The notes below the pieces were generated by a model. The model did no database searches. It had not been told where the DNA came from and saw only the letters and a program-made list of their open reading frames with translations. Shown in pieces: positions 1 to 64,000 of a DNA stretch of 64,000 nt. Position 1 is the stretch's first letter. The number at the start of each line of letters is the position of its first letter. The position numbers were made by a program, and so were the translations under genes. This DNA is from Chloroflexota bacterium (GTDB lineage Bacteria > Chloroflexota > Anaerolineae > Anaerolineales > Villigracilaceae), in assembly GCA_016234495.1 (NCBI GenBank), contig JACRBI010000030.1, positions 62,001-126,000 of the forward strand. Reading direction: 5' to 3'.

Positions 1-774
1 GAGAATGAAGATGATATGGCTGAATCCAGAAATCCCGCGGTTTGGAATGAAAAAGGAAACATCCACTTTCGGAACGGGGCGTATAACGACGCGGTCACAG
101 CTTATAACAAAGCCATCGAGCTTGACCGTTCGTTTGGCTGGCCATACAGCAACCTGGCGTTGACCTACCTCACGCTCGGAAAATATGCGGAGGCCGTCCT
201 GCTCTACCAAAAAAGCATCTGCCTGCTGCGAACCAACGAAGAAAAAGCCGCTTCGTGGAACAGCCTCGGCAATATTTACCGCCGCTTGAACAATTACGAA
301 AGCGCGCTGGAAGCCTATCAAAGCGCCGACGAAGTTGACCCGCAAAATGCAGGCAGGCGCGACAAGGCAGACTTTGCCTACTCAGTGCCGAACTCACAAA
401 ACGCGCAGGTCTGGATCGAGCTTGGCAATTTATTTTTCAAGGCGGCAGCCTACAACGACGCGGTGGAAGCGTACAACAAAGCCGTAAAAATTGACCCTGC
501 TTCGGGTTGGGCGCACAGCAATCTTGCCATGTCGCTTGTGTATCAGGGCAAATACAAAGAGTCGATCCCTGTGTACCTCAAGAGCATTGACCTGTTTACC
601 AGCGGCAAAGACAAGGCGGTCTCATGGAATCGGCTGGGGAATGTCTATCGCAGAATGAACGATTCTGAGAACGCAAAAAAGGCATACAAAAACGCGGCTG
701 ATCTATCTGATGAAAAAGAGTCGCTGCTGACCCGCGCGCGCTTCAGCCTGCTGGGTAATTGCTATTCAAATTAA
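1..774 (+). CDS. TPR-repeat protein, 5' end outside the window
   Basis: The frame is open from base 1 with no upstream stop. The first ATG at 16 has no clear ribosome site, so the gene probably begins left of the window. About 257 residues are visible. They contain two copies of a ~100-residue cassette of three TPR-like units. Each cassette opens with W-x-E-x-GN, has a central PYSNLAL/AHSNLAM segment and closes near AYQSADEVDP. The same cassette recurs in the next two genes. TPRs are protein-binding scaffolds; no catalytic motif, signal peptide or membrane segment is seen. The partner is unknown. The gene ends 32 bases before the next start and is probably co-transcribed with it. Confident as a TPR protein; specific role unknown. 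Confidence 0.85.
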   Translation, partial: ENEDDMAESRNPAVWNEKGNIHFRNGAYNDAVTAYNKAIELDRSFGWPYSNLALTYLTLGKYAEAVLLYQKSICLLRTNEEKAASWNSLGNIYRRLNNYESALEAYQSADEVDPQNAGRRDKADFAYSVPNSQNAQVWIELGNLFFKAAAYNDAVEAYNKAVKIDPASGWAHSNLAMSLVYQGKYKESIPVYLKSIDLFTSGKDKAVSWNRLGNVYRRMNDSENAKKAYKNAADLSDEKESLLTRARFSLLGNCYSN

Positions 775-806
775 TAAGGGTATCCAATTTTGGACTGGAG
801 GTAAAT

Positions 807-2423
807 ATGTCGGAATTTGAGTTTTGGAAGGATATCGGTAATATTTCTGACGCAATCCTGAATTACCAGAAAAAGAACGCGGAGTTTAATAACCGCTACA
901 TCAACCCGTGGCTGCGGCTCGGCAACCTTGCTGTGGGCGAAGATCGCAGCAGTGAAATCGCACGGGCGTACCAGCACGCGGCTGAAATTGACCCGTACAA
1001 CGTCCAAAATTGGATTGACCTCGGCGACGAGCATTTGAAGCTAAGCAATTGGGAGGAAGCAGTTCCTGCCTACCGCAAAGCTGTTGAATTGTCTCCCAGG
1101 GCTGGCTGGCCGATGAGCAACCTTGCGCTCAGCCTGGTGATGCTCGGCAAAGTGGAAGAGGCGATTCCGCTGTACATTGCCAGTGTTGATCTGTTGGATG
1201 ACAACAAAGACAAGGCAGTTTCAATGAACCGCCTTGGCGAGGCTTACCGCAAATTAAATGATTATGAAAAAGCCTTTTTGTCATTTCAAAAAGCCGACAG
1301 GTTGGAAGGAAAAATTCCAAGCCCAAGCGCCGCAGTGGAAGTTCCGCAGGAAGCGCCCTCCCCCGCCGCCGTGGAAGAAGTCGTTGTTGAGGAAGCCGCG
1401 GCAGAACTTTCAGTTGAAGAAGAAGATGATGACGGCGACGATAATCCGCTGGCGAACTTTGAGAAAAATTTTGGGCAGAATGACGAGCCTGAATATGTGC
1501 AGGTGGTTGATGACTTGCCCGTCGAATCAAGCACGATTGAAAACGAATCCGCTGAACCGGTGGATGAAGCCCCGATCAGGGACAACGGCATTATTCCAAG
1601 CTGGCTGTCTGAAGAGCACAAGAGCAGCCTGAAGCCATTTGCCGATGAAAATAAAGGCAAGCGGATTCCTGAATGGCTGGTGATTGATTCAAAGGAGGAT
1701 GCCCGGGAGGCTGGCGAAATATACATCAGCGAAGAAGATGCCAAAGCACTTTCAGACCAGTTCAAGGGTCAGCTTGAAGCGTATGCCGAGGAGCAGGTGC
1801 TTGCGGCAGATGAAGAGTCGCTCGGATTGGCAGATTTTCAGGCAGTCAGAAATTCCCCAGCCGATTCTTCAACAACCCAAAAGAATGAGCTGGCATACGA
1901 AGAATATTTAAAGGATGTCGTTGAGCCTACGAGCATTCTTTCTGACCATGTGGCAGAAATTCAAAGTCAGACTCCGCAGGGCAAGTTAAGTAAAGATGGT
2001 GAGGCGCTGATGGCGCTGGAAACAAAGAGCGCGCAGGTTTGGAATGAGCTTGGAAATATTTACATGAAATCCGGTTCGTTCGATGACGCGATCGCTTCAT
2101 ACAGCAAGGCGATTGAGTTGGAACGTCCTTTTGCCTGGCCGTACAGCAACCTCGCGCTGGCGTATGTTCAAAAAGGTTATTTTGCAGAAGCGATCCTGCT
2201 TTACCAGCGCAGTTTGGAATTATTCCACACGGATAAGGACAAGGCTGTAACGTGGAACCGCCTCGGTAACGTGTATCGCCGCTTGAACGATTACAACAAT
2301 GCAATGGCTGCCTACCAAACTGCGGATGAACTTGACCCTGAGAATGCCACACAATCTCTGCGCTCAAGTTTTGGTCTGCTTGGCAATTTGTACAGCGGAC
2401 AAAAACCGAATTACGTTTCTTAA
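807..2423 (+). CDS. TPR-repeat protein with acidic linker
   Basis: A 538-residue cytoplasmic-type protein. The start is the ATG at 807, just after GGAGG at 797-801; an earlier in-frame start would overlap the previous gene. Residues 1-168 hold TPR-like units. Residues ~170-405 form a Glu/Asp/Ala/Pro-rich, probably disordered linker that includes a run of Glu and Asp codons near 1425-1440. Residues ~410-530 hold another copy of the W-N-E-L-G-N three-TPR cassette found in both neighbours. The layout of two TPR heads on a flexible acidic linker suggests a scaffold holding two partners, but this is inference. The next gene starts 12 bases downstream, so the three large TPR genes are likely one operon made by tandem duplication. 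Confidence 0.85.
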   Translation: MSEFEFWKDIGNISDAILNYQKKNAEFNNRYINPWLRLGNLAVGEDRSSEIARAYQHAAEIDPYNVQNWIDLGDEHLKLSNWEEAVPAYRKAVELSPRAGWPMSNLALSLVMLGKVEEAIPLYIASVDLLDDNKDKAVSMNRLGEAYRKLNDYEKAFLSFQKADRLEGKIPSPSAAVEVPQEAPSPAAVEEVVVEEAAAELSVEEEDDDGDDNPLANFEKNFGQNDEPEYVQVVDDLPVESSTIENESAEPVDEAPIRDNGIIPSWLSEEHKSSLKPFADENKGKRIPEWLVIDSKEDAREAGEIYISEEDAKALSDQFKGQLEAYAEEQVLAADEESLGLADFQAVRNSPADSSTTQKNELAYEEYLKDVVEPTSILSDHVAEIQSQTPQGKLSKDGEALMALETKSAQVWNELGNIYMKSGSFDDAIASYSKAIELERPFAWPYSNLALAYVQKGYFAEAILLYQRSLELFHTDKDKAVTWNRLGNVYRRLNDYNNAMAAYQTADELDPENATQSLRSSFGLLGNLYSGQKPNYVS

Positions 2424-2435
2424 TTGAGGTGCGCA

Positions 2436-3692
2436 ATGGGCAATCATGAATATTGGAATGAACTTGGCAATTTATATTTCATGAATGGCGCTTACGAGAC
2501 CGCCGCTCACGCTTATTTACGATCCATTCAAATGGATAAAAAATTTGGCAGGCCTTACAGCAATCTGGCGCTGACATTCGTCCATAGCGGCAAATACCGT
2601 GAAGCCATCAGGTTGTATCTCCGCAGCATTGACTTGCTGCCAGATGCCAAAGAAAAAGCCATCACATGGAATCGGCTTGGGGCGCTTTATCGGCAGGTGG
2701 GGGATTATAAAAAAGCGCTCGCCGCGTATCAACAGGCTGATTCGATCGATCCCCGGCCAGGGGAGGGCATCAGCAATAAGGTGGATATTCCGCTGGCGGT
2801 TTCAATGCCTTCAATTGATCTGAATGCGGTCCTTGATGAAGGCAGCGCAATAAAGGAAGCAGAAAAACAAGCCCCAGCTAAAGAGGCAGAGTCGAATTTG
2901 AACCCTGCCCGGGCGCAGATGAATCCGCAATGGCTGGACAGCGGTTTTGTGCCGCTCGACCCTGAAAAAATCCAGCAGGTGATTGATGGCGAAGCACAGC
3001 CCATTCCATTAAACGTTGAAGTGAAAAGCGAATCTGCGGGAAGCGATGTCCCAGTTGAGGCAAGCCGATCTTCGGAAATCGAGAACATAAATGAGACGGC
3101 GCATCAATTGCCAGAATTGCCGCTTGGCGAAATGCTCGAAATTGAGCAGAAGATCGCGAAGCACAAGGCTGAGACTGACGCCAATCCGCGCAATATTACC
3201 GCCTGGGAAGATTTGAGTGACGCCTATAAAGCCGCTGGCAGGTACGAAGAAGCCATTCATGCGATGAAAACTGCGATCGCAAATAATCCCAAAAAGCCAA
3301 GCTATTACTACCGGCTTGGGCTGATCTACGCCGCAGTCCGCAGGGATGCAGAGGCGGCGCTGGCATTTGAACGAGTGCTGGAATTTAATCCCAATCACGC
3401 GCTGGCGCACGCGTCACTCGGAAGATATTACCGAAAAACAGGCAATGAGGAGCTGGCGCAGAAGCACATCAAACAGGCGTTGAGCACAAATTTTGACAGG
3501 GAGAATCCGTACAATCAAGCCTGCCTGCAAGCCATTTGCGGCAACACGGAACGCGCTTTTGAACTGCTGCAAATTGCGCTGCAAACAAAGCAGACCTGCA
3601 TCACGTGGGCAAAAGATGACCCCGACCTTGATTCGCTGCATGGCGACCATCGCTTCACTGCCATATTGTCCTCGTATGCAACTGCCGCCTGA
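2436..3692 (+). CDS. TPR-repeat protein
   Basis: A 418-residue protein. The ATG at 2436 is chosen because GAGG lies just upstream at 2426-2429; the TTG at 2424 would leave no ribosome site. Residues 1-105 repeat the W-N-E-L-G-N cassette of the two preceding genes. Residues ~106-225 are a charged linker. Residues ~235-418 form a second, more canonical set of TPRs (AWEDLSDAYKAAGRYEEA and following units). The tail DDPDLDSLHGDHRF resembles the C-terminal motif common at the end of bacterial TPR domains. No enzyme domain or membrane segment is present. A strong terminator follows at 3711-3750, so this is the last gene of the first TPR operon. Confidence 0.85.
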   Translation: MGNHEYWNELGNLYFMNGAYETAAHAYLRSIQMDKKFGRPYSNLALTFVHSGKYREAIRLYLRSIDLLPDAKEKAITWNRLGALYRQVGDYKKALAAYQQADSIDPRPGEGISNKVDIPLAVSMPSIDLNAVLDEGSAIKEAEKQAPAKEAESNLNPARAQMNPQWLDSGFVPLDPEKIQQVIDGEAQPIPLNVEVKSESAGSDVPVEASRSSEIENINETAHQLPELPLGEMLEIEQKIAKHKAETDANPRNITAWEDLSDAYKAAGRYEEAIHAMKTAIANNPKKPSYYYRLGLIYAAVRRDAEAALAFERVLEFNPNHALAHASLGRYYRKTGNEELAQKHIKQALSTNFDRENPYNQACLQAICGNTERAFELLQIALQTKQTCITWAKDDPDLDSLHGDHRFTAILSSYATAA

Positions 3693-3710
3693 TGGATAGA
3701 AAAAAATCAA

Positions 3711-3750
3711 AAAAATCCCCGTTTGCAAATCCTTGTGAACGGGTTTTTTT
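3711..3750 (+). terminator. Rho-independent terminator after the TPR operon
   Basis: CCCGTT and AACGGG form a stem around a 14-base loop, with an A-run before and TTTTTTT after. It lies 20 bases past the stop of the third TPR gene. Confidence 0.8.
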
Positions 3751-3913
3751 ATTTAACCCTCCTGAAAATAACGGCGAATAAAGGGGCGGATGGATGACAA
3801 AATATGCCCTTTCACATGGGCATAAATGAGTATATCGATCAGGAAGTTGTTTGGGTGGCGAGTCCTAAGCCAAGCAGATAAGATTGCGGCATATTCAGTC
3901 AAGGAGCGATGAC

Positions 3914-4195
3914 ATGGCGAAAATTTGGGAACTTTTGGATCAAACTTATTATTTCATTGGAAAAAAGCATTACGCAGAAGCACAGTCCATTCTTGATAAG
4001 ATCTTATATGCAGACCCACAAAACGTTGAAGCTTGGGATGCTTACATCCGTATTTGCTCGACACGGCGCGACCTCGAAGGGTTGAAGAATTACATTGCCA
4101 CAGTATGGGAAACGCGCGTGCAAGATCAGGATTACCTGCAAGCCACACAACGCTTCATCCTGCAACGCGTGGATGAAAAAATGAGCAGCCTGTAA
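3914..4195 (+). CDS. Small TPR-like protein
   Basis: A 93-residue protein starting at the ATG at 3914, preceded by AAGGAG at 3901-3906. It contains about one and a half TPR-like helical hairpins: residues ~8-45 (YYFIGKKHYAEAQSILDKIL, then DPQNVEAWDAYIRI) and a following helix pair. The tail QDYLQATQRFILQRVDEKM is predicted helical. The next gene carries an equivalent segment (INPQNVMAWKAYLQI), so the two are short paralogues at the N-terminus. No signal peptide or membrane segment is seen. The gap of 34 bases to the next gene suggests co-transcription. Function unknown; probably an adaptor or assembly partner of its neighbour. Confidence 0.75.
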   Translation: MAKIWELLDQTYYFIGKKHYAEAQSILDKILYADPQNVEAWDAYIRICSTRRDLEGLKNYIATVWETRVQDQDYLQATQRFILQRVDEKMSSL

Positions 4196-4229
4196 GCATT
4201 TTTTATCCATCAATTCTGGAGTCCAGTCA

Positions 4230-4952
4230 ATGCCAATTTCCGCCCACTTGCTTGAGAGAGCCTATCGGTTGATCGACGCCGGTCAGCTTCAAAATGCTGA
4301 GTTGGTGCTCGAAGCAGTCGTAAAAATAAACCCCCAAAACGTCATGGCATGGAAAGCCTACCTGCAGATCTGTCAGGATTACGCGGATCTGGAATGGGTA
4401 ATGGAACGAATTTCAAAAGTCACCGAGCTTTGCGAAAAAGATAAAGCAGACATCCGCGCTTTCCAGAATTTTCTAATTCAAAGCATGAGCAAACGCAGTC
4501 AGAACGCAGAAGACACGATCCCCACCCGAACATACCAGGTGCCCCTGCCAGCCCAGGAAGACGCGATCATTTTTGAACTGATCGACGAGTTTGATTATCC
4601 CGTCCGCAAGGTTGAACGGGTTAGGCGACGAAAATCCAGACCGATCTTTAAACCCAACATTCCCATGCACGTCTGGCAGGGATTCGCCTTGCTTGCTGTT
4701 TTTACCGCTGGAATTCGGCTGCTTGTGCTGGGATATTTGTTTGGTTCCCTCCTGGTGGGAGGGTTCATCGTGGGAGGAGTTTATTGGATCAGAAATGTAA
4801 ACGCCCACAAAGTAGCTGCATCGTTTGACGCCACCCATGCATACGCCCTTGAAAGCGAGAATGAGTTGTATATCATCGACAAGCCTCCAACGGGAACCAA
4901 GCCAGAGAAGAAAAAAGATCCGTCCCCAAACATCCGCTATTTGGACGAGTGA
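4230..4952 (+). CDS. TPR-like membrane protein
   Basis: A 240-residue protein with a TPR-like N-terminus (residues ~1-60) that resembles the preceding small protein. A linker follows (~85-145), then a basic stretch (KVERVRRRKSRPIF) just before two closely spaced hydrophobic segments at ~155-170 and ~172-190. A short hydrophilic tail ends in KPEKKKDPSPN. The positive-inside pattern puts the TPR part in the cytoplasm. CTGGAG at 4214-4219 supports the ATG at 4230. A terminator follows. No known family was recognised. The combination looks like a membrane-tethered adaptor, but that is inference. Confidence 0.75.
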   Translation: MPISAHLLERAYRLIDAGQLQNAELVLEAVVKINPQNVMAWKAYLQICQDYADLEWVMERISKVTELCEKDKADIRAFQNFLIQSMSKRSQNAEDTIPTRTYQVPLPAQEDAIIFELIDEFDYPVRKVERVRRRKSRPIFKPNIPMHVWQGFALLAVFTAGIRLLVLGYLFGSLLVGGFIVGGVYWIRNVNAHKVAASFDATHAYALESENELYIIDKPPTGTKPEKKKDPSPNIRYLDE

Positions 4953-4984
4953 AGGAATTCCCCGTTTCAAAAGCTTGTGATATG

Positions 4985-5016
4985 ACGTCCGCCTTTCTGG
5001 GCGGACGTTTTGATAG
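4985..5016 (+). terminator. Rho-independent terminator
   Basis: ACGTCCGCC and GGCGGACGT form a perfect 9-bp stem around TTTCTG, followed by TTTGAT. It separates the TPR genes from the SPFH-like pair. Confidence 0.7.
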
Positions 5017-5057
5017 GGTTTAAAGGGAGGATATTTTGCAAACATCGCCAATCTCGT

Positions 5058-5087
5058 TTGCCGAATTACCCGATTCTGCTTTAGAAT
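5058..5087 (+). promoter_or_regulatory. Promoter for the SPFH-like pair, short leader
   Basis: A TTGCCG -35-like box at 5058-5063 and a TAGAAT -10-like box at 5082-5087 are 18 bases apart. The start codon is only 10 bases beyond the -10 box and there is no Shine-Dalgarno, so the message would be leaderless or nearly so. Confidence 0.55.
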
Positions 5088-5097
5088 CATCCACAAG

Positions 5098-6549
5098 ATG
5101 ATTCGAAGAACCTTCAGCGGAATTTTCGCCTTCCTGCAAACTCCGATCGGCGTGATACTCATTACCAACGCGGTCTGGCAGGGCATCGTATGGGCGGCAA
5201 AGATACCCTCAAACATCATTGTCAGCGTAGTAATTCTCGTCATTGACGGGATTGTCGCCTACTACCTATTCGACCGCTTGATCTATTTTTTCTCCCAATT
5301 CGTCCTTCCAATTCAAAACCCAAAATACAGGCAGGAGATCTATTCGCGTGTTTTACATTTTGAGACCGGGAGGCGGGGACCGGCTTTTTTCATCAAGAAT
5401 GGACGCGTCATCAAACATAAGGGAGAAGAGGATAAGCGCGGAGCTGGTGTGATCGTGCTTGATACTGCAAGCGCGGCTGTCTTAAGAACCGACACCGAGG
5501 TCAGGGATACGATCGGGCCGGGGGTGAAATTCACAAAGTGGGACGAATATATTGCAGGGAGTGTCGATCTCCGCTCACAGTGGCTGTTCATCGGTCCGCA
5601 GCCGAACGATCAGCCATACCTGAATCCTGTACCGACATCCCCCAAGGATTTTTCCGAGGTTCAAAATCGCCGCAAGCAAACCAGCGGCCATACCCGCGAC
5701 GGGTTTGAAGTTTCGCCTACGATCAGCATCAAATTCAACATCAAGCGTTCAAAGGAAAAACTACCCACCGAAGGCGGAGTGACATCGCAATACGGGTATG
5801 ACGCGACTTCGGTACGAAACGCCATCACCCGCGAAGTGATCGAACTGGGAACCCAGGAAAACAAACTCACCCGCCTGGACTGGAACAAGCTCCCTGCCCA
5901 TTTGGTTGTAAATATCTGGCGCGAGTATGTTCGCAAATTTAAGCTCGCCGACCTGTTCACAGATGATGACAATAATGGGCTGCAATTCATCGAAAAGATG
6001 ATCAACCAGCGCGTCCGGCAATACAGCGTGGAAATCCTGGATGACACAGGCAGTAAAACAGGCGGATGGCAGCCGAGCCTTGAATTTCAGCAATTGAAAT
6101 CACGCGGACTTGAGATCACGGAAGTGCGGATCCACAATGTATTCTTCGACAAGGACGCGACGGATATTGAAAAGCAAGCCATCGAACAATGGAGCGCCGA
6201 GTGGTTGAACAACGCCCAGAAAGAAGAAAAATTCATCAAGGTAAAAGAATCTTTGATGGAAACCCAATCACGCGAGGAAGCCAGTAAAAAATTTGCCGAG
6301 ATCGCTTCGAGACAGTTCAGCGGCAAAACAACCATGCCGCAGGATAATCCGTTCAAAACGCTCCAGTTGTTGATCCTGCCCCTGAAAGAATTCATCCTGA
6401 GCGAAAGCAGCGCCTCCAACGACATGGAGAAGGAGTTAAGAAAGCTGGACGACATCTGGAAGTGGCTGCTTGATAATACGGTGGAGATCGTCCCCCCTGA
6501 AAATGCTGCGGACGCGCCGCCTTCTGCACAAAGCGGGAACGCCCAATGA
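5098..6549 (+). CDS. Membrane-anchored SPFH/Band 7-like protein A
   Basis: A 483-residue protein. Two hydrophobic segments lie near residues ~15-35 and ~38-65. A beta-rich region follows (GVIVLDTASAAVLRTD, then TIGPGVKFT and AGSVDLRSQ) with the wording typical of SPFH/stomatin N-domains. Next comes DGFEVSPTISIKFNI, also typical of SPFH domains, and a charged helical stretch at ~360-410. SPFH proteins form ring- or cage-shaped oligomers on membranes. The membership is inferred from these signatures. The next gene is a divergent paralogue whose ATG overlaps this stop (ATGA). No NfeD partner is nearby. It could also be a lineage-specific family related only in fold. Confidence 0.65.
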   Translation: MIRRTFSGIFAFLQTPIGVILITNAVWQGIVWAAKIPSNIIVSVVILVIDGIVAYYLFDRLIYFFSQFVLPIQNPKYRQEIYSRVLHFETGRRGPAFFIKNGRVIKHKGEEDKRGAGVIVLDTASAAVLRTDTEVRDTIGPGVKFTKWDEYIAGSVDLRSQWLFIGPQPNDQPYLNPVPTSPKDFSEVQNRRKQTSGHTRDGFEVSPTISIKFNIKRSKEKLPTEGGVTSQYGYDATSVRNAITREVIELGTQENKLTRLDWNKLPAHLVVNIWREYVRKFKLADLFTDDDNNGLQFIEKMINQRVRQYSVEILDDTGSKTGGWQPSLEFQQLKSRGLEITEVRIHNVFFDKDATDIEKQAIEQWSAEWLNNAQKEEKFIKVKESLMETQSREEASKKFAEIASRQFSGKTTMPQDNPFKTLQLLILPLKEFILSESSASNDMEKELRKLDDIWKWLLDNTVEIVPPENAADAPPSAQSGNAQ

Positions 6550-8132
6550 AGAAAACCGCCAAACGCAGCGACTTCGTCCGCATCTTTGGGCTGGCAGATG
6601 CCGATGTGGAATATCGAAATAAATGGCGCACCCTCGCGGGCGGCGCAGTCTGGCTAGTCTTGAGCGGCCTGACGATGATCTTGACTCTCATCGGCGTCAA
6701 GGAACGCCTTCATATCGCGATCGTCATTGGCATGAGCCTGCTCAAATATCTGCCATTGCTGATGGTTGTTTATGCCGCCTCCAGAATTAAAGCGGCTCAC
6801 TACCTCGATGATATTTATGAACTTCAAAACGAGGATCTCGCATCGGAGTTTCTCGAAGAGGTGACTTTTGGCTATGGGCGCGAAAGGATCACCATCAACG
6901 AAGGCAGGATCGCGGAAAAAGATGAGAAATCGTCGCTGATTCTGATCGGCGGGCCGGGCTATATTCAAGTTAATTTAGACAGTGTGGCGCTGCTAGAAAA
7001 AGTGAACGGCGACCCCGAAGTGATTTTCCCGCGCAACGAATCGTGGAAGCTCGGCAGGTTCGAACGCATCCGCGAGATCGGCAAATCAGACGAAGCGGGC
7101 AAACGCGAATACGCGATCATCAACCTGCGGGATTTGTTCATCCGAGACCTGACGGTCAAGTCGCGCACAAAAGATGGAATACCGCTCGGAGCGCATGGCA
7201 TCAAGGTGATGTTCAGCCTGCTTCGCAGGGGCACGGCAAGGGACGAGAAGACTCTGGGCGATGCCTACTTATTTGAAGAAGATGCGGTAAAGTCGCTGGT
7301 ATATAACCAGACGATCATCACCCCATCATCCATCATCCCGCCGGGCATTCCCTTCCCGTGGGATACGACCGTCGTTCCGCTCATCATCTCTGAAATGGAG
7401 AACTTGATCACATCGCGCACATTGAGCGAAATCCTCGCCACCATCAGCAAGAAGGAAGTGGAGAGCGCCGCATCGAACGACCAGACCATCGCGCAAATGA
7501 AGATCGATATGACAGGTCAATATTCGGCGGTGAACGACAGGGAAACATCAAACGAGCAGACCAGGTCAGACACGCCAAATTTCGAATCGCGCTCAAAGAT
7601 CACCGCTCAATTCTTTAGCAGGGAATTCAAGCAGAAGGCGGCGAAGATCGGCGTAAACATTGAATGGATCGATGTTGGAACCTGGCAGCTTCCCGACACC
7701 TTGATCCTCGATAAACACAAGGAAGCCTGGAACCTCGCGCGAGAAAATGCAAAGAACCGCGCCCGGGTTGAAAATTCAGGCAGGCAGATGGAAACAAAAG
7801 AGATTATCAAACTTGTCTACAACGTCGTCATCGCAAATTACGACAAAGGCATCGCGCCGCCAATTACTTCCGCAAAAGATAAAGGATTGGAATCAACCGT
7901 CACTTTTAATATTGACAGCAGATCTGAAAGCCACAAGGATGGCAGAAAAAAACCAACCGCCATTGCGCAGGAAATTCTTAAGGCATTCCGCATGGAACTC
8001 ATTGCCGGTAAAACAAAACTCGAAGCCGACGGCAGGCCATTGGACTTGAAGGCAGAAGAACTCGCCGCGATCAAAAAGGCGCTGCACAACATCACCCATC
8101 TTGTACCGCCGCATTACGTCAAACCCTCATGA
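6546..8132 (+). CDS. Membrane-anchored SPFH/Band 7-like protein B
   Basis: A 528-residue paralogue of the preceding protein. Hydrophobic segments at ~30-50 and ~55-75 are followed by GGPGYIQVNLDSVALLEK, FERIREIG, then INLRDLFIRDLTVKSRTKDG and GIKVMFSL, matching the order of SPFH-like elements in protein A. Residues ~320-470 are charged and helical. They contain FFSREFKQKAAKIGVNIEWIDVG, like the late SPFH region, and a tail with GKTKLEADGRPL. The start overlaps the previous stop by 4 bases and its own stop overlaps psuG by 4 bases, so translation is likely coupled. A hetero-oligomer of A and B is the simplest idea but is not shown by the sequence. Confidence 0.6.
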   Translation: MKKTAKRSDFVRIFGLADADVEYRNKWRTLAGGAVWLVLSGLTMILTLIGVKERLHIAIVIGMSLLKYLPLLMVVYAASRIKAAHYLDDIYELQNEDLASEFLEEVTFGYGRERITINEGRIAEKDEKSSLILIGGPGYIQVNLDSVALLEKVNGDPEVIFPRNESWKLGRFERIREIGKSDEAGKREYAIINLRDLFIRDLTVKSRTKDGIPLGAHGIKVMFSLLRRGTARDEKTLGDAYLFEEDAVKSLVYNQTIITPSSIIPPGIPFPWDTTVVPLIISEMENLITSRTLSEILATISKKEVESAASNDQTIAQMKIDMTGQYSAVNDRETSNEQTRSDTPNFESRSKITAQFFSREFKQKAAKIGVNIEWIDVGTWQLPDTLILDKHKEAWNLARENAKNRARVENSGRQMETKEIIKLVYNVVIANYDKGIAPPITSAKDKGLESTVTFNIDSRSESHKDGRKKPTAIAQEILKAFRMELIAGKTKLEADGRPLDLKAEELAAIKKALHNITHLVPPHYVKPS

Positions 8133-9055
8133 AAAATCCCAACCTCACACTTTCCCCCGAGATCGCGCGCGCGCTAAATTTTGGCACGCCCGTCGTGGCG
8201 CTTGAATCAACCGTCATCACACATGGACTGCCCCAGCCGCAAAATTTGGAACTGGCGCGGGATATGGAACAGCAGGTGCGCGACTTCAGCGCGGTCCCTG
8301 CCACAATCGCATTGCTGGATGGAGAAATCCGTATCGGTCTTTCAGACGAGGAGCTGGTGCGGCTTTCTGAGGCAGACTCGGTGCTGAAAGTGAGTCACCG
8401 TGATTTCGCGACAGCCATTGCAAAAAAAATGAACGGCGGGACGACCGTGGCCGGCACAATGTTCGCCGCGCAACTGGCGGGCATTAAGGTCTTTGCCACC
8501 GGCGGAATCGGCGGCGTACACAAAGAATCAGCGTTTGACATTTCCACCGACCTGCGCGCGCTGACAGAGATTCCGATGATCGTGGTCTGCGCCGGCGCAA
8601 AAGCAATTTTGGATTTGCCCGCTACGCTGGAATATCTCGAAACGATGGGCGTGCCGGTTGTCGGCTATCAAACGGATGAGTTCCCCGCCTTCTATTCACG
8701 CGAAAGCGGACTTGGCGTAAGCGTGCGGTTGGATTCTCCCAAAGAGGTGGCAGACTTTGCGCAAACACACTGGCAGCTTGGGATGCGCAGCGCTGTCCTC
8801 GTGACAAACCCTGTCCCCGAAGCAGAAGCCATCTCAAAGTCCAAAATGGAGCCGCTGATTCTAAAAGCGTCCGCTGAAGCCATCGGGCAGGGAATCCACG
8901 GACAGAAACTCACTCCGTTCTTATTGAGCCGCATCAGTCAATTGACAGAGGGAAAATCACTGCGCACGAATCTGGCGTTGCTGTTGAACAACGCGCGTCT
9001 CGCGGCGCAGATCGCAGGCGAGATGACAGTTCCCAAAAAAGTCAAAGCGATTTAG
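8129..9055 (+). CDS. psuG: Pseudouridine-5'-phosphate glycosidase
   Basis: A 308-residue protein of the usual length for the PsuG/IndA family. The family enzyme reversibly splits pseudouridine 5'-phosphate into uracil and ribose 5-phosphate. Family signatures are visible: PVVALESTVITHGLP near the N-terminus, NGGTTVAGTM and TGGIGGVHKE in the middle, then VVCAGAKAILDLPATLEYLE and a segment with YQTDEFPAFY. No PsuK kinase gene is adjacent, so pseudouridine phosphorylation must be encoded elsewhere, or this copy acts on free phosphate esters. The start overlaps the SPFH-B stop (ATGA), so psuG lies in the same transcript although the functions are not obviously related. Confidence 0.93.
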   Translation: MKNPNLTLSPEIARALNFGTPVVALESTVITHGLPQPQNLELARDMEQQVRDFSAVPATIALLDGEIRIGLSDEELVRLSEADSVLKVSHRDFATAIAKKMNGGTTVAGTMFAAQLAGIKVFATGGIGGVHKESAFDISTDLRALTEIPMIVVCAGAKAILDLPATLEYLETMGVPVVGYQTDEFPAFYSRESGLGVSVRLDSPKEVADFAQTHWQLGMRSAVLVTNPVPEAEAISKSKMEPLILKASAEAIGQGIHGQKLTPFLLSRISQLTEGKSLRTNLALLLNNARLAAQIAGEMTVPKKVKAI

Positions 9056-9063
9056 AGGCAGCC

Positions 9064-9453
9064 ATGAAAAACGAGTTCGTTCTGACCGTTACATTGCGCG
9101 CGAAGGCTGAGGCAATTTACAAGGCCTGGCTTTCCACCGAAGGGCACGCCGCGATGACGGGCAGCCCCGCAAATGTGGACGGCTCGGTGGACGGCGATTT
9201 CTCTGCCTGGGACGGTTATATTCAGGGCATGTTTTTGGAGTTGGAAAAAAATAAAAGGATCCTGCAAGCCTGGCGCAGCGCGGAATTTCCGGCAGAGGCG
9301 CAGGATTCAATCGTGGAAATTCTGCTGGAAGAAAGCCACGGGAAAACCACCCTGACTCTCAAGCATTGGAATATCCCCGCAGGTCAGGCGGAGAGTTACA
9401 AAAAAGGCTGGGAGGATTTTTATTTCAAGCCGATGCGGGAGTATTTTGGATAG
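9064..9453 (+). CDS. SRPBCC/AHSA1-type domain protein
   Basis: A 129-residue single-domain protein. It opens with a beta strand and the helix AKAEAIYKAWLSTEGHAAMTG, has WDGYIQGMFLELEKNKRILQAW in the middle, and ends with a long helix YKKGWEDFYFKPMREYF. This is the usual order of the AHSA1 (Aha1 C-terminal-like) branch of the SRPBCC fold, which forms a hydrophobic pocket. GAGG at 9054-9057 precedes the ATG. It lies 8 bases after psuG and probably ends that transcript. The ligand cannot be told from sequence. Confidence 0.8.
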   Translation: MKNEFVLTVTLRAKAEAIYKAWLSTEGHAAMTGSPANVDGSVDGDFSAWDGYIQGMFLELEKNKRILQAWRSAEFPAEAQDSIVEILLEESHGKTTLTLKHWNIPAGQAESYKKGWEDFYFKPMREYFG

Positions 9454-9479
9454 CAGGGGAAGTCACATATAAAACGTGA

Positions 9480-9962
9480 CTACTTCGTTAGCAACTCCGT
9501 CACCAAACTCTCCGGCACCTGCACAGCGACCAGTTCGCCGCGCACGGTAATCACGCCATTCACGATAATCCATTCTTCGATGACAACTTTGCGTCCCTTC
9601 ACTTCCTTGACCTTTGCGCGGATTTCGAGCACAGGTCCCAGCGGCGTGGGTTTGAGGTAATCCACGTGCAGGGACGCTGTCAGATAACGGAGGGGCGGCT
9701 CGCTGTCCATGGCGCGGTTCTCGGCGCGATAACCTGCCGCTGCGGCTGTGCCCGTCCCGTGACAATCCACCAGCGAAGCGAGCAGTCCGCCGTAGACATA
9801 GCCGGGGATGGCTGTGTGATACGGCTTGGGCTGAAAATGACAGACTGATTCGTCTCCGTCCCAAAAACTTTTTATTTGATGTCCGAACTCGTTCATGCTT
9901 CCACAGCCATAGCAATGCGCGAAGTATTCGGGGTAAAAATCTTGAAATGCTTTTTCGGTCAT
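9480..9962 (-). CDS. PaaI-type hotdog-fold thioesterase
   Basis: A 160-residue protein. The ATG at 9962 is preferred because AAAGGTGG lies just upstream; a GTG three codons earlier is possible. The hotdog signature is clear: CYGCGSMNEFGHQI near the N-terminus, the motif PGYVYGGLLASLVDCHG around the helix (Gly-Gly and Asp are typical active-site region residues), then a strand pair ending in VVIEEWIIVNGVITVRGELVAVQ. Members hydrolyse acyl-CoA thioesters. The CxxC-like cysteines near the start are common in some members and may bind metal. The gene stands alone, facing the SRPBCC gene. Confidence 0.85.
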   Translation of the reverse strand: MTEKAFQDFYPEYFAHCYGCGSMNEFGHQIKSFWDGDESVCHFQPKPYHTAIPGYVYGGLLASLVDCHGTGTAAAAGYRAENRAMDSEPPLRYLTASLHVDYLKPTPLGPVLEIRAKVKEVKGRKVVIEEWIIVNGVITVRGELVAVQVPESLVTELLTK

Positions 9963-10002
9963 GCAAGCCACCTTTGATTTACGATTTACGATTTACGATT
10001 TT

Positions 10003-10779
10003 TTACGGCGTAGGGGTTGAAAGATTATCGAGCACAGAAAACCGCCCGACCACTTTCCACTCATAGCCCATGAAAATTTGAACTTCGTACGAGCCAGCCT
10101 GCCAGCCGTCCATCGGATCGGAACATTCGGTATATCCGCCGATGCCGCCAGTGCCGCCATCCCAGGGCTTGGTCTCGAAACAGATCAACTCGCCATTGCG
10201 ATACCAGAGCGCAGTCCATTGCACGCCGGGCGTGGTGTTGTTGTAGTCAAAACCGCCGTACATGGATTCAATCGGAAGTTCAAAAACGGTTTGCGGGTCA
10301 ACCGGATTCAAGCCATCGAATTCCGTTGAAAATTGAATGGAGGTAAAAACCGCATCCGGGTTGGGAGTCACCTGCCCGGCAAACAAGGCTTCAATTGCAA
10401 CGGGCAGGAACGGCGTGACTGTCAGTGTGGGCGTATCCGAAACTGACGGAGTGGGAGTCAAACTTGGCACAAGGGTGATGGTCGGCGTGAGCGTAATGGT
10501 CGGCGTGAGGGTGATGGTTGGCGTCAACGAAGGAGTCGGCGACGGCGGAAAAAAATCATAGATCAACGGCTCGCCATAAAATGGAAGCCAGTACGCGCAG
10601 GCAAATAATGAAAGCGCAAGCAAAAGCAACTGCCAGGCGTTGGCATTGTGGCGGCGGCGCAAACTATGAAAGGTCAGCCTGCGAGCGAACTGCATACTCT
10701 TGATCGCAGCGCGGATCGAGAGATAAGCTCCGATCACCGCAAATAAGGCTAAAACAATAATCCCAGCACGAATATCCAT
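10003..10779 (-). CDS. Membrane protein with Thr/Pro repeat stalk
   Basis: A 258-residue protein. It has hydrophobic segments at ~5-25 and ~48-67 separated by a basic loop (RRLTFHSLRRRHN). Then comes a Thr/Pro/Leu repeat region at ~80-120 encoded partly by an 18-base tandem repeat, and a Trp/Gly-rich extracellular-type domain at ~130-250 (WTALWYRNGELIC and GWQAGSYEVQIFMGYEWKVVG). That order fits a membrane anchor, a wall-spanning stalk and an exposed beta domain. The protein starts six bases after a TATAAT box with no Shine-Dalgarno. No family was recognised. Confidence 0.75.
   Translation of the reverse strand: MDIRAGIIVLALFAVIGAYLSIRAAIKSMQFARRLTFHSLRRRHNANAWQLLLLALSLFACAYWLPFYGEPLIYDFFPPSPTPSLTPTITLTPTITLTPTITLVPSLTPTPSVSDTPTLTVTPFLPVAIEALFAGQVTPNPDAVFTSIQFSTEFDGLNPVDPQTVFELPIESMYGGFDYNNTTPGVQWTALWYRNGELICFETKPWDGGTGGIGGYTECSDPMDGWQAGSYEVQIFMGYEWKVVGRFSVLDNLSTPTP
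10475..10528 (-). repeat. 18-base tandem repeat, three units
   Basis: Three units of 18 bases (10475-10492, 10493-10510, 10511-10528) differ at a few positions. Read on the - strand they encode the Thr-Ile-Thr-Leu-Thr-Pro stalk of the membrane protein. Unit number may vary between strains. Confidence 0.85.
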
Positions 10780-10785
10780 GCTGGG

Positions 10786-10814
10786 ATTATACCCATCACG
10801 GTCACAAATTGCGC
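10786..10814 (-). promoter_or_regulatory. Leaderless-type promoter with shared 16-base block
   Basis: On the - strand GCGCAATTTGTGACCG (10814-10799) is followed by TGATGGG and TATAAT (10791-10786). The ATG comes exactly six bases later at 10779. The block recurs at 28213 and 52024. Together with 10833-10848 it forms an imperfect inverted repeat between two divergent genes. Confidence 0.7.
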
Positions 10815-10832
10815 CTTTTTACACTGCGAGAA

Positions 10833-10878
10833 ACGCAATAAGTGACCGAGGGTATTAAATAACTTTGAACGTTATAAT
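10833..10878 (+). promoter_or_regulatory. Leaderless-type promoter for isopentenyl phosphate kinase
   Basis: The arm ACGCAATAAGTGACCG (10833-10848) mirrors the block of the divergent promoter. A TATAAT box at 10873-10878 lies exactly six bases before the ATG at 10885, so transcription would start at or near the initiation codon. Confidence 0.6.
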
Positions 10879-10884
10879 ATGAGG

Positions 10885-11685
10885 ATGACCAACGAAATCA
10901 TCTTCCTCAAACTGGGCGGATCACTGATCACAGACAAGGACATCCCCTACACCCCGCGACTCGACAAATTAAATGAGCTGGCTCTGGAAATAAAAACGGT
11001 TCTGGATTCGCGCCCGGACCTGCTCCTGATTCTCGGGCATGGTTCCGGCTCCTTTGGGCACACCGCCGCCAAAAAGCACGGCACACGCAGTGGAGTTCAC
11101 ACTCCCGAGCAATGGCATGGCTTTGCCGAGGTCAAGTATCAAGCCGCCCAACTCACCCGCCACGTAATCGGTGCGCTGCTTGAGGCCGGCCTGCCGGCAA
11201 TCTCGATCCACCCATCATCCGCGCTGGTTTCGGAAAAAGGAAAGGTTGCCAAACACAATATCTTGCCTATACGCAGAGCGCTGGATGTGCATTTGCTTCC
11301 AGTAGTACATGGCGATGTGGCTTTCGATGAAGCGTTGGGCGGGACGATTCTGTCCACTGAAGACGTGTTTGCTTTCCTCGCGCAGGAGTTCCACCCCACA
11401 CGAATCCTGCTGGCGGGGATCGAGGCCGGGGTCTGGGCGGATTTCCCAGCGCGGACAAAACTTGTTAAACAGATTCAACTATCAGATTATGAAAAGATGC
11501 GCGCAGGCATTGGCGGCTCGGCCAGCACAGACGTCACCGGCGGGATGAAAGCCAAAGTGGAGGAAATGCTTGATTTGGTCAAAAAGAATAAAGGCCTGAC
11601 CGTTCAAATTTTTTCGGCTGAAGAAAATGGATTTTTGACTCGCGCATTAAATGGTGAAAACGTCGGCACGCTTTTGACCGAATGA
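10885..11685 (+). CDS. Isopentenyl phosphate kinase
   Basis: A 266-residue member of the amino-acid-kinase fold. It phosphorylates isopentenyl phosphate to isopentenyl diphosphate, the last step of the archaeal-type alternative mevalonate pathway, which some Chloroflexota also use. Seen in the sequence: FLKLGGSLITDK at the N-terminus (phosphate-binding Lys and Gly-Gly), ILGHGSGSFGHTAAKKHGT (the Gly-rich loop and His characteristic of IPK), VVHGDVAFDE and GGTILSTED, and a late GGSASTDVTGGMKAKV nucleotide-binding segment. ATG 10885 is preferred over ATG 10879, because 10885 sits at the expected transcription start. The other pathway genes are not in the window. Confidence 0.9.
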   Translation: MTNEIIFLKLGGSLITDKDIPYTPRLDKLNELALEIKTVLDSRPDLLLILGHGSGSFGHTAAKKHGTRSGVHTPEQWHGFAEVKYQAAQLTRHVIGALLEAGLPAISIHPSSALVSEKGKVAKHNILPIRRALDVHLLPVVHGDVAFDEALGGTILSTEDVFAFLAQEFHPTRILLAGIEAGVWADFPARTKLVKQIQLSDYEKMRAGIGGSASTDVTGGMKAKVEEMLDLVKKNKGLTVQIFSAEENGFLTRALNGENVGTLLTE

Positions 11686-11751
11686 CAAAGAGGTGACGAA
11701 ACACTCTTGCTTTTTTTGTGAAAAATTGGATAATAGGCATGTCGGATTATA

Positions 11752-11767
11752 TATAATCTACAAGGAG
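11752..11767 (+). promoter_or_regulatory. -10 box and ribosome site for fhs
   Basis: TATAAT at 11752-11757 is followed by AAGGAG at 11762-11767, six bases before the ATG at 11773. A -35 box is uncertain; TTGGAT at 11726 is too far away. In contrast to the neighbours this gene has a normal Shine-Dalgarno. Confidence 0.5.
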
Positions 11768-11772
11768 ATTTT

Positions 11773-13773
11773 ATGGCAACCAAAGCAAAATCCACCAGGA
11801 AAACCGCAAAGGCGAAAGCGAAGCCGAAGGCGGCAGTGAAAAAAGCCGCACCCAAGAAGGCCGTGAAAGCCGCAGTAACATTCATGCCGACGAAACTTAA
11901 ACTCGTCCGCCCGGTGCCCTCTGACATTGAGATCGCGCAGGCTGGCAAGTTAAAGCCGATCCTCCAGATCGCGCAGGAACTGGGAATTAAGGAAAGCGAA
12001 CTTGAGATGTTTGGCCCGTACAAGGCCAAGATCAAACTTGAAATTCTCAAACGCCTCGCCAATCGCAAGAACGGCAAATACATTGACGTGACCGCCATCA
12101 CCCCAACCCCGCTCGGCGAAGGCAAGACCACCACCACAGTGGGTTTGTCGCAGGCTTTGGGCGCGCACCTCGGCAAGAAGGTGATGACAGTCATCCGCCA
12201 ACCCTCACAGGGACCGACATTCGGCATTAAGGGCGGAGCCGCAGGCGGCGGCTACAGTCAGATCATCCCGATGGAAGATTTCAATTTGCATCTGACCGGC
12301 GACATCCACGCCATCACCGCCGCGCACAACCTGTGCGCCGCCGCGTTGGATGCCCGCATTATGCACGAAGCGAACACCCCCGACGATGAAAAATTGTTCA
12401 ATGCTCTCTGCCCAGCCGACAAAAAAGGACAGCGCAAATTCTCGCCGTCCATGCTGCGCCGCTTGAAGAAACTCGGCATCGGCAAGACCAATCCCAATGA
12501 TCTGACACCCGAAGAACGCGCGCGCTTTTCCCGCCTTGATATTGGTTACGATGGTGTTCAATGGCGGCGCGTGATCGACATCAACGACCGGATGCTGCGC
12601 GATATTCAGACCGGCCTGGGCAAGGACGAAGCCGGCTTTGAGCACAAATCCGGTTACGACATCACAGTCGCTTCCGAGATCATGGCTATCCTCGCATTGA
12701 CCACCGACTTGGCAGACATGCGCGACCGACTCGGGCGGATGGTTGTGGCCGTCAGTCGCAAGGGTGAAGCCGTCACCGCTGAAGACCTCGGCGTAGCTGG
12801 CGCATTGACCGTCTTAATGAAAGACGCGATCAAGCCGAACCTGATGCAGACCCTCGAAGGCACACCTGCCATCGTCCATGCGGGACCGTTCGCCAACATC
12901 GCCCACGGGCAATCATCCATCATCGCCGACAAGATCGCGCTCAAAATGGCTGATTATGTCATCACAGAATCAGGCTTCGGCGCAGACATCGGCATGGAAA
13001 AATTCATGGACATCAAGTGCCGCTACTCTGGGCTGACCCCGAGTCTGGTGGTACTGGTCGCCACAGTCCGTGCGCTGAAAATGCACGGCGGCGGCCCGAA
13101 AGTTGTCGCAGGTAAACCGCTCGCTCCCGAATACACCGACGAGAATCTCGAACTGCTCCAGAAGGGTTTGCCCAACATGGTGCAGCACATCGAGAACGCG
13201 CTCAAGTACGGCGTGAACGTGGTCGTGGCTGTCAACTCCTTCGCCAACGACACCCCCGCTGAAGTGGAAATGGTGCGCAAAGCCGCGCTCGAAGCCGGCG
13301 CAATGGACGCAGTCGTCTCCCGTCACTGGATGGAAGGCGGCAAGGGCGCGCTCAAACTCGCCGAGGCAGTTGTCAAAGCCTGCGAAAAGCCCAGCAATTT
13401 CAAGTTCCTCTATCCGCTGAACATCCCGGTCAAGGAAAAGATCGAGACCATCGCGCGCGAAATCTACCGCGCCGACGGCGTGGATTACACTCCCGAAGCC
13501 GAAGCCAAGATCGAGCAGTTCACCAAACTCGGCTTTGGCGACCTGCCGCTCTGCATGGCGAAGACTCACCTTTCCTTCACCGACAAGGCAGATCAAAAAG
13601 GCGCTCCGCGCGGTTTCCGCGTCACCATCAGCGACATCCGCGCCAGCGTCGGCGCCGGCTTCCTCTATCCGCTGCTCGGCACGATGCGCACCATGCCCGG
13701 CCTCCCCACCCGCCCGGTCTTCTATGATGTTGACCTCGACCTCGAAACAGGCAAGGTTGTCGGTCTGTTCTAG
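11773..13773 (+). CDS. fhs: Formate-tetrahydrofolate ligase, long form with basic N-terminal tail
   Basis: A 666-residue enzyme that makes 10-formyltetrahydrofolate from formate, ATP and tetrahydrofolate. It feeds purine and one-carbon metabolism, or the methyl branch of the Wood-Ljungdahl pathway. Motifs: [17 protein letters not shown] (nucleotide loop), [51 protein letters not shown] and [11 protein letters not shown]. Typical bacterial enzymes are near 555-560 residues. This one has two additions. Residues 1-36 are almost only Lys, Ala, Thr and Pro. A segment near 225-285 ([14 protein letters not shown] and [18 protein letters not shown]) resembles, from memory, the synthetase domain of eukaryotic C1-tetrahydrofolate synthase. 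The basic tail looks histone-like and may bind nucleic acid or protein. Confidence 0.95.
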
Positions 13774-13781
13774 TAGCTTAG

Positions 13782-13868
13782 AATGTCATTGCGAGGGCAT
13801 CGCCCGAGGCAATCCCCGGTTATACGAGATTGCTTCGCCGCCAAAGTTCTGCGGCTCGCAATGACATT
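13782..13868. repeat. Palindromic interspersed repeat, ATTGCGAG family
   Basis: Perfect 14-base arms AATGTCATTGCGAG (13782-13795) and CTCGCAATGACATT (13855-13868) enclose a second pair around GCAATC/GATTGC. A related copy lies at 32836-32927. It sits directly after fhs and may also act as an mRNA 3' hairpin. Confidence 0.85.
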
Positions 13869-13916
13869 TTTATTTAATCAGTACAGATTGGCTATGTAAA
13901 TATTTTTCAATCTGGA

Positions 13917-13922
13917 TATAAT
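13917..13922 (+). promoter_or_regulatory. -10 box close to the amidase start
   Basis: TATAAT at 13917-13922 lies nine bases before ATG 13932. There is no Shine-Dalgarno, so a leaderless or very short leader message is likely. Confidence 0.5.
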
Positions 13923-13931
13923 CCCCCAAAC

Positions 13932-15296
13932 ATGAAACCTGAATCAATGTCATTGACTGATCAACGCGACCTCGCCAAGAATGAGGAAGGTCACGCATCT
14001 GACTTAGCCGCAGCCTGCTACCTTCAAATAGAGAGACTCAACCCGACGCTGAATGCCTTCATCACGGTCATTCCGCCGGAGAAGGAGCCTCTGCCGCCAT
14101 CCGGCAGTGTGCCGCTTTATGGAATTCCAGTCGCGGTCAAAGACCTGTACGACACCCGAGGCGTCCGCACCACGTCGGGGTCGAAGTTCTTCGCAGATAA
14201 CATCCCACAGGAAGATGCATTCGTTGTCCAAAAAATAAAGAAAGCCGGGGCGCAAATCGTCGGCAAGACCAACACGCACGAGATCGCGCTGGGAGTGACC
14301 AATAACAACCCGCACTTTGGCGCTTGCAGAAATCCGTGGGACATCACCCGCACACCCGGCGGTTCATCGGGCGGAAGCGCAGTAGCTGTCGCTACCGGCA
14401 TGGCATTGGCTGCGCTCGGAACTGACACCGGCGGCTCGATCCGCATCCCTGCGGCGCTGTGCGGCGTGGTTGGACTCAAACCCACCTACGGGCGCGTCAG
14501 CCTGCGCGGCATCCTTCCGCTTTCATGGAATCTCGACCACGCCGGCCCGATCACGCGCAAAGTTGAAGATGCGGCCATCATGCTGCAAGTAATGAGCGGA
14601 TATGACGAACTGGACCCGGCTTCGCTGAAGACCCTGCCCGGTGATTATTACAGTCACATCAAGGACGGGATGCAGGAACGAAAGGTCGCGCTTGCAGTCG
14701 GAAGCTATATCGACGCTGCCGATGCTGAAGTTTTGAAAGCTGTGCGGGAGGCGGCGCGGGTCTTGGAAAGGCACGGAGTGATCATCAGCGAAGTCAATGT
14801 GGATTTCCTTAAGGAGGCCGCGCTCGCCAATGGAATCATGACACAGGCTGACGGGGCAGCCTTCCATCGTGAACGGATGAAGGAACATCCCGGCTGGTTC
14901 GGCGCGGATGTGCGTCAGCGGCTTGAGACTGGCGCAGGATTCACCTCCAGCGAGTATTCTCTGGCGCGGCGGGTTCAGGCTGAAGTTAAAAGAAGATGCG
15001 AAGTTTTATTTGACGAATACGATGCTCTCATCCTCCCCACAACGCCAATCCCCGCGCCGGTGCTGGAAGGAGAGGACGCCATTGAACGCGCCCGCCAGTT
15101 GACTCGTTTCACTGCGCCTTTCAACCTGACCGGCCTGCCCGCGCTTTCCGTTCCCTGCGGGTTTACATCAGACGGCCTGCCGATAGGTTTGCAGATCGTC
15201 TCGCGCGCGTGGAATGAAGCGGGGGTGCTGCGGGTTGGATACGCCCACCAGGAAGCCACTGACTGGCACAAGATGAAACCTGAGATTGCTTTGTAA
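13932..15296 (+). CDS. Amidase-signature family hydrolase
   Basis: A 454-residue enzyme of the amidase-signature family. The Ser-cisSer-Lys triad region is present: the Lys in GIPVAVKDLYDTRG (~residue 77), and TPGGSSGGSAVAVATGMALAALGTDTGGSIRIPAALCGVVGLKPT with the Gly-Gly-Ser-Ser-Gly-Gly core (~140) and the nucleophile in GTDTGGSIR (~160). The C-terminal FTAPFNLTGLPALSVPCG is typical. GatA is a member of this family, but no gatB or gatC is adjacent and the length is somewhat short. A stand-alone amidase that hydrolyses small amides is therefore preferred. A bidirectional terminator follows. Confidence 0.85.
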   Translation: MKPESMSLTDQRDLAKNEEGHASDLAAACYLQIERLNPTLNAFITVIPPEKEPLPPSGSVPLYGIPVAVKDLYDTRGVRTTSGSKFFADNIPQEDAFVVQKIKKAGAQIVGKTNTHEIALGVTNNNPHFGACRNPWDITRTPGGSSGGSAVAVATGMALAALGTDTGGSIRIPAALCGVVGLKPTYGRVSLRGILPLSWNLDHAGPITRKVEDAAIMLQVMSGYDELDPASLKTLPGDYYSHIKDGMQERKVALAVGSYIDAADAEVLKAVREAARVLERHGVIISEVNVDFLKEAALANGIMTQADGAAFHRERMKEHPGWFGADVRQRLETGAGFTSSEYSLARRVQAEVKRRCEVLFDEYDALILPTTPIPAPVLEGEDAIERARQLTRFTAPFNLTGLPALSVPCGFTSDGLPIGLQIVSRAWNEAGVLRVGYAHQEATDWHKMKPEIAL

Positions 15297-15303
15297 ATGT
15301 AAA

Positions 15304-15335
15304 AAAAACGCCCCGAAAATTTTCGGGGCGTTTTT
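15304..15335. terminator. Bidirectional Rho-independent terminator
   Basis: AAAAACGCCCCGAAAA and its exact complement form a perfect 16-bp stem with A- and T-runs on either side. It sits between two convergent genes and can serve both. Confidence 0.9.
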
Positions 15336-15348
15336 GTGTTCGTTTGTT

Positions 15349-15915
15349 TTATAACAGACAGCGATTCCAATAGAATGCGTTTTCAATTATCACATCATAA
15401 CAAATTGGGCTCTCCGGCAGGAATTCATAATCATAGTTAAAATCCCATTCAGGGTTATAAAGATTTATCACGTCGCCATAATTTGCCGGCGCATCCTGAC
15501 AATAGGTTGTGAACGCAACCAAGGTCCCTCCTTCTGGAGGCCATGGAATGTCGTAGACGTTATAACAATACTGGGCTATCGTGGGCGGGACAAACGCCCA
15601 AAAGACCGAGCCGCCAAAGAAAACCACGACGTTTTTTCCGCCTGTCTTCCTTGAAGTCGTGCATTGAACCGTAACATCGTCCACCTGTGAACAACTCAAA
15701 TCGTAATTGGCATCTTCACCTTGAACCTGGACATAGCCTTTGAGTTCTGACTTGGAGAAATGTCCGCTGACGCTGAATACGAAAATCACATCTCCATGCT
15801 TATCATTTCTGACCTCGATCAGGGTGAGCGCGGTACCAGCCAGCGGCGCCGCGGCCACGCTGGCAAGCATCGCCGCAATTGACAAAATTATCCATACAAA
15901 CCGCATCTTTTTCAT
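15349..15915 (-). CDS. Secreted protein of unknown function
   Basis: A 188-residue protein with a clear Sec signal peptide (MKKMRFVWIILSIAAMLASVAAAPLAG). The ATG at 15915 is preceded by AAAGGATGG, so the longer open frame to 15981 is not used. The mature part has a beta-rich N-terminal half (VIFVFSVSGHFSKSELKGYVQV) and several cysteines (CSQVDDVTVQC, QYCYNVYDI, TYCQDAPANYGD, ICYDVI, NRC) that could form disulfides outside the cell. The tail is rich in Tyr, Asp and Asn. No known family was recognised. It shares the - strand with the following lipoprotein but lies 147 bases downstream of it. Confidence 0.7.
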   Translation of the reverse strand: MKKMRFVWIILSIAAMLASVAAAPLAGTALTLIEVRNDKHGDVIFVFSVSGHFSKSELKGYVQVQGEDANYDLSCSQVDDVTVQCTTSRKTGGKNVVVFFGGSVFWAFVPPTIAQYCYNVYDIPWPPEGGTLVAFTTYCQDAPANYGDVINLYNPEWDFNYDYEFLPESPICYDVIIENAFYWNRCLL

Positions 15916-16061
15916 ATCTGACCATCCTTTTAGAGTTGATGAATAAGAAATAATTTTTTGACATTGACAGTATAAACGCAATTCAACAGCTTTTACAAGT
16001 AATTTTTATTACCTGCTTTTCATGATGCAACGCAGAATATTTTCAAATGGAAAAGCCTTCT

Positions 16062-17672
16062 CTATCTAAGGCGGCAACTGCATTTCCCATCCCAAAACCA
16101 GGGAGGCTTGCAGCCGGCGTTACTTGTAACAAGACAAACCTCACTCGGCGCGCACGCTGGATCCTTGCTTGGGTCGCACGACCTTTTGTTGGTAAATGCA
16201 CAACCATTGTTGAACATGACGGCCTGAAGTTTGCTGTCAACTATTTTCTTTGAGTTCTCAACACAAGCTCCATTGAGTGGATAATAACCGGTCGGGCAGA
16301 TGTTGTAATTCACAACAGAATCAGACTCGGCAACGCAGCAGTGATTTAGCGGGTCATAGACGGTGCCCGCCATGCAAGCAGTACCGTCCGTGGAGGCGCC
16401 GTCCCACACGCACGCATCGCCAACCATGGTGTAATGCGCCGGGCAAGCCGACGCACAAGCATTAACGTCCACGCAAGAACCTTCCACCGAAGCCGTGTAA
16501 TCCCCGGGGTAGTCACATTGGAATTTATTTTTCTCAGCGCCAACCGGGGATGAACAGCCCGGCACATCATACGTCCACATATCCGGCGGAGTATTTGACA
16601 GGCTAAAAGTCACGATCGTATATGCAATAAAATCCGGCTTGCCAGTGCAATTGGGAGCTTGTGATATGCCGACCTTGTTGCATTGCACATCAGGAGTGCA
16701 AGTCGCCGACTCACCGATCGGGCCAGCGCCGACAAATGCCAATTGCTCACAGGCAGGAGCAAAATGGGTCGGATTATCCACAATACAGCGGAATCCAAGA
16801 TCAGGCAAATTCTCAGTTGGCAAAAGCGAGAAGCGGTGCGCTGAAAGCGACGGATCGGCGCCGTCGCGATAGCTGCTCCCGCGTACTGAGCGTTTTTCCC
16901 CGATCAGCGGACCAAGCGGGTCTTCCACCGGCGCTTCGCTGTAATAGGTGGGGCTGTACCAATCAGCCACCCACTCGCGCGCATTGCCAGCCATGTCAAG
17001 CGCGCCGAAATAACTTACACCCTGGGGATAATCAATTACCTCTGTCGTCGTTCCTTCGCAAAATTTAAAATTCAGCAAATCACATACAGGGCCTTCATTG
17101 CCCCACGGAAACAGATTCCCATCCGGGCCGCGGGCAGTCTTTTCCCACTCAGCTTCGGTGGGCAGGCGTCCATTCACAAAAGAACAGTACGCCGCCGCCT
17201 GGTCGTAATTCACACCAGTCACCGGGAAATTAATAAATCGAGCATCTCCAAAATGCGGCGCATTCTGCGGGTCAGGCGAAGTACATTTCCCAGCCTGCAC
17301 GCACAAAGCATACTGCTGATTGGTGATCTTGGTACTGTAAATCCAAAATTCACTCAGGGTCACTTTATGAATGGGATTGTCGGAAGAATAATATCCCATT
17401 GTAAATTCACCGCCGGGCACAGCCGCCAAAACTGACCCGTCCACATAGCGGTATTTGGAACCCAGTTCCATGGGAGGACCTGCCAAATTGATGGAAACCA
17501 GCGTCGGCGAAGGCTCGACCGCAACCGGCGACTCAGCAGTTGGAGCAGGCGGCTCCGTCGCAGCCGACGATTGAGTCACATTCGGCAGTATCGTGGCATC
17601 TGACGGATTTCCGTCCCCCATGCACGCAGAAAGCATGAACATAAATACAAACAGGCATAAAAATCTTTTCAT
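16062..17672 (-). CDS. Lipoprotein with formylglycine-generating-enzyme-like domain and Cys-rich tail
   Basis: A 536-residue lipoprotein (lipobox LSAC, Cys17) with a Ser/Pro/Glu linker. Residues ~85-300 form an SUMF1/FGE-type sulfatase-modifying-factor domain: VPGGEFTMGYYSSDNPIHKVTL, then GRLPTEAEWEKTARG, LFPWGN, LDMAGNAREWVADW, SVRGSSYRD and LGFRCI. Enzymatic FGEs need a paired active-site Cys; here the GFRC end is present but the second Cys is not evident. The domain may therefore bind rather than modify. Residues ~305-536 hold more than 20 cysteines in repeated CxxG/CxxA settings, suggesting an extracellular disulfide-rich region. AGGAG upstream supports ATG 17672. Confidence 0.85.
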   Translation of the reverse strand: MKRFLCLFVFMFMLSACMGDGNPSDATILPNVTQSSAATEPPAPTAESPVAVEPSPTLVSINLAGPPMELGSKYRYVDGSVLAAVPGGEFTMGYYSSDNPIHKVTLSEFWIYSTKITNQQYALCVQAGKCTSPDPQNAPHFGDARFINFPVTGVNYDQAAAYCSFVNGRLPTEAEWEKTARGPDGNLFPWGNEGPVCDLLNFKFCEGTTTEVIDYPQGVSYFGALDMAGNAREWVADWYSPTYYSEAPVEDPLGPLIGEKRSVRGSSYRDGADPSLSAHRFSLLPTENLPDLGFRCIVDNPTHFAPACEQLAFVGAGPIGESATCTPDVQCNKVGISQAPNCTGKPDFIAYTIVTFSLSNTPPDMWTYDVPGCSSPVGAEKNKFQCDYPGDYTASVEGSCVDVNACASACPAHYTMVGDACVWDGASTDGTACMAGTVYDPLNHCCVAESDSVVNYNICPTGYYPLNGACVENSKKIVDSKLQAVMFNNGCAFTNKRSCDPSKDPACAPSEVCLVTSNAGCKPPWFWDGKCSCRLR

Positions 17673-17766
17673 TCGGCGCTCCTGTTTACGGCAAAGCCCT
17701 TACCTGGTTTGGATTTTCCCAGCCTTGCCCGTCACAGTCAAAATACCATATCTTGGCAATTGTAAA

Positions 17767-19101
17767 TCAGTGCAAATAAACCGGCCGGGGATTTTCAGTC
17801 GATTGCAATTTTCCTGCGAGCCATCCAGTTACACCCTCATCATACGGAAGCATTTTTTGATCACTTGTCGCTTCAACAATGAAAGATTCCTCCCCCGTGT
17901 TGATGTATACCACGATGTGGTTTGGCTCTTTGGGATCCTGAATATTATCCAAATCAACATATACAAGATCTACAACCCAATCTACCGGAGCGGCCTTGAT
18001 CATGCTGGCCAGCAAAATGGATAAATCTTCGCAGTCGCCGCCGCCAGCGAGCATGGTTTCGAGTGGATAACGGGGCGTCTCCAACTCTTCGCTGGCGTAA
18101 TGAGTCAATTGACCGATCATGTGCCAGACTCGATAGATAAATTCATGGGGAGTGGATGATTTCCCATAAAGCTCTGGTATCACACTCTGGAATGCATCCG
18201 GCGTAATAAAGACCGAGAAATCCCTTACCCAAAGAAGGGAGTCATCCATTCTGGAAATTTCCCTTGCCTGCCAGTTCCCGTCTATCACCAAACTGCGCGT
18301 CTTTGCGCCATTCTCGAAATCGTATTCGAAATCAGAAAAAGGCATTACCCATGAGATTAATTGCCCATCCGTGTCGTAAAAAGTGGCATCAACCTTGCGG
18401 TCATGGACAACAATGTAGGGCGGCTTTAATGCAATATCATTGAGGTTATCATAATCTCCCGCCAGCGCGTCAAATTTTTCAGCTAATTGTGAATATTCCG
18501 TGTGCAGCGATTTATGCTTGCCATCCAAATTATTATATTCATAGATCAAATATGTATTCGTTGATTTCAGCGACTGGAAGTCGTTGTTCAGCCTGGAATA
18601 GTTCTGCTCCGCAATCCGGCTGCTGGACTTTAAAGCCTGAATTTCGGATTGCAAAACGTTATATTGCGACACAGAAATTACCGCTCCCCCGGCAATCAGG
18701 CCTAGGCTGACAATTGTCAACAGCCATGCAATTGCGTAGGAGATAGGCCATTTGGCCGGCTTTGAGCTTTGAGCCGGGCGCGGTTTGGTATGTGAGGTCT
18801 TGCTGCTTCTTTCAGGTGTCTGTTTATTACCTGCCGGCATCACAGCGATCTGCCCGCCTTCCTTCCTCAGGTTTTCAAGCGCCTTAATCCCAATCATGTG
18901 GCCAGGGAAAAGGCTTAAAAATATTTTCAGAGCCTCTATTTTCTCGGTGTTGGTCTCAAGGCTATAGATATACCAGACCCAGGCAGCCTCGTTTCGCATG
19001 TCACTTTTTACAATTGAATCGAATATTTTCCGCGCTTCCGCCCTTTGATCCTTTTTCCATAACGCAATTCCGTGCTCCATCCTTTGTTCTGACAATGACA
19101 T
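17767..19101 (-). CDS. Membrane protein: TPR-like, coiled coil and transglutaminase-like domains
   Basis: A 444-residue protein. Residues 1-80 resemble a TPR pair (ALWKKDQRAEARKIFDSIVK). A Lys/Pro/Ser linker follows, then one membrane helix near ~118-140 and a long coiled coil at ~145-225. Residues ~300-430 look like a transglutaminase-like cysteine-protease fold: GGGDCEDLSILLASM (Cys in the nucleophile position), PNHIVVYINT (His) and VEATSDQKMLPY (Asp). The three residues are in the expected order, so an active extracytoplasmic hydrolase or crosslinker is plausible. GGGAG sits before ATG 19101. Its neighbours on this strand are secreted proteins. Confidence 0.8.
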   Translation of the reverse strand: MSLSEQRMEHGIALWKKDQRAEARKIFDSIVKSDMRNEAAWVWYIYSLETNTEKIEALKIFLSLFPGHMIGIKALENLRKEGGQIAVMPAGNKQTPERSSKTSHTKPRPAQSSKPAKWPISYAIAWLLTIVSLGLIAGGAVISVSQYNVLQSEIQALKSSSRIAEQNYSRLNNDFQSLKSTNTYLIYEYNNLDGKHKSLHTEYSQLAEKFDALAGDYDNLNDIALKPPYIVVHDRKVDATFYDTDGQLISWVMPFSDFEYDFENGAKTRSLVIDGNWQAREISRMDDSLLWVRDFSVFITPDAFQSVIPELYGKSSTPHEFIYRVWHMIGQLTHYASEELETPRYPLETMLAGGGDCEDLSILLASMIKAAPVDWVVDLVYVDLDNIQDPKEPNHIVVYINTGEESFIVEATSDQKMLPYDEGVTGWLAGKLQSTENPRPVYLH

Positions 19102-19387
19102 GGCTATCTCCCGGACCTGGTAAACCCAGTATTATTAATTTTGAAGCGAGCAACACCCATCACCGCCCCGCTGCGCAGAAAAATATCTGTTTTCGAACAC
19201 TAGTTTATCTGGCATGGGCCTGTACGCGCATATTAATTATATGAGAAAAAAGTTTTTCAAGTTGAGTCAATGTCCAATCTCAACTGCGGTGAGTATAGAC
19301 CGAATCACGTTCGAAATCAACGTTCCAAGAAGGCAGGTCAAATTCGAGCTCAGGCTGCAAATTCCCAGCCACACAGTTTGCTTGATT
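19102..19387. other. Gene-free interval
   Basis: About 286 bases with no supported open frame, no known RNA and no clear repeat. It should contain the promoter of the coiled-coil/transglutaminase-like gene on the - strand, but no convincing -35/-10 pair is seen. Confidence 0.5.
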
Positions 19388-19420
19388 AAAGAAAAACACC
19401 GCCCTCGGGTAAGGCGGTGC
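19388..19420 (-). terminator. Terminator of the tRNA-Pro transcript
   Basis: On the - strand CACCGCC and GGCGGTG form a 7-bp stem around a 9-base loop, followed by TTTTTCTTT. It lies 14 bases past the tRNA 3' end. Confidence 0.8.
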
Positions 19421-19433
19421 AAAACTTTGTCTG

Positions 19434-19507
19434 TCGGGGTGAGAGGATTTGAACCTCCGACCTCACGGACCCGAACCGTGCGCTCTACCGGTCTGAGCCA
19501 CACCCCG
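19434..19507 (-). tRNA. tRNA-Pro, anticodon CGG
   Basis: The 74 bases fold into a full cloverleaf. The acceptor stem pairs CGGGGTG with CACCCCG, the D stem is GCTC/GAGC, the anticodon stem is CACGG/CCGTG with loop TTCGGGT, and the T arm has loop TTCAAAT. The anticodon is CGG, which reads CCG proline codons. The discriminator base is A and the CCA end is not encoded, so it must be added by a nucleotidyltransferase. Confidence 0.95.
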
Positions 19508-19517
19508 GACGGAGTGC

Positions 19518-19545
19518 ATTATACCATTGCGAGTCTGTTTGGCAA
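19518..19545 (-). promoter_or_regulatory. Promoter of tRNA-Pro
   Basis: On the - strand TTGCCA (19545-19540) and TATAAT (19523-19518) are separated by 16 bases, with an extended TGG just before the -10 box. The tRNA 5' end follows after 10 bases. Confidence 0.75.
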
Positions 19546-19551
19546 GTCAAG

Positions 19552-20481
19552 TTATGGGTTTAATAAAACCTCCATGGTGTAAATATAAACGTACTTTTTT
19601 AAGTCGGGGTCGGCTATGCTTAACGCAGAGTTGTCCTGCCGGAAAGATAGGCGCGCGAGTGTCGGCTCTGTTACTTTATAAGGCAGCGTGGTTTCAAAGG
19701 ATTCCGGCTCGATGCCCTTGAAATTCAGAATGCGAGAACCAATTGCTTCGCCGTCTGGGAGCAGCAGTTCAATAACCAAAGGCTGGTCTGTGAAAGGCCA
19801 GAAGCGCCCTTTGAGATTAAGCACTCCGCCGGAGATAATGTCACCTTCCTTCAAGCCTTCCAGCATGGCACGCTCGTAGATCATGTTCCCGACCGGGTTG
19901 ATCTGGCTGGTGCCGATGGAATACAAAAGCACCGGCATGGTGTTCAAAGCCTGAATGCGGCCGGACTTGTCTTTGGTGCTGATGCGGATGTATCCCGCTT
20001 CTGACACGGCGCGGATCTCAAAGGAAAGATCAACAGTGCGGAATGTTCCTTTCGGAAAATGATCAACCGCTTTTAACAAGCGCTGCAACAAACGACCGTC
20101 TTCGCCGATGAGGTCGAACAGTACCTTCTCGCTTTCGCCCGAAACAAGATTGACCTGTAACTTGATCGGCGACACGAGGCTGGACATCGGACCCGGCGAC
20201 AGGAAGTGAATCTGCGCGTACTCGGTAAAGCCTGCCTCAAATGTGGGCGTGGCCGTCGGTGCCGGGGTCGCAGGCTCAGGCGTTTTTGTGGGGACGGGGG
20301 TTTCTGTCAGCGGTACGGTCTGCGTCAGCGCATTGGATGTGGCGAAAATTGCCTCGCCTGTAAGCGCAACCACTGTCGGGAGGGAATGGGTAGGCAAAGC
20401 CGCAGGCGCTGACTCGGCTAATTGCGAGCAGGCAGATAAAAGTCCAAGAAGAGATGCGAAAATGATAATTTTAAGTTTCAT
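19552..20481 (-). CDS. Lipoprotein with Thr/Pro stalk and beta domains
   Basis: A 309-residue lipoprotein: signal MKLKIIIFASLLGLLSAC with lipobox LSAC, a Thr/Pro/Ala-rich stalk at ~50-85, then two beta-rich segments (~90-190 and ~195-305). The first opens FLSPGPMSSLVSPIKLQVNL and the second has SGGVLNLKGRFWPFTDQPLVIELL, a wording like Ig-like or spore-germination-type beta-sandwich domains. No catalytic residues were noticed. It follows the M32 peptidase gene by 67 bases across a strong hairpin and has no obvious Shine-Dalgarno. Function unknown; probably cell-surface binding. Confidence 0.8.
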   Translation of the reverse strand: MKLKIIIFASLLGLLSACSQLAESAPAALPTHSLPTVVALTGEAIFATSNALTQTVPLTETPVPTKTPEPATPAPTATPTFEAGFTEYAQIHFLSPGPMSSLVSPIKLQVNLVSGESEKVLFDLIGEDGRLLQRLLKAVDHFPKGTFRTVDLSFEIRAVSEAGYIRISTKDKSGRIQALNTMPVLLYSIGTSQINPVGNMIYERAMLEGLKEGDIISGGVLNLKGRFWPFTDQPLVIELLLPDGEAIGSRILNFKGIEPESFETTLPYKVTEPTLARLSFRQDNSALSIADPDLKKYVYIYTMEVLLNP

Positions 20482-20498
20482 GAATGAGAGGAATCAAC

Positions 20499-20550
20499 GT
20501 CCCGCAGGGTTGCGAATCCCATTGAGATTCTTCCTGCGGGACGGTTTTTT
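20499..20550 (+). terminator. Strong hairpin with T-run on the + strand
   Basis: GTCCCGCAGG (20499-20508) pairs with CCTGCGGGAC (20533-20542), with an inner GAATC/GATTC stem, followed by GGTTTTTT. The T-run faces the + strand, where no gene ends. On the - strand it lies between the M32 gene and the next lipoprotein and may attenuate or protect the message. Confidence 0.55.
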
Positions 20551-22045
20551 ATAGCCCGTAAATATCGTTATATTTCTTCGTCAAATAGCGGACGTATGGC
20601 GCGGAATCGATCTTCGAGCCGGTGACCTTTTGAATGAGATCCTGCGGGTCATGCTTGCGACCGTACACATGGACTTTCTCGCGCAGCCAATTGAGCAGGG
20701 AATCAAATTGACCTTTGCGAATCTGGTCATCAAGCCCGCGAATATCCTTGTTGATCCTTTCCCAAAGTTGAGCCGAGACAAGGTTTCCAAGCGCGTAGGT
20801 CGGGAAATAACCGAACAAAGCCCACGACCAGTGAATGTCCTGCAAAACACCATGCGCGTCATCGGGCGGAGTAATGCCGACATACTCCCGCATCTTCGAA
20901 TTCCAGATTTCAGGGAGGTCTTTAAGGGCGATACTTCCGTCGAGCATACCGATCTCAAGTTCAAGGCGCAGCATGATGTGTAAATTGTAGGTGGCTTCAT
21001 CCGCCTCGACGCGGATTAGAGAAGGCTCAACTTTATTAACGGCCTTGTAAAAAGTCTTCGCGCTGAGGCCATCAAGCTGGGATGGGAACATCTTTTTCAA
21101 CTCAGGGAAGAAATACTCCCAAAACGGGAGCGAGCGCCCGACAAGATTTTCCCACATGCGTGATTGCGATTCATGTACAGCCGATGACACACCGTTCGCC
21201 AGAGGTGTCCGATCATATAACGGATTGACACCTTGCTCGTACATGGCGTGACCAGCTTCATGCATCCCGCTGAACAAAGTCTCAAGCGGATTCTCAGCCT
21301 TGTACCGATTTGTGATGCGCACATCATTCACGCTGAAAGATGTTTCAAATGGATGAGCAGCCTTGTCCTGCCTGCCGCGGCTAAAGTCGTAGCCGAATTT
21401 GGAAATGATGACCTCGCTGAAATCCCAGACCTTTTTCTCGGCGTATTTCTTGTGCAGGAAATCCGCCTTAACTTGTTTGGACTCTCGAATGGCTTTGATA
21501 AGTTTCACCTGCTGCGGGCGTACTTTATTGAAGATATCTTTTACTTCGATGGTCTTCATGCCCGGCTCGTAATCGTCGAGCAGAATATCATAAGGATGGT
21601 CGGCGGGCGGAAAATACGAAACGTATTTATGCATCAAACCCATGACTTTTTCGAGGTGCGGCAGGAAGATGGAAAAATCCGACTTCTTCTTTGCCTCTGC
21701 CCACGCTTCGAAGGACGCGGTCGTAACCACTGCCTGCTCGGCCACAAATTCTGAAGGCAGCCGTGTGGCTTTATCGAAATCGCGCGCAGCCACTCGCACC
21801 AGCGCGGCATCATCAGAATCGGAACCTGCAAATTCCTGCTTCAAGTCCGCCAGCAATTTGCCAACTTCATCAGACGTTGCTTTTTGGTGCGCGATCTTGC
21901 CAAGGGTCGCAAGATGCTGCCCGCGCGCTTCGGCACCACCACGCGGCATGTTCACCTGCTGATCCCAGCCCAACACACTGGCGGCATGGTTAATATCTGA
22001 CACTTCACCGAGGATTTCTTTTAGTTGATTCAATTTTTCTGACAT
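20549..22045 (-). CDS. Metallocarboxypeptidase, family M32 (Taq-type)
   Basis: A 498-residue zinc enzyme of the usual M32 length. It removes C-terminal amino acids from peptides in the cytoplasm. The zinc motif HEAGH lies near residue 262 (GMHEAGHAMYEQGV), followed by the family block ANGVSSAVHESQSRMWENLVGRS, in which the Glu is the third zinc ligand. The N-terminus (ASVLGWDQQVNMPRGGAEAR) and late NLHIMLRLELEIGMLDGS segment are also typical. AGGAGATCAC before ATG 22045 supports the start. No signal peptide. Confidence 0.95.
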   Translation of the reverse strand: MSEKLNQLKEILGEVSDINHAASVLGWDQQVNMPRGGAEARGQHLATLGKIAHQKATSDEVGKLLADLKQEFAGSDSDDAALVRVAARDFDKATRLPSEFVAEQAVVTTASFEAWAEAKKKSDFSIFLPHLEKVMGLMHKYVSYFPPADHPYDILLDDYEPGMKTIEVKDIFNKVRPQQVKLIKAIRESKQVKADFLHKKYAEKKVWDFSEVIISKFGYDFSRGRQDKAAHPFETSFSVNDVRITNRYKAENPLETLFSGMHEAGHAMYEQGVNPLYDRTPLANGVSSAVHESQSRMWENLVGRSLPFWEYFFPELKKMFPSQLDGLSAKTFYKAVNKVEPSLIRVEADEATYNLHIMLRLELEIGMLDGSIALKDLPEIWNSKMREYVGITPPDDAHGVLQDIHWSWALFGYFPTYALGNLVSAQLWERINKDIRGLDDQIRKGQFDSLLNWLREKVHVYGRKHDPQDLIQKVTGSKIDSAPYVRYLTKKYNDIYGL

Positions 22046-22229
22046 GTGATCTCCTGATTTGAGGTACAGCTTTCAAAAAATGAATTGGATTCCTTCATCC
22101 AAGACGGATGCCTGCTCGAAAACACGTTCACCGCAAACTGAAAACTGATTCTGCTTCGTGGGCATTTCCTCCGCCCGAACATTCGTCACCGCGCGGACAG
22201 GTTTTATTTTATCGCAAGGCAGTTGCAAA

Positions 22230-22925
22230 TTACGGACACTTATGGCTGGTTCCTGTGCCATCGTACAGGATGGCCTGATCCATGCCCTCGCGCATTTCCA
22301 CTTTTTTCACTTGCGGGCGGCCGGGCATCACGTAGTCATAAACTGTATATGTGCCGGGATTCAGCCAGACCTGATTGTTTGGATGAGTGAAATATGAAGT
22401 GAGGACAATTTCGCCGGGCATGATGTACATGTCATGTTCGCTGCAATTATACAAATAAGCGGGGACAGGCCAATCGGTAAATGTAAAGTCGGGCACGGAA
22501 CTCAGCTCGCCTTCCAAACTGGAGTAATCCGTTTGAATCGATACCCAGCCGCTATGATCCGAATCGGGAATTGCAACCTGCACCCAGTCGGAAAGCACAT
22601 CGCGGGCAATCACATCTGCGCTCGTACCCTTCACTAAAACTCCAATTGGGTTGTATGCCAGACCCGGTCCGCGCCGAATAAACAGATTGCCTTTCACGGC
22701 GCTGATTGTCACCTTGGGCAAAGCTGTCTCGGTTGGGGCAGCCAGTGTTTGGGTCGGCACAAGCGTTGCAGATTGAGCAGTTGGCATAACCTGGGTTCGA
22801 GTCGCTGCGGGTAGAACATTTTGAGAAGTTGGCAGGGCAGGCTGCGGGTTGATCTGACTCGGCATACATCCCTGAGTCAGGATGACAACCACGAGCGCGA
22901 TCAAAAAATTTCGGCGTTTATTCAT
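22230..22925 (-). CDS. Lipoprotein with bacterial SH3 domain
   Basis: A 231-residue lipoprotein with signal MNKRRNFLIALVVVILTQGC (lipobox TQGC, Cys20) and a Thr/Pro/Ala-rich linker to ~70. An SH3b domain follows at ~75-130 (GNLFIRRGPGLAYNPIGVLVKGTSADVIARD, then WVQVAI and GWVS), a module that often binds peptidoglycan or other envelope material. The C-terminal ~90 residues contain NPGTYTVYDYVMPGRPQVKK and two Cys. It starts six bases after the MacB-like permease stop, so it is the last gene of the export operon and may be an accessory on the outer face. Confidence 0.85.
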   Translation of the reverse strand: MNKRRNFLIALVVVILTQGCMPSQINPQPALPTSQNVLPAATRTQVMPTAQSATLVPTQTLAAPTETALPKVTISAVKGNLFIRRGPGLAYNPIGVLVKGTSADVIARDVLSDWVQVAIPDSDHSGWVSIQTDYSSLEGELSSVPDFTFTDWPVPAYLYNCSEHDMYIMPGEIVLTSYFTHPNNQVWLNPGTYTVYDYVMPGRPQVKKVEMREGMDQAILYDGTGTSHKCP

Positions 22926-22931
22926 TCCAGC

Positions 22932-24188
22932 CTACTCGTATCGCAGCGCTTCAACAGGCTCAAGGTTGGCGGCGCGGCTGGCGGGATAAATACCAAAAAA
23001 CAAGCCGATGATCGCCGAGAAACTTGTCGAAAGGATGATCGCATCGGTGCCAACAATTGGCGTGAAATTATTTCCTGTGGCTGTTGCCACCTTCCCCACC
23101 GCGAAAGCGATCAGCCAGCCGAACATGATTCCGATGATGCCGCCGATCAAACTCAGCAGGGAAGATTCGGTCAGGAATTGGAGCAGGATATCTTTCTTGC
23201 GCGCGCCCAATGCCTTGCGCAAACCGATCTCGCGCGTGCGTTCCGTGACCGACACGAGCATAATGTTCATAATGCCGATCCCGCCGACGAGCAGGGAAAT
23301 CCCGGCGATACCGCCGAGGAAAATGGTCAGAACGCCTGTGATGGTTTCAAAAGTTTTTAGAAAATCCTGCTGGGTAAAAACCGTGAAATCGTCCGCGCCG
23401 ATCGGGGTTCGATGCCGCTGGCGCAGAATATTGGAAATTTCATCCGATGCCTGAACAACCGATTCAGCGGTTGTGGCTTGTACAAAAAGAACGTCTATTT
23501 CGTCGCGCGAATCGCGTTTGATCAAACGCGCCTGCGCTGTCGTGAACGGGATGTACGCCGCATTGTCTTCGCTGCCAAAAGCGCCGCCGCCTTTTGCAAC
23601 CAGCACTCCGATGACCCGGAACGGCTGGCCTTCAATGCGGATGGTTTCGCCGACAACTCCATCGGCATGACCAAAGATCGCCTCCGCTGTTTCGGGGCCA
23701 AGCACAACGACCGACATCCTTCCAAGCATGTGTTCTTCGTTCAAAAACTCGCCTTCAGCAAGTTCCAAATTACGCACCGTTGAATAGGAAGGGGTTACGC
23801 CTGAAATCGTTGAAGTTGATTTCTCGCCGCCAAACGTTAAAGTCCCATTGCCTTGTATAGCCGGAGCAACCATCCCGACAGAGGGAGCCGCAAAAGGGTC
23901 TGCGATCGCGTCGGCATCGGCAAGCGTCAGCGGACGGTTATTGTTGCCGCTCCGCCCGCTGCCCGGCCCTCCCGGAGGACCCTCCGCAGCGCCGCTAAAA
24001 ACAAACAAGAGGTTCGTGCCGATACTGCTGATTGAGCCGGTGATGGATGCTTGCGCCCCGTTCCCCACCGCAAGCATCGCGATGACTGCCGCCACGCCGA
24101 TCACAATGCCAAGCACGGTCAGCCCGGAACGCATTTTATTGCCATTCAAACTTTCAATGGCTTCGAGAAGAGCTTGAGTAAATGTCAT
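22932..24188 (-). CDS. MacB-type ABC transporter permease
   Basis: A 418-residue permease of the FtsX/MacB family. Its membrane topology is one N-terminal helix (~22-42), a large extracytoplasmic domain (~45-290; the MacB periplasmic core) and three C-terminal helices (~295-320, 345-370, 385-405). The signature [32 protein letters not shown] is present, as is the start [20 protein letters not shown]. The extracytoplasmic domain contains a Gly/Pro/Asn-rich loop near 70-85. It overlaps the ATPase gene by 4 bases. MacB-like proteins are mechanotransmitting exporters of peptides, macrolides or lipids. Confidence 0.93.
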
Positions 24189-24886
24189 TTTGCCTTCCCA
24201 TTTTTTTCTTCGCCAGAAGACTCAAGTTCGCCGTCGCGCAAGCGAATCACGCGCTGGGTCTGTTCTGCAATCGCGGCATCGTGCGTGACGATGATCAAGG
24301 TCGTGCCGCGTTCTTTGTTGAGATTCAGCAGCAGGTTCATGATCTCCTTGCCGACCTTTGAATCAAGATTTCCCGTCGGCTCATCGGCCATAATCATGGC
24401 TGGGTCATTCACGATGGCGCGCGCAACCGCCACGCGCTGCTGCTGTCCGCCTGAAAGTTCATACGGGCGATGCGTCATGCGGTCACTCAGCCCGACAGCA
24501 TCCAACGCGGCTCGCGCGCGCTCACGTCGTCCTTCCGTCAGTCCGGCGTAACGCAAAGGCAGTTCAACATTGCCCAACGCAGTTAAACGCGAGAGCAAAT
24601 TAAAGCTTTGAAAAACGAAACCGACCTTGCGATTGCGGACACTGGCAAGCTGGTCATCCGTCATTTGCCCGACCGATTCGCCGTCAAGAATATACTCGCC
24701 TGATGTTGGCCTGTCCAAACAGCCAAGCGTGTTCATCATGGTCGATTTACCCGATCCAGATGGCCCCATGATGGAAAGCACTTCACCGCGCCTGATCTTA
24801 AATGAAACACCGCGCAAAGCCTGCACATCAAACTCGCCCATCTTATAAGTTTTTACCAGATCACGAGCTTCGATCACCCAATCCAT
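24185..24886 (-). CDS. MacB/LolD-type ABC transporter ATPase
   Basis: A 233-residue nucleotide-binding protein. The ATG at 24886 follows GGAGG and is chosen over an upstream start at 24907. Walker A is [12 protein letters not shown], the Q-loop region is [14 protein letters not shown], the signature is [15 protein letters not shown], Walker B is [12 protein letters not shown], and the His switch is IIVTHD. It powers the adjacent FtsX-type permease. The reading order on this strand is adaptor, ATPase, permease, SH3 lipoprotein, with 4-base or smaller gaps, so this is one operon. Confidence 0.97.
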
Positions 24887-24887
24887 A

Positions 24888-26144
24888 TCAGCCTCCAAAC
24901 GGCCCATTGAATTGGGATGGCGGATTCAGAATGATCAGATCGCCTTCCTTCAAGTCACCGCCGATCAGCACGCTGGTTGTATCGGATGAAGAACCGAGCT
25001 CGATCTTGACCTGAACAGGCTGGCCGTCAACCAGTTTGTACACCACCCGGTCACCATCCACCAACCGAACCGCGCGATTGGGAATCAACACCACATCCTT
25101 GATCTCTTCCACTACGACAGTTACCGCGGCGGTCATGCCGGGTTTGACGAGTTCATCTGCGTCAGTCAATTCAACAGTGACCGTAAAACTCACAACGCCT
25201 TGCAGCGTATCGCCTGACTGACCGACTTCCACAACCTTGCCTGCGTATGGTTTTCCAAGGATTGCATCAAATGTAAGGGATGCGCTTTGGCCGACGAACA
25301 CGCTGTTGATATCCACTTCCGAGACTTGCAAATCCACAAGCAGGTGCGAAAGATCGTCCACGCGGAAGGCGGGTGACCCGGTTGAAACCTGATCTCCAAC
25401 AGAAGGGGATGCCTGTGTGATCGTTCCATCAAAGGGAGCGGAGATAAAAGCAAGGTTTAAGGTTGACTGGGCGGCAGCAACACGCGCCTCCGCAGCGGCA
25501 ATATCAGCCGGGTCTGCGCCGTCTTTCAGGCGTTCGTAAGCGCGGCGGGCATCATCTAATTGCGCTTCGGTCAACGCCAGGTTTTCATCGGCATCTGCGA
25601 TAGTTTCTGCATCGGCATAGCCTTTGTATTTCCGCACTTTGGGTATTCCAAATTCGTAATAGGTATCGATGATGTCGATCTTGCCGTTCAATTCAAGCCG
25701 CCAGTTGTATGCCTTCTGGTAGGCTTTTTCTGCTCGATCCACAGCGACCAGGGCCTGCGCGCGCGCCGTATCAGAATTTAGCAAATCTTCCAAAGCCCTT
25801 TTGGCGCTGGCAAGGTCGGCTTCTGCGAGGATAATGCTCTGGTTAAGAGAAGTTTTATCGAGGCTGGCCAGTTCATCGTCACGCGAGACGCGCGTGCCTA
25901 CATCCACATTAACAGCATCCACGATCCCGTTCGTCTGCCAGATCAGTACCGCGCTTTGTCTTGCACGCACGCTGCCAGTCGCGCCAATCGATGCGACCAG
26001 ATTTCCGCGCGCGGCTGTTGTCGTTTGAAATAACGGTTCAGTTCCTGTGCGCGAGCGGGAAAAGAATATCGCTATCACGCCAACCACGACCACAGCGAGA
26101 ATGACCCAGGTTAGGCGGGAAAACTTTGCAAAAAATTGTTTCAT
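24888..26144 (-). CDS. Membrane fusion/adaptor protein (HlyD/MacA-like)
   Basis: A 418-residue adaptor. An N-terminal membrane anchor (~12-30) precedes a biotinyl-lipoyl-like half ([19 protein letters not shown]). A helical hairpin at ~95-230 is rich in Ala/Glu, with a beta-barrel domain ([23 protein letters not shown]) and a C-terminal domain with [29 protein letters not shown] before ATG 26144 supports the start. With the two following genes it forms a MacAB-like export system. No TolC homologue is present, as expected if the cell lacks a classical outer membrane, which is an inference from the likely phylum. Confidence 0.92.
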
Positions 26145-26543
26145 GTGATTCCTCCGAAAGTACAGTTACATAGTATCGCATAATTTGGCAACCAGAAATT
26201 TCGATTTTCCCTCGCGGGCTTCAACGAAAAGTTTACTTAATCATGAGACAAGCGATAGTCCGCGTTCAGAAATTCTTACGCGTCTTAATTCGATTCAAGT
26301 ATATCCACTCATTGTGTAAAAATTGTGTGGTTCTGGAAACGACGTTCATTTTAATTCAGTAATACGAAACCAATCGCTTTTCGATGTTGAATTTAATAAA
26401 TGTCTAATGCTAAAATTGTGACGATTGTCGTCCGCTTTGGTGACATTTAAGCCTATGGACGGGCAATTAGATTAGGTATCATCACTCAAGATAATCGAAA
26501 GACCTTAGATGTATATGGTTACCCCCCTTGATGCGGAGGCATT
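26145..26543. other. Intergenic region between divergent operons
   Basis: About 400 bases, AT-richer than its surroundings, between the export operon (-) and the GltD-like gene (+). It holds the ribosome sites of both genes at its ends. A 39-codon ATG frame at 26243 has no ribosome site and is not called. No convincing promoter pair, repeat or RNA was found. Confidence 0.5.
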
Positions 26544-27986
26544 ATGCAGGCTGTCCCCAGTGAATTTTTAGCGATTGACCGAAAAGAACGCGCCAATCGT
26601 CCCTTCTTCGATCTTGACCTGCGCGCGCCGGAAGAGCGCACCTGTGACTTTAACGATGTAGTCATCGAATTTGACCCTGAACGCGCCATGGTTGAAGCTG
26701 CGCGATGTATTCATTGCCCGGATCCCGCACCGTGTATGGTTGCCTGCCCAACAGCAAATGACATTCCCTCCGCCATGTGGTTGATCGAGCAGGGACGTTT
26801 TGTAGAAGCGGCAGGAATTTACCATAAGACCAGTTCCCTGCCTGAAGTTTGCGGACGGGTCTGTCCGCACGAGGCTTTATGTCAGGGATCGTGCGTTTTA
26901 AATAAGCATCACCAGCCGGTGCTGTGCGGTGAACTCGAAGCTTTCACAGTGGATTATGAACGCCGCACTCAAGGATATGTGATTCCGGTTGGGACTCCCA
27001 AAGGCAGAAAAGTTGCCATTATTGGCGCCGGCCCGGCAGGTCTGGGATGTGCCGACTTGTTGATTCAAAAGGGCTACGATGTAACCATTTTCGAATCCAA
27101 GCCTGCGCCGGGTGGATTGCTCGTTTATGGAATTCCAAATTTCAAACTTCCAAAAGATGTCTGGGGTGAAAAATGGGAAGAGTTCGAACGCGCCGGGGTA
27201 AAGTTCGTTCCGAACACATATATCGGCAAAGATAAAACAATTGACGGTTTGTTCGCGGAAGGCTTTGAAGCTGTTTTCATCGGCGTCGGCTCCGAAATAG
27301 ACGCGAAGATGGAAGACACACCCGGCACAGAGTTGTCCGGCGTATATGAAGCCACCGACTTTCTCATTCGCGGCAATGTCGAACCGGGTCAACTCCCTGA
27401 AAATATGCGCGCGCCGCTTGAAATCGGAAAACGCGTGGTGGTCATCGGCGGCGGCGACACGGCCTCTGACTGTTTACGAACCGCTCTGCGCCTTGGCTCG
27501 GAAGACGTCACCTGCCTGTATCGCCGAACAGAGAAGGAAATGCCCGGCGGAAAGAAAGACCGCAAGATGGCGCGCGAAGAAGGCGCAAAGTACCGCTTCC
27601 TGACCCAGCCTGTAAAATTCATTGCAGGCGCGGATGGAAAACTCGCGGCTGTGGAATGCATTGAAATGAAACTCGGCGAACCCGATGCGAAAGGACGCCG
27701 CAAACCTGTCCCGATGGAAGGCTCCAATTTCAGCGTCGCCGCAGATACGGCCATTCTCGCGCTCGGCTATTGGCCTGATCCCATTCTCGGCAAAACCACA
27801 CCTGATCTTGAAACATATAATTGGGGATTGATCTCGGTAAAAGATAAAGCCAAAGGGACAACATCGCGCGAAGGCGTGTTCTCCGGCGGCGATTGCGTCA
27901 CCGGCCCAGACCTCGTCGTCACGGCCATGGTGGGCGGAAGAAAAGCCGCGCATGCAATTGACCAGTATTTACAAAATAAAAAGTAA
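26544..27986 (+). CDS. GltD-like NAD(P)H-dependent flavoprotein oxidoreductase
   Basis: A 480-residue protein of the glutamate-synthase small-subunit family. The N-terminus has the Cys-rich iron-sulfur-type region ARCIHCPDPAPCMVACPTANDIP with a second set CGRVCPHEALCQGSC. Next comes the FAD-binding GAGPAGLGCADLL (~155), then the NAD(P)-binding VVVIGGGDTASDCLRTALRLG (~295), and the late GVFSGGDCVTGPDLVVTAMVGGRKAA. Such subunits pass electrons from NADPH to a partner. No gltB or ferredoxin-linked partner is adjacent, so it could serve glutamate synthase, an Nfn-like bifurcating complex or another reductase. GGAGG precedes the ATG. Confidence 0.88.
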   Translation: MQAVPSEFLAIDRKERANRPFFDLDLRAPEERTCDFNDVVIEFDPERAMVEAARCIHCPDPAPCMVACPTANDIPSAMWLIEQGRFVEAAGIYHKTSSLPEVCGRVCPHEALCQGSCVLNKHHQPVLCGELEAFTVDYERRTQGYVIPVGTPKGRKVAIIGAGPAGLGCADLLIQKGYDVTIFESKPAPGGLLVYGIPNFKLPKDVWGEKWEEFERAGVKFVPNTYIGKDKTIDGLFAEGFEAVFIGVGSEIDAKMEDTPGTELSGVYEATDFLIRGNVEPGQLPENMRAPLEIGKRVVVIGGGDTASDCLRTALRLGSEDVTCLYRRTEKEMPGGKKDRKMAREEGAKYRFLTQPVKFIAGADGKLAAVECIEMKLGEPDAKGRRKPVPMEGSNFSVAADTAILALGYWPDPILGKTTPDLETYNWGLISVKDKAKGTTSREGVFSGGDCVTGPDLVVTAMVGGRKAAHAIDQYLQNKK

Positions 27987-28016
27987 CCTGTTGTAGAGGG
28001 CAGGGTTTGAATAGCA

Positions 28017-28054
28017 GGGCGAGACCGTAAAAGTCTCGCCCTACTCCTTTTTTT
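28017..28054 (+). terminator. Rho-independent terminator
   Basis: GGGCGAGAC and GTCTCGCCC form a 9-bp stem around seven bases, followed after six bases by TTTTTTT. It ends the GltD-like gene. Confidence 0.7.
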
Positions 28055-28111
28055 CGGTCACACTCTTTGCGGACGCTTCCTACAAGGGGGAGCGGATATT
28101 CGCCACAAGAT

Positions 28112-28165
28112 TTCACCACAGAGAGACCTCAAAAAATCTCAGTGGACACCGTGTTCTCAGTGGTA
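28112..28165. repeat. Interspersed palindrome, ACCACAGAGA family
   Basis: ACCACAGAGA and TCTCAGTGGT-type arms surround an AT-rich centre with a further TCTCAGTGGACACC piece. It resembles the degenerate palindromes found between genes in many environmental bacterial genomes. Confidence 0.6.
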
Positions 28166-28212
28166 AGAAAGCCTTCTCCCACCCTTTTAGTCACTCCGCT
28201 ACAAAATAAATG

Positions 28213-28241
28213 GCGCAATTTGTGACCGTGATGGGTATAAT
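28213..28241 (+). promoter_or_regulatory. Leaderless-type promoter with shared 16-base block
   Basis: GCGCAATTTGTGACCG (28213-28228) is followed by TGATGGG and TATAAT (28236-28241). ATG 28249 comes seven bases later with no Shine-Dalgarno. The same block stands before the genes starting at 10779 and 51989. Confidence 0.7.
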
Positions 28242-28248
28242 CCAGCGC

Positions 28249-29526
28249 ATGTTCCAACGCATCGCACGAGCCCTTGAAATAATAATTATCCTCATCACTC
28301 TCGCTCTGGTCACGAGTTACAGCAACCCCTCGCTCATCAATGAAATTGAAAAAGTGCGGACGTATACGCGCCAGATCGAGTTCAATTACCTCACATGGAT
28401 GGGAAATGCCGCGATGCTCAAGGTGCGCTCCGCCGCGATTGGAGCGCCTTATGTTTTTAATCGCGCTTCGCAAAAACAGATCGTGACAGAATATCTGCGC
28501 ACCACCCAAACCATACTTGAAAAAGAATACCTGCTTGAGACGATCTACGCAGACGCAAACGTAATCGACAAGGAAGCCAATTCCATTTCGGTGCGCGATG
28601 AACTCGCAGGGTTGTATTTACGTCAGGTTGATTTAGCTCCGCTCGCCGAAGCGGTGATACAAGAACAAGTGAGTCAGGTGCTGGCAGAAAGCGGCCTCAC
28701 AACCATCGGCCAGCCGCTGCCGAATGTCTGGTATCACTCCACGCCCCTGCCCATGGCGCTGATCGTTTCTCCGCGCGACCGCATCGAACAGATCGCCAAT
28801 ATTTCAGTGAATACAAACCTGACAATCGATCAACAAGCGGCGCTCGAAAAAAATGTAGACAAGGGCTTGAACACTTCTTCGCTGGTCGTTGACATTGGCG
28901 GCGTCGGCGTTTATCCAACCATGGTCATGCGCACAACTGATTTAAAGTGGCTTCTCACCGTCGTGGCACATGAATGGACTCACAACTATCTCACCCTCCG
29001 CCCGCTCGGAGTTTTATATGGCGAAACGCCCGAACTTCGCACCATGAACGAAACGACTGCATCCATCGCGGGCGATGAAATTGGAGCGCTCGTCGTAAAG
29101 CGGTTTTATCCTGAATTGATCGCCGCTTCCCGCCTTAACTTTGAGTTGACTCTTGTTTCGTTTGGCAATTCCCAACCCGAATCATTCGCCCCATTGCCCT
29201 TTGATTTCCGTGAAGAGATGCACACCACGCGCGTCAAAGTGGATGAACTGCTCGCGGACGGAAAAATCGAAGAAGCAGAAGCCTACATGGAACAGCGCCG
29301 TCTCGTCTTTCTTGAAAATGGATATTTACTGCGCAAGATCAATCAGGCATATTTTGCATTTCACGGCGCTTACGCAAGCTCGCCCGGCGGCGCGGCAGGC
29401 GAAGACCCCGTCGGGCCGGCAGTGCGCGCCTTGCGCGAGCAAAGCGACTCACTGGCTGATTTTGTCAATACCATGGCGTGTATGACCAGCTTCGAACAAT
29501 TACAGAAAGCGGTAGCCAATAAATGA
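28249..29526 (+). CDS. Putative membrane-anchored zinc metallopeptidase
   Basis: A 425-residue protein. ATG 28249 is chosen because the upstream in-frame extension lies inside the promoter. One membrane helix (~8-25, IIIILITLALVTS) anchors it. The motif VVAHEWTHNYL near residue 245 is a zinc-protease HExxH. The downstream MNETTASIAGDE, with Glu 23 residues after the second His, can supply the third ligand as in gluzincins. The rest is helical. No known family was recognised. The next three genes follow with 4-base or 1-base overlaps, so it heads a coupled operon with a cyclophilin fusion, a PrsW-like protease and trmI. Confidence 0.75.
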   Translation: MFQRIARALEIIIILITLALVTSYSNPSLINEIEKVRTYTRQIEFNYLTWMGNAAMLKVRSAAIGAPYVFNRASQKQIVTEYLRTTQTILEKEYLLETIYADANVIDKEANSISVRDELAGLYLRQVDLAPLAEAVIQEQVSQVLAESGLTTIGQPLPNVWYHSTPLPMALIVSPRDRIEQIANISVNTNLTIDQQAALEKNVDKGLNTSSLVVDIGGVGVYPTMVMRTTDLKWLLTVVAHEWTHNYLTLRPLGVLYGETPELRTMNETTASIAGDEIGALVVKRFYPELIAASRLNFELTLVSFGNSQPESFAPLPFDFREEMHTTRVKVDELLADGKIEEAEAYMEQRRLVFLENGYLLRKINQAYFAFHGAYASSPGGAAGEDPVGPAVRALREQSDSLADFVNTMACMTSFEQLQKAVANK

Positions 29527-30764
29527 AACGAAATATAATCCAAAAGTTTTTATTCGCCTTATCATTTTTCATCCTGTATGCCTGCGCGCCAAAAGCTGAG
29601 ATCACGGCAAGTCCTGTTGTTATCACTGAAACGCCGGTCGTCATAAGTATTCCCACGCCTGCATTCAGTTGTTCCGCGATCACGACTGAACCGACCCCTG
29701 CGCCTGATTCCACATCGCTGTTTCCACCCGTCACCGAGGCTGATTTTTCCTTCGGCCCTGCTGACGCGCCTGTGACCGTCATCGAGTATTGTGATTTTCA
29801 GGCAGAAGGCTGCAGCACCATGTCAACCGTCATTGGGCGCTTGATGAAGGAGCAGGATAATGTGCGCTTTGTGTTCCGTCCCCTGCCGCTGATCGGCATC
29901 GCGGATAAATCTGAGATGGCAGTCGTTGCCGCGCTCGCGGCGGACGAGCAGGGCAGGTTCTGGGAGATGTACGATCTGTTATTCGCCAGATACAATGAAT
30001 GGACAAACTTGGCTCCCGGCCAGTTCAATGCCTGGGCTGTCAGAGAAGCTGTCAGCGTGGGCATGGACGGAGATCAACTCAAGGCGGCGATCAATGCCGA
30101 AGCGACAACGACCAGAATGCAGTCCATGTATGAAGCGGCGAAGAAATTAAATATCCCCGCGATTCCGCTGGTCCTCATCAATGGCGCGCTGCAACCATCG
30201 TATCTGCTTGATTATCAAAATATCAGCGACACGGTCAATTTGATCGCGCTCGGGGCAAAACAATTTACCGCCTGCCCCGCCTTCAACATTGACCCGTCCA
30301 AGCAATACATCGCGACGCTCCACACCGAGAAAGGCGATATTGTGATGCAGCTTTTCCCCGACAAGGCGCCGATGGCTGTCAATTCATTTGTGTTCCTGGC
30401 GCAAAATAACTGGTTTAGCGGCGTGACCTTTCACCGCGTAATTCCCGGATTTGCAGCGCAGGCCGGCGACCCGAGCGGCACGGGCAAGGGCAACCCGGGA
30501 TATTTTTTCAAGAATGAATTTAGCGACCTGAGATTTGACAAGCCCGGCATGGTGGGCATGGCAAACTCCGGAGCAGATACGAACGGGAGTCAATTCTTCA
30601 TCACCTTTGCCCCTGCACCGCATCTCGACGGCGGCTTTACCATTTTTGGGCAGGTCATCAGCGGATTGGAAGCGGCCGAGACGTTAACCCCGCGCGACCC
30701 ATCACAGGGAGCTGCCCTGCCAGCGGGCGATAAAATATTAAGTGTGGATTTGGAAATTAAATAA
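29523..30764 (+). CDS. Lipoprotein fusing a thioredoxin-fold domain and a cyclophilin
   Basis: A 413-residue lipoprotein (signal ending FILYAC). Residues ~75-245 are a DsbA/thioredoxin_4-like domain: PVTVIEYCDFQAEGCSTM at the usual active-site place, then FRPLPL and LNIPAIPLVLING with the cis-Pro. The CxxC redox pair is not intact, since DFQAEGC replaces the usual DFxCPYC, so thiol oxidase activity is doubtful. Residues ~255-410 are a cyclophilin peptidyl-prolyl isomerase: FHRVIPGFAAQAGDP, NGSQFFIT and LDGGFTIFGQVISG. A secreted folding factor is likely. Start ATGA overlaps the peptidase stop. Confidence 0.88.
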   Translation: MKRNIIQKFLFALSFFILYACAPKAEITASPVVITETPVVISIPTPAFSCSAITTEPTPAPDSTSLFPPVTEADFSFGPADAPVTVIEYCDFQAEGCSTMSTVIGRLMKEQDNVRFVFRPLPLIGIADKSEMAVVAALAADEQGRFWEMYDLLFARYNEWTNLAPGQFNAWAVREAVSVGMDGDQLKAAINAEATTTRMQSMYEAAKKLNIPAIPLVLINGALQPSYLLDYQNISDTVNLIALGAKQFTACPAFNIDPSKQYIATLHTEKGDIVMQLFPDKAPMAVNSFVFLAQNNWFSGVTFHRVIPGFAAQAGDPSGTGKGNPGYFFKNEFSDLRFDKPGMVGMANSGADTNGSQFFITFAPAPHLDGGFTIFGQVISGLEAAETLTPRDPSQGAALPAGDKILSVDLEIK

Positions 30765-32008
30765 TGCAAACAAACAAAACCCATTGGCCTTCCATGTTGG
30801 TACTGTTCATTCTTGGAATTAGCGCGGCGTTCGTCCTTTTAATTTCGTTTGGGGCAGGTACGATCTCGATTATTAATCTATTCACGAAAGAGGGTGAACC
30901 GGCCGGGGGGATGATCGGCTCGTTTGCATTCGGCTTTGAGTTTGTCATTTTGATATTGTGTTCGTGGTTCGTTCTGGAAAAAACAATGGGACGCGAACAA
31001 GCCGACCACCGAATCAAATTCCCATTTGCAGCATGGCAGATCATCGTCGTAATCGGCGTAGTTACTATTTCCATCATAATCGGCGGAGTGGCCGCTTTCA
31101 CCGAGATCGCCTGGCTCAACTGGCTAGTTCTTCCGCTGTTAACCCTGCTGGTCATTGTGCCGCCGCTTTGGATTCTGACCGGCATCGGAACCACTGGCAT
31201 CGACCTCGGTCCGCGCTGGCGGGTATTTGGCATCATCGGGTTGGGCATGACGATCGGCCCATTGATCATGATCGTGCTGGAAATCAGCCTGTTGCTGGTC
31301 ATTATTATTTTCGGCGTGGCAGTCATTGCGATTCAACAGCCTGAACTTTTTCAGGAATTGTTAAGCCTCAGCCAGATGCTGCGAGCGGAGTCAGACCCCG
31401 ACCGCATCCTGTCCCTGGTTGCGCCGTACCTTGCCAGCCCGGCATTAATCGCCACGCTGATCGGATACATCGCCGTGCTGGTGCCAATGCTCGAAGAACT
31501 GCTCAAACCTCTGGCGGTATGGATCTTCGCCAGAAAAATTGAATCGCCCGCGCAAGGCTTTGCAATGGGAGTTTTCAGCGGGGCGGCCTTTGCCCTGCTT
31601 GAAAGCCTGAACGCCTCGGGCGACGGCAGCACAAGCTGGCCTGTAATCGTCAGCATCCGCGCGGGGACCAGCCTGCTGCACATGGCTTTATCGGGGTTGG
31701 TCGGTTGGGGAATCGCATCCGCTTTTCGAGAGAAGCGCATCGGGCGATTCTTTTCCGCCTATTTCGCGGCAGTCACCATCCACGGGATTTGGAACGCGTG
31801 CGCTGTCGGCGCAGGCTTCTCGATGGTCGGCGAATTTGTCGGCAAGCCGGAATGGTTTTTCAACATCGTCCCTGCGGCAGTCTGCGGCATGTCCGTTTTG
31901 GGGATCGGGATGCTGGCTTTATTAATTGCCGGCAATCGAAAATTGAGAAATACGGCAGCAACTCCAATTGAAGAAAAGAATAACGAGGAAGTAAAATCAA
32001 CTTTATGA
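30764..32008 (+). CDS. PrsW-like intramembrane protease family protein
   Basis: A 414-residue protein with about nine hydrophobic segments. The C-terminal half carries the elements of the PrsW family of glutamic intramembrane proteases: MLEELLKPLAVWIFARK (~245), GAAFALLESLNA (~275), LLHMALSGLVGWG (~305) and IHGIWNAC (~340). These supply the conserved Glu and His residues. The N-terminal half has extra helices not typical of the minimal family. In known cases PrsW cleaves anti-sigma factors; no such gene is adjacent. The ATG overlaps the previous stop by one base and the stop overlaps trmI, so it is co-translated with a folding factor and a peptidase. Confidence 0.8.
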   Translation: MQTNKTHWPSMLVLFILGISAAFVLLISFGAGTISIINLFTKEGEPAGGMIGSFAFGFEFVILILCSWFVLEKTMGREQADHRIKFPFAAWQIIVVIGVVTISIIIGGVAAFTEIAWLNWLVLPLLTLLVIVPPLWILTGIGTTGIDLGPRWRVFGIIGLGMTIGPLIMIVLEISLLLVIIIFGVAVIAIQQPELFQELLSLSQMLRAESDPDRILSLVAPYLASPALIATLIGYIAVLVPMLEELLKPLAVWIFARKIESPAQGFAMGVFSGAAFALLESLNASGDGSTSWPVIVSIRAGTSLLHMALSGLVGWGIASAFREKRIGRFFSAYFAAVTIHGIWNACAVGAGFSMVGEFVGKPEWFFNIVPAAVCGMSVLGIGMLALLIAGNRKLRNTAATPIEEKNNEEVKSTL

Positions 32009-32835
32009 TCTATTCATCCACCGCGCGCGAGGGCGACATTGCCCAATTGGTCGGGCTGACCCACAAGCATTTTATTTTCTCCCTCAAGGCAGGCGGAGAT
32101 ATTCAAAGTCATCGCGGCGTGCTCAAGCATGACGACCTGATCGGCTTGCCGTGGGGTTCGCAGGTTTTTAGTCACATGGGCGCGCCATTCTTTTTACTTC
32201 AACCATCCATCGCAGATATTCTCAATGACCTGCCGCGCACCACTCAAATTTTGTATCCAAAAGATATTGGCTACATTTTGATCATGATGGGCATTGCGCC
32301 CGGTCAAGTCGTGATGGAGGCCGGTACCGGTTCCGGCTCAATGACCATCGCGCTGGCAACCACTGTCGGCGCGGAAGGACACGTTATTTCCTATGAACAA
32401 AAACGGGATACGCAGAATCTCGCGCGGAAAAATCTGGAGCGCGTCGGGCTCGCTTCATGCGTCGACTTCAAACTGCGCGACATCCGAGAAGGTTTCGACG
32501 AAACTGATGCAGATGCATTTTTCCTCGATGTGCAGAATCCGTTCGACTACATTTCACAAGTCCGCGCTGCGCTCAAGCCCGGCGGATTCTTCGGCACGTT
32601 GATTCCCACTTTTAATCAAGTTGAAAAAACCTTGACCGCGCTGAAGAAACACAGTTTCGCATTTGTGGAAGTTTGCGAGATCATGCTCCGCCACTACAAG
32701 TCTGACCCGGCGCGCATCCGCCCGACCGACCGCATGGTGGCACATACCGGCTATTTGATCTTCGCGAGAAGGATCGAGCCGTCCAGCGACCCGCGCGGCA
32801 TGGAGTTGGCGAATGAGGTTGGAATTGACGATTAA
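32005..32835 (+). CDS. trmI: tRNA (adenine-N1)-methyltransferase
   Basis: A 276-residue member of the TrmI family, which methylates N1 of adenine 58 in the T loop of tRNAs. An N-terminal small beta domain (KHFIFSLKAGGDIQSHRGVLKHDDLIG) is followed by the Rossmann methyltransferase: PKDIGYILIMMGIAPGQVVMEAGTGSGSMTIALA (SAM-binding motif), ISYEQKRD, ADAFFLDVQNP, and a late RPTDRMVAHTGYLIFAR that is very typical. Bacterial TrmI is a homotetramer. ATGA overlaps the PrsW-like gene. A palindromic repeat follows directly. Confidence 0.93.
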   Translation: MIYSSTAREGDIAQLVGLTHKHFIFSLKAGGDIQSHRGVLKHDDLIGLPWGSQVFSHMGAPFFLLQPSIADILNDLPRTTQILYPKDIGYILIMMGIAPGQVVMEAGTGSGSMTIALATTVGAEGHVISYEQKRDTQNLARKNLERVGLASCVDFKLRDIREGFDETDADAFFLDVQNPFDYISQVRAALKPGGFFGTLIPTFNQVEKTLTALKKHSFAFVEVCEIMLRHYKSDPARIRPTDRMVAHTGYLIFARRIEPSSDPRGMELANEVGIDD

Positions 32836-32927
32836 ATGTCTTTGCGAGGAGCTGTTCTTTAGCGACGAAGCAATCTTCCATTTTGGAGATTGCTTCGGGC
32901 AGACGAGCATTGCCCTCGCAACGACAT
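32836..32927. repeat. Palindromic interspersed repeat, ATTGCGAG family
   Basis: Outer arms TGTCTTTGCGAG and CTCGCAACGACA and an inner GAAGCAATCTTCC/GGAGATTGCTTC pair match the element at 13782-13868 in layout and sequence. It starts directly after the trmI stop and ends just before the next ribosome site. Confidence 0.85.
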
Positions 32928-32940
32928 AAACAAAGGAGAC

Positions 32941-33483
32941 ATGCCTATGTTCCGACGTGGAAGACAACGAATGATGAGAGGAGCGGGAGTTCCCGGAATC
33001 CCGCCCATGCTTCAACGCGCAAATCAACTGATGGTTGATGGAGATTTTGTCGGCGCCGCGGAAGCATTTCAACAATTGGCGCAAGGCGCCGAGGCTCGCT
33101 TCCCGCAGCGCGCTCCATTTTTATTTATGGAAGCAGGACGCGCCGCCATCTTAAGCGGGCAGACAAAAGCCGGCGTTGCCCACCTGCGCCGCGGCTTGAC
33201 TCTACTCGAAGCGCAGGGACGAATCCCGCGGATGCAGGCATTTGGTCAACGCGCAGTGAGCGAACTGAAAGCGCGCGGCTTGACTGCCGAGGCGGAGGAG
33301 ATCGCCGCATTAATACAAGTACCGGCGTCACACGAGACTCCAACCGAGCCAGTCGCAGCGAAGCGACCGATCCTCCCCACGCATTGCCCTTCCTGCGGCG
33401 GCGCGGTCCGACCCGATGAGGTCGAATGGCTCGACGACATCACCGCCGAGTGCGCGTATTGCGGGAGCCCGGTACGCGAATAA
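32941..33483 (+). CDS. TPR-like protein with C-terminal zinc ribbon
   Basis: A 180-residue protein. AAAGGAG at 32933-32939 precedes ATG 32941. After a short basic head (MPMFRRGRQRMMRG) come TPR-like helical pairs at ~18-105 (LMVDGDFVGAAEAFQQLAQGAEARFPQRAPFLFMEAGRAAILSGQTKAG and following). A Pro/Thr linker leads to a C-terminal zinc ribbon at ~148-180 (CPSCGG, then CAYCGSPV). Proteins with this order are found beside phosphoprotein or stress modules, but no function was recognised here. It lies between trmI and the Nudix gene. Confidence 0.75.
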   Translation: MPMFRRGRQRMMRGAGVPGIPPMLQRANQLMVDGDFVGAAEAFQQLAQGAEARFPQRAPFLFMEAGRAAILSGQTKAGVAHLRRGLTLLEAQGRIPRMQAFGQRAVSELKARGLTAEAEEIAALIQVPASHETPTEPVAAKRPILPTHCPSCGGAVRPDEVEWLDDITAECAYCGSPVRE

Positions 33484-33502
33484 TTTAGCGCTGCCAAAAA
33501 CC

Positions 33503-34108
33503 ATGAATCTAACCGAAGACTACATCTCTCAAAAACTGCTTGCGGCTGAACAAAATGCCCCCGCCTCAGACGGCTACGCCGAGATACCCGTCAAGCCCGG
33601 CACTCGTTTGAAAGATGCGGCTGTACTGGTCCCGTTGACCTACGTCATGAATGAATGGCATCTGCTCTTCACGCGCCGCACAGACCGAGTCGAATCGCAC
33701 AAGGGGCAGGTCTCATTCCCCGGCGGCGCATCGGACGATGGCGAGACGTCCGAACAGACAGCCTTGCGCGAAGCCGAGGAGGAGATCGGGATGCTGGCGG
33801 CGGACGTGCGTGTCCTCGGGAGACTCAGCAAATTGATAACAGTCAGCAGCTTTCGGGTAAGTCCGATCGTGGGTGTCATCCCGTTTCCATACGCATTTAA
33901 AGTCGAAGGCTTTGAAGTGGAGCGCGTGTTCACGATTCCGCTGGCATGGCTGGCGAATCGAAATAACTACTGGGAATTTTCCCTGCGCGAATCGGAGCGG
34001 TCATTGATCGCATATCACCCGTATGACGGCGAACTGCTGTGGGGCGCAACCGCTAGAATGACCGTGAATTTTTTGAAAGCGCTGGAGATATTACAAAGTA
34101 CCGCGTAA
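33503..34108 (+). CDS. Nudix hydrolase, CoA pyrophosphatase-like
   Basis: A 201-residue protein from ATG 33503. It carries the Nudix box GGASDDGETSEQTALREAEEEIGM (~80-103). Upstream is the block HLLFTRRTDRVESHKGQVSFPGG, which is characteristic of the NudL/YeaB branch that splits coenzyme A into phosphopantetheine and adenosine 3',5'-bisphosphate. The late FRVSPIVGVIPFPYAFKVEGFEVERVFTIPLAWL fits that branch too. The catalytic Glu residues of the box are intact. A twin-hairpin terminator follows before the convergent bL25 gene. Confidence 0.88.
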   Translation: MNLTEDYISQKLLAAEQNAPASDGYAEIPVKPGTRLKDAAVLVPLTYVMNEWHLLFTRRTDRVESHKGQVSFPGGASDDGETSEQTALREAEEEIGMLAADVRVLGRLSKLITVSSFRVSPIVGVIPFPYAFKVEGFEVERVFTIPLAWLANRNNYWEFSLRESERSLIAYHPYDGELLWGATARMTVNFLKALEILQSTA

Positions 34109-34121
34109 AGGATGCGGCAAG

Positions 34122-34184
34122 TTTAGTACTTTACACCGCAAGCGGTAAACTAAAACCCCGCCATCGAAATGATGACGGGGTTTT
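34122..34184. terminator. Twin hairpins; bidirectional terminator
   Basis: A first imperfect hairpin (TTTAGT..CCGC/GCGG..ACTAAA) is followed by AAAACCCCG-CATC and GATG-CGGGGTTTT arms with A- and T-runs. It separates the convergent Nudix and bL25 genes. Confidence 0.75.
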
Positions 34185-34198
34185 GAATTTCACGAAAC

Positions 34199-34864
34199 TT
34201 ATTTCTTGGCGGGAGCGCCTTCTTCATCCTTCTTGCCGCGTTCCACGCTGAGGTCAGGTGCGGCAACTTCAGCCGCAGGAGCGCCACCGGGAGTTTCAGG
34301 TGTCTCTTCCTTGACAAGGGTGGCGACGATCACGATATTATCCGCATCATCGAGCACGATCACATTCTCGGGGAGCGGAATTTCGCGCACGTGAATGTTA
34401 TTGCCAATTTCCCTGATCGAAGAAATATCAACGGTGATGCGTTCGGGCAGATCGGTCGGCAAACACTCCACTTCGAGCGCTTCCATACGATGCACCAGCA
34501 CCGCGCTGTAATCTTTGACAGCCGGGGCGACGCCCACAAAGGTAAGGCGGACTTTCGTGCGGATCTTTTCGTTGAGATCGAGCGCGAGAAAATCCACATG
34601 GGTCAGATTGCCCTTGATGAAATTGCGCTGCTTCTCGCGCACAATGGCGGTATATTCCTCGCCTTCAACTTCAATCGTCACCAGCGTGGACGATGTCAAC
34701 TTGGCGAATGCCAGCTCGGCGGAATGCGCTTCCAGCGAGATCGAGACCGGCTGATCCACATGGCGGCCATAAATGACAGCCGGCAATTGACCAGCGCGGC
34801 GCAGGGCTTTCACCTGTTTGCCAGTGACGTTTCGTTTGGCAGCTTTTAGTACAACTTTTTCCAT
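34199..34864 (-). CDS. rplY: Ribosomal protein bL25, long CTC form
   Basis: A 222-residue protein, so the long CTC form rather than the short E. coli form. It binds 5S rRNA on the large ribosomal subunit. Residues 1-95 form the 5S-binding domain: LKAAKRNVTGKQVKALRRAGQLPAVIYG and FIKGNLTHVDFLAL. Residues ~96-190 form the second beta domain (VRLTFVGVAPAVKDYSAVLVHRMEALEVECLPTDLPERITVDIS). The tail is Glu/Ala/Lys-rich. GAGGAG sits before ATG 34864. It stands alone rather than beside pth, its frequent partner. Confidence 0.95.
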   Translation of the reverse strand: MEKVVLKAAKRNVTGKQVKALRRAGQLPAVIYGRHVDQPVSISLEAHSAELAFAKLTSSTLVTIEVEGEEYTAIVREKQRNFIKGNLTHVDFLALDLNEKIRTKVRLTFVGVAPAVKDYSAVLVHRMEALEVECLPTDLPERITVDISSIREIGNNIHVREIPLPENVIVLDDADNIVIVATLVKEETPETPGGAPAAEVAAPDLSVERGKKDEEGAPAKK

Positions 34865-34956
34865 CTTAACTCCTCGGGCGCCTCTCACCGCGATCGCGCG
34901 GTTACCTTCGCCCCATCAAATGAATTTCTGAAAAGCGGCAATCACCGCTGAACATT

Positions 34957-35478
34957 CTATTTTTTTCCGAACAACATGCGCCCCAGCAGCAACATGATTC
35001 CCGCGAACAAACCGCCAACCAGCCCCGCGATCAATGCGCCGCGCGTATCGATGACCGTCGTCACATTGCCTTCCACTTTATTGGATAACAAAATGATCGA
35101 CTCAATCTTCTCACTGCAGACTTCGCGACTCACTACAACACCAGCATAGGCATTGCCGAACTCGACGCTTCCCGCCACGACCGCGCCTGCGCAGCCATTC
35201 ATTGAGAGATTCTCAGCCCGGACAGCCGCCGCAACGCTCTGCTGCATGGTAACAGTTTCAGCCTGCACAAGCACAAACCCCGCCTGACGGGCATTGACAT
35301 TAACCGCGTTGACTTCCAGCGCCGCACCTTGACTTAATTCCACATCTTCGCTGTTGATGACCTGTGCCGTGCTCTGATGCATCCGCACCAACTCAGCCTT
35401 TACCGACTCCGCATCTACTTGCGAAAGGTTGGTCACTTGCGGCTGGTCATTTTCAGGGATCGAATATTGTTCAGTCAT
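34957..35478 (-). CDS. Repetitive beta-strand protein with C-terminal membrane helix
   Basis: A 173-residue protein. ATG 35478 is preceded by AGGAG; longer open frames upstream run into untranslated DNA. Residues ~30-125 consist of short repeating units of about 6-10 residues (VKAELVRMHQSTAQVINSEDVELSQGAALEVNAVNVNARQ and similar), with Val and polar residues alternating. That pattern resembles a solenoid or bactofilin-like beta-helix. Residues ~145-170 are a Gly-rich membrane helix (LIAGLVGGLFAGIMLLLGRMLF). No family was recognised. A membrane-attached beta-helix scaffold is the simplest reading. It lies 92 bases from bL25. Confidence 0.7.
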   Translation of the reverse strand: MTEQYSIPENDQPQVTNLSQVDAESVKAELVRMHQSTAQVINSEDVELSQGAALEVNAVNVNARQAGFVLVQAETVTMQQSVAAAVRAENLSMNGCAGAVVAGSVEFGNAYAGVVVSREVCSEKIESIILLSNKVEGNVTTVIDTRGALIAGLVGGLFAGIMLLLGRMLFGKK

Positions 35479-35611
35479 ACGTCGCTCCTGGCGTAAAATG
35501 CGCCTCCTTACGGAGACGCTGGCCGGATAACGGACTGCATTGTATACGCCGGGTGGGGTTTCGTCAAGGAAAATCCTTTGAGACCGCAGACGATGGTCTA
35601 CAGTCCACGGT

Positions 35612-36217
35612 CTATCGTCCACGCCCCATCGCTTTCGCCACTGCCGTTGAATTCTCATCCCCGCGCCCTTCCAACTCGCGGATGATATTCTCGTGGTCGG
35701 CATCATTTCGATTCTGGCTGAGTTTAAACCCCGCTTCGACCCGTGTCACATCCACCGCAAAACCAACTGTGCCTTTCATTTCTTTCTGCACAAATTCCTC
35801 GGGTAATCCTTCGAGCCGATACGAGGTTGCCTTTTCATGTTTTTTCACCAAACGGCTGAGCAGGGAATACAACTCGCCGCCCTCCACCAGGCGGACTTTC
35901 CCATAGAGATGCGCCATCATGTAATTCCAGGTCGGCACATTGACATGGTCATACCAGCGCGGCGAGATATACGTGTGCGCACCCTGAAAGATCAACAAAA
36001 CTTCCTGCCCGCCAAAACTCTTCCACTGCGGGTTCGCGCGGGACATGTGCCCCAGAATAGTCAATGCGCCATCTTCGCCATTAAGCACTTCCACAGGCAA
36101 ATGCGTGGCAATCGGCTTTTCGCCGTCATAAGTCACCAATGCAGGGAAATTATTCTCGCGCAGGAATTCCAGAATTTTCTCCCGGTCTTCTTCGCGGTAA
36201 AGTTTGGGGATGTACAT
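35612..36217 (-). CDS. paiB: PaiB-family FMN-binding transcriptional regulator
   Basis: A 201-residue member of the PaiB family with its full length. Family blocks: MYIPKLYREEDREKILEFLRENNFPALVTY at the N-terminus, PIATHLPVEVL, LGHMSRANPQWKSF, VLLIFQGAHTYISPRWY and VPTWNYMMAHLYGKVRL. The C-terminal GTVGFAVDVTRVEAGFKLSQNRNDADHENIIREL is also typical. The fold is a split-barrel flavin-binding protein. Bacillus PaiB is a repressor of sporulation and protease genes together with PaiA; no PaiA acetyltransferase is adjacent. AAGGAG precedes ATG 36217. Confidence 0.92.
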   Translation of the reverse strand: MYIPKLYREEDREKILEFLRENNFPALVTYDGEKPIATHLPVEVLNGEDGALTILGHMSRANPQWKSFGGQEVLLIFQGAHTYISPRWYDHVNVPTWNYMMAHLYGKVRLVEGGELYSLLSRLVKKHEKATSYRLEGLPEEFVQKEMKGTVGFAVDVTRVEAGFKLSQNRNDADHENIIRELEGRGDENSTAVAKAMGRGR

Positions 36218-36256
36218 TTATTCTCTCCTTTATTTTTCCAGTTCTACCGTTTTTAG

Positions 36257-36363
36257 CGGGAAAACCTTTCAAACACCAAATACACAAAGGTCACAAAGGA
36301 AAAACAAAACCTTTTTCTCCCCTTTGTGTACTTGGTGCCCTTCGTGTTAAGGCTCTTTCCCGT
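36257..36363. repeat. Nested palindrome, CACCAAATACACAAAGG family
   Basis: CACCAAATACACAAAGG (36274-36290) pairs with CCTTTGTGTACTTGGTG (36321-36337), inside outer arms CGGGAAA/TTTCCCG. The whole ~107 bases lie between two divergent genes and look like a degenerate MITE. Confidence 0.75.
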
Positions 36364-36432
36364 TAATTACAGGAGAGCTTTTTTTCCAAAGTATAACCGC
36401 CCAATTTCAATCTAGCCTTGAATGAAGTACGC

Positions 36433-36438
36433 TATAAT
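36433..36438 (+). promoter_or_regulatory. -10 box close to the start of the spermidine-synthase-like gene
   Basis: TATAAT at 36433-36438 lies ten bases before ATG 36449. There is no Shine-Dalgarno. The in-frame ATG at 36422 lies upstream of the promoter and is not used. Confidence 0.5.
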
Positions 36439-36448
36439 CCGCCGCATT

Positions 36449-37999
36449 ATGAAACGCTACCTGCTCTTCACAGTCTTCGTCTCCGGCATGACCACCCTCG
36501 CCGCAGAACTCGCCGCGGGACGCCTGATCGGCAATGTCTTCGGCACAAGCAACCTCGTCTGGGCCAGCATTATTGGATTAATTCTGATCTATCTCACATT
36601 AGGCTATTTCCTCGGCGGCAAATGGGCAGATAAAAATCCGACGCCCGGCGCGATGTACCGCATCCTCGCATGGGGGGCATTCACAATCGGCCTCGTGCCC
36701 TATATCGCCGGACCAGTTCTCAGGTCCGCTGCGACCGCGTTCGAGGCGCTGAGCGTCGGCATCATGGCAGGCTCATTCATCGCCGTGTTAATCCTGTTCA
36801 GCGTGCCCATCACCTTGCTTGGCGCGATCTCTCCTTTTGCAATCCGCTTATCAGTGGACGACACTTCAAAAGCGGGGCAAACATCGGGGCAGATTTACGC
36901 CATCTCGACGCTCGGCTCGTTCATCGGGACGTTTCTGCCCACGCTCGTCACCATCCCGACCATTGGAACAAAACTTACATTTCTTGTCTTCGGGTTATTT
37001 TTGTTGTTCGTGGCGTTGGCAGGGCTTGGAAAATTTTCCAGCCAGCGTGATATGTTTAAATTCATGTGGATGCCCGCCGTGCTTGCACTGGTCGCCGCGC
37101 TTTCTGCGGGACAGTCGCTTAAAAACAGCGCGGGACAAATCTACGAAGCCGAGTCGGCGTACAACTATATTCAAGTTCAGCAACAAAACGGATTTACTCT
37201 TTTGAAGTTGAATGATGGGCAAGGCATTCATTCCATTTATCATCCCAACACCTTGAACTATGGCGGCCCATGGGAGCAGTTTTTGGTCGGCCCGTATTTT
37301 TACGCAAACCGCAAACCACAGGATGTCAAACGCATGGCGATCATCGGGCTGGCTGCTGGCACAGCCGCGAGACAGGCTACGGCTGTCTATGGCGACATCC
37401 CCATTGACGGTTTTGAACTCGATGAAAAAATTGTCGAAGTCGGTGAAAAATATTTTGGATTGAATTTATCAAATCTCGCTGTCCACATTGGCGACGGACG
37501 TTTGAACCTTGAACGCAGTCAATATAAATATGACATCATCGCTGTGGATGCCTACCGCCCGCCATACATTCCGCCGCACATGACCACACAGGAATTTTTC
37601 AAGATCGCTGCTTCCCACCTGACCGAGGACGGGGTGCTGACCATCAACGTTGGTTCAGTCCCCGGCGACCGCCGCCTGATAGACGGACTCGCAACGACAA
37701 TGGCGACCCAGTTCCCGACCATTCACATCATGGACATCCCCGGCACACTCAACACGATGATCTTCGCCACCAAACAACCGACCACACGCGAAGACTTTTT
37801 TACCAACCTCGCGGCGCTTTCCGTTGACCAAAGCACCCATCCGCTGCTGGTGACTGCCATGTCATCTACTTATGTCAATTTCAAGGACGGCTACCAAACC
37901 ACCACCGTCTTCACCGACGACCTCGCCCCCATCGAATGGATCGTCAATGACATGGTTGTGAGTTTCGTCCTGCAAGGCGGGCTGGAATTTTTGCAGTAA
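36449..37999 (+). CDS. Membrane-fused spermidine-synthase-like protein
   Basis: A 516-residue protein. Residues ~1-230 contain about seven hydrophobic segments (MKRYLLFTVFVSGMTTLAAELAAGRLIG at the start), like the membrane half of the fused MFS/spermidine synthase family. Residues ~240-516 are a Rossmann methyltransferase-like domain of the spermidine synthase family: MAIIGLAAGTAARQATAVYGDIPIDGFELDE (nucleotide-binding loop) and IIAVDAYRPPYIPPHMTTQEFFKIAASHLTEDGVLTINVG. The aspartate-rich residues needed for aminopropyl transfer are only partly recognisable, so the substrate is unclear. It stands upstream of a DUF1461 gene. Confidence 0.88.
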   Translation: MKRYLLFTVFVSGMTTLAAELAAGRLIGNVFGTSNLVWASIIGLILIYLTLGYFLGGKWADKNPTPGAMYRILAWGAFTIGLVPYIAGPVLRSAATAFEALSVGIMAGSFIAVLILFSVPITLLGAISPFAIRLSVDDTSKAGQTSGQIYAISTLGSFIGTFLPTLVTIPTIGTKLTFLVFGLFLLFVALAGLGKFSSQRDMFKFMWMPAVLALVAALSAGQSLKNSAGQIYEAESAYNYIQVQQQNGFTLLKLNDGQGIHSIYHPNTLNYGGPWEQFLVGPYFYANRKPQDVKRMAIIGLAAGTAARQATAVYGDIPIDGFELDEKIVEVGEKYFGLNLSNLAVHIGDGRLNLERSQYKYDIIAVDAYRPPYIPPHMTTQEFFKIAASHLTEDGVLTINVGSVPGDRRLIDGLATTMATQFPTIHIMDIPGTLNTMIFATKQPTTREDFFTNLAALSVDQSTHPLLVTAMSSTYVNFKDGYQTTTVFTDDLAPIEWIVNDMVVSFVLQGGLEFLQ

Positions 38000-38021
38000 C
38001 CTAATGTGTCAAAAGTGTCGC

Positions 38022-38078
38022 GTGTCGAAGTGTCCCTTCACAACCGACATCTTGGACACTCTCCGATACCTTCGACAC
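38022..38078. repeat. Inverted repeat, GTGTCGAAG type
   Basis: GTGTCGAAG (38022-38030) pairs with CTTCGACAC (38070-38078), and GTGTCC (38030-38035) pairs with GGACAC (38054-38059). It sits just before the start of the DUF1461 gene, and could be a repeat or an operator. Confidence 0.65.
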
Positions 38079-38084
38079 TATTTT

Positions 38085-38756
38085 ATGAAACCCATCCTCT
38101 CCTTTCTCGTCTCCCTGCTCGTTCCACTGGCCCTGATCGGCACAGCCCTGCGGATTTTACTCACGCCGATATTTTTCAACATCGAATATCGAATGCCCTA
38201 CTTTCCCGCTGACGAATATGGCTTCACCCAGCAAGACCGCTTGCATTGGGCACCCTTCGCCGTGAAGTATCTCATCAACAACGCGGACGTTTCCTATCTC
38301 GGAGAATTGAAATTCGAAGATGGGAGTGCGCTTTACAATGAGCGCGAACTTAGTCACATGGCAGATGTAAAAAATGTAGTGCGCCGCGCTTTGAATGTTT
38401 GGTATATCTCGCTTGCTGGTTTATTCCTCCTTGCCTTTCTCGCCAACCGCGGAGACTGGGTCTATGAATATATCCATGCCCTGCGGCGCGGCGGCTTGTG
38501 GATGATCGGTCTGGCAGTTGCGCTCGGCGCAATTGTGGGAGTTGGCATCGCCTCCAACCCGGATCTGTTCTGGCAATTCTTCACATTTTTCCATTCCCTA
38601 TTCTTTGAAGGCGATTCCTGGCTATTTTATTTTTCAGATACCTTGATCCGCCTCTTTCCCATCCGCTTCTGGCAGGATGCTTTTCTTTGGGCGGCAGCCC
38701 TCGCTTTGGGAGGCGGGGCTGGCTTGGCGTTTGGATTGCGAGTACCGCGTCAATAA
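38085..38756 (+). CDS. DUF1461/TIGR01906-type integral membrane protein
   Basis: A 223-residue membrane protein. ATG 38085 is chosen because the longer frame from 38004 crosses the inverted repeat. Four hydrophobic segments are visible (~5-25, ~105-125, ~145-165, ~195-215). The extracytoplasmic loop between the first two carries YLINNADVSYLGELKFEDG and YNERELSHMADVKNVV, which are characteristic of the TIGR01906/DUF1461 family of Gram-positive and Chloroflexota membrane proteins. No function is known for the family. It sits 85 bases after the spermidine-synthase-like gene, on the same strand. Confidence 0.85.
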   Translation: MKPILSFLVSLLVPLALIGTALRILLTPIFFNIEYRMPYFPADEYGFTQQDRLHWAPFAVKYLINNADVSYLGELKFEDGSALYNERELSHMADVKNVVRRALNVWYISLAGLFLLAFLANRGDWVYEYIHALRRGGLWMIGLAVALGAIVGVGIASNPDLFWQFFTFFHSLFFEGDSWLFYFSDTLIRLFPIRFWQDAFLWAAALALGGGAGLAFGLRVPRQ

Positions 38757-38769
38757 CCAAATTAATTTG

Positions 38770-38838
38770 GGACGCTGAAGAACGCAGAAAAACGCAGATT
38801 ATTTTTTAAATCAGCGAATTCAGCGTTTGTCTGCGTCC
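38770..38838. repeat. Degenerate palindrome, GGACGC/GCGTCC type
   Basis: GGACGCTGAAGAACGCAG and a matching CAGCGTTTGTCTGCGTCC surround an AT-rich centre with a shorter GCAG unit. It belongs to the same style of intergenic repeat as those at 28112 and 47412. Confidence 0.65.
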
Positions 38839-38860
38839 AAAAAATATTTTTGTCATTACA

Positions 38861-39045
38861 GATAAAGTCTATGGCTTTCTCAAATTAGATGGACAAGTTT
38901 ACGGCAAAGGCTTAACGCGAATTACGCAAATTGGGCGGATTTCGCGAAAACACAGAAAAAAAATTCGCGCTATTCGCTTCATTCGAGCCATTCGCGTTAA
39001 GTTTTTTTGATTTTCGGGCTTTGAGAAAGCCAAGGGATAAAGTCT
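38861..39045. repeat. MITE-like element with 12-base inverted ends and flanking 10-base direct repeats
   Basis: GGCTTTCTCAAA (38873-38884) and TTTGAGAAAGCC (39020-39031) are exact inverted repeats. An inner pair CTTAACGCGAA (38911-38921) and TTCGCGTTAAG (38991-39001) is also exact. GATAAAGTCT occurs directly outside on both sides (38861-38870 and 39036-39045), two and four bases from the ends. There is no coding capacity. Confidence 0.7.
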
Positions 39046-39076
39046 GGCAAGCAGAAACAAGCGGTAAAACAACGTG

Positions 39077-39114
39077 TATAATTCAAACACTAGGTAACGC
39101 GACATTAATGTCGC
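39077..39114 (+). promoter_or_regulatory. -10 box and 16-base palindrome upstream of fabG
   Basis: TATAAT at 39077-39082 is followed by the perfect palindrome GCGACATTAATGTCGC at 39099-39114, inside the untranslated leader of the fabG operon. It could be an operator or an RNA hairpin. Confidence 0.55.
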
Positions 39115-39141
39115 GCCACAATTATCAAAGGAACTCACTCT

Positions 39142-39894
39142 ATGGCCTTATCATTGGAAAACAAAGTAGCGCTCGTCACCGGCGGCTCACGCGGAATTGG
39201 ACGCGCCATTGCCCTGGAATTTGCGGCGCGCGGCGCAGCGGTCGTGGTCAATTACAACAAGTCACCTGAATCGGCTGAAGAAGTGGTCACGCAGATTCAA
39301 GCCGCGGGCGGGAAAGCTGCCGCGTTTCAGGCGGACGTGTCCGATTTCAAGCAAGCCGAAGCACTGGTCAAATTCACCGTGGAAACCTTCGGCGACCTGG
39401 GCATACTCGTCAACAATGCAGGCATCACCCGCGACCAGTTGATTATGATGATGCCAGAAACAGATTGGGACGCGGTCATCAATACCAACTTGAAGAGCAC
39501 ATTCAACTGCTCGAAAGCCGCGGTCAAACACATGATGCGCAAGCGCGTGGGACGGGTCATCAACATGGCTTCTGTTGCGGGTCAAATGGGCAACGCCGGC
39601 CAGACGAATTATTCCGCATCCAAAGGCGGGCAGATCGCATTCACTAAAGCCCTCGCGCGTGAAGTAGCGGCGCGCAATATCACCGTCAACGCCATTGCGC
39701 CGGGCTTCGTGGATACTGAAATCCTCGATGCCATGACACCCGAAATATTGGAAGCCGCGCTCAAGATGGTTCCGCTCGGACGCAAAGGCAAACCCGAAGA
39801 GATCGCATACGCCGCCGCATTTCTCGCCTCAGACGAAGCATCCTATATCACCGGCCAGGTTCTGGGCATTGATGGCGGCATGGCGATGATGTAA
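39142..39894 (+). CDS. fabG: 3-oxoacyl-[acyl-carrier-protein] reductase
   Basis: A 250-residue short-chain dehydrogenase of the FabG type. It reduces 3-oxoacyl-ACP in fatty acid synthesis with NADPH. The cofactor loop is TGGSRGIGRAIALEFAARG, NNAGITRD is the structural motif, and the catalytic set is Ser (INMASVAGQMG), Tyr and Lys (NYSASKGGQIAFTKAL), with Asn in the NLKSTFNCSKA stretch. The end EASYITGQVLGIDGGMAM is typical. It heads the operon fabG-asp23-nusB-tatA-tatC, with close spacing throughout. Confidence 0.94.
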   Translation: MALSLENKVALVTGGSRGIGRAIALEFAARGAAVVVNYNKSPESAEEVVTQIQAAGGKAAAFQADVSDFKQAEALVKFTVETFGDLGILVNNAGITRDQLIMMMPETDWDAVINTNLKSTFNCSKAAVKHMMRKRVGRVINMASVAGQMGNAGQTNYSASKGGQIAFTKALAREVAARNITVNAIAPGFVDTEILDAMTPEILEAALKMVPLGRKGKPEEIAYAAAFLASDEASYITGQVLGIDGGMAMM

Positions 39895-39906
39895 AAGGAG
39901 TAAACA

Positions 39907-40254
39907 ATGACTGAAAATACTCAAGGCAAGACAACCGTTTCACCGGATGTGCTCACAACCATCGCGCGACTCTCCGCGTTGAGCGTGCCCGGCGTCAGCA
40001 GACTCGCACCCGTCTCCGGCGGAGTCAACCGCCTATTCAAACGAGGAACAGGCGACGGGGTCCGCATTGAAACGGAGGATAATGTCGTTTATGCAGACCT
40101 GCACCTCATCCTGCATGAGGAAGTAAACATCCGCGAGGTCAGCCGCAACGTCCAGCAGAATGTCGCGCGCGCCATCCAGGAAATGGTCGGCATGGACGTG
40201 GGGCATGTCAACATTCATATCGAAGATATAGATTACGAAGATAACGAGGCCTGA
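39907..40254 (+). CDS. Asp23/Gls24-family envelope protein
   Basis: A 115-residue protein with the full Asp23 (DUF322) layout: TTIARLSALSVPGVSRLAPV near the start, then a beta strand pair with VRIETEDNVVYADLHLILHEEVNI, and NVQQNVARAIQEMVGMDVGHVNIHIEDIDY at the end. Family members are small cytoplasmic proteins attached to the inner face of the membrane and linked to cell-wall stress. The AGGAG before ATG 39907 is good. The asp23-nusB order is common in Firmicutes and is kept here between fabG and nusB. Confidence 0.93.
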   Translation: MTENTQGKTTVSPDVLTTIARLSALSVPGVSRLAPVSGGVNRLFKRGTGDGVRIETEDNVVYADLHLILHEEVNIREVSRNVQQNVARAIQEMVGMDVGHVNIHIEDIDYEDNEA

Positions 40255-40258
40255 AAGC

Positions 40259-40720
40259 ATGAAACCCCGCACCAGAGCGCGCGCCATCGCTCTGCAAGTA
40301 CTTTACGAAACTGATATCGCAAGCAATCATCTTCCAGGTGACGTGTTAAAAACGCGCCTGGAAGAAATGCCGCTCGCCGATGACCTTGCCGAATTCGCAA
40401 GGCAGATCATCTTTGGCGTGCTGCCCCTCACACAAGACCTCGACCAATTGATCGCAAAGTATGCTCCCGAATGGCCGCTCGACCAGATCGCCGCCATCGA
40501 CCGTAATATTTTACGCATTGCATTTTGGGAATTTGCCGTTTCGCGCGAAACCCCGGTCAAGGTTGCCATCAACGAAGCCGTGGAATTGGCAAAACAATAC
40601 GGCTCAGATTCCGCTCCGCGTTTTGTAAACGGCGTGCTCGGCACACTTGTAGAGCATGAACATGAAATCCATCAAATCATTAAGACCAGAATCGCGTTGG
40701 ACGCCAACCTGGAATCATAA
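40259..40720 (+). CDS. nusB: Transcription antitermination factor NusB
   Basis: A 153-residue all-helical protein of the NusB family, which with NusE/S10 binds boxA RNA and supports rRNA antitermination. Recognisable blocks are TRARAIALQVLYETDIAS at the start, VLPLTQDLDQLIAKYAPEWPLDQIAAIDRNILRIAFWEF in the middle, and VAINEAVELAKQYGSDSAPRFVNGVLG at the end. The ATG lies four bases after the asp23 stop. Confidence 0.96.
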   Translation: MKPRTRARAIALQVLYETDIASNHLPGDVLKTRLEEMPLADDLAEFARQIIFGVLPLTQDLDQLIAKYAPEWPLDQIAAIDRNILRIAFWEFAVSRETPVKVAINEAVELAKQYGSDSAPRFVNGVLGTLVEHEHEIHQIIKTRIALDANLES

Positions 40721-40722
40721 CC

Positions 40723-41148
40723 ATGGAAATTCTCGGCATCGGCCCGTCTGAATTTATTTTCGTCGTCATCATTGCGCTGATCATCCTTGGCCCAAAGGAT
40801 ATGCAAAAAGCGGGCAAGACAATTGGAAAGTGGCTGCGCAGCATCGTCACATCTGATGGGTGGAAAGTCTTCCAGCAAACCTCGCGCGAACTACGGACTT
40901 TGCCCAACCGCTTGATGCGCGAAGCGAACGATGAAGTGAACAAGATCGGAAATGAAATCAACAACTCAGCCTCACCTTCAACTCGCAGGGACGACAATTC
41001 TTCAAGCTGGATGAGGAACCCGAACATTCCCTCCCGCTCCATGCCGGTCTCGAACCCGCCGACACCTGCCAGCCCACCTGAAAATTCGATCGCGCCGACA
41101 GAGGCTGCGTCACCCCCAACCGAAAGCGACCAACCCAAAGATGCGTAA
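40723..41148 (+). CDS. Twin-arginine translocase subunit, TatA/TatB-like
   Basis: A 141-residue protein. It has an N-terminal membrane helix with the TatA/B look (ILGIGPSEFIFVVIIALIILGPKDMQKAGKTIGKWLR) followed by an amphipathic helix, then a long Ser/Pro-rich tail. The GPKD in place of the FGP-K of TatA and the longer tail lean toward TatB, but the two cannot be separated here. It overlaps tatC by 8 bases, and with TatC it makes the folded-protein export channel. Confidence 0.9.
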   Translation: MEILGIGPSEFIFVVIIALIILGPKDMQKAGKTIGKWLRSIVTSDGWKVFQQTSRELRTLPNRLMREANDEVNKIGNEINNSASPSTRRDDNSSSWMRNPNIPSRSMPVSNPPTPASPPENSIAPTEAASPPTESDQPKDA

Positions 41149-42061
41149 TTTTCTTCGCGGCGCATGGCGGATCATCACATCTCCATTCCATCTGCTCTAT
41201 GCCATTCTCGCGTTCCCATTTCGAGCGATCTCCCGCTTTCGCAAATTCCTGAATACCGAGCCTGACGAACATCCGCTGCCGGAAGTGTTTGTCGAGTTGA
41301 CCACCAACAAAGACGCGCGTCAGATGCTGTGGGATCAAGTGGAAGCGTTCCGTATGCATCTTTTACGCGCGCTGCTCTTCCTGATTCTGACGGTGAGCGT
41401 TTCATTTGTTTTCACCCAAAAGATCATTGAATTCCTCGCCCAGCCGGTTGGCGGATTGGATCAACTCAAAGCCATCGAGGTGACTGAATCGATTGGCGTG
41501 TTCATGCGCGTGGCGTTATTCTCCGGCATTGCGCTGGCGATCCCCTACATTGCCTTTGAACTCTGGTTATTCGCCGCGCCGGGATTAAAACCGCGTGAGC
41601 GCAAAATGGGCTTGGCCGGGATTCCACTGGCGACCCTTTTCTTTTTGGGCGGCGCGGCCTTCACGTTTTTCCTCATGCTCCCGGCCGCACTGCCTTTCCT
41701 GAATAATTTTCTGGGCATCAAAACAGAACTGCGCCCGCAATCTTATTTCTCATTTGTTACCGGGTTAATGTTCTGGCTGGGAGTGTCATTTGAATTCCCG
41801 CTGGTCATTTACGTTTTATCTGCCATCGGACTCATCAAGCCGGAACTGCTTGCCCAGCAATGGCGGCTGGCCATCGTGCTGATCGCAATCGTCGCGGCGG
41901 CTGTTACGCCGACAGTGGACCCGGTCAATCAGGGGCTGGTGATGGCTCCGATGATTTTGTTATATTTTTTCAGCATTGGCCTGAGCTACGTCGCCTACGC
42001 CGGGCGAGAGCGGAACAATGCTGAAGCGCAGAAAAAAGCCGCTGAGGAAGCGGCAGGTTAG
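41141..42061 (+). CDS. tatC: Sec-independent protein translocase TatC
   Basis: A 306-residue protein with the six-helix TatC core at ~70-290. Blocks include QVEAFRMHLLRALLFLILTVSVSF, the conserved PIAFELWLFAAPGLKPRERKMG-type loop (here IPYIAFELWLFAAPGLKP), FSFVTGLMFWLGVSFEFPLVIYVLSAIG and AVTPTVDPVNQGLVMAPMILLYF. The N-terminal ~60 residues are an extra basic region (FLRGAWRIITSPFHLLYAILAFPFRAISRFRKF) not found in the smallest TatCs. Together with tatA/B it completes the Tat system. A short terminator follows. Confidence 0.96.
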   Translation: MRNFLRGAWRIITSPFHLLYAILAFPFRAISRFRKFLNTEPDEHPLPEVFVELTTNKDARQMLWDQVEAFRMHLLRALLFLILTVSVSFVFTQKIIEFLAQPVGGLDQLKAIEVTESIGVFMRVALFSGIALAIPYIAFELWLFAAPGLKPRERKMGLAGIPLATLFFLGGAAFTFFLMLPAALPFLNNFLGIKTELRPQSYFSFVTGLMFWLGVSFEFPLVIYVLSAIGLIKPELLAQQWRLAIVLIAIVAAAVTPTVDPVNQGLVMAPMILLYFFSIGLSYVAYAGRERNNAEAQKKAAEEAAG

Positions 42062-42086
42062 GGCGGAGAAAGAAGCGCCCGTTTTT
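42061..42086 (+). terminator. Short terminator after tatC
   Basis: GGGCG and CGCCC form a 5-bp stem, followed by GTTTTTG. It starts on the last base of tatC and closes the fabG-tatC operon, although the stem is weak. Confidence 0.5.
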
Positions 42087-42103
42087 GCATCCGAGGAGAG
42101 AGA

Positions 42104-44617
42104 ATGAACAAGCTTTCAATGTCGCCCAGCGGCCGCCGCGTGATCACTGCGGTGACCGTGTCTGCCTTTATTTTGCAGGCATGTACATTTTCATTATTTA
42201 ACAATCCGATTAACATCGGCGGAGGGTCTACGCCGGGGCCGGTTGTGGAGGTTGCCTCGCCCACCCCGCAAGCCATGGCGCAAACCAACTTTGTGGTCAC
42301 AATCCCCGAGCCGCTTCAACCCGGCGAATCGCTGGCGCTTGCCGTCATGGACGAAGTGACCGGGCTTTCGTTGAATGCCACGCAATTTCCCATGAGTCCG
42401 CGGGATTCAATTACATACACGGCGGTATTGCCCCTGCCGTTTAACTCGGTGGTGAAGTACCGCTATGTCCGGCACAGTGCGGCGCAGGTTTTGGAAGATA
42501 CCAATTCAGGCGCGGCCATACGTTATCGGATGTTTTATGTGGCAGGACCCAGCGAAGTCCAGGACATCGTCGCGGACTGGGGTGACAAATCATTCGCGCG
42601 TCCAACCGGTAAAATCGAAGGGCATGTGTTCAACGCCGACACCGGATCGTCTCTGCCGAATATCCTTGTGACCGCGGGCGGCGCGCAAACTCTCACCGAT
42701 TCAACGGGTCGATTCGAACTGGACGGCTTGCCCACCGGCACGCAGAATCTGCTCGTTTACAGCCTCGACGGAATGTATCAGACTTTCCAACAAGGGGCGG
42801 CCATTGCGGCGGGCAGCACAACCCCCGTTGACCTGCGTATCAAACCCGCACAGTTGGCGAGCGTCACATTTATTGTCTCTGTGCCTGCCACGACCGTACC
42901 CGGCGTGCCCGTCCGCATTGCGGGGAATTTACTGCAGCTTGGAAATACCTTCGCCGACCTGCAAGGCGGCGTCAGCACGAACGCAGACCGGATGCCGATC
43001 ATGAGCCTGCAAGCGGATGGCCGCTACGCGGTCACACTTGGACTGCCGATTGGGGCGCACATCCAATATAAATACACATTGGGCGACGGATTTTGGAACG
43101 CGGAACACACTGTAAACGGTCAATGGAATTTGCGCGATTTCGTCGTGCCGGCTCAGGGAGTTACGATTCAAGATCAAGTTGCCTCATGGCTGGTCGGCGA
43201 TACCTCCCCGATTCTTTTTGAAGTAACCGTGCCTTCGGTCACACCGCCGGGCGATATTGTCTATATCCAATTCAACACCTTCGGCTGGATGGAACCCATC
43301 CCGATGTGGCCGCTTGGCAACAACCGCTGGGCATATAAACTTTACGGCCCACTCAACATCCTCGGCTCTTTTGCATATCGCTATTGCCGCAATGGTCAAT
43401 GCGGCGCCGCGGACGATTCCGCCACGGTCGGCGCAGCGCCCACCGGACGACAAGCCGGCACCAGTCTCCTCAGCCAGGATATTCAAGACACGGTCAACGC
43501 GTGGAAATGGTTCGAGAACCCCGAACCTGTGACACTGGTCGGCACCGCCATCACGCCCCGCCCCAACGGATTTTTAACAGGCATCGAATTCCAATCCACG
43601 TATCGTCCGAACTGGTCGTATTACGCACCGCAAGCATTTGCAAACACACAGGCGCTTGGCGCAAACTACGCAGTCCTCACCCCCAGTTGGACTTACACAA
43701 GTGTTTCGCCGCTGGCATTTTCACCAGTCCCCGGACAAGACCCGTTGTGGATCGACTCGGCTATCATGATTTCACAAGCCCGGGCTTTGGGACTAACCAT
43801 TTCGATCTTTCCCACGCCGAATTTTCCCGCATCATCCTCCACCTTTTGGCTGGATGCGCCGCGAGATGCACAGTGGTGGCTGACGTGGCTTGCCCGCTAC
43901 CGCGCATTCGCCGTCAACTATGCCGACCTCGCCACCCAAACCGGCGCGCAAACCCTCATCCTCGGCGGCGACTGGATCGCGCCTGCCCTGCCAAATGGGA
44001 AACTGCCGGACGGAAGCCCGGCCAACTCTCCCGCCGACATCGATACGCAGTGGAGATCTGTCATTGCAGATGTGCGCGCACATTTCAAAGGGCAGATTTT
44101 ATGGGCGCTGCCGTACACCAAATCCGCCATCGAAGCGCCGCTGGATTTCCTAAAAGACACAGACGGCATTTACCTGTTATGGTCTGCCCCGCTTTCTACA
44201 AATCCCAGCGCCACCAAAGTGGATTACGCGCTTGAGGCTGGGCGCCTGCTGGATAATGAAGTTGCGCCGCTGGCATCCGTATTGGGCAAGCCGCTTATCC
44301 TTGCCGTGGCATATCCCTCCGCAAGCGGATCGGCCAGCGGATGTATTTCCAATGGCAGGGGCGGCTGCCTCGACTGGACAGAATTAAACCAGCCAAATGC
44401 CGACATAAATTCTGTGGAGTTAAACCTGCAAACGCAGGCGGATATTTACGAAGCACTGCTGACAGCGGTCAACTCCCGCGCCTGGGTTTCAGGCTTTGTC
44501 AGCCGCGGATACTACATCCCCGCAGCATTACAGGATAAATCAGCGTCCGTTCACAGCAAGCCGGCCGCAGATATTTTGTGGTACTGGTATCCGCGCCTGA
44601 CGGGTGCGGTGAGATAA
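42104..44617 (+). CDS. Large multidomain lipoprotein, starch-binding-like and GH-like
   Basis: An 837-residue lipoprotein (lipobox LQAC, Cys27). The order is: a CBM20/starch-binding-like module at ~60-165 (YTAVLPLPFNSVVKYRYVR), a carboxypeptidase-regulatory-like module at ~170-250 (KIEGHVFNADTGSSLPNILVT), and two more CBM-like modules at ~255-370 and ~375-465 (FAYRYCRNGQCG). A C-terminal TIM-barrel-like domain at ~485-830 (GIEFQSTYRPNWSYYAP, SWTYTSVSPLAF, LILGGDWIAPALP and ILWALPYTKSAIEAP) resembles GH113-like glycosidases. Catalytic Glu residues could not be placed with certainty. It probably binds or cleaves a surface polysaccharide. A ribosome site GAGGAGAGAG precedes the ATG. Confidence 0.82.
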   Translation: MNKLSMSPSGRRVITAVTVSAFILQACTFSLFNNPINIGGGSTPGPVVEVASPTPQAMAQTNFVVTIPEPLQPGESLALAVMDEVTGLSLNATQFPMSPRDSITYTAVLPLPFNSVVKYRYVRHSAAQVLEDTNSGAAIRYRMFYVAGPSEVQDIVADWGDKSFARPTGKIEGHVFNADTGSSLPNILVTAGGAQTLTDSTGRFELDGLPTGTQNLLVYSLDGMYQTFQQGAAIAAGSTTPVDLRIKPAQLASVTFIVSVPATTVPGVPVRIAGNLLQLGNTFADLQGGVSTNADRMPIMSLQADGRYAVTLGLPIGAHIQYKYTLGDGFWNAEHTVNGQWNLRDFVVPAQGVTIQDQVASWLVGDTSPILFEVTVPSVTPPGDIVYIQFNTFGWMEPIPMWPLGNNRWAYKLYGPLNILGSFAYRYCRNGQCGAADDSATVGAAPTGRQAGTSLLSQDIQDTVNAWKWFENPEPVTLVGTAITPRPNGFLTGIEFQSTYRPNWSYYAPQAFANTQALGANYAVLTPSWTYTSVSPLAFSPVPGQDPLWIDSAIMISQARALGLTISIFPTPNFPASSSTFWLDAPRDAQWWLTWLARYRAFAVNYADLATQTGAQTLILGGDWIAPALPNGKLPDGSPANSPADIDTQWRSVIADVRAHFKGQILWALPYTKSAIEAPLDFLKDTDGIYLLWSAPLSTNPSATKVDYALEAGRLLDNEVAPLASVLGKPLILAVAYPSASGSASGCISNGRGGCLDWTELNQPNADINSVELNLQTQADIYEALLTAVNSRAWVSGFVSRGYYIPAALQDKSASVHSKPAADILWYWYPRLTGAVR

Positions 44618-44657
44618 ATTCGCTCCATCAGTATCTTCAGTTTTTGGAAGCCAAAAC

Positions 44658-44688
44658 AAAAGAGGCGCTTTTACGAGCGTCTCTTTTT
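44658..44688 (+). terminator. Rho-independent terminator
   Basis: AAAAGAGGCGCT and AGCGTCTCTTTTT form a 9-bp stem with one mismatch around TTTACG. It lies about 40 bases past the large lipoprotein. Confidence 0.75.
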
Positions 44689-44746
44689 GGGTGAGGACGT
44701 GTTTTACATCAAGTTCAAAGGCAAAATTTTTTACACCGGAGGAGTA

Positions 44747-47332
<2,586 letters not shown>

Positions 47333-47337
47333 AAATG

Positions 47338-47376
47338 AAAGTGACAGTCACCTTAAAGGTGACTGTCACTTTTTTA
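47338..47376 (+). terminator. Terminator with AGTGACAGTCACC hairpin
   Basis: AGTGACAGTCACC and GGTGACTGTCACT form a 13-bp stem around TTAAA, followed by TTTTTT. It directly follows the acylase gene. The same stem is used at 48579 and 57408. Confidence 0.85.
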
Positions 47377-47411
47377 GTAGTGGGCTTGACTAAATGAAAC
47401 CGAATATTTTT

Positions 47412-47481
47412 TACCGCCGAGACGCAGAGAACACAGAGAAATCCCCTTGAAAACCTCTGCAAACTCCGCGCCTCTGCGGTG
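47412..47481. repeat. Interspersed palindrome, ACCGCAGAGACGCAGAG family
   Basis: ACCGCCGAGACGCAGAGAACACAG on the left matches CTCCGCGCCTCTGCGGT on the right as imperfect arms. The wording is the classic one for degenerate intergenic palindromes seen in many uncultured bacteria. There is no coding capacity. Confidence 0.7.
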
Positions 47482-47512
47482 ACAGATAGCTGGCGTCATT
47501 TACGCAAACCCA

Positions 47513-47878
47513 TTACCACTTTTTTAACCACCATGCAACCCATCCCCCAACGACAACGCCGAGAAAGCTGGCAAACAAGTCGATCAAACTAAAAGTTCGG
47601 GCAGAAAAAAATATTTGCGAAATCTCTTCCAGCGTGATGGCGAGGGACAGGATCGCACCCACTGAAAGAGTCACCCAGTTCCGGGGCCGGTTTGGAAGCG
47701 AGGAGAGGAATGCGCGGGTGAGGAAAAAATTCAAAACGCCGAAAAGGCTGAAGTGTCCGAGCTTGTCCCCATTCGGAAAATCATAGATTGCATGAATGAA
47801 TGGCGGAAGACGATCCAGATCGGCGAGGATCACAACCCCGATAATGAAAACAAGAAAAAATGCAGCGATGTATTTCAT
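47513..47878 (-). CDS. VanZ-like family membrane protein
   Basis: A 121-residue protein with four hydrophobic segments (~3-20, ~42-60, ~65-83, ~98-116). The middle carries FPNGDKLGHFSLFGVLNFFLTRAFL, where DKxxHF is the usual VanZ-like signature, and the end has EEISQIFFSARTFSLIDLFASFLG, also typical. VanZ confers low-level teicoplanin resistance in enterococci, but most members have unknown roles. The ATG follows a terminator T-run so closely that translation may depend on its own promoter. Function here unknown. Confidence 0.85.
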   Translation of the reverse strand: MKYIAAFFLVFIIGVVILADLDRLPPFIHAIYDFPNGDKLGHFSLFGVLNFFLTRAFLSSLPNRPRNWVTLSVGAILSLAITLEEISQIFFSARTFSLIDLFASFLGVVVGGWVAWWLKKW

Positions 47879-47880
47879 AT

Positions 47881-47910
47881 AAAAACAGGTCGGGCTGTTG
47901 ACCCGACCTG
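47881..47910 (-). terminator. Terminator after dedA
   Basis: On the - strand CAGGTCGGG and CCCGACCTG form a 9-bp stem around TCAACAG, followed by TTTTT. Its T-run reaches the VanZ start codon. Confidence 0.8.
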
Positions 47911-47914
47911 CAAA

Positions 47915-48547
47915 TTATTTTGCTGCGCGGCGGGCTTTCCACCACTCGAAGACCATCGGCAGGACGGAGACCAAAATGATGGCGATGATCACGTATTCAA
48001 AATTTTCCTTCATGAACGGGATGTTGCCAAAGAAATAACCTGCGAAGGTGAAAAGCGCCACCCAGGTGATGCCGCCTATAAAATTGTAGGTGACGAAGTA
48101 GCCGTAGGACATTTTGCCGATGCCCGCCACGAATGGCACGAATGTGCGCACGATGGGAACAAAACGCGCCAGAAAAATTGACTTGCCGCCGTGCTTCTCA
48201 AAAAAAGCATGTGTCTTTTCGAAATATTCCTTCTTGATCCACTTGATGTTATAGGCGCGTTCGCCAAGATAATGGCCGATCGCATAATTGACTGTATCGC
48301 CAAGGATGGCGGCGACCATGAGCAGGATCGCGAGATACCAGACGTTCAACGAACCGAGCGCCGCAAAAGTGCCCGCCGCGAACAAAAGCGAATCCCCGGG
48401 CAGGAACGGCATGATGACCAGTCCTGTTTCGACAAAGATCACCGCGAACAATATGCCATAGGTCCAGCCGCCATATTGGGTGATGATGATTGCAAGATAT
48501 TCATCCAAATGAAGAAATAGATCGATCAAACCAGTTACAAACTCCAT
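47915..48547 (-). CDS. DedA-family membrane protein
   Basis: A 210-residue DedA/VTT-domain protein with about five hydrophobic segments. The motif FVETGLVIMPFLPGDSLLFAAGTFAALGSLN is followed by ILGDTVNYAIGHYLGERAY and FLARFVPIVRTFVPFVAGIGKMSYGYFVTYNFIGGITWV. These are the re-entrant-loop elements with the conserved Arg and Gly residues of the family. DedA proteins are linked to undecaprenyl-phosphate or lipid scrambling and to envelope stability. GAGGAAAATAAAC precedes ATG 48547. It shares its strand with VanZ but is separated by a terminator. Confidence 0.95.
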   Translation of the reverse strand: MEFVTGLIDLFLHLDEYLAIIITQYGGWTYGILFAVIFVETGLVIMPFLPGDSLLFAAGTFAALGSLNVWYLAILLMVAAILGDTVNYAIGHYLGERAYNIKWIKKEYFEKTHAFFEKHGGKSIFLARFVPIVRTFVPFVAGIGKMSYGYFVTYNFIGGITWVALFTFAGYFFGNIPFMKENFEYVIIAIILVSVLPMVFEWWKARRAAK

Positions 48548-48578
48548 GTTTATTTTCCTCTTTCAAAGTTTTATTAGC

Positions 48579-48618
48579 AAGTGACAGTCACCTTCGCGAA
48601 GGTGACTGTCACTTTTGT
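48579..48618. terminator. AGTGACAGTCACC hairpin
   Basis: AAGTGACAGTCACCTTCG and CGAAGGTGACTGTCACTT form an 18-bp perfect stem with almost no loop, then TTTTG on the + strand. It follows the small membrane protein gene on the - strand, where the T-run is poor. Confidence 0.6.
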
Positions 48619-48643
48619 CAACGGGCGAAAATTATACACTGCT

Positions 48644-48910
48644 TTATTTCTTTGCCTCAATTCGACTCAACCAGTCGCCGAACAGCAAGAGCAGGAAACC
48701 TCCGAGCACGCCCAGACCAATATCCAGCGCGCCGAACGTGAACAAAGCCCAGCCGCGCCAGACGCCGATCCATTGCCCGAGTGCGAAGCCGAGCGCACTT
48801 AATCCGCTATACAGGAGCAGGCGCCAGCCAGTTCCGCCGCGCAGAAAATTATAGAGCACGCCGCACAGAGTTGAGACTATCAGCGCAAAGATGAGCGTCG
48901 GCAGGGTCAT
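48644..48910 (-). CDS. Small Gly-rich membrane protein
   Basis: An 88-residue protein with three hydrophobic segments (~4-20, ~28-47 and ~55-75; the last is ALDIGLGVLGGFLLLLFGDWL). Its Gly and Trp content resembles other small transglycosylase-associated-type or GlsB-like membrane proteins, but the match is not clear enough to name. It begins 4 bases after the stop of the S9 peptidase gene, so it is likely co-transcribed with it. Function unknown. Confidence 0.6.
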   Translation of the reverse strand: MTLPTLIFALIVSTLCGVLYNFLRGGTGWRLLLYSGLSALGFALGQWIGVWRGWALFTFGALDIGLGVLGGFLLLLFGDWLSRIEAKK

Positions 48911-48913
48911 GGA

Positions 48914-50824
48914 TTAAGGCTTGAGGTATTTTGTGAAGAAATCGGTGATGGCGTTGTAACAGGTCACGCGGTTTTCGTATTTCAAAACATCGTGACCTTC
49001 GTCTTCAAAGACCAACATCTCAAGCTGTTTGCCATTCTCGCGCAGTTGTCTGACGAGGTCTTCCGACTCTGCCGCAACCACTCGCGGATCGTTGCGTCCC
49101 TGAATGACCAGCATCGGCGCGGTCATATTGTGCAGATGGGTCTTGGGCGAACGCTCAACCAAGTCGGCTCTTTCCTCCGGGATGTCAATGTCGCCAATGG
49201 CGATCTTGAAATATGGCTTCCAGGTCTCGGGGATGCGTTCGGAGAAGGTCACCAAATCATACGGACCGAACATGTCGCAGGAAGCCTTCCACAGGTCAGG
49301 GTGCAGCCCCGCCTGCATCAAGGTCATATAGCCGCCGTAGGAACGTCCCACCACAGCCGCGCGTTTGACATCCAGCCGCTTATCTTTTGGCAGAACCTTG
49401 GTCATCGCATGGACATGGTCAAGGCGATCCTGTCCGCCCCAGTCACGGTCAACATGTTTGACGTAGGAAAGACCGTAGCCGGTCGAGCCGCGCACGTTCG
49501 GCACGAAGACGGCAAATCCGCGCAGGGTGAGGAATTGAATGAGCGGCATCGAGAACCAGGCAAAGTCCGGGCGTTCCTGTCCCTGCGGGCCGCCGTGGAT
49601 GTAATAGACCAGCGGGCGCGCGCCTTTGAATCCGAGGAACTTTGAGGGAAGATAAAGCCGCGCAGAAACGCGCAGTCCATCATGTGAAATGTAGGACGCG
49701 TCCTCGCCTTTGGAAAGGTAGGCGTCATTGACTCCCAAAATCCTTTCGCTGGTGTGCAGGGCGAGGTCGGTGCGTTTCTTGCCTTCGATGGTATAGATCT
49801 GCGTCGGCGAGGTGGCGGTTGAGAATGAGAAGGTGAAAATATCCTCCTGCGCGTTATAGTCCATGTGCTCCAACATGCCATTGTCAAAAGGTTGCGGGCC
49901 AACCAGCGCGCGCTTGAGATTCATGACGAGCTTTGCCTCGTCAAAGATTCCCTCATAAGCCCAGGAGCAGCCGTCAATGTTGAATGTGACCAGATAACGG
50001 TCATCTTTCAATTGAGTGACGTTTTCCATCTCACCCTCACCAGCGTGAACCACTCCTTTCAGCTTCACAGGCTGGATGACGCCGGGCTTCTTCAGGTTGA
50101 TATAGCCAAGGCTAAAAGTATCCTCAAACACAGCGCTGGTGACGATGGCGCCTTTTCCGCTCGGCGAAAACACAGCATTGCCAAGCCCGTTCAACGGAAC
50201 CTGTTCGCCGGGTTTGCGCTTTTCCAGCGGCTTGCCGTATAGCAGAGTGCGCTTTCCATCCACAGATAAATACAGCACGCTATCACCCACTGAATAACCC
50301 GTGCCGAGCAAAAGTTTGCTGTGTCTGCTGCTGTAAGCCGATACGCCAAATCCCCATTCACTCGCGGCGATCTTCGTCAATTTGCCGGTCTTCAAATCGC
50401 CGCGATAGGTTTCCTGCAAGGGCTTGTCGCGCCGTTCAGCCAGCAGGTACACGACCGCCTTCTTGCCGTCACACTCGCCGAGGTGAACGCGATATTCCTT
50501 GAAGAAATTATTGAAGGCTGGTTCGGGGAATCCCCCGTCGAGCGGGATCAGCATGGGCTGATAATTCTCGTCGCCGTCTCTGTCGATCATGACAAGGATT
50601 TTGTCAAGTTCGGGGAAGGCGTAAAACGAATGTCCGCCAATCAAGTGCGGATTTTGCAGCGCGATGTTCGGCGGCAACAACGGCTCAGGCACACTGCCGC
50701 CAAAGTACATGGCATACAAACTCAAGTGCCCGGAAAGGTTGCTCAAAAAGAAAATCCGTTCATCAGCAAACTGAGGCACAACAAACAAACGAGCCGACAT
50801 TAGTGATTCAACGCGATGGTTCAT
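48914..50824 (-). CDS. S9-family prolyl oligopeptidase/acylaminoacyl peptidase
   Basis: A 636-residue serine peptidase. ATG 50824 is preceded by GAAAGGAT; a longer frame from 50860 has no ribosome site. The N-terminal ~370 residues form the beta-propeller. The C-terminal ~250 are the alpha/beta hydrolase: YYIHGGPQGQERPDFAW, RGSTGYGLSYV, VVGRSYGGYMTL (Ser nucleophile in GRSYGG, ~485), VIQGRNDPRVV (Asp) and FEDEGHDVLKYEN (His). There is no signal peptide, so it acts in the cytoplasm on small peptides. It is followed by a small membrane protein gene. Confidence 0.95.
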   Translation of the reverse strand: MNHRVESLMSARLFVVPQFADERIFFLSNLSGHLSLYAMYFGGSVPEPLLPPNIALQNPHLIGGHSFYAFPELDKILVMIDRDGDENYQPMLIPLDGGFPEPAFNNFFKEYRVHLGECDGKKAVVYLLAERRDKPLQETYRGDLKTGKLTKIAASEWGFGVSAYSSRHSKLLLGTGYSVGDSVLYLSVDGKRTLLYGKPLEKRKPGEQVPLNGLGNAVFSPSGKGAIVTSAVFEDTFSLGYINLKKPGVIQPVKLKGVVHAGEGEMENVTQLKDDRYLVTFNIDGCSWAYEGIFDEAKLVMNLKRALVGPQPFDNGMLEHMDYNAQEDIFTFSFSTATSPTQIYTIEGKKRTDLALHTSERILGVNDAYLSKGEDASYISHDGLRVSARLYLPSKFLGFKGARPLVYYIHGGPQGQERPDFAWFSMPLIQFLTLRGFAVFVPNVRGSTGYGLSYVKHVDRDWGGQDRLDHVHAMTKVLPKDKRLDVKRAAVVGRSYGGYMTLMQAGLHPDLWKASCDMFGPYDLVTFSERIPETWKPYFKIAIGDIDIPEERADLVERSPKTHLHNMTAPMLVIQGRNDPRVVAAESEDLVRQLRENGKQLEMLVFEDEGHDVLKYENRVTCYNAITDFFTKYLKP

Positions 50825-50924
50825 GGGAAAAATCCTTTCTAGATTTTTTGATCTTATCATTCATAAAATGATAGAAACGACAAATTGGATTGACTTAGCT
50901 TAAGCCTGCCTACACGCAGATACA

Positions 50925-51989
50925 TTAGTTGATGATTCCGCCGCCGAGCATCACCTCATTTTGATAGAAGACCGCCGCCTGACCGGCTGTCACATCCCGA
51001 ACTGGCGCATCAAACTTAACCGATACCTGATCCCCTTCCAATGGGCTGACCAGCGCTTCGGCTTCCTTCGCCGTGTAGCGAATCTTCACTTGGGCGCGGA
51101 ACGGTTCAACGGGCGCTTCACCTGAAACCCAGTTGACATCGCGCGCGGTCAATTCAGTAAAACCGAGTTCGTCAAGCGTACCGACGACAAGCGCGTTGCT
51201 TGAGGCATGTTTTGTAATGACATACAGAGGAACCGGCGAAGCGACATTCAATCCCTTGCGCTGACCGATGGTGTAATTTGCAAGTCCATTGTGCGTGCCG
51301 ATTGACTTCCCGCTCGTGGTGACAATTTCGCCGGGCTGTAAGATTTCAGATGCGTGACGCTGGAGAAATCCGCGATAATCTTCGCCGGCGAGAAAACACA
51401 AATCCTGAGAATCTGCTCTCGAAGCAGTCGGCAGGCCAAAGTCCGCAGCGATGCGCCTTATTTCGGGTTTGGGAAACTCCCCCACAGGAAAAAGCGCGTG
51501 AGCAAGCTGATCCTGTTTCAAGACATGTAAAACATAAGATTGATCTTTGGAATGATCCACTGCGCGCAACAATTTCTGCTTTCCAACTTCTGCCTTTATT
51601 CTTACATAATGCCCCGTCGCCATAAACTCCGCGCCTAACGCGAGCGCATGATTCAACAAAAACGTCCAGCGGATTTGGCGGTTGCACAGCAAACACGGAT
51701 TGGGCGTTTCGCCGCGCGCGTACCCATCAAGAAAATATTGCACAACCGTTTCGCGGAAGACATCCTTGGCATCAATAACATAAAATGGAATATCGAGAAT
51801 GCCCGCCACGCGCCGCGCCTGCGCCATTGCATCCGGTGTACAACAGCGGTTGGATTCCTCTTTGCCGGGTTCAGACCACAAACGCAGCATCATTCCGGTA
51901 ACGTCACAACCCTGCTGCTTGAGCAGGGCGGCTGCCACCGAAGAATCCACGCCGCCGGACATGGCGACAACAACTTTTTTCCGAGACAT
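50925..51989 (-). CDS. mnmA: tRNA 2-thiouridine(34) synthase
   Basis: A 354-residue MnmA, which adds sulfur to U34 of tRNA-Lys, -Glu and -Gln with ATP. Seen: the PP-loop MSGGVDSSVAAALLKQQG at the N-terminus, GMMLRLW, the catalytic Cys in NPCLLCNRQIRW (~105), DHSKDQSYVLH, the second catalytic Cys in DSQDLCFLAGEDY (~200), and the late FDAPVRDVTAGQAAVFYQNEVMLGGGII. The start codon lies six bases after a TATAAT box with no Shine-Dalgarno, so leaderless transcription is likely. The divergent amidohydrolase shares the palindromic promoter region. Confidence 0.96.
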   Translation of the reverse strand: MSRKKVVVAMSGGVDSSVAAALLKQQGCDVTGMMLRLWSEPGKEESNRCCTPDAMAQARRVAGILDIPFYVIDAKDVFRETVVQYFLDGYARGETPNPCLLCNRQIRWTFLLNHALALGAEFMATGHYVRIKAEVGKQKLLRAVDHSKDQSYVLHVLKQDQLAHALFPVGEFPKPEIRRIAADFGLPTASRADSQDLCFLAGEDYRGFLQRHASEILQPGEIVTTSGKSIGTHNGLANYTIGQRKGLNVASPVPLYVITKHASSNALVVGTLDELGFTELTARDVNWVSGEAPVEPFRAQVKIRYTAKEAEALVSPLEGDQVSVKFDAPVRDVTAGQAAVFYQNEVMLGGGIIN

Positions 51990-51995
51990 ATTTGG

Positions 51996-52059
51996 ATTAT
52001 ACCCATCACGGTCATAAATTGCGCATTTTTACCACAATGGAAAGCGCAATTTATGACCG
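51996..52059 (-). promoter_or_regulatory. Leaderless-type mnmA promoter in a perfect 16-base inverted repeat
   Basis: On the - strand GCGCAATTTATGACCG (52024-52009), TGATGGG and TATAAT (52001-51996) stand six bases before the mnmA ATG. The + strand holds an exact copy of the 16-base block at 52044-52059 facing the opposite way, 19 bases away. This makes a perfect inverted repeat between two divergent genes. Confidence 0.75.
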
Positions 52060-52165
52060 AGGGCATTTTATAAACCAAAGCTTTCTCTTGACCTGCATTC
52101 CTTAATTATGTATATTCGTCGTTGTTAACACAAAAAACCAAAGGCACTATTCAGAGGAGAGAGAC

Positions 52166-53755
52166 ATGCCAGACAAGGCAGATATTATCATCAACAATGC
52201 GCGGGTTTTTACAAGCGTTGAAAGCAATCCAGATGCTGAAGCGGTAGCCATTCAGGGCAAATATATTATTTATGCGGGGACAAATGAAGGTGTGAAGAAT
52301 TTCCAGAGCGAATCGACGCGCGTCATTGACGGGAAAGGCTGTACGGTAACGCCCGGTTTTATTGATTCCCATTTTCATTTACTGTGGGGCTCGATCTGGA
52401 TGGGAAGCGCACAGTTATATGAAGCCAAGGATATGAATGATGTCCGCGAGGTCTTGAAGGCATTTGCCGAACAAAATAAAACCAGCGCATGGGTGGACGG
52501 GCGCGGCATTAAATATGGAATCATCCCATCGCGAAAAGAATTGGACGAAATCGTTCCTGACCGCCCGGTTTACATCAATGCTTATGACGGACATACTTCA
52601 TGGGCGAATACAAAGGCGCTTGAACTGGCGGGGATTTTACAGCCCGGCAAGGAAGCCCCGGGAGTCGGCGTCATTGTCCGCGATGAAAACGGACTTGCCA
52701 CCGGCGAACTGCGCGAAACAGCCATGGGATTGGTTTCAGAATTACTCCCTGCAACAAGCGACGCCCGCAAACGCGAACTGCTCAAGATGGCGATCAAGAA
52801 AATTAATTCCACTGGCGTAACCAGCGTCCACAATATGAACGGCGACCTGGATGAGTTGATGGTCTACGCCGCGCTTGAAGATGCGGGCGAGATGACCCTG
52901 CGTGTCTATACCCCCTATCACATCAAACCTGAGACCACGGAACAGAACTTGGCCGAAGCCGCTGAGATGGCAAAGATTCAAGGCGACTTTGCTCGGGGCG
53001 GCGCAGTGAAATTTTTCATGGACGGCGTTTGGGAATCCTATACCGCTTTGAACCTCGAACCCTACGCAGACAATCCTGACGCGAAACCAGACGGCATTTT
53101 CTCGGCCGAACATTTCACGCGCATGGCGGCGGCGTCTGATAAATTGGGACTACAGATATTCGTCCATTGCTGCGGCGATGGCGCAGTGAGGCGGACTCTC
53201 GATGGATACGAAGCAGTTCAACACTTAAATGGGAAGCGGGACAGTCGTCATCGCGTGGAGCATATCGAAGTCATCCATCCCGATGACCTGCCGCGCTTCA
53301 AGGAATTGGATGTTATCGCATCCATGCAGACCAGCCATGCGCCGTTCAGTATTTCAGAAGGCGATGTGTGGCCGGCGCGTGTCGGCAAAGAGCGCTGGAA
53401 AAAATCCTTCGCATGGCGAGACATCAAGAACGCGGGCGCACACCTAGCCCTTGGCAGTGATTGGACAGTGGCACCCTTCGACCCGATGATCAATTTACAC
53501 GTGGCGCTCAACCGCGAGTTATGGTCGCCTACTGACCCCGATCAGAGATTGACGCTGGAAGAATGCATCCTCGGCTATACACGCGATGCGGCGTATGCCG
53601 AGTTCAAGGAAAACGAAAAAGGACAGATCAAGGAAAACTATCTCGCCGACCTGGTGTTATTCTCGCATGATCTATTTGCGCTTCCGCAGGAAGATATTTT
53701 GACAGCTAAAGCAGTAATGACTATCGTGGATGGCAAGGTTGTGTTTGAGGCATAA
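52166..53755 (+). CDS. YtcJ-like amidohydrolase (metal-dependent hydrolase)
   Basis: A 529-residue amidohydrolase of the YtcJ/ExoP-like family 3. Metal-ligand motifs are visible: GFIDSHFHLLWG (HxH, ~75), a middle region around VKFFMDGVWES, VHCCGDGAVRRTLDGYEAV (His), RHRVEHIEVIHPDDLPRF (His) and ALGSDWTVAPFDPM (Asp). The substrate is not known; related enzymes act on N-acylated or ring compounds. GAGGAGAGAG precedes ATG 52166. The permease genes start five bases after its stop, so the hydrolase may process what the importer brings in. Confidence 0.9.
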   Translation: MPDKADIIINNARVFTSVESNPDAEAVAIQGKYIIYAGTNEGVKNFQSESTRVIDGKGCTVTPGFIDSHFHLLWGSIWMGSAQLYEAKDMNDVREVLKAFAEQNKTSAWVDGRGIKYGIIPSRKELDEIVPDRPVYINAYDGHTSWANTKALELAGILQPGKEAPGVGVIVRDENGLATGELRETAMGLVSELLPATSDARKRELLKMAIKKINSTGVTSVHNMNGDLDELMVYAALEDAGEMTLRVYTPYHIKPETTEQNLAEAAEMAKIQGDFARGGAVKFFMDGVWESYTALNLEPYADNPDAKPDGIFSAEHFTRMAAASDKLGLQIFVHCCGDGAVRRTLDGYEAVQHLNGKRDSRHRVEHIEVIHPDDLPRFKELDVIASMQTSHAPFSISEGDVWPARVGKERWKKSFAWRDIKNAGAHLALGSDWTVAPFDPMINLHVALNRELWSPTDPDQRLTLEECILGYTRDAAYAEFKENEKGQIKENYLADLVLFSHDLFALPQEDILTAKAVMTIVDGKVVFEA

Positions 53756-53760
53756 AAAAA

Positions 53761-54735
53761 ATGCTGACCTACGCCGTAAGACGTATCCTTCAAACCATAC
53801 CCATTCTCTTCATCATCAGCGTCCTGCTGTTCTTTCTTGTGCGCTCCGCGCCGGGCGGCCCGTTGACTTCTGCGCGGCGCAATCCAAATGTCACGAAGGA
53901 ACAGATCGAAGCCATTGAAGAAAAACTCGGGCTCAACGACCCGCTGCCTGTGCAGTATGGCCGCTGGATCGGCGATATGTTCAAAGGGGATCTGGGCGAA
54001 TCGATCAAATTCCATCGCCCCGTCAACGATATGATCGCAGAGAGAATCCCCAACACGCTGACTCTTGTGGGAGCATCGTTTTTATTAACGCTGATCGTCG
54101 CAATTCCCATTGGCATGTTTTCGGCGCGAAAGCCATACTCGCTGTTCGACTACGTCATGACCACGATCACGTTCATCGGCCAGTCCATTCCTGTCTATTG
54201 GCTTGGATTGGGTCTGATCGTTATCTTCTATGTCACGCTAAAAAATCCATTTACGGGCATTCCCTTCTTCCCCGTTGGCGGAATGAACACGCGCGGCAAG
54301 GAAGGCGAACTGCTCGATACGCTCTGGCATTTGGTTCTGCCTGTCACTGCCTTAAGCCTTGGTTGGATCGCATGGTACTCACGTTTCCTGCGCTCCAGCA
54401 TGATGGATGTTTTGCACGAAGATTACGTCCGCACGGCGAAGGCCAAAGGCGCAAGTTTCAATGTCGTATATTACAAACACGCGCTGCAAAACGCGATCCT
54501 GCCCCTGGTGACTCTCATTGCGCTTGACCTGCCGAGCTTGTTTGCGGGCGCACTTTTTGTGGAAACGATCTTTTCATGGCCGGGCATGGGGCGTCTCTTT
54601 TGGGATGCCGCCAAGGGACGCGACTATCCCATTCTGCTCGGTGTGGTAATGATCACTGCCGTGCTCATCATTTTTTGCAACATCCTCGCCGACCTTGCTT
54701 ATGGCTGGCTCGACCCGCGGGTGAAGTATGAATGA
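53761..54735 (+). CDS. Peptide/nickel-type ABC transporter permease, DppB-like
   Basis: A 324-residue membrane protein with six helices of the OppB/DppB type. It opens MLTYAVRRILQTIPILFIISVLLFFLVRSAPGGPL, has LGLNDPLPVQYGRWIGDMFKGDLG, and carries the coupling loop DYVRTAKAKGASFNVVYYKHALQNAILPLVTL (EAA motif). The end LADLAYGWLDPRVKY is typical. It is the first of two permeases, with 8-base overlap to the next and a substrate-binding protein downstream. No ATPase genes follow, so the motor must be encoded elsewhere. Confidence 0.96.
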   Translation: MLTYAVRRILQTIPILFIISVLLFFLVRSAPGGPLTSARRNPNVTKEQIEAIEEKLGLNDPLPVQYGRWIGDMFKGDLGESIKFHRPVNDMIAERIPNTLTLVGASFLLTLIVAIPIGMFSARKPYSLFDYVMTTITFIGQSIPVYWLGLGLIVIFYVTLKNPFTGIPFFPVGGMNTRGKEGELLDTLWHLVLPVTALSLGWIAWYSRFLRSSMMDVLHEDYVRTAKAKGASFNVVYYKHALQNAILPLVTLIALDLPSLFAGALFVETIFSWPGMGRLFWDAAKGRDYPILLGVVMITAVLIIFCNILADLAYGWLDPRVKYE

Positions 54736-55618
54736 GCCCATCATTCAGGAACAAAGCATGGCGCGCGTCATCCTGCGGCGTTTCTTCAAACACAAACTTG
54801 CGGGCATCGCCATCGCAGTCCTTGCCCTGCTGGTACTCGCCTCCGCATTTGCGTTTACAACCCCGTACAGTCCCACCGACCAGGAACCGACAAACAGTTT
54901 TCAGAAAACAAGCATGGATCATTGGTTTGGGACGGATGAATTAGGACGCGATGTATTCACGCGAATTTTGTACGGCGGTCGGGTCTCACTGACAGTTGGT
55001 CTGTTTTCTACTTTCCTTTCCATCGCTTTGGGTGTTCTGGTCGGCGCATTGAGCGGATACTTTGGCGGCTGGGTCGACTCGGTTCTGATGCGCATCACCG
55101 ACGCCTTCCTGACCTTCCCCACCATTTTTGTGCTGATCATCCTCGGAGCGTTTTTGCGCGAACAGCAGGTGCCGTGGTTGAAGAACAGCGTGCTGATCGT
55201 GATCATCATCATCGCCGCGCTCTCGTGGATGTGGCCGGCCCGTCTCGTGCGCGGACTCTTCCTCGTGCTGCGCGAGCGCGAATTCGTCACAGCTTCGCGC
55301 GCGCTTGGCGGAAATAGTTCGCGCATCATCATTCAACACATCCTGCCGAATTGCATCGGTCCCATTTTGGTCAGCGGCACATTGCAAATGGCTTCAGCCA
55401 TCATCACCGAATCTGGATTAAGTTATTTGGGCTTCGGTGTCCAGCCTCCCACCCCAACCTGGGGCAGCATTTTAGCCACCGCGCAGAATCAAGTCTTCCG
55501 CGCCCCGTGGATCGCGTTCTACCCCGGGTTGATGATCTTCATCACCGTCATGGCAATCAACTACATCGGCGATGGTCTGCGCGATGCGTTTGATCCGTAT
55601 GTGGTCCACACAGAGTAG
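54728..55618 (+). CDS. Peptide/nickel-type ABC transporter permease, DppC-like
   Basis: A 296-residue permease of the OppC/DppC type. The DNA shows MDHWFGTDELGRDVFTRILYGGRVSLTVGLFS, then SGYFGGWVDSVLMRITDAFLTFPTIFVLIILGAF. The EAA loop is EFVTASRALGGNSSRIIIQHILPNCIGPILV and the end is GDGLRDAFDPYV. It overlaps the DppB-like gene by 8 bases and pairs with it as a heterodimeric pore. The next gene, a binding protein, begins 44 bases later across a short hairpin. Confidence 0.95.
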   Translation: MNEPIIQEQSMARVILRRFFKHKLAGIAIAVLALLVLASAFAFTTPYSPTDQEPTNSFQKTSMDHWFGTDELGRDVFTRILYGGRVSLTVGLFSTFLSIALGVLVGALSGYFGGWVDSVLMRITDAFLTFPTIFVLIILGAFLREQQVPWLKNSVLIVIIIIAALSWMWPARLVRGLFLVLREREFVTASRALGGNSSRIIIQHILPNCIGPILVSGTLQMASAIITESGLSYLGFGVQPPTPTWGSILATAQNQVFRAPWIAFYPGLMIFITVMAINYIGDGLRDAFDPYVVHTE

Positions 55619-55640
55619 GACGAAATTCATTTCGTCCTAC
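55615..55640. repeat. Perfect hairpin between permease and binding-protein genes
   Basis: GTAGGACGAAAT (55615-55626) and ATTTCGTCCTAC (55629-55640) are exact inverted repeats around two bases, covering the DppC-like stop codon. It has no T-run, so it is more likely a repeat or a message-stability hairpin than a terminator. Confidence 0.75.
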
Positions 55641-55661
55641 AAAATCAACAAAGGAGAAGAA

Positions 55662-57362
55662 ATGAAACTAAAATTTTTGACCCTGTTCGTGATCCTCGGC
55701 CTCATGCTCAGCGCATGTGGCAGTGGAGGAAATGCGCCAGCAACAGAACCAGTTTCGGGCGCGGGGGGAACCGTCACCTTAATCATCCCTGAAGAGCCGA
55801 CCACCCTCAATTACTTTATGGCTGACGCGGCCATTGTCCGTCAGGCTGCTGAAGCAACGATGATGACTGGTTTGGCGACCATCAATGAAAATGGCGATTA
55901 CGTCGCAACGCTCGCGCAGGAATTGCCCACACTTGATAACGGCGGCCTCTCGGCTGATTATCTGACTGTAACCTGGAAATTGCGCGAAGGACTGAAATGG
56001 TCTGACGGCGAAGCGATCACGTCAGACGATATCAAGTTTACGGTTGAAGTGCTTTCAAATCCCGATGCTGGCGCGCTAGTCGGCACAAGCGGGTTTGATC
56101 TGATTGCATCCGTCGAAACACCCGATGATCTAACCGCCGTATTGAGTTACTCCGAACCGTACCCCGGGTATCTCGATCAATTTGCGTATGGCTTGTTCCC
56201 GCGCCATGCCACCGGCGAACCAGCCGACATGGCAAACTGGGAGTGGAATCGCAACCCTGTTGGAGCGGGTCCGTTTGTGTTGAGTAATTGGGCGTCAGGC
56301 GAGAGCCTCACCATGACCCGCAACCCGAATTATTATGAAGCAGGCAAGCCGTATTTGGATTCGCTCGTCTTTGTGATCGTGCCTGAACCTGCCGCGCAAA
56401 CCGCGATGATGTTGAACGGCGAGGCTCAATTCCAATTATGGCCCGGCGAATTCAAAGCCGATTACGATGAACTGCTCAAAGGCAAAGCCTCGCAGCACCT
56501 CATCCCCGGTATTTGGAACATGGCCATTGACTTTAATTTGAGCGCGCCTTTCGATGGCGATGCAACCGCCGCAGCGCCGCACCCCATTCTCGGTGACATC
56601 CGCGTGCGTCAGGCGATTGCCAGCGCAATTAATTATCAATCTCTGCAGCAGGATGTTTTGAAAGGCAGTGTCAGCGATTCCACCAATCCGTTCGCGTATG
56701 GCTGGTATCAATGCGACCTGCCGCGCGCATTTGGATTTGACGCCGCGAAAGCGAATCAACTACTGGATGAGGCTGGCTGGGTGATGGGCGATGACGGCAT
56801 CCGCGTGGCGAAGGATGCGTTGTACGCGGAAGATGGAACGCGCCTCTCTCTTGAACTGCAAGGGTATACGGCTTTCGATCCGCTGCAACTCACCGAAGAA
56901 TTCATCGTCGAGAACCTGAAGGCTGTCGGCATCGAAGCGCGGATTCAAAACTACGACTTCTCGATCATCTTCGGCACCTTTGAAGATAACTCGCCGCGCG
57001 CCGTCGGTGACTATGATATGTTGATCTTTGACCGCGGCTTCACCACCGAGCCGCAGGGTTACAACTTCGACGCCTATCATTCATCGCGCATTCCCACTGC
57101 CGAGAATCCCACGGGCGGAAATTACTTCCGCTGGGTGAATGACGATGTGGATATTGCGCTTGAAGTTGCGGGCAGCAGTTTTGACCTGCAAACACGAAAG
57201 GATGCCTACTGCAGGATTGGTCAGGCCGTCATTGACGATCTGCCGCAGGTCTATCTGTATCTCTTCCAGGATAACTACGGCGTGGCTGATAACCTCGAAG
57301 GATACATCCTCAGCACATGGGGCTCCATGAGTTGGGGCGCGCAGAATTGGAAATATAAATAA
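55662..57362 (+). CDS. ABC transporter substrate-binding lipoprotein, family 5
   Basis: A 566-residue lipoprotein (signal MKLKFLTLFVILGLMLSAC, lipobox LSAC). ATG 55662 follows AAAGGAG; an open frame from 55572 would run inside the permease gene. It has the SBP_bac_5 layout: PEEPTTLNYFMADAAIVRQAAEATMMTGLATINENGDYVATLAQELP, WKLREGLKWSDGEAITSDDIKFTVEVL, GTGPF-type NPVGAGPFVLSNW, and DIRVRQAIASAINYQSL. It captures the ligand for the two permeases. A peptide or similar ligand is likely, but the pocket cannot be read from sequence. Confidence 0.95.
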   Translation: MKLKFLTLFVILGLMLSACGSGGNAPATEPVSGAGGTVTLIIPEEPTTLNYFMADAAIVRQAAEATMMTGLATINENGDYVATLAQELPTLDNGGLSADYLTVTWKLREGLKWSDGEAITSDDIKFTVEVLSNPDAGALVGTSGFDLIASVETPDDLTAVLSYSEPYPGYLDQFAYGLFPRHATGEPADMANWEWNRNPVGAGPFVLSNWASGESLTMTRNPNYYEAGKPYLDSLVFVIVPEPAAQTAMMLNGEAQFQLWPGEFKADYDELLKGKASQHLIPGIWNMAIDFNLSAPFDGDATAAAPHPILGDIRVRQAIASAINYQSLQQDVLKGSVSDSTNPFAYGWYQCDLPRAFGFDAAKANQLLDEAGWVMGDDGIRVAKDALYAEDGTRLSLELQGYTAFDPLQLTEEFIVENLKAVGIEARIQNYDFSIIFGTFEDNSPRAVGDYDMLIFDRGFTTEPQGYNFDAYHSSRIPTAENPTGGNYFRWVNDDVDIALEVAGSSFDLQTRKDAYCRIGQAVIDDLPQVYLYLFQDNYGVADNLEGYILSTWGSMSWGAQNWKYK

Positions 57363-57407
57363 TGGTGTAATGCGACACGCTTTGCGATGTCGCGCAGGAA
57401 TAAAAAA

Positions 57408-57446
57408 GGTGACAGTCACTCTGATGAGTGACTGTCACCTTTTTTT
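57408..57446. terminator. Bidirectional AGTGACAGTCACC terminator
   Basis: GGTGACAGTCACT (57408-57420) and AGTGACTGTCACC (57427-57439) form a 13-bp stem with A-run before and TTTTTTT after. It separates the binding protein gene (+) from the VWA gene (-). A weaker GCGACA/TGTCGC hairpin precedes it at 57372-57393. Confidence 0.85.
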
Positions 57447-57457
57447 GCATCACATCA

Positions 57458-59059
57458 CTACCTCAACCGCCGCGCATCTCGCACCAAATCTACGAACTCA
57501 TCCATATAGTCATCACGATACAGGTATTCGCGAATGCGGCGGGCTTCATCGTATACATGATCGAGAGAGCTTCCCTCCGCCCAATAGCTGCCTTTCAGGA
57601 TTTCGGCATATTCCGCGACAACCACGGCGCGTTGGAAATAAGGATTGGTCTCTTCAAAATCAAAAGCCATCTGACCCGCGTCAAAATCCTGTGAAATCTC
57701 AACGATCTGGTGAGTGTCGGGATCTTCCCAGCGCATGTAGACTATGGCAATTTTTCCGTTGTGGGCATTGGGGTGGAGTTTGACCTCATACAGCGCAGTG
57801 ACTGAATGCCCCGCGCCGATCTCGCCCGCATCGACAGAATTATCGCGGAACTCATCATCTGCCACGGCGCGGTTTTCGTAGCCGATGAGTCGATAGCGCA
57901 AAACGGTTTCGGGGTTGAACTCCACCTGAACTTTTGCATCCAGGGCAATGGTCTGCAAAGTGCCTGTGATCTCATCAATGAAAAGTCTGCGGGCTTCATC
58001 GCGGTCATCCACGTAGGCATAGAAACCATTGCCATTGTCGGCAAGCTGCTCCATGAGTGTGTCGTTGTAATTGTCCATGCCAAAGCCGATGGTGGTGAGT
58101 GTGACTCCGCGCTCGACGTGGCGGTGGATCTCTTCGAGGATCGCATCCGCTTCGGTCTGGCCGACGTTTGCCACGCCATCCGAGCAGAGGATTACCCGAT
58201 TGATTCCATCGCGGTTGAAGGCTTCCATTGCCATGCCATAGCCGAGTCGGATTCCAGCTTCGGCATTCGTGGAACCTTCGGGATGCAGGCTGTAGATCGC
58301 GGAGAGGATTCTGTCAGAATCAGAACCAGCTGTCGGCTCGAGAACGACACGCGCGTCTGATCCATAAACGACAATGCTGACTGTGTCATTCCGATGTAAT
58401 TGCTCCACCAGCATTTCAAGCGACTGTTTTACGAGGCCGAGGCGATTATCCATATCCATCGAGCCGGAGACGTCGATCACGAAAGTCAGCGCGGCATCCT
58501 TGCGGTCTTCTTCGTCCACTTCAAAACCTTGAATTCCAACGCGCAGCATGTCGTAGCGCTCGGTTTCGGTAAAAGGAGACGGGCCGCCGTCAATGTAAAT
58601 TCCAAAAGCCTGATGCGCGGGCGGCGAGTCGTAGCCCTGGTCGAAATAGTTGATGTACTCCTCCACGCGGACAGAATCTTCGGGCGGGAGGTTCCCGTCA
58701 TTTATATAATTTCGCATGACGGTGTAGGAACCCGTATCCACATCCAGCGCAAAAGTGGACAGGTTGTCGTCTTCGGTGTCTATGGATGGATTGACTCCGT
58801 AGTCTTCGAAGAACATATCGTACGGTTCATTGCTTGATGGGGATTTTCCGCTTGACTGAGGCGCAGCGAAGAACGATTGCGTGGGAAAGGCTTGCGGTTG
58901 GGCTGGGGCTTCCGCTGCTGGTGCCTCGGTTGCAACGGGCGCATATGAATAATCAGTCACGAGCGGAGCTTTTGTTGCCGCAGCGCCACCGCCGCAAGCG
59001 GAGGTGAAGAGCAACAGAAGTAGAACACTAAAACCAATGGTTTTGCGTAAGGTTATCAT
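57458..59059 (-). CDS. VWA-domain lipoprotein, YfbK-like
   Basis: A 533-residue lipoprotein (lipobox TSAC, Cys22). ATG 59059 follows AGGAGAAG. A Pro/Ala linker (~40-80) leads to a YfbK-like N-domain (VNPSIDTEDDNLSTFALDVDTGSYTVMRNYINDGNLPPEDSVRVEEYINYF). The VWA domain at ~165-365 has an intact metal site DVSGS (Asp196, Ser198, Ser200), Thr in GSTNAEAG and Asp in VILCSDGVAN. The DUF3520-like C-terminus holds ELDPEKVSRYRLIGYENR-type wording (here FNPETVLRYRLIGYENRAV). It is a cell-surface adhesion or assembly protein. Its partner is unknown. Confidence 0.93.
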   Translation of the reverse strand: MITLRKTIGFSVLLLLLFTSACGGGAAATKAPLVTDYSYAPVATEAPAAEAPAQPQAFPTQSFFAAPQSSGKSPSSNEPYDMFFEDYGVNPSIDTEDDNLSTFALDVDTGSYTVMRNYINDGNLPPEDSVRVEEYINYFDQGYDSPPAHQAFGIYIDGGPSPFTETERYDMLRVGIQGFEVDEEDRKDAALTFVIDVSGSMDMDNRLGLVKQSLEMLVEQLHRNDTVSIVVYGSDARVVLEPTAGSDSDRILSAIYSLHPEGSTNAEAGIRLGYGMAMEAFNRDGINRVILCSDGVANVGQTEADAILEEIHRHVERGVTLTTIGFGMDNYNDTLMEQLADNGNGFYAYVDDRDEARRLFIDEITGTLQTIALDAKVQVEFNPETVLRYRLIGYENRAVADDEFRDNSVDAGEIGAGHSVTALYEVKLHPNAHNGKIAIVYMRWEDPDTHQIVEISQDFDAGQMAFDFEETNPYFQRAVVVAEYAEILKGSYWAEGSSLDHVYDEARRIREYLYRDDYMDEFVDLVRDARRLR

Positions 59060-59266
59060 TTTGCTTCTCCTGTGAAAATATTTTTTTGAATGGGACAGGT
59101 AAAGAAGGCCAGCAGGCGGCGTTCCGCTGAACTTCAAAGGATTACATCAAGTCATAGGCCCTCCAATCTGTTGATCATTCTTTTGCTGGATGGACGGTTG
59201 GTTTGCGGGGAAAGTTCCCGCATCAAAATAAGCGGAGCGCAATGTACGCAATTCCCCTGTGGCTGG

Positions 59267-59272
59267 TAAAAT
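59267..59272 (+). promoter_or_regulatory. -10 box close to the first LysM/M23 gene
   Basis: TAAAAT at 59267-59272 lies seven bases before ATG 59280. There is no Shine-Dalgarno, so a leaderless start is likely. Confidence 0.45.
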
Positions 59273-59279
59273 CGCATCC

Positions 59280-60872
59280 ATGCCATTACAAAATAACACG
59301 TCAAGATTTTCACGCATACGAAAATTTTTTACCTTTGTACTTTTTACTCTCCTCATTACCTCCTGTTCAACGCCGACATCCCAGCCTGTGTTCTTGCCAA
59401 CCTACGATCCCTTTTTACCAATCTCGGGGGGTGTCTCTGAAAATCCATCTACTCCAGACCCAAACGCCACGCGTCCGCCGTCTCCAACGCGCGTGCCATT
59501 GACCGTGTCGCCGCCAGCCAGCATTTCAGCGGATCAGTCTTTCAGCACGCCCACGCCTGATGCGATCCATGCCCTGCCCACTCTGCGCCCGAATGCAGAG
59601 CCGTATATTGTCCAGCCCGGGGATACGCTTGGCCTCATCGCACAGGGATACGGAATCAGCGTGGCGGCGTTGATGGAAGCTAATAACATCACTGATCCAA
59701 ACCTGCTGGAGGTCGGCACGCTGTTATCCGTCCCTGCGCCGAACCCGGCAGATACAGGGCCAGCTTTCAAGGTCATCCCTGATTCGGAATTGGTCTATGG
59801 TCCAGCCAGCGTGTATTTCGACATCCAGGATTTCATCCAAAGTCAAAATGGATACCTTGCCGGTTATTCACAGGATGTGAATGGCACGATCATGTCTGGT
59901 GATGAAATCGTTTTTTTTGTGGCGAGCAATTATTCGGTCAATCCGCGTTTGCTTCTGGCATTGTTGGAATATCAAAGCGGCTGGGTCACCCACCCCGCGC
60001 CGGTTGACACGTCCTATCCGATGGGATTGCAGGACGAATACCACAACGGCTTATATCGCCAATTGACCTGGGCGGCGGATAATTTAAATCGCGGATACTA
60101 TCTGTGGAGAGCAAACGCCATTTCCACATGGGTGTTGAGTGATGGCACAGTCATCCCCATTGACCCGACCATCAACGCCGGCACAGCCGCAGTACAAAAT
60201 TTCTTCGCCCAGATCGATGATCGCCCAGCGTGGGAAAAAGATGTGGATGGTACCGGCCTGCTGCTCACTTATTTTGTTTTCTTTGGCAATCCATTCAACT
60301 ACGCAATTGAGCCGCTTGTTGCGCCATCCATCACCCAGCCGGCAATGACCCTTCCTTTTGAAACCGGCGAAATCTGGTACTTCACGGGCGGCCCGCATGG
60401 CGGCTGGGACTCAGGCTCGGCGTGGGCCGCGCTCGATTTCGCTCCGCCCGGCGAATTGGGCTGCGCCGTGTCACCAGCCTGGGTTGCGGCAAGCGCAAGC
60501 GGTTTCGTGGTGCGCGCATCCGATGGCGCGGTAATTCTTGACCTTGATAACGACGGCTACGAACAAACAGGCTGGAATATTTTATTCATGCACATTGCCG
60601 CAGAAGATCGCGTGCAAGCTGGCGAATATCTATTTGCGGGCGAGCGCATCGGCCACCCATCCTGCGAAGGCGGATATTCAAACGCCACACATGTTCACGT
60701 TGCGCGCAAATTCAACGGCGAGTGGATCGCCGCCGACGGCTCGCTGCCATTCAACCTTGAAGGCTGGGTGTCGAGCGGCACAGGCCGCGAATACGACGGG
60801 TTTATCACAAAAGGCTCCAAGTCCATTGAAGCGCTGGACAGGGCAGATGAACTCAATCTGATCTCGCGTTGA
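59280..60872 (+). CDS. LysM/M23 lipoprotein 1, putative cell-wall hydrolase
   Basis: A 530-residue lipoprotein (lipobox ITSC). ATG 59280 is chosen over 59259 because of the -10 box just before it. The order is a Pro/Thr stalk, a LysM at ~108-155 (YIVQPGDTLGLIAQGYGISVAALMEANNI), a middle region at ~175-320 with VNPRLLLALLEYQSGW and INAGTAAVQNFFAQ, and an M23-like peptidase at ~360-505. The M23 motifs are TGGPHGGWDSG, ALDFAPPGELGC and THVHVARKF (HxH). The middle looks like a lytic-transglycosylase-like fold, but the usual catalytic Glu is Gln. It is the first of three tandem paralogues. Confidence 0.88.
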   Translation: MPLQNNTSRFSRIRKFFTFVLFTLLITSCSTPTSQPVFLPTYDPFLPISGGVSENPSTPDPNATRPPSPTRVPLTVSPPASISADQSFSTPTPDAIHALPTLRPNAEPYIVQPGDTLGLIAQGYGISVAALMEANNITDPNLLEVGTLLSVPAPNPADTGPAFKVIPDSELVYGPASVYFDIQDFIQSQNGYLAGYSQDVNGTIMSGDEIVFFVASNYSVNPRLLLALLEYQSGWVTHPAPVDTSYPMGLQDEYHNGLYRQLTWAADNLNRGYYLWRANAISTWVLSDGTVIPIDPTINAGTAAVQNFFAQIDDRPAWEKDVDGTGLLLTYFVFFGNPFNYAIEPLVAPSITQPAMTLPFETGEIWYFTGGPHGGWDSGSAWAALDFAPPGELGCAVSPAWVAASASGFVVRASDGAVILDLDNDGYEQTGWNILFMHIAAEDRVQAGEYLFAGERIGHPSCEGGYSNATHVHVARKFNGEWIAADGSLPFNLEGWVSSGTGREYDGFITKGSKSIEALDRADELNLISR

Positions 60873-60897
60873 TTCATCCAGACTTAATATTGGCAGA

Positions 60898-60903
60898 TAT
60901 AAT
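60898..60903 (+). promoter_or_regulatory. -10 box close to the second LysM/M23 gene
   Basis: TATAAT at 60898-60903 lies seven bases before ATG 60911, with no Shine-Dalgarno. The longer frame from 60869 would start upstream of this promoter. Confidence 0.5.
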
Positions 60904-60910
60904 TCACACC

Positions 60911-62530
60911 ATGCATCGTGTAATTTTAATTTTCGTTCTCCTTTCCTTGACATTATCAGCCTGCGGAGCGACTCCATCCATTTGGGGAGTTCTGCCAACC
61001 CCCACAGCCGATTCTCCGATTCAAGAGCCGCTTCTTCCCGACCCGATACCTGCTCAATTTGACCCGCTCATTTCCCCCACTTCGACAGTTCCGCCGAACA
61101 TCGTCATCAAGACACCCGTGGTCATCACTTCAACGTCAGCGCCGAACGACTCAACTCCGACCGCGACCCGGACTGCAGCATTGGACGCCGCTCCGTATCT
61201 CTACTATGCCCAAAGCGGAGACATGCTCTCAGCAGTGGCAAGCCGCTTCGGGGTGGACGAGAACGAGATCACGTCCAATGCAGACCTGACCAAGACCACG
61301 TTGATCGATCCCGGCACGCTGCTCGTGATTCCAAATCACATCACCGAACCGACCACGCCGAACATTCAGATTCTGCCGGATGCCGAGATTATTTTTTCGA
61401 TCACCGCTAAAGATTTTAATGTGACGGAATACGTGCAAAAAGCCAATGGTCACCTGAGCACGTTCAAGGATTATCTTGGTTCAACCGGCGCGATCGATGG
61501 TGATAAAGCCATCGAACGACTTGCCGTTGAAAATTCCATTAATCCGCGCCTGCTGCTTGGCTTGCTGGAATATGAAAGCCGCTGGGTACGAGGCGAGCCT
61601 GTGGATGTTTTCCATGTTGAGTACCCGATGGGATTTAACGACTTCCGCTACAAAGGCATGTTCGTGCAAATGGTGTGGGCTGTAAATAACATGTCGATCG
61701 CTTATTATGGCTGGCGCGCAGGCACGATCACCCATCTGCAATTTTCAGACGGAAGCACCCTGCGCATCGACCCGCGCCTGAATGCCGGCACGGTCGCCAT
61801 TCAATATTTATTCTCACTGACTCACAGCCAGTCTCAATGGTCACAGATCATCAACCCGGATTCGGGCTTCCCCGCCATGTACGAGGAAATGTTTGATGAC
61901 CCCTGGTCGCGCGCCGAACCTGCCAACCCCATTTTCCCGTCAGCTTTGAATCAGCCCACGCTTGTACTGCCTTTTGAGCCAAACACCAAATGGAGCCTGA
62001 CCGGCGGTCCGCACAACGGCTGGGGGCAACTCAGCGAGCAGGTTTATGGCGGCTTCCACAGCGTGTATGCTGCCATTGACTTCGCTCCTGCTGCGGCGCG
62101 GACTGGATGCGATATTTCTGCCGCCTGGGTTACGGCATCCGCGCCCGGGCTTGTCGTCCGCTCTGAAAATGGCGCGGTCATGGTTGACCTGGACGGTGAC
62201 GGCTACGAACAAACCGGCTGGAATCTGCTTTACATGCACATGAGTTCGCAGGAACGTGTAAAGGTCGGCACGTGGCTGGAGACGAATGATCGCATCGGTC
62301 ACCCCTCCTGCGAAGGCGGCGTCTCGACCGGCACCCATCTGCATTTCGCAAGAAAATATAACGGTGAGTGGGTCACCGCCGATGGGCCGATTCCATTCAT
62401 CCTGAACGGCTGGCGCGTCGTCGCCGGCGACAAAGCCTATGAAGGCAAACTCGTGCGCGGCGACGAAGTTGTCATTGCCGATCCGAACGGTCAAAAGAAG
62501 TCAAATATCATTCGCAATAAAGATGAATAA
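60911..62530 (+). CDS. LysM/M23 lipoprotein 2, putative cell-wall hydrolase
   Basis: A 539-residue paralogue (lipobox LSAC). The layout is a Pro/Ser stalk, LysM at ~96-140 (YYAQSGDMLSAVASRFGVDENEITSNADL), a middle region with INPRLLLGLLEYESRWV and LNAGTVAIQYLFS, and an M23-like domain at ~350-510 (TGGPHNGWGQLSEQ, AIDFAPAAARTGCD, THLHFARKYNGEW). Here the middle motif keeps Glu where the flanking paralogues have Gln, so this copy may be the active one. The C-terminus VRGDEVVIADPNGQ differs from copy 1. The third copy starts inside its last codons, overlapping by 8 bases. Confidence 0.88.
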   Translation: MHRVILIFVLLSLTLSACGATPSIWGVLPTPTADSPIQEPLLPDPIPAQFDPLISPTSTVPPNIVIKTPVVITSTSAPNDSTPTATRTAALDAAPYLYYAQSGDMLSAVASRFGVDENEITSNADLTKTTLIDPGTLLVIPNHITEPTTPNIQILPDAEIIFSITAKDFNVTEYVQKANGHLSTFKDYLGSTGAIDGDKAIERLAVENSINPRLLLGLLEYESRWVRGEPVDVFHVEYPMGFNDFRYKGMFVQMVWAVNNMSIAYYGWRAGTITHLQFSDGSTLRIDPRLNAGTVAIQYLFSLTHSQSQWSQIINPDSGFPAMYEEMFDDPWSRAEPANPIFPSALNQPTLVLPFEPNTKWSLTGGPHNGWGQLSEQVYGGFHSVYAAIDFAPAAARTGCDISAAWVTASAPGLVVRSENGAVMVDLDGDGYEQTGWNLLYMHMSSQERVKVGTWLETNDRIGHPSCEGGVSTGTHLHFARKYNGEWVTADGPIPFILNGWRVVAGDKAYEGKLVRGDEVVIADPNGQKKSNIIRNKDE

Positions 62531-64000
62531 AAAAAATAATAAATTGCTGGCTGGCATTCTGACGACCGCCCTGTTCATCACATCCTGCAACCTGCAAAGA
62601 CCATTCCCGACCCTGCTGATCAACCCTGCCACAAGCCAATCTGAAAATTCAGCAGCGCCTGTTTCAGCCCAAACGCCTTTACCAACCCGCACAACCTACG
62701 TCCCCGGCGAATTGGTGGATTACACCGCGCAGGACGGCGACACGCTTCCCGCGCTCGCGAAACGATTTAACACTTCGGTCGCAGAGATCATGCAAGCCAA
62801 CCCGCAGATTCCCAGCGATGCGACCACCATGCCGCCGGGCATGCCCATGAAGATTCCAATTTATTATCTGGCTTTGTGGTCAAGCCCCTTCAAGATCCTC
62901 CCCGATCATGCATTTGTCAACAGCCCAACCTCCATCGGGTTTAATACTGCAGCCTTCGTCGAGTCCCAACCCGGCTGGCTGAAAGATTACCGCGTCTATG
63001 TCAGTGGTGAATGGCGTTCCGGCGCCGAGATGGTGGATTACATTGCCACCAACTACAGCATCAGTCCGCGGTTGCTGCTTGCAATTTTGGAATATCAAGG
63101 CGGCGCGCTGACCCAACCAGAGATTCCGGAAAAGAAGAATCTGCTCGGGTTGAAACGCCAGTTCTGGACATCCCATTATCTTCAACTAGTGCTGGCCGCA
63201 AACGAACTCAACAACGGATTTTATGGCTGGCGGGCGGGAACCCTGCTTGAATTTAAAGATGTGGATGATTTTCTGATCAGACCCGACCCGTGGCAGAATG
63301 CCGCATCTGTCGCGATTCAATATTACTACTCGAGAATTTTTGCCGGGGATCCTTACGCGCTCGCCACTGGACCTGAGGGATTCGCGCTGACCTACTCAAA
63401 AATTTTCGGCGACCCGTGGAGCGACTCCACAATTCTCATCCCCGGCAGTTTGCAGCAGCCCGCGTTTCGCTTTCCATTCCCGGACAATCAAATCTGGTCG
63501 TACACCGGCGGACCGCACACCGGCTGGGGCACAGGCGAACCGTTCGCGGCGGTAGACTTCGCGCCGCCTGCCGAAAAATCGGGCTGCGTCGCCGCAGGGA
63601 ATGATAATTTCTCCGTCGCCATGGCAGACGGTTTGGTTGTACGTTCCAGCGCGGATGGTATCGCGCTCGACCTCGATAAAGATGGCGACGAGCGCACAGG
63701 CTGGGTCATCTTTTACCTGCATCTCGCGGCTGAGCAGCGCGCGCCGCTTGGCGCAGAGTTAAGCGCCGGCGACTTGATTGGTTACCCATCCTGCGAAGGC
63801 GGCCACTCAACGGGCACACATGTGCATATCGCGCGAAAATATAACGGAGAGTGGCTCGTCGCCGATAGCGCCATCCCGTTCAATATCAATGGCTGGATCG
63901 TACACAACGGCAGCCGCGATTACCTCGGGACGTTGACCAAAGGCAGCGCAATCGTCACCGCTTGCGACTGCTCCGACGCAGACAGTTCCATAAGTTCAGC
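62523..64000 (+). CDS. LysM/M23 lipoprotein 3, 3' end outside the window
   Basis: ATG 62523 overlaps the previous stop by 8 bases and the frame stays open to the window edge, giving about 492 visible residues. The protein has a lipobox FITSC, a Pro/Thr stalk, LysM at ~62-108 (YTAQDGDTLPALAKRFNTSVAEIMQANPQI), and the middle motif ISPRLLLAILEYQGG. An M23-like domain follows with TGGPHTGWGTGE, AVDFAPPAEKSGCV and THVHIARKYNGEW. In the middle motif Gln replaces Glu as in copy 1. It completes the tandem triplet. The missing C-terminus may be short, since the copies end near this point. Confidence 0.88.
   Translation, partial: MNKKNNKLLAGILTTALFITSCNLQRPFPTLLINPATSQSENSAAPVSAQTPLPTRTTYVPGELVDYTAQDGDTLPALAKRFNTSVAEIMQANPQIPSDATTMPPGMPMKIPIYYLALWSSPFKILPDHAFVNSPTSIGFNTAAFVESQPGWLKDYRVYVSGEWRSGAEMVDYIATNYSISPRLLLAILEYQGGALTQPEIPEKKNLLGLKRQFWTSHYLQLVLAANELNNGFYGWRAGTLLEFKDVDDFLIRPDPWQNAASVAIQYYYSRIFAGDPYALATGPEGFALTYSKIFGDPWSDSTILIPGSLQQPAFRFPFPDNQIWSYTGGPHTGWGTGEPFAAVDFAPPAEKSGCVAAGNDNFSVAMADGLVVRSSADGIALDLDKDGDERTGWVIFYLHLAAEQRAPLGAELSAGDLIGYPSCEGGHSTGTHVHIARKYNGEWLVADSAIPFNINGWIVHNGSRDYLGTLTKGSAIVTACDCSDADSSISS

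Follow-up and report, generated by a model that had tools for sequence, protein, structure and literature searches.

Organization of the locus

At the end of the window, the whole 64,000-nucleotide stretch of Chloroflexota DNA that was analysed, lie three adjacent genes on the same strand, which in the window and the flanking contig share the order lipoprotein N-terminus, LysM, middle domain and M23 domain (all features given here with positions are on the + strand). Gene 1 (59280..60872, ATG at 59280, 530 aa), a member of the copy-1 branch of the tree described below, and gene 3 (ATG at 62523, 495 aa) code for putative lipoproteins with a LysM domain, a predicted lysozyme-fold domain carrying a glutamine (Gln232 and Gln192, respectively) and an M23A domain. 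Gene 2 (60911..62530, ATG at 60911, 539 aa) has the same layout, with a glutamate (Glu222) in the lysozyme-fold domain and a nine-residue insertion in the ligand loop of the M23A domain. Gene 3 covers 62523..64000 of the window and its stop corresponds to position 64010, ten bases past the edge (L017:7523-9010); its first 8 nt also belong to gene 2, the overlap already noted by the sequence-only reading, in which this gene was incomplete. The proteins of genes 2 and 3 are 38% and 40% identical to that of gene 1, respectively.

All three LysM domains lie above the Pfam cut-off for PF01476 (20.9 bits), with 53.1 bits and an E-value of 3.1e-14 in gene 1 (59604..59735), 23.6 bits in gene 2 (61208..61333) and 35.7 bits in gene 3 (62721..62858). 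They are preceded by lipobox-like N-termini (LITSC, LSAC and FITSC in genes 1 to 3, recognized by eye and pattern only), which would anchor the proteins in the membrane; among 61 named three-copy loci, a loose pattern finds a lipobox in 50 for copy 1, 51 for copy 2 and 55 for copy 3. Among seven class- and phylum-level proteins scanned, no LysM is seen in five, all of which show M23, four of them above the M23 cut-off; the middle domain thus accompanies M23 outside the class too.

Genes for OsmC-like and TlpA-like proteins (opposite strand) and, beyond them, for a Crp-like protein (same strand), all named by eye, recur downstream in the neighbour survey, which covered only clusters of at least six loci and listed the best 25. 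The upstream side is variable, and therefore no neighbouring gene was counted into the system.

The M23 domains

The M23A domains of gene 1 (60342..60869, by sequence and profile comparison) and gene 3 (63465..64000, running past the window, by residue alignment) have intact H(x)12D and HxH motifs, and that of gene 2 (61967..62527, by Pfam and the fold model) has an intact HxH and an H(x)21D generated by the insertion, so that the zinc geometry of copy 2 is less certain. Only gene 2 passes the Pfam M23 cut-off, and gene 1 has no Pfam M23 match. A profile of the three M23 domains matches pseudoalterin (E 1.6e-8), beta-lytic protease (1.1e-7) and LasA (4.5e-6), and the fold model of the gene 2 domain gives the same three proteins, LasA with Z 19.0 (rmsd 2.5 Å over 165 residues), pseudoalterin with 18.7 and beta-lytic protease with 18.1 (rmsd 2.5-2.7 Å over 161-165 residues in all). 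Comparison of the motif with known zinc-ligand sets, as proposed earlier, yields an M23A pattern in copies 1 and 3, from which gene 2 departs by its insertion.

The five M23 active-site residues are retained in every copy of the 21 genus loci, including HxH and the upstream His (33 residues away in gene 1), and in all 62 named three-copy loci with the exception of a single copy 3, which has a gap at HxH; outside the genus, copy 3 of L067 lacks one His of HxH. H(x)12D is found in 33/33 copies 1 and 32/33 copies 3 of the loci L017-L086, and in 60/61 and 56/61, respectively, of the named three-copy loci, and the 21-residue spacing of the first motif is found in copy 2 of all 21 genus loci. All three genes have a Tyr 32 residues past HxH, a candidate counterpart of the oxyanion residue Tyr151 of LasA. 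Because copies 1 and 3 retain the full set of zinc-binding and catalytic residues, neither is predicted to be inactive as a whole protein. The earlier proposal of two inactive partners beside one active enzyme could thus hold for the middle domain within the window's clade, and fails for the whole proteins.

A middle domain of predicted lysozyme-like fold

The middle domain was delimited approximately by alignment in gene 1 (59766..60308) and modelled in gene 2 (61352..61954). The AlphaFold model of the latter is confident (pLDDT 92.4, with the last eight residues under 50) and is predicted to have a lysozyme-like fold: 45 of 50 VIA-align matches are lysozyme-superfamily enzymes (Z 2.3-7.9), 43 of them by title and two which we take to belong there. 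The best match is LytB (Z 7.9, rmsd 3.5 over 132 residues). As all Z values for this domain are below 8, where the tool warns of a merely common arrangement, the assignment is based on the coherence of the list rather than on a single match. With a threshold of E 0.001, Foldseek found nothing in the PDB or the viral library (best PDB E 1.0), and a search of the sequence against solved structures gave nothing up to E 10.

Alignment of the domain with SLT domains by hhalign scores 31.9, against a maximum of 26.9 among 150 column shuffles (probability 45%), with an SLT set for which a pattern yielded sequence from 9 of 30 loci and from which one ill-picked row was dropped. In this register the variable Glu/Gln position, i.e. 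Gln232 (59973..59975), Glu222 (61574..61576) and Gln192 (63096..63098) of genes 1 to 3, falls on the catalytic Glu of SLT, and LNAG falls on YNAG. The likeness to transglycosylases suspected from the sequence thus receives support from both the model and the alignment. GLMQ and AYN are motifs of SLT/GH23 lytic transglycosylases; hhalign finds no GLMQ-like motif in gene 2, and of AYN the Tyr is replaced by Leu, with NAG retained. With E up to 1, Pfam SLT picks out just 3 of the 93 members, the best at E 0.12, and does not match the domain of gene 2 of the window; no Pfam family of its own was found for the domain. Membership of GH73 was considered and discarded, the hhalign score being 23.5 versus 23.0 for the best of 100 shuffles (with seven sequences out of 30 loci) and PF01832 being unmatched in 21/21 near genomes.

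Distribution and evolution of the three copies

Exactly three matches are present in 32 of 37 genus genomes, which together with the three same-strand reading frames and their Pfam LysM domains bears out the tandem triplet of common domain order described from the sequence; two genus genomes, G014 (71% complete) and G023 (90%), have no copy. At least three matches are found in 55/61 genomes of the genus and order, so that the trio probably forms a core set of wall enzymes. A single copy is present in 73 of the 83 other class genomes having a match, and 106/199 class genomes have no match. Fewer than three copies occur in 10 of 80 named loci, eight of which, by their coordinates, hit a contig end, the other two being L157 and L115, whose contig has the length (36,856) of the G482 contig on which copy 1 is displaced; the totals of named three-copy loci (61, 63 and 62) vary across the analyses because filters differ. 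No report of the triplet was found in the open literature searched, and little work seems to exist on wall enzymes in the Anaerolineae.

A tree was built from 181 of 376 rows (116 + 228 + 32 after a length filter), sampling one in three of the named loci, seven further named loci picked individually, all rows of the order and those of class and phylum as far as L209, with the genus represented by L017 alone. Copies 2 and 3 branch together (SH-aLRT 99), with copy 1 apart; the copy-2 branch has a support of just 83, and four class-level single copies lie inside the copy-1 branch (95). Gene position does not always reflect orthology, the tree giving exceptions in L068, L072 and L147. These groupings indicate that the triplet is made of three old orthologous groups spread across the order, with no local duplication; a recent one is contradicted by the tree.

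The Gln/Glu/Gln pattern noted in the window is identical in 21/21 genus loci for each copy. Glu is also present in copy 2 of 47/62 named loci, the remaining 15 having Gln, His, Asp or Tyr, and is found in 0/62 named copies 1 and 1/62 named copies 3. All but two of the 32 class- and phylum-level rows have no Glu at the site either. By parsimony, the ancestral middle domain would have had Gln or Arg, and the window's clade would have acquired Glu in its copy 2 and mostly kept it. The earlier statement that copy 2 "keeps" the glutamate is thus better read as a gain in one clade. The M23 loop insertion is found in 50/69 Glu copies versus 1/24 non-Glu copies, counts that come from related, not independent, genomes. 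A conservation ranking of the Glu site was discarded as circular, the loci having been picked for having Glu, and the column changes that accompany Glu among copies 2, at profile positions 284 and 310, were left unused, being confounded by ancestry.

Start signals and proposed transcription units

A TAAAAT box resembling a -10 element (59267..59272) ends 7 nt before the ATG of gene 1, and a TATAAT box (60898..60903) ends at the same distance before that of gene 2. The start counts cover three-copy loci with a match to the lipobox pattern, an in-frame ATG located 12-42 codons ahead of it and sufficient upstream sequence, i.e. 67, 64 and 69 of 94 loci for copies 1, 2 and 3, respectively. TANAAT precedes copy 1 in 18/19 genus and 36/44 named loci (0.3 and 0.7 in mononucleotide shuffles), and TATAAT precedes copy 2 in 21/21 and 30/39 (0.5 and 0.3). 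Upstream of copy 3, the stricter TANAAT occurs in 0/19 genus and 2/44 named loci, and the laxer TANNNT in 8/19 (versus 3.0 shuffled) and 14/44 (versus 8.7). Among the few testable order-level starts beyond the family, boxes were seen at 1/4 copies 1 and 0/4 copies 2. An earlier count with too narrow a spacing had given 12/64 for copy 2 versus 7.7 by shuffling.

The leaderless starts attributed to genes 1 and 2 from the sequence thus agree with boxes conserved far above shuffles and having no counterpart before gene 3. Their retention before genes 1 and 2 and absence before gene 3 suggest two transcription units, gene 1 alone and genes 2 and 3 together. In two genomes, copy 1 is inverted and displaced by 8.9 and 5.9 kb, with copies 2 and 3 still adjoining.

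Proposed role

The trio probably represents three M23 endopeptidases with a pseudo-lysozyme module for glycan positioning, i.e. ancient and functionally distinct paralogues of one Anaerolineae cell-wall enzyme, of which copy 2 is specialised. Each lipoprotein would grip peptidoglycan through LysM and a lysozyme-fold domain lacking the catalytic acid; the cleft of this pseudo-lysozyme would receive the glycan strand, and a zinc peptidase of the LasA/beta-lytic type would cut the peptide cross-link. Gene 1, with a putative promoter of its own, may be closest to the single-copy ancestor, and the putative promoter before gene 2 would drive co-transcription of genes 2 and 3. Gene 2 would be the specialised member: its lysozyme fold has Glu back in the catalytic position, its zinc-site loop is enlarged, and it is perhaps a second hydrolase again.

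This last point leads to a less probable alternative, in which gene 2 is two-headed, its middle domain cutting glycan through Glu222 as a lytic transglycosylase or muramidase in addition to the M23 activity, and in which the lysozyme domain of copies 1 and 3 is dead, leaving them as peptidases. Lytic transglycosylases as a rule use a single catalytic Glu, the Glu of copy 2 stands in the SLT catalytic register, it is common in copy 2 and nearly absent from copies 1 and 3, and the M23 loop insertion proper to copy 2 occurs mostly in Glu copies. However, the GLMQ-like motif and the Tyr of AYN are lacking, the Glu is directly followed by Ser, Gly or Ala, the change from Gln takes a single base and could be neutral, and the site has another residue in the 15 named copies 2 mentioned above. 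A doubtful evolutionary extension is a revived pseudo-enzyme, Glu having been lost before the class radiation and regained in copy 2 of one clade to give a two-headed hydrolase with a remodelled zinc loop between peptidase-only sisters. If the Glu of copy 2 were active, the cluster would offer a natural dead/revived/dead series for the loss and regain of catalysis in a glycosidase fold.

It is unlikely that the three proteins are bacteriolytic or predatory weapons in the manner of LasA and beta-lytic protease rather than remodellers of the cell's own wall: these enzymes and pseudoalterin are indeed the nearest M23 structures, but a lipobox-like Cys precedes LysM in all three window proteins and in most named three-copy loci, and the presence of at least three matches in nearly all genomes of the genus and order fits housekeeping better. 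We consider it very improbable that the Glu of LLE, two residues upstream, makes the middle domain of every copy active, with the Glu/Gln site being non-catalytic. An acid is present there in nearly every copy (29 E and 3 D among the 32 class and phylum rows), but both profile alignments (SLT and GH73) set the Glu/Gln site on the catalytic Glu, the LLE position stands opposite Lys or Arg in the SLT alignment, and the LLE Glu is replaced by Asp (11) or Gln (2) in 13/62 named copies 2. Plain redundancy, in which tandem copies of recent origin persist by chance or for dose, would account for the shared architecture and adjacency but is hardly credible given the 38-40% identity to gene 1, the old orthologous groups common to families of the order, the group-specific residues and the differing start signals.

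Comparison with known systems

DipM and other LysM-M23 proteins have LysM and M23 in common with the trio (weak NCBIfam matches, far below cut-off) and, to our knowledge, no middle domain of the trio's kind. The phage phi29 protein gp13 (3csq) presumably combines a lysozyme-like domain with M23 in one chain; the Foldseek match to it spans 415 columns at rmsd 17.2, too loose to show a matching arrangement. Unlike the trio it is a phage tail enzyme, and we know of no LysM or lipobox in it. Its peptidase is described as M23B with H(x)7D in PMC9662197.

Among the GH73 glucosaminidases (LytB, AtlE, FlgJ), LytB and AtlE are among the best structural matches of the middle domain, and alignment places its site on the Glu of the ESxW motif with the score, barely above shuffles, given above; in contrast to GH73, this Glu is replaced in most members. 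The likeness to SLT/GH23 enzymes and goose-type lysozymes extends to the fold (MltF with Z up to 7.5, goose-type up to 6.9), the register of helix and catalytic site and the NAG motif, whereas most members have no catalytic Glu, a GLMQ-like motif is missing and Pfam SLT hardly matches.

The closest relatives of the peptidase domain are LasA (3it5), pseudoalterin (6ik4) and beta-lytic protease (8af1), with fold Z values of 18-19 to gene 2. The first ligand motif of LasA is H(x)12D according to PMC9662197, and the trio shares with LasA-type M23A peptidases this motif (in copies 1 and 3), HxH, the upstream His and an aligned C-x-GG stretch. It differs from them in consisting of putative lipoproteins with LysM and a predicted lysozyme-fold domain in front of the peptidase, and in the H(x)21D of the genus copy 2.

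Glu/Gln site and fold of the middle domain

The middle domain of the three lipoproteins matches no Pfam family, and its confident model (gene 2, pLDDT 92.4) gave no significant Foldseek match. In a structural second look, 45 of the 50 rows were lysozyme-superfamily enzymes (43 by title, and two that we take to belong there), with LytB, MltF, AtlE and goose-type lysozyme at the top (Z up to 7.9). Profile-profile alignment with eight SLT domains of the same genus and order scored 31.9 (probability 45%), against at most 26.9 in all 150 column shuffles, supporting the transglycosylase-like domain proposed by the sequence-only reading. This alignment pairs SINPRLLLGLLEYES of the middle domain with NVDPGLVQAVIKAES of SLT and places LNAG on YNAG, so that, by sequence comparison, the Glu/Gln site (Q232, E222 and Q192 in genes 1, 2 and 3) is the catalytic Glu position of SLT. 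GH73 gave the same register, but with a score barely over shuffles.

The proposed Gln/Glu/Gln pattern is conserved in the genus, with Q in copy 1, E in copy 2 and Q in copy 3 at 21 of 21 loci each. Among named relatives, copy 1 has Q in 38 loci, R in 22, another residue in two and E in none; copy 2 has E in 47, Q in eight, H in five, D in one and Y in one; copy 3 has Q in 58 of 62 and E in one. E occurs in 2 of 32 class and phylum rows; for the order beyond the genus, the second of three copies has Q in 5/11 and E in 2/11. Parsimony on a 181-row tree, built without the Glu/Gln column, placed Q or R at the root and counted eight Glu/not-Glu transitions, one of them a gain basal to a copy-2 clade (26 rows, 23 keeping Glu) and the others scattered. 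Together with the site counts, this quick tree suggests a probable pseudo-lysozyme ancestor and a return of Glu in copy 2, rather than its retention there as previously supposed.

In Chloroflexota outside the class, three loci (L192, L194 and L201) encode a lysozyme-fold domain and M23 without a LysM match, followed by Golvesin_C in L192 and L194 and by Laminin_G_3 in L201. A LysM match was missing from five of seven scanned proteins.

Distribution and descent

Matches are present in 59 of 61 genomes of the genus and order, and 55 of the 61 have at least three copies. Exactly three are found in 32 of 37 genus genomes (two others have none, one two, one four and one five), and the 24 other order genomes have three (11), four or five (ten) or two (three). 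In the class sample, scored on no more than the seven best candidates of each genome and including a few fragmentary matches, the domain set was matched in 93 of 199 genomes; each of the ten genomes from the window's family has at least three copies, and 73 of the remaining 83 a single one. The copies share one strand in 33/33 and 61/61 three-copy loci.

In a quick-search tree (50 of 174 inner branches weak), copies 2 and 3 form a branch (support 99), within which copy 3 has support 99 and copy 2 support 83. The copy-1 branch (support 95) also holds four class-level single copies, the remaining ones lying outside; the first split may thus predate the order slightly, or these four may have lost the rest. 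Position matches orthology in the window's family, though not everywhere (L068, L072, L147). In four-copy clusters (L071, L141, L144, L152, L166), a C-G-C motif directly follows the Glu/Gln site of the third copy, and those third copies placed in the tree group in the copy-2 branch.

Gene organization and transcription units

The three genes, adjacent as first read, lie on the forward strand at 59280-60872, 60911-62530 and 62523-64010, and no fourth full-length copy turned up when the window's genome was searched. A divergent gene about 140 bp away (57458-59137, reverse strand) encodes a lipoprotein resembling, by eye, a von Willebrand factor A-type protein; upstream, 53761-57362 (forward strand) holds what by eye are peptide-type ABC transporter genes, for two permeases and a binding lipoprotein. 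Genes that by eye are OsmC-like, TlpA-like and Crp-like, at 9055-10682 of L017, the window's locus extended past its end (equivalent to 64055-65682), lie downstream of the triplet at 43, 54 and 47 of 161 loci, respectively, an old synteny without obvious link to it.

Conserved -10 boxes lie immediately upstream of the first two start codons (59267-59272 and 60898-60903). TANAAT precedes copy 1, mostly by 7 nt, in 54 of 63 genus and named loci (about 1 in shuffles), and TATAAT lies 6-12 nt upstream of copy 2 in 51 of 60 (<1 in shuffles). Copy 3 has TANAAT in just 2/63, and gene 3 overlaps gene 2. In two family genomes copy 1 is separate and inverted while copies 2 and 3 remain together; L115 shows the split arrangement. 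Gene 1 alone and genes 2 and 3 together are therefore the likely transcription units. Shine-Dalgarno-like sites were not above shuffles; with these boxes, genes 1 and 2, already read as leaderless, give a clear example of genes predicted to be leaderless in Anaerolineales.

M23 domain and proposed mechanism

All three proteins have a Pfam LysM match. Gene 2 alone exceeds the Pfam M23 cut-off, gene 3 falling below it and gene 1 having no Pfam M23 match; despite these uneven scores, the alignment shows all three with the same M23 site residues, HxH and the upstream His among them. The five zinc-ligand and catalytic residues are kept in each copy at 21/21 genus loci and in the 62 named three-copy loci, the sole exception being a copy 3 with a gap at HxH, and all three proteins should hence be active peptidases.

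The lipid anchor and LysM would keep the enzyme at the wall, where the lysozyme fold could grip the glycan strand and pass the peptide to the M23 site. Such a positioning role fits the pairing of the middle domain with M23 even in proteins lacking a LysM match. Copy 2 may cut the glycan strand too, a putative novel case. We infer in this way binding, cutting and a division of labour among the copies.

Sequence searches match the M23 domain to pseudoalterin, beta-lytic protease and LasA, and an AlphaFold model of the gene 2 protein, running from LysM to its end (pLDDT 92.6, pTM 0.92), resembles LasA with Z 19.0. In gene 2, nine residues are inserted between His and Asp, giving H(x)21D, as in copy 2 at 21/21 genus loci; the insertion usually includes an extra His (in 42 of the 51 copies with an insertion). 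In genes 1 and 3 the motif is H(x)12D, a spacing that they share with LasA (M23A), as given in a passage of a review (PMC9662197).
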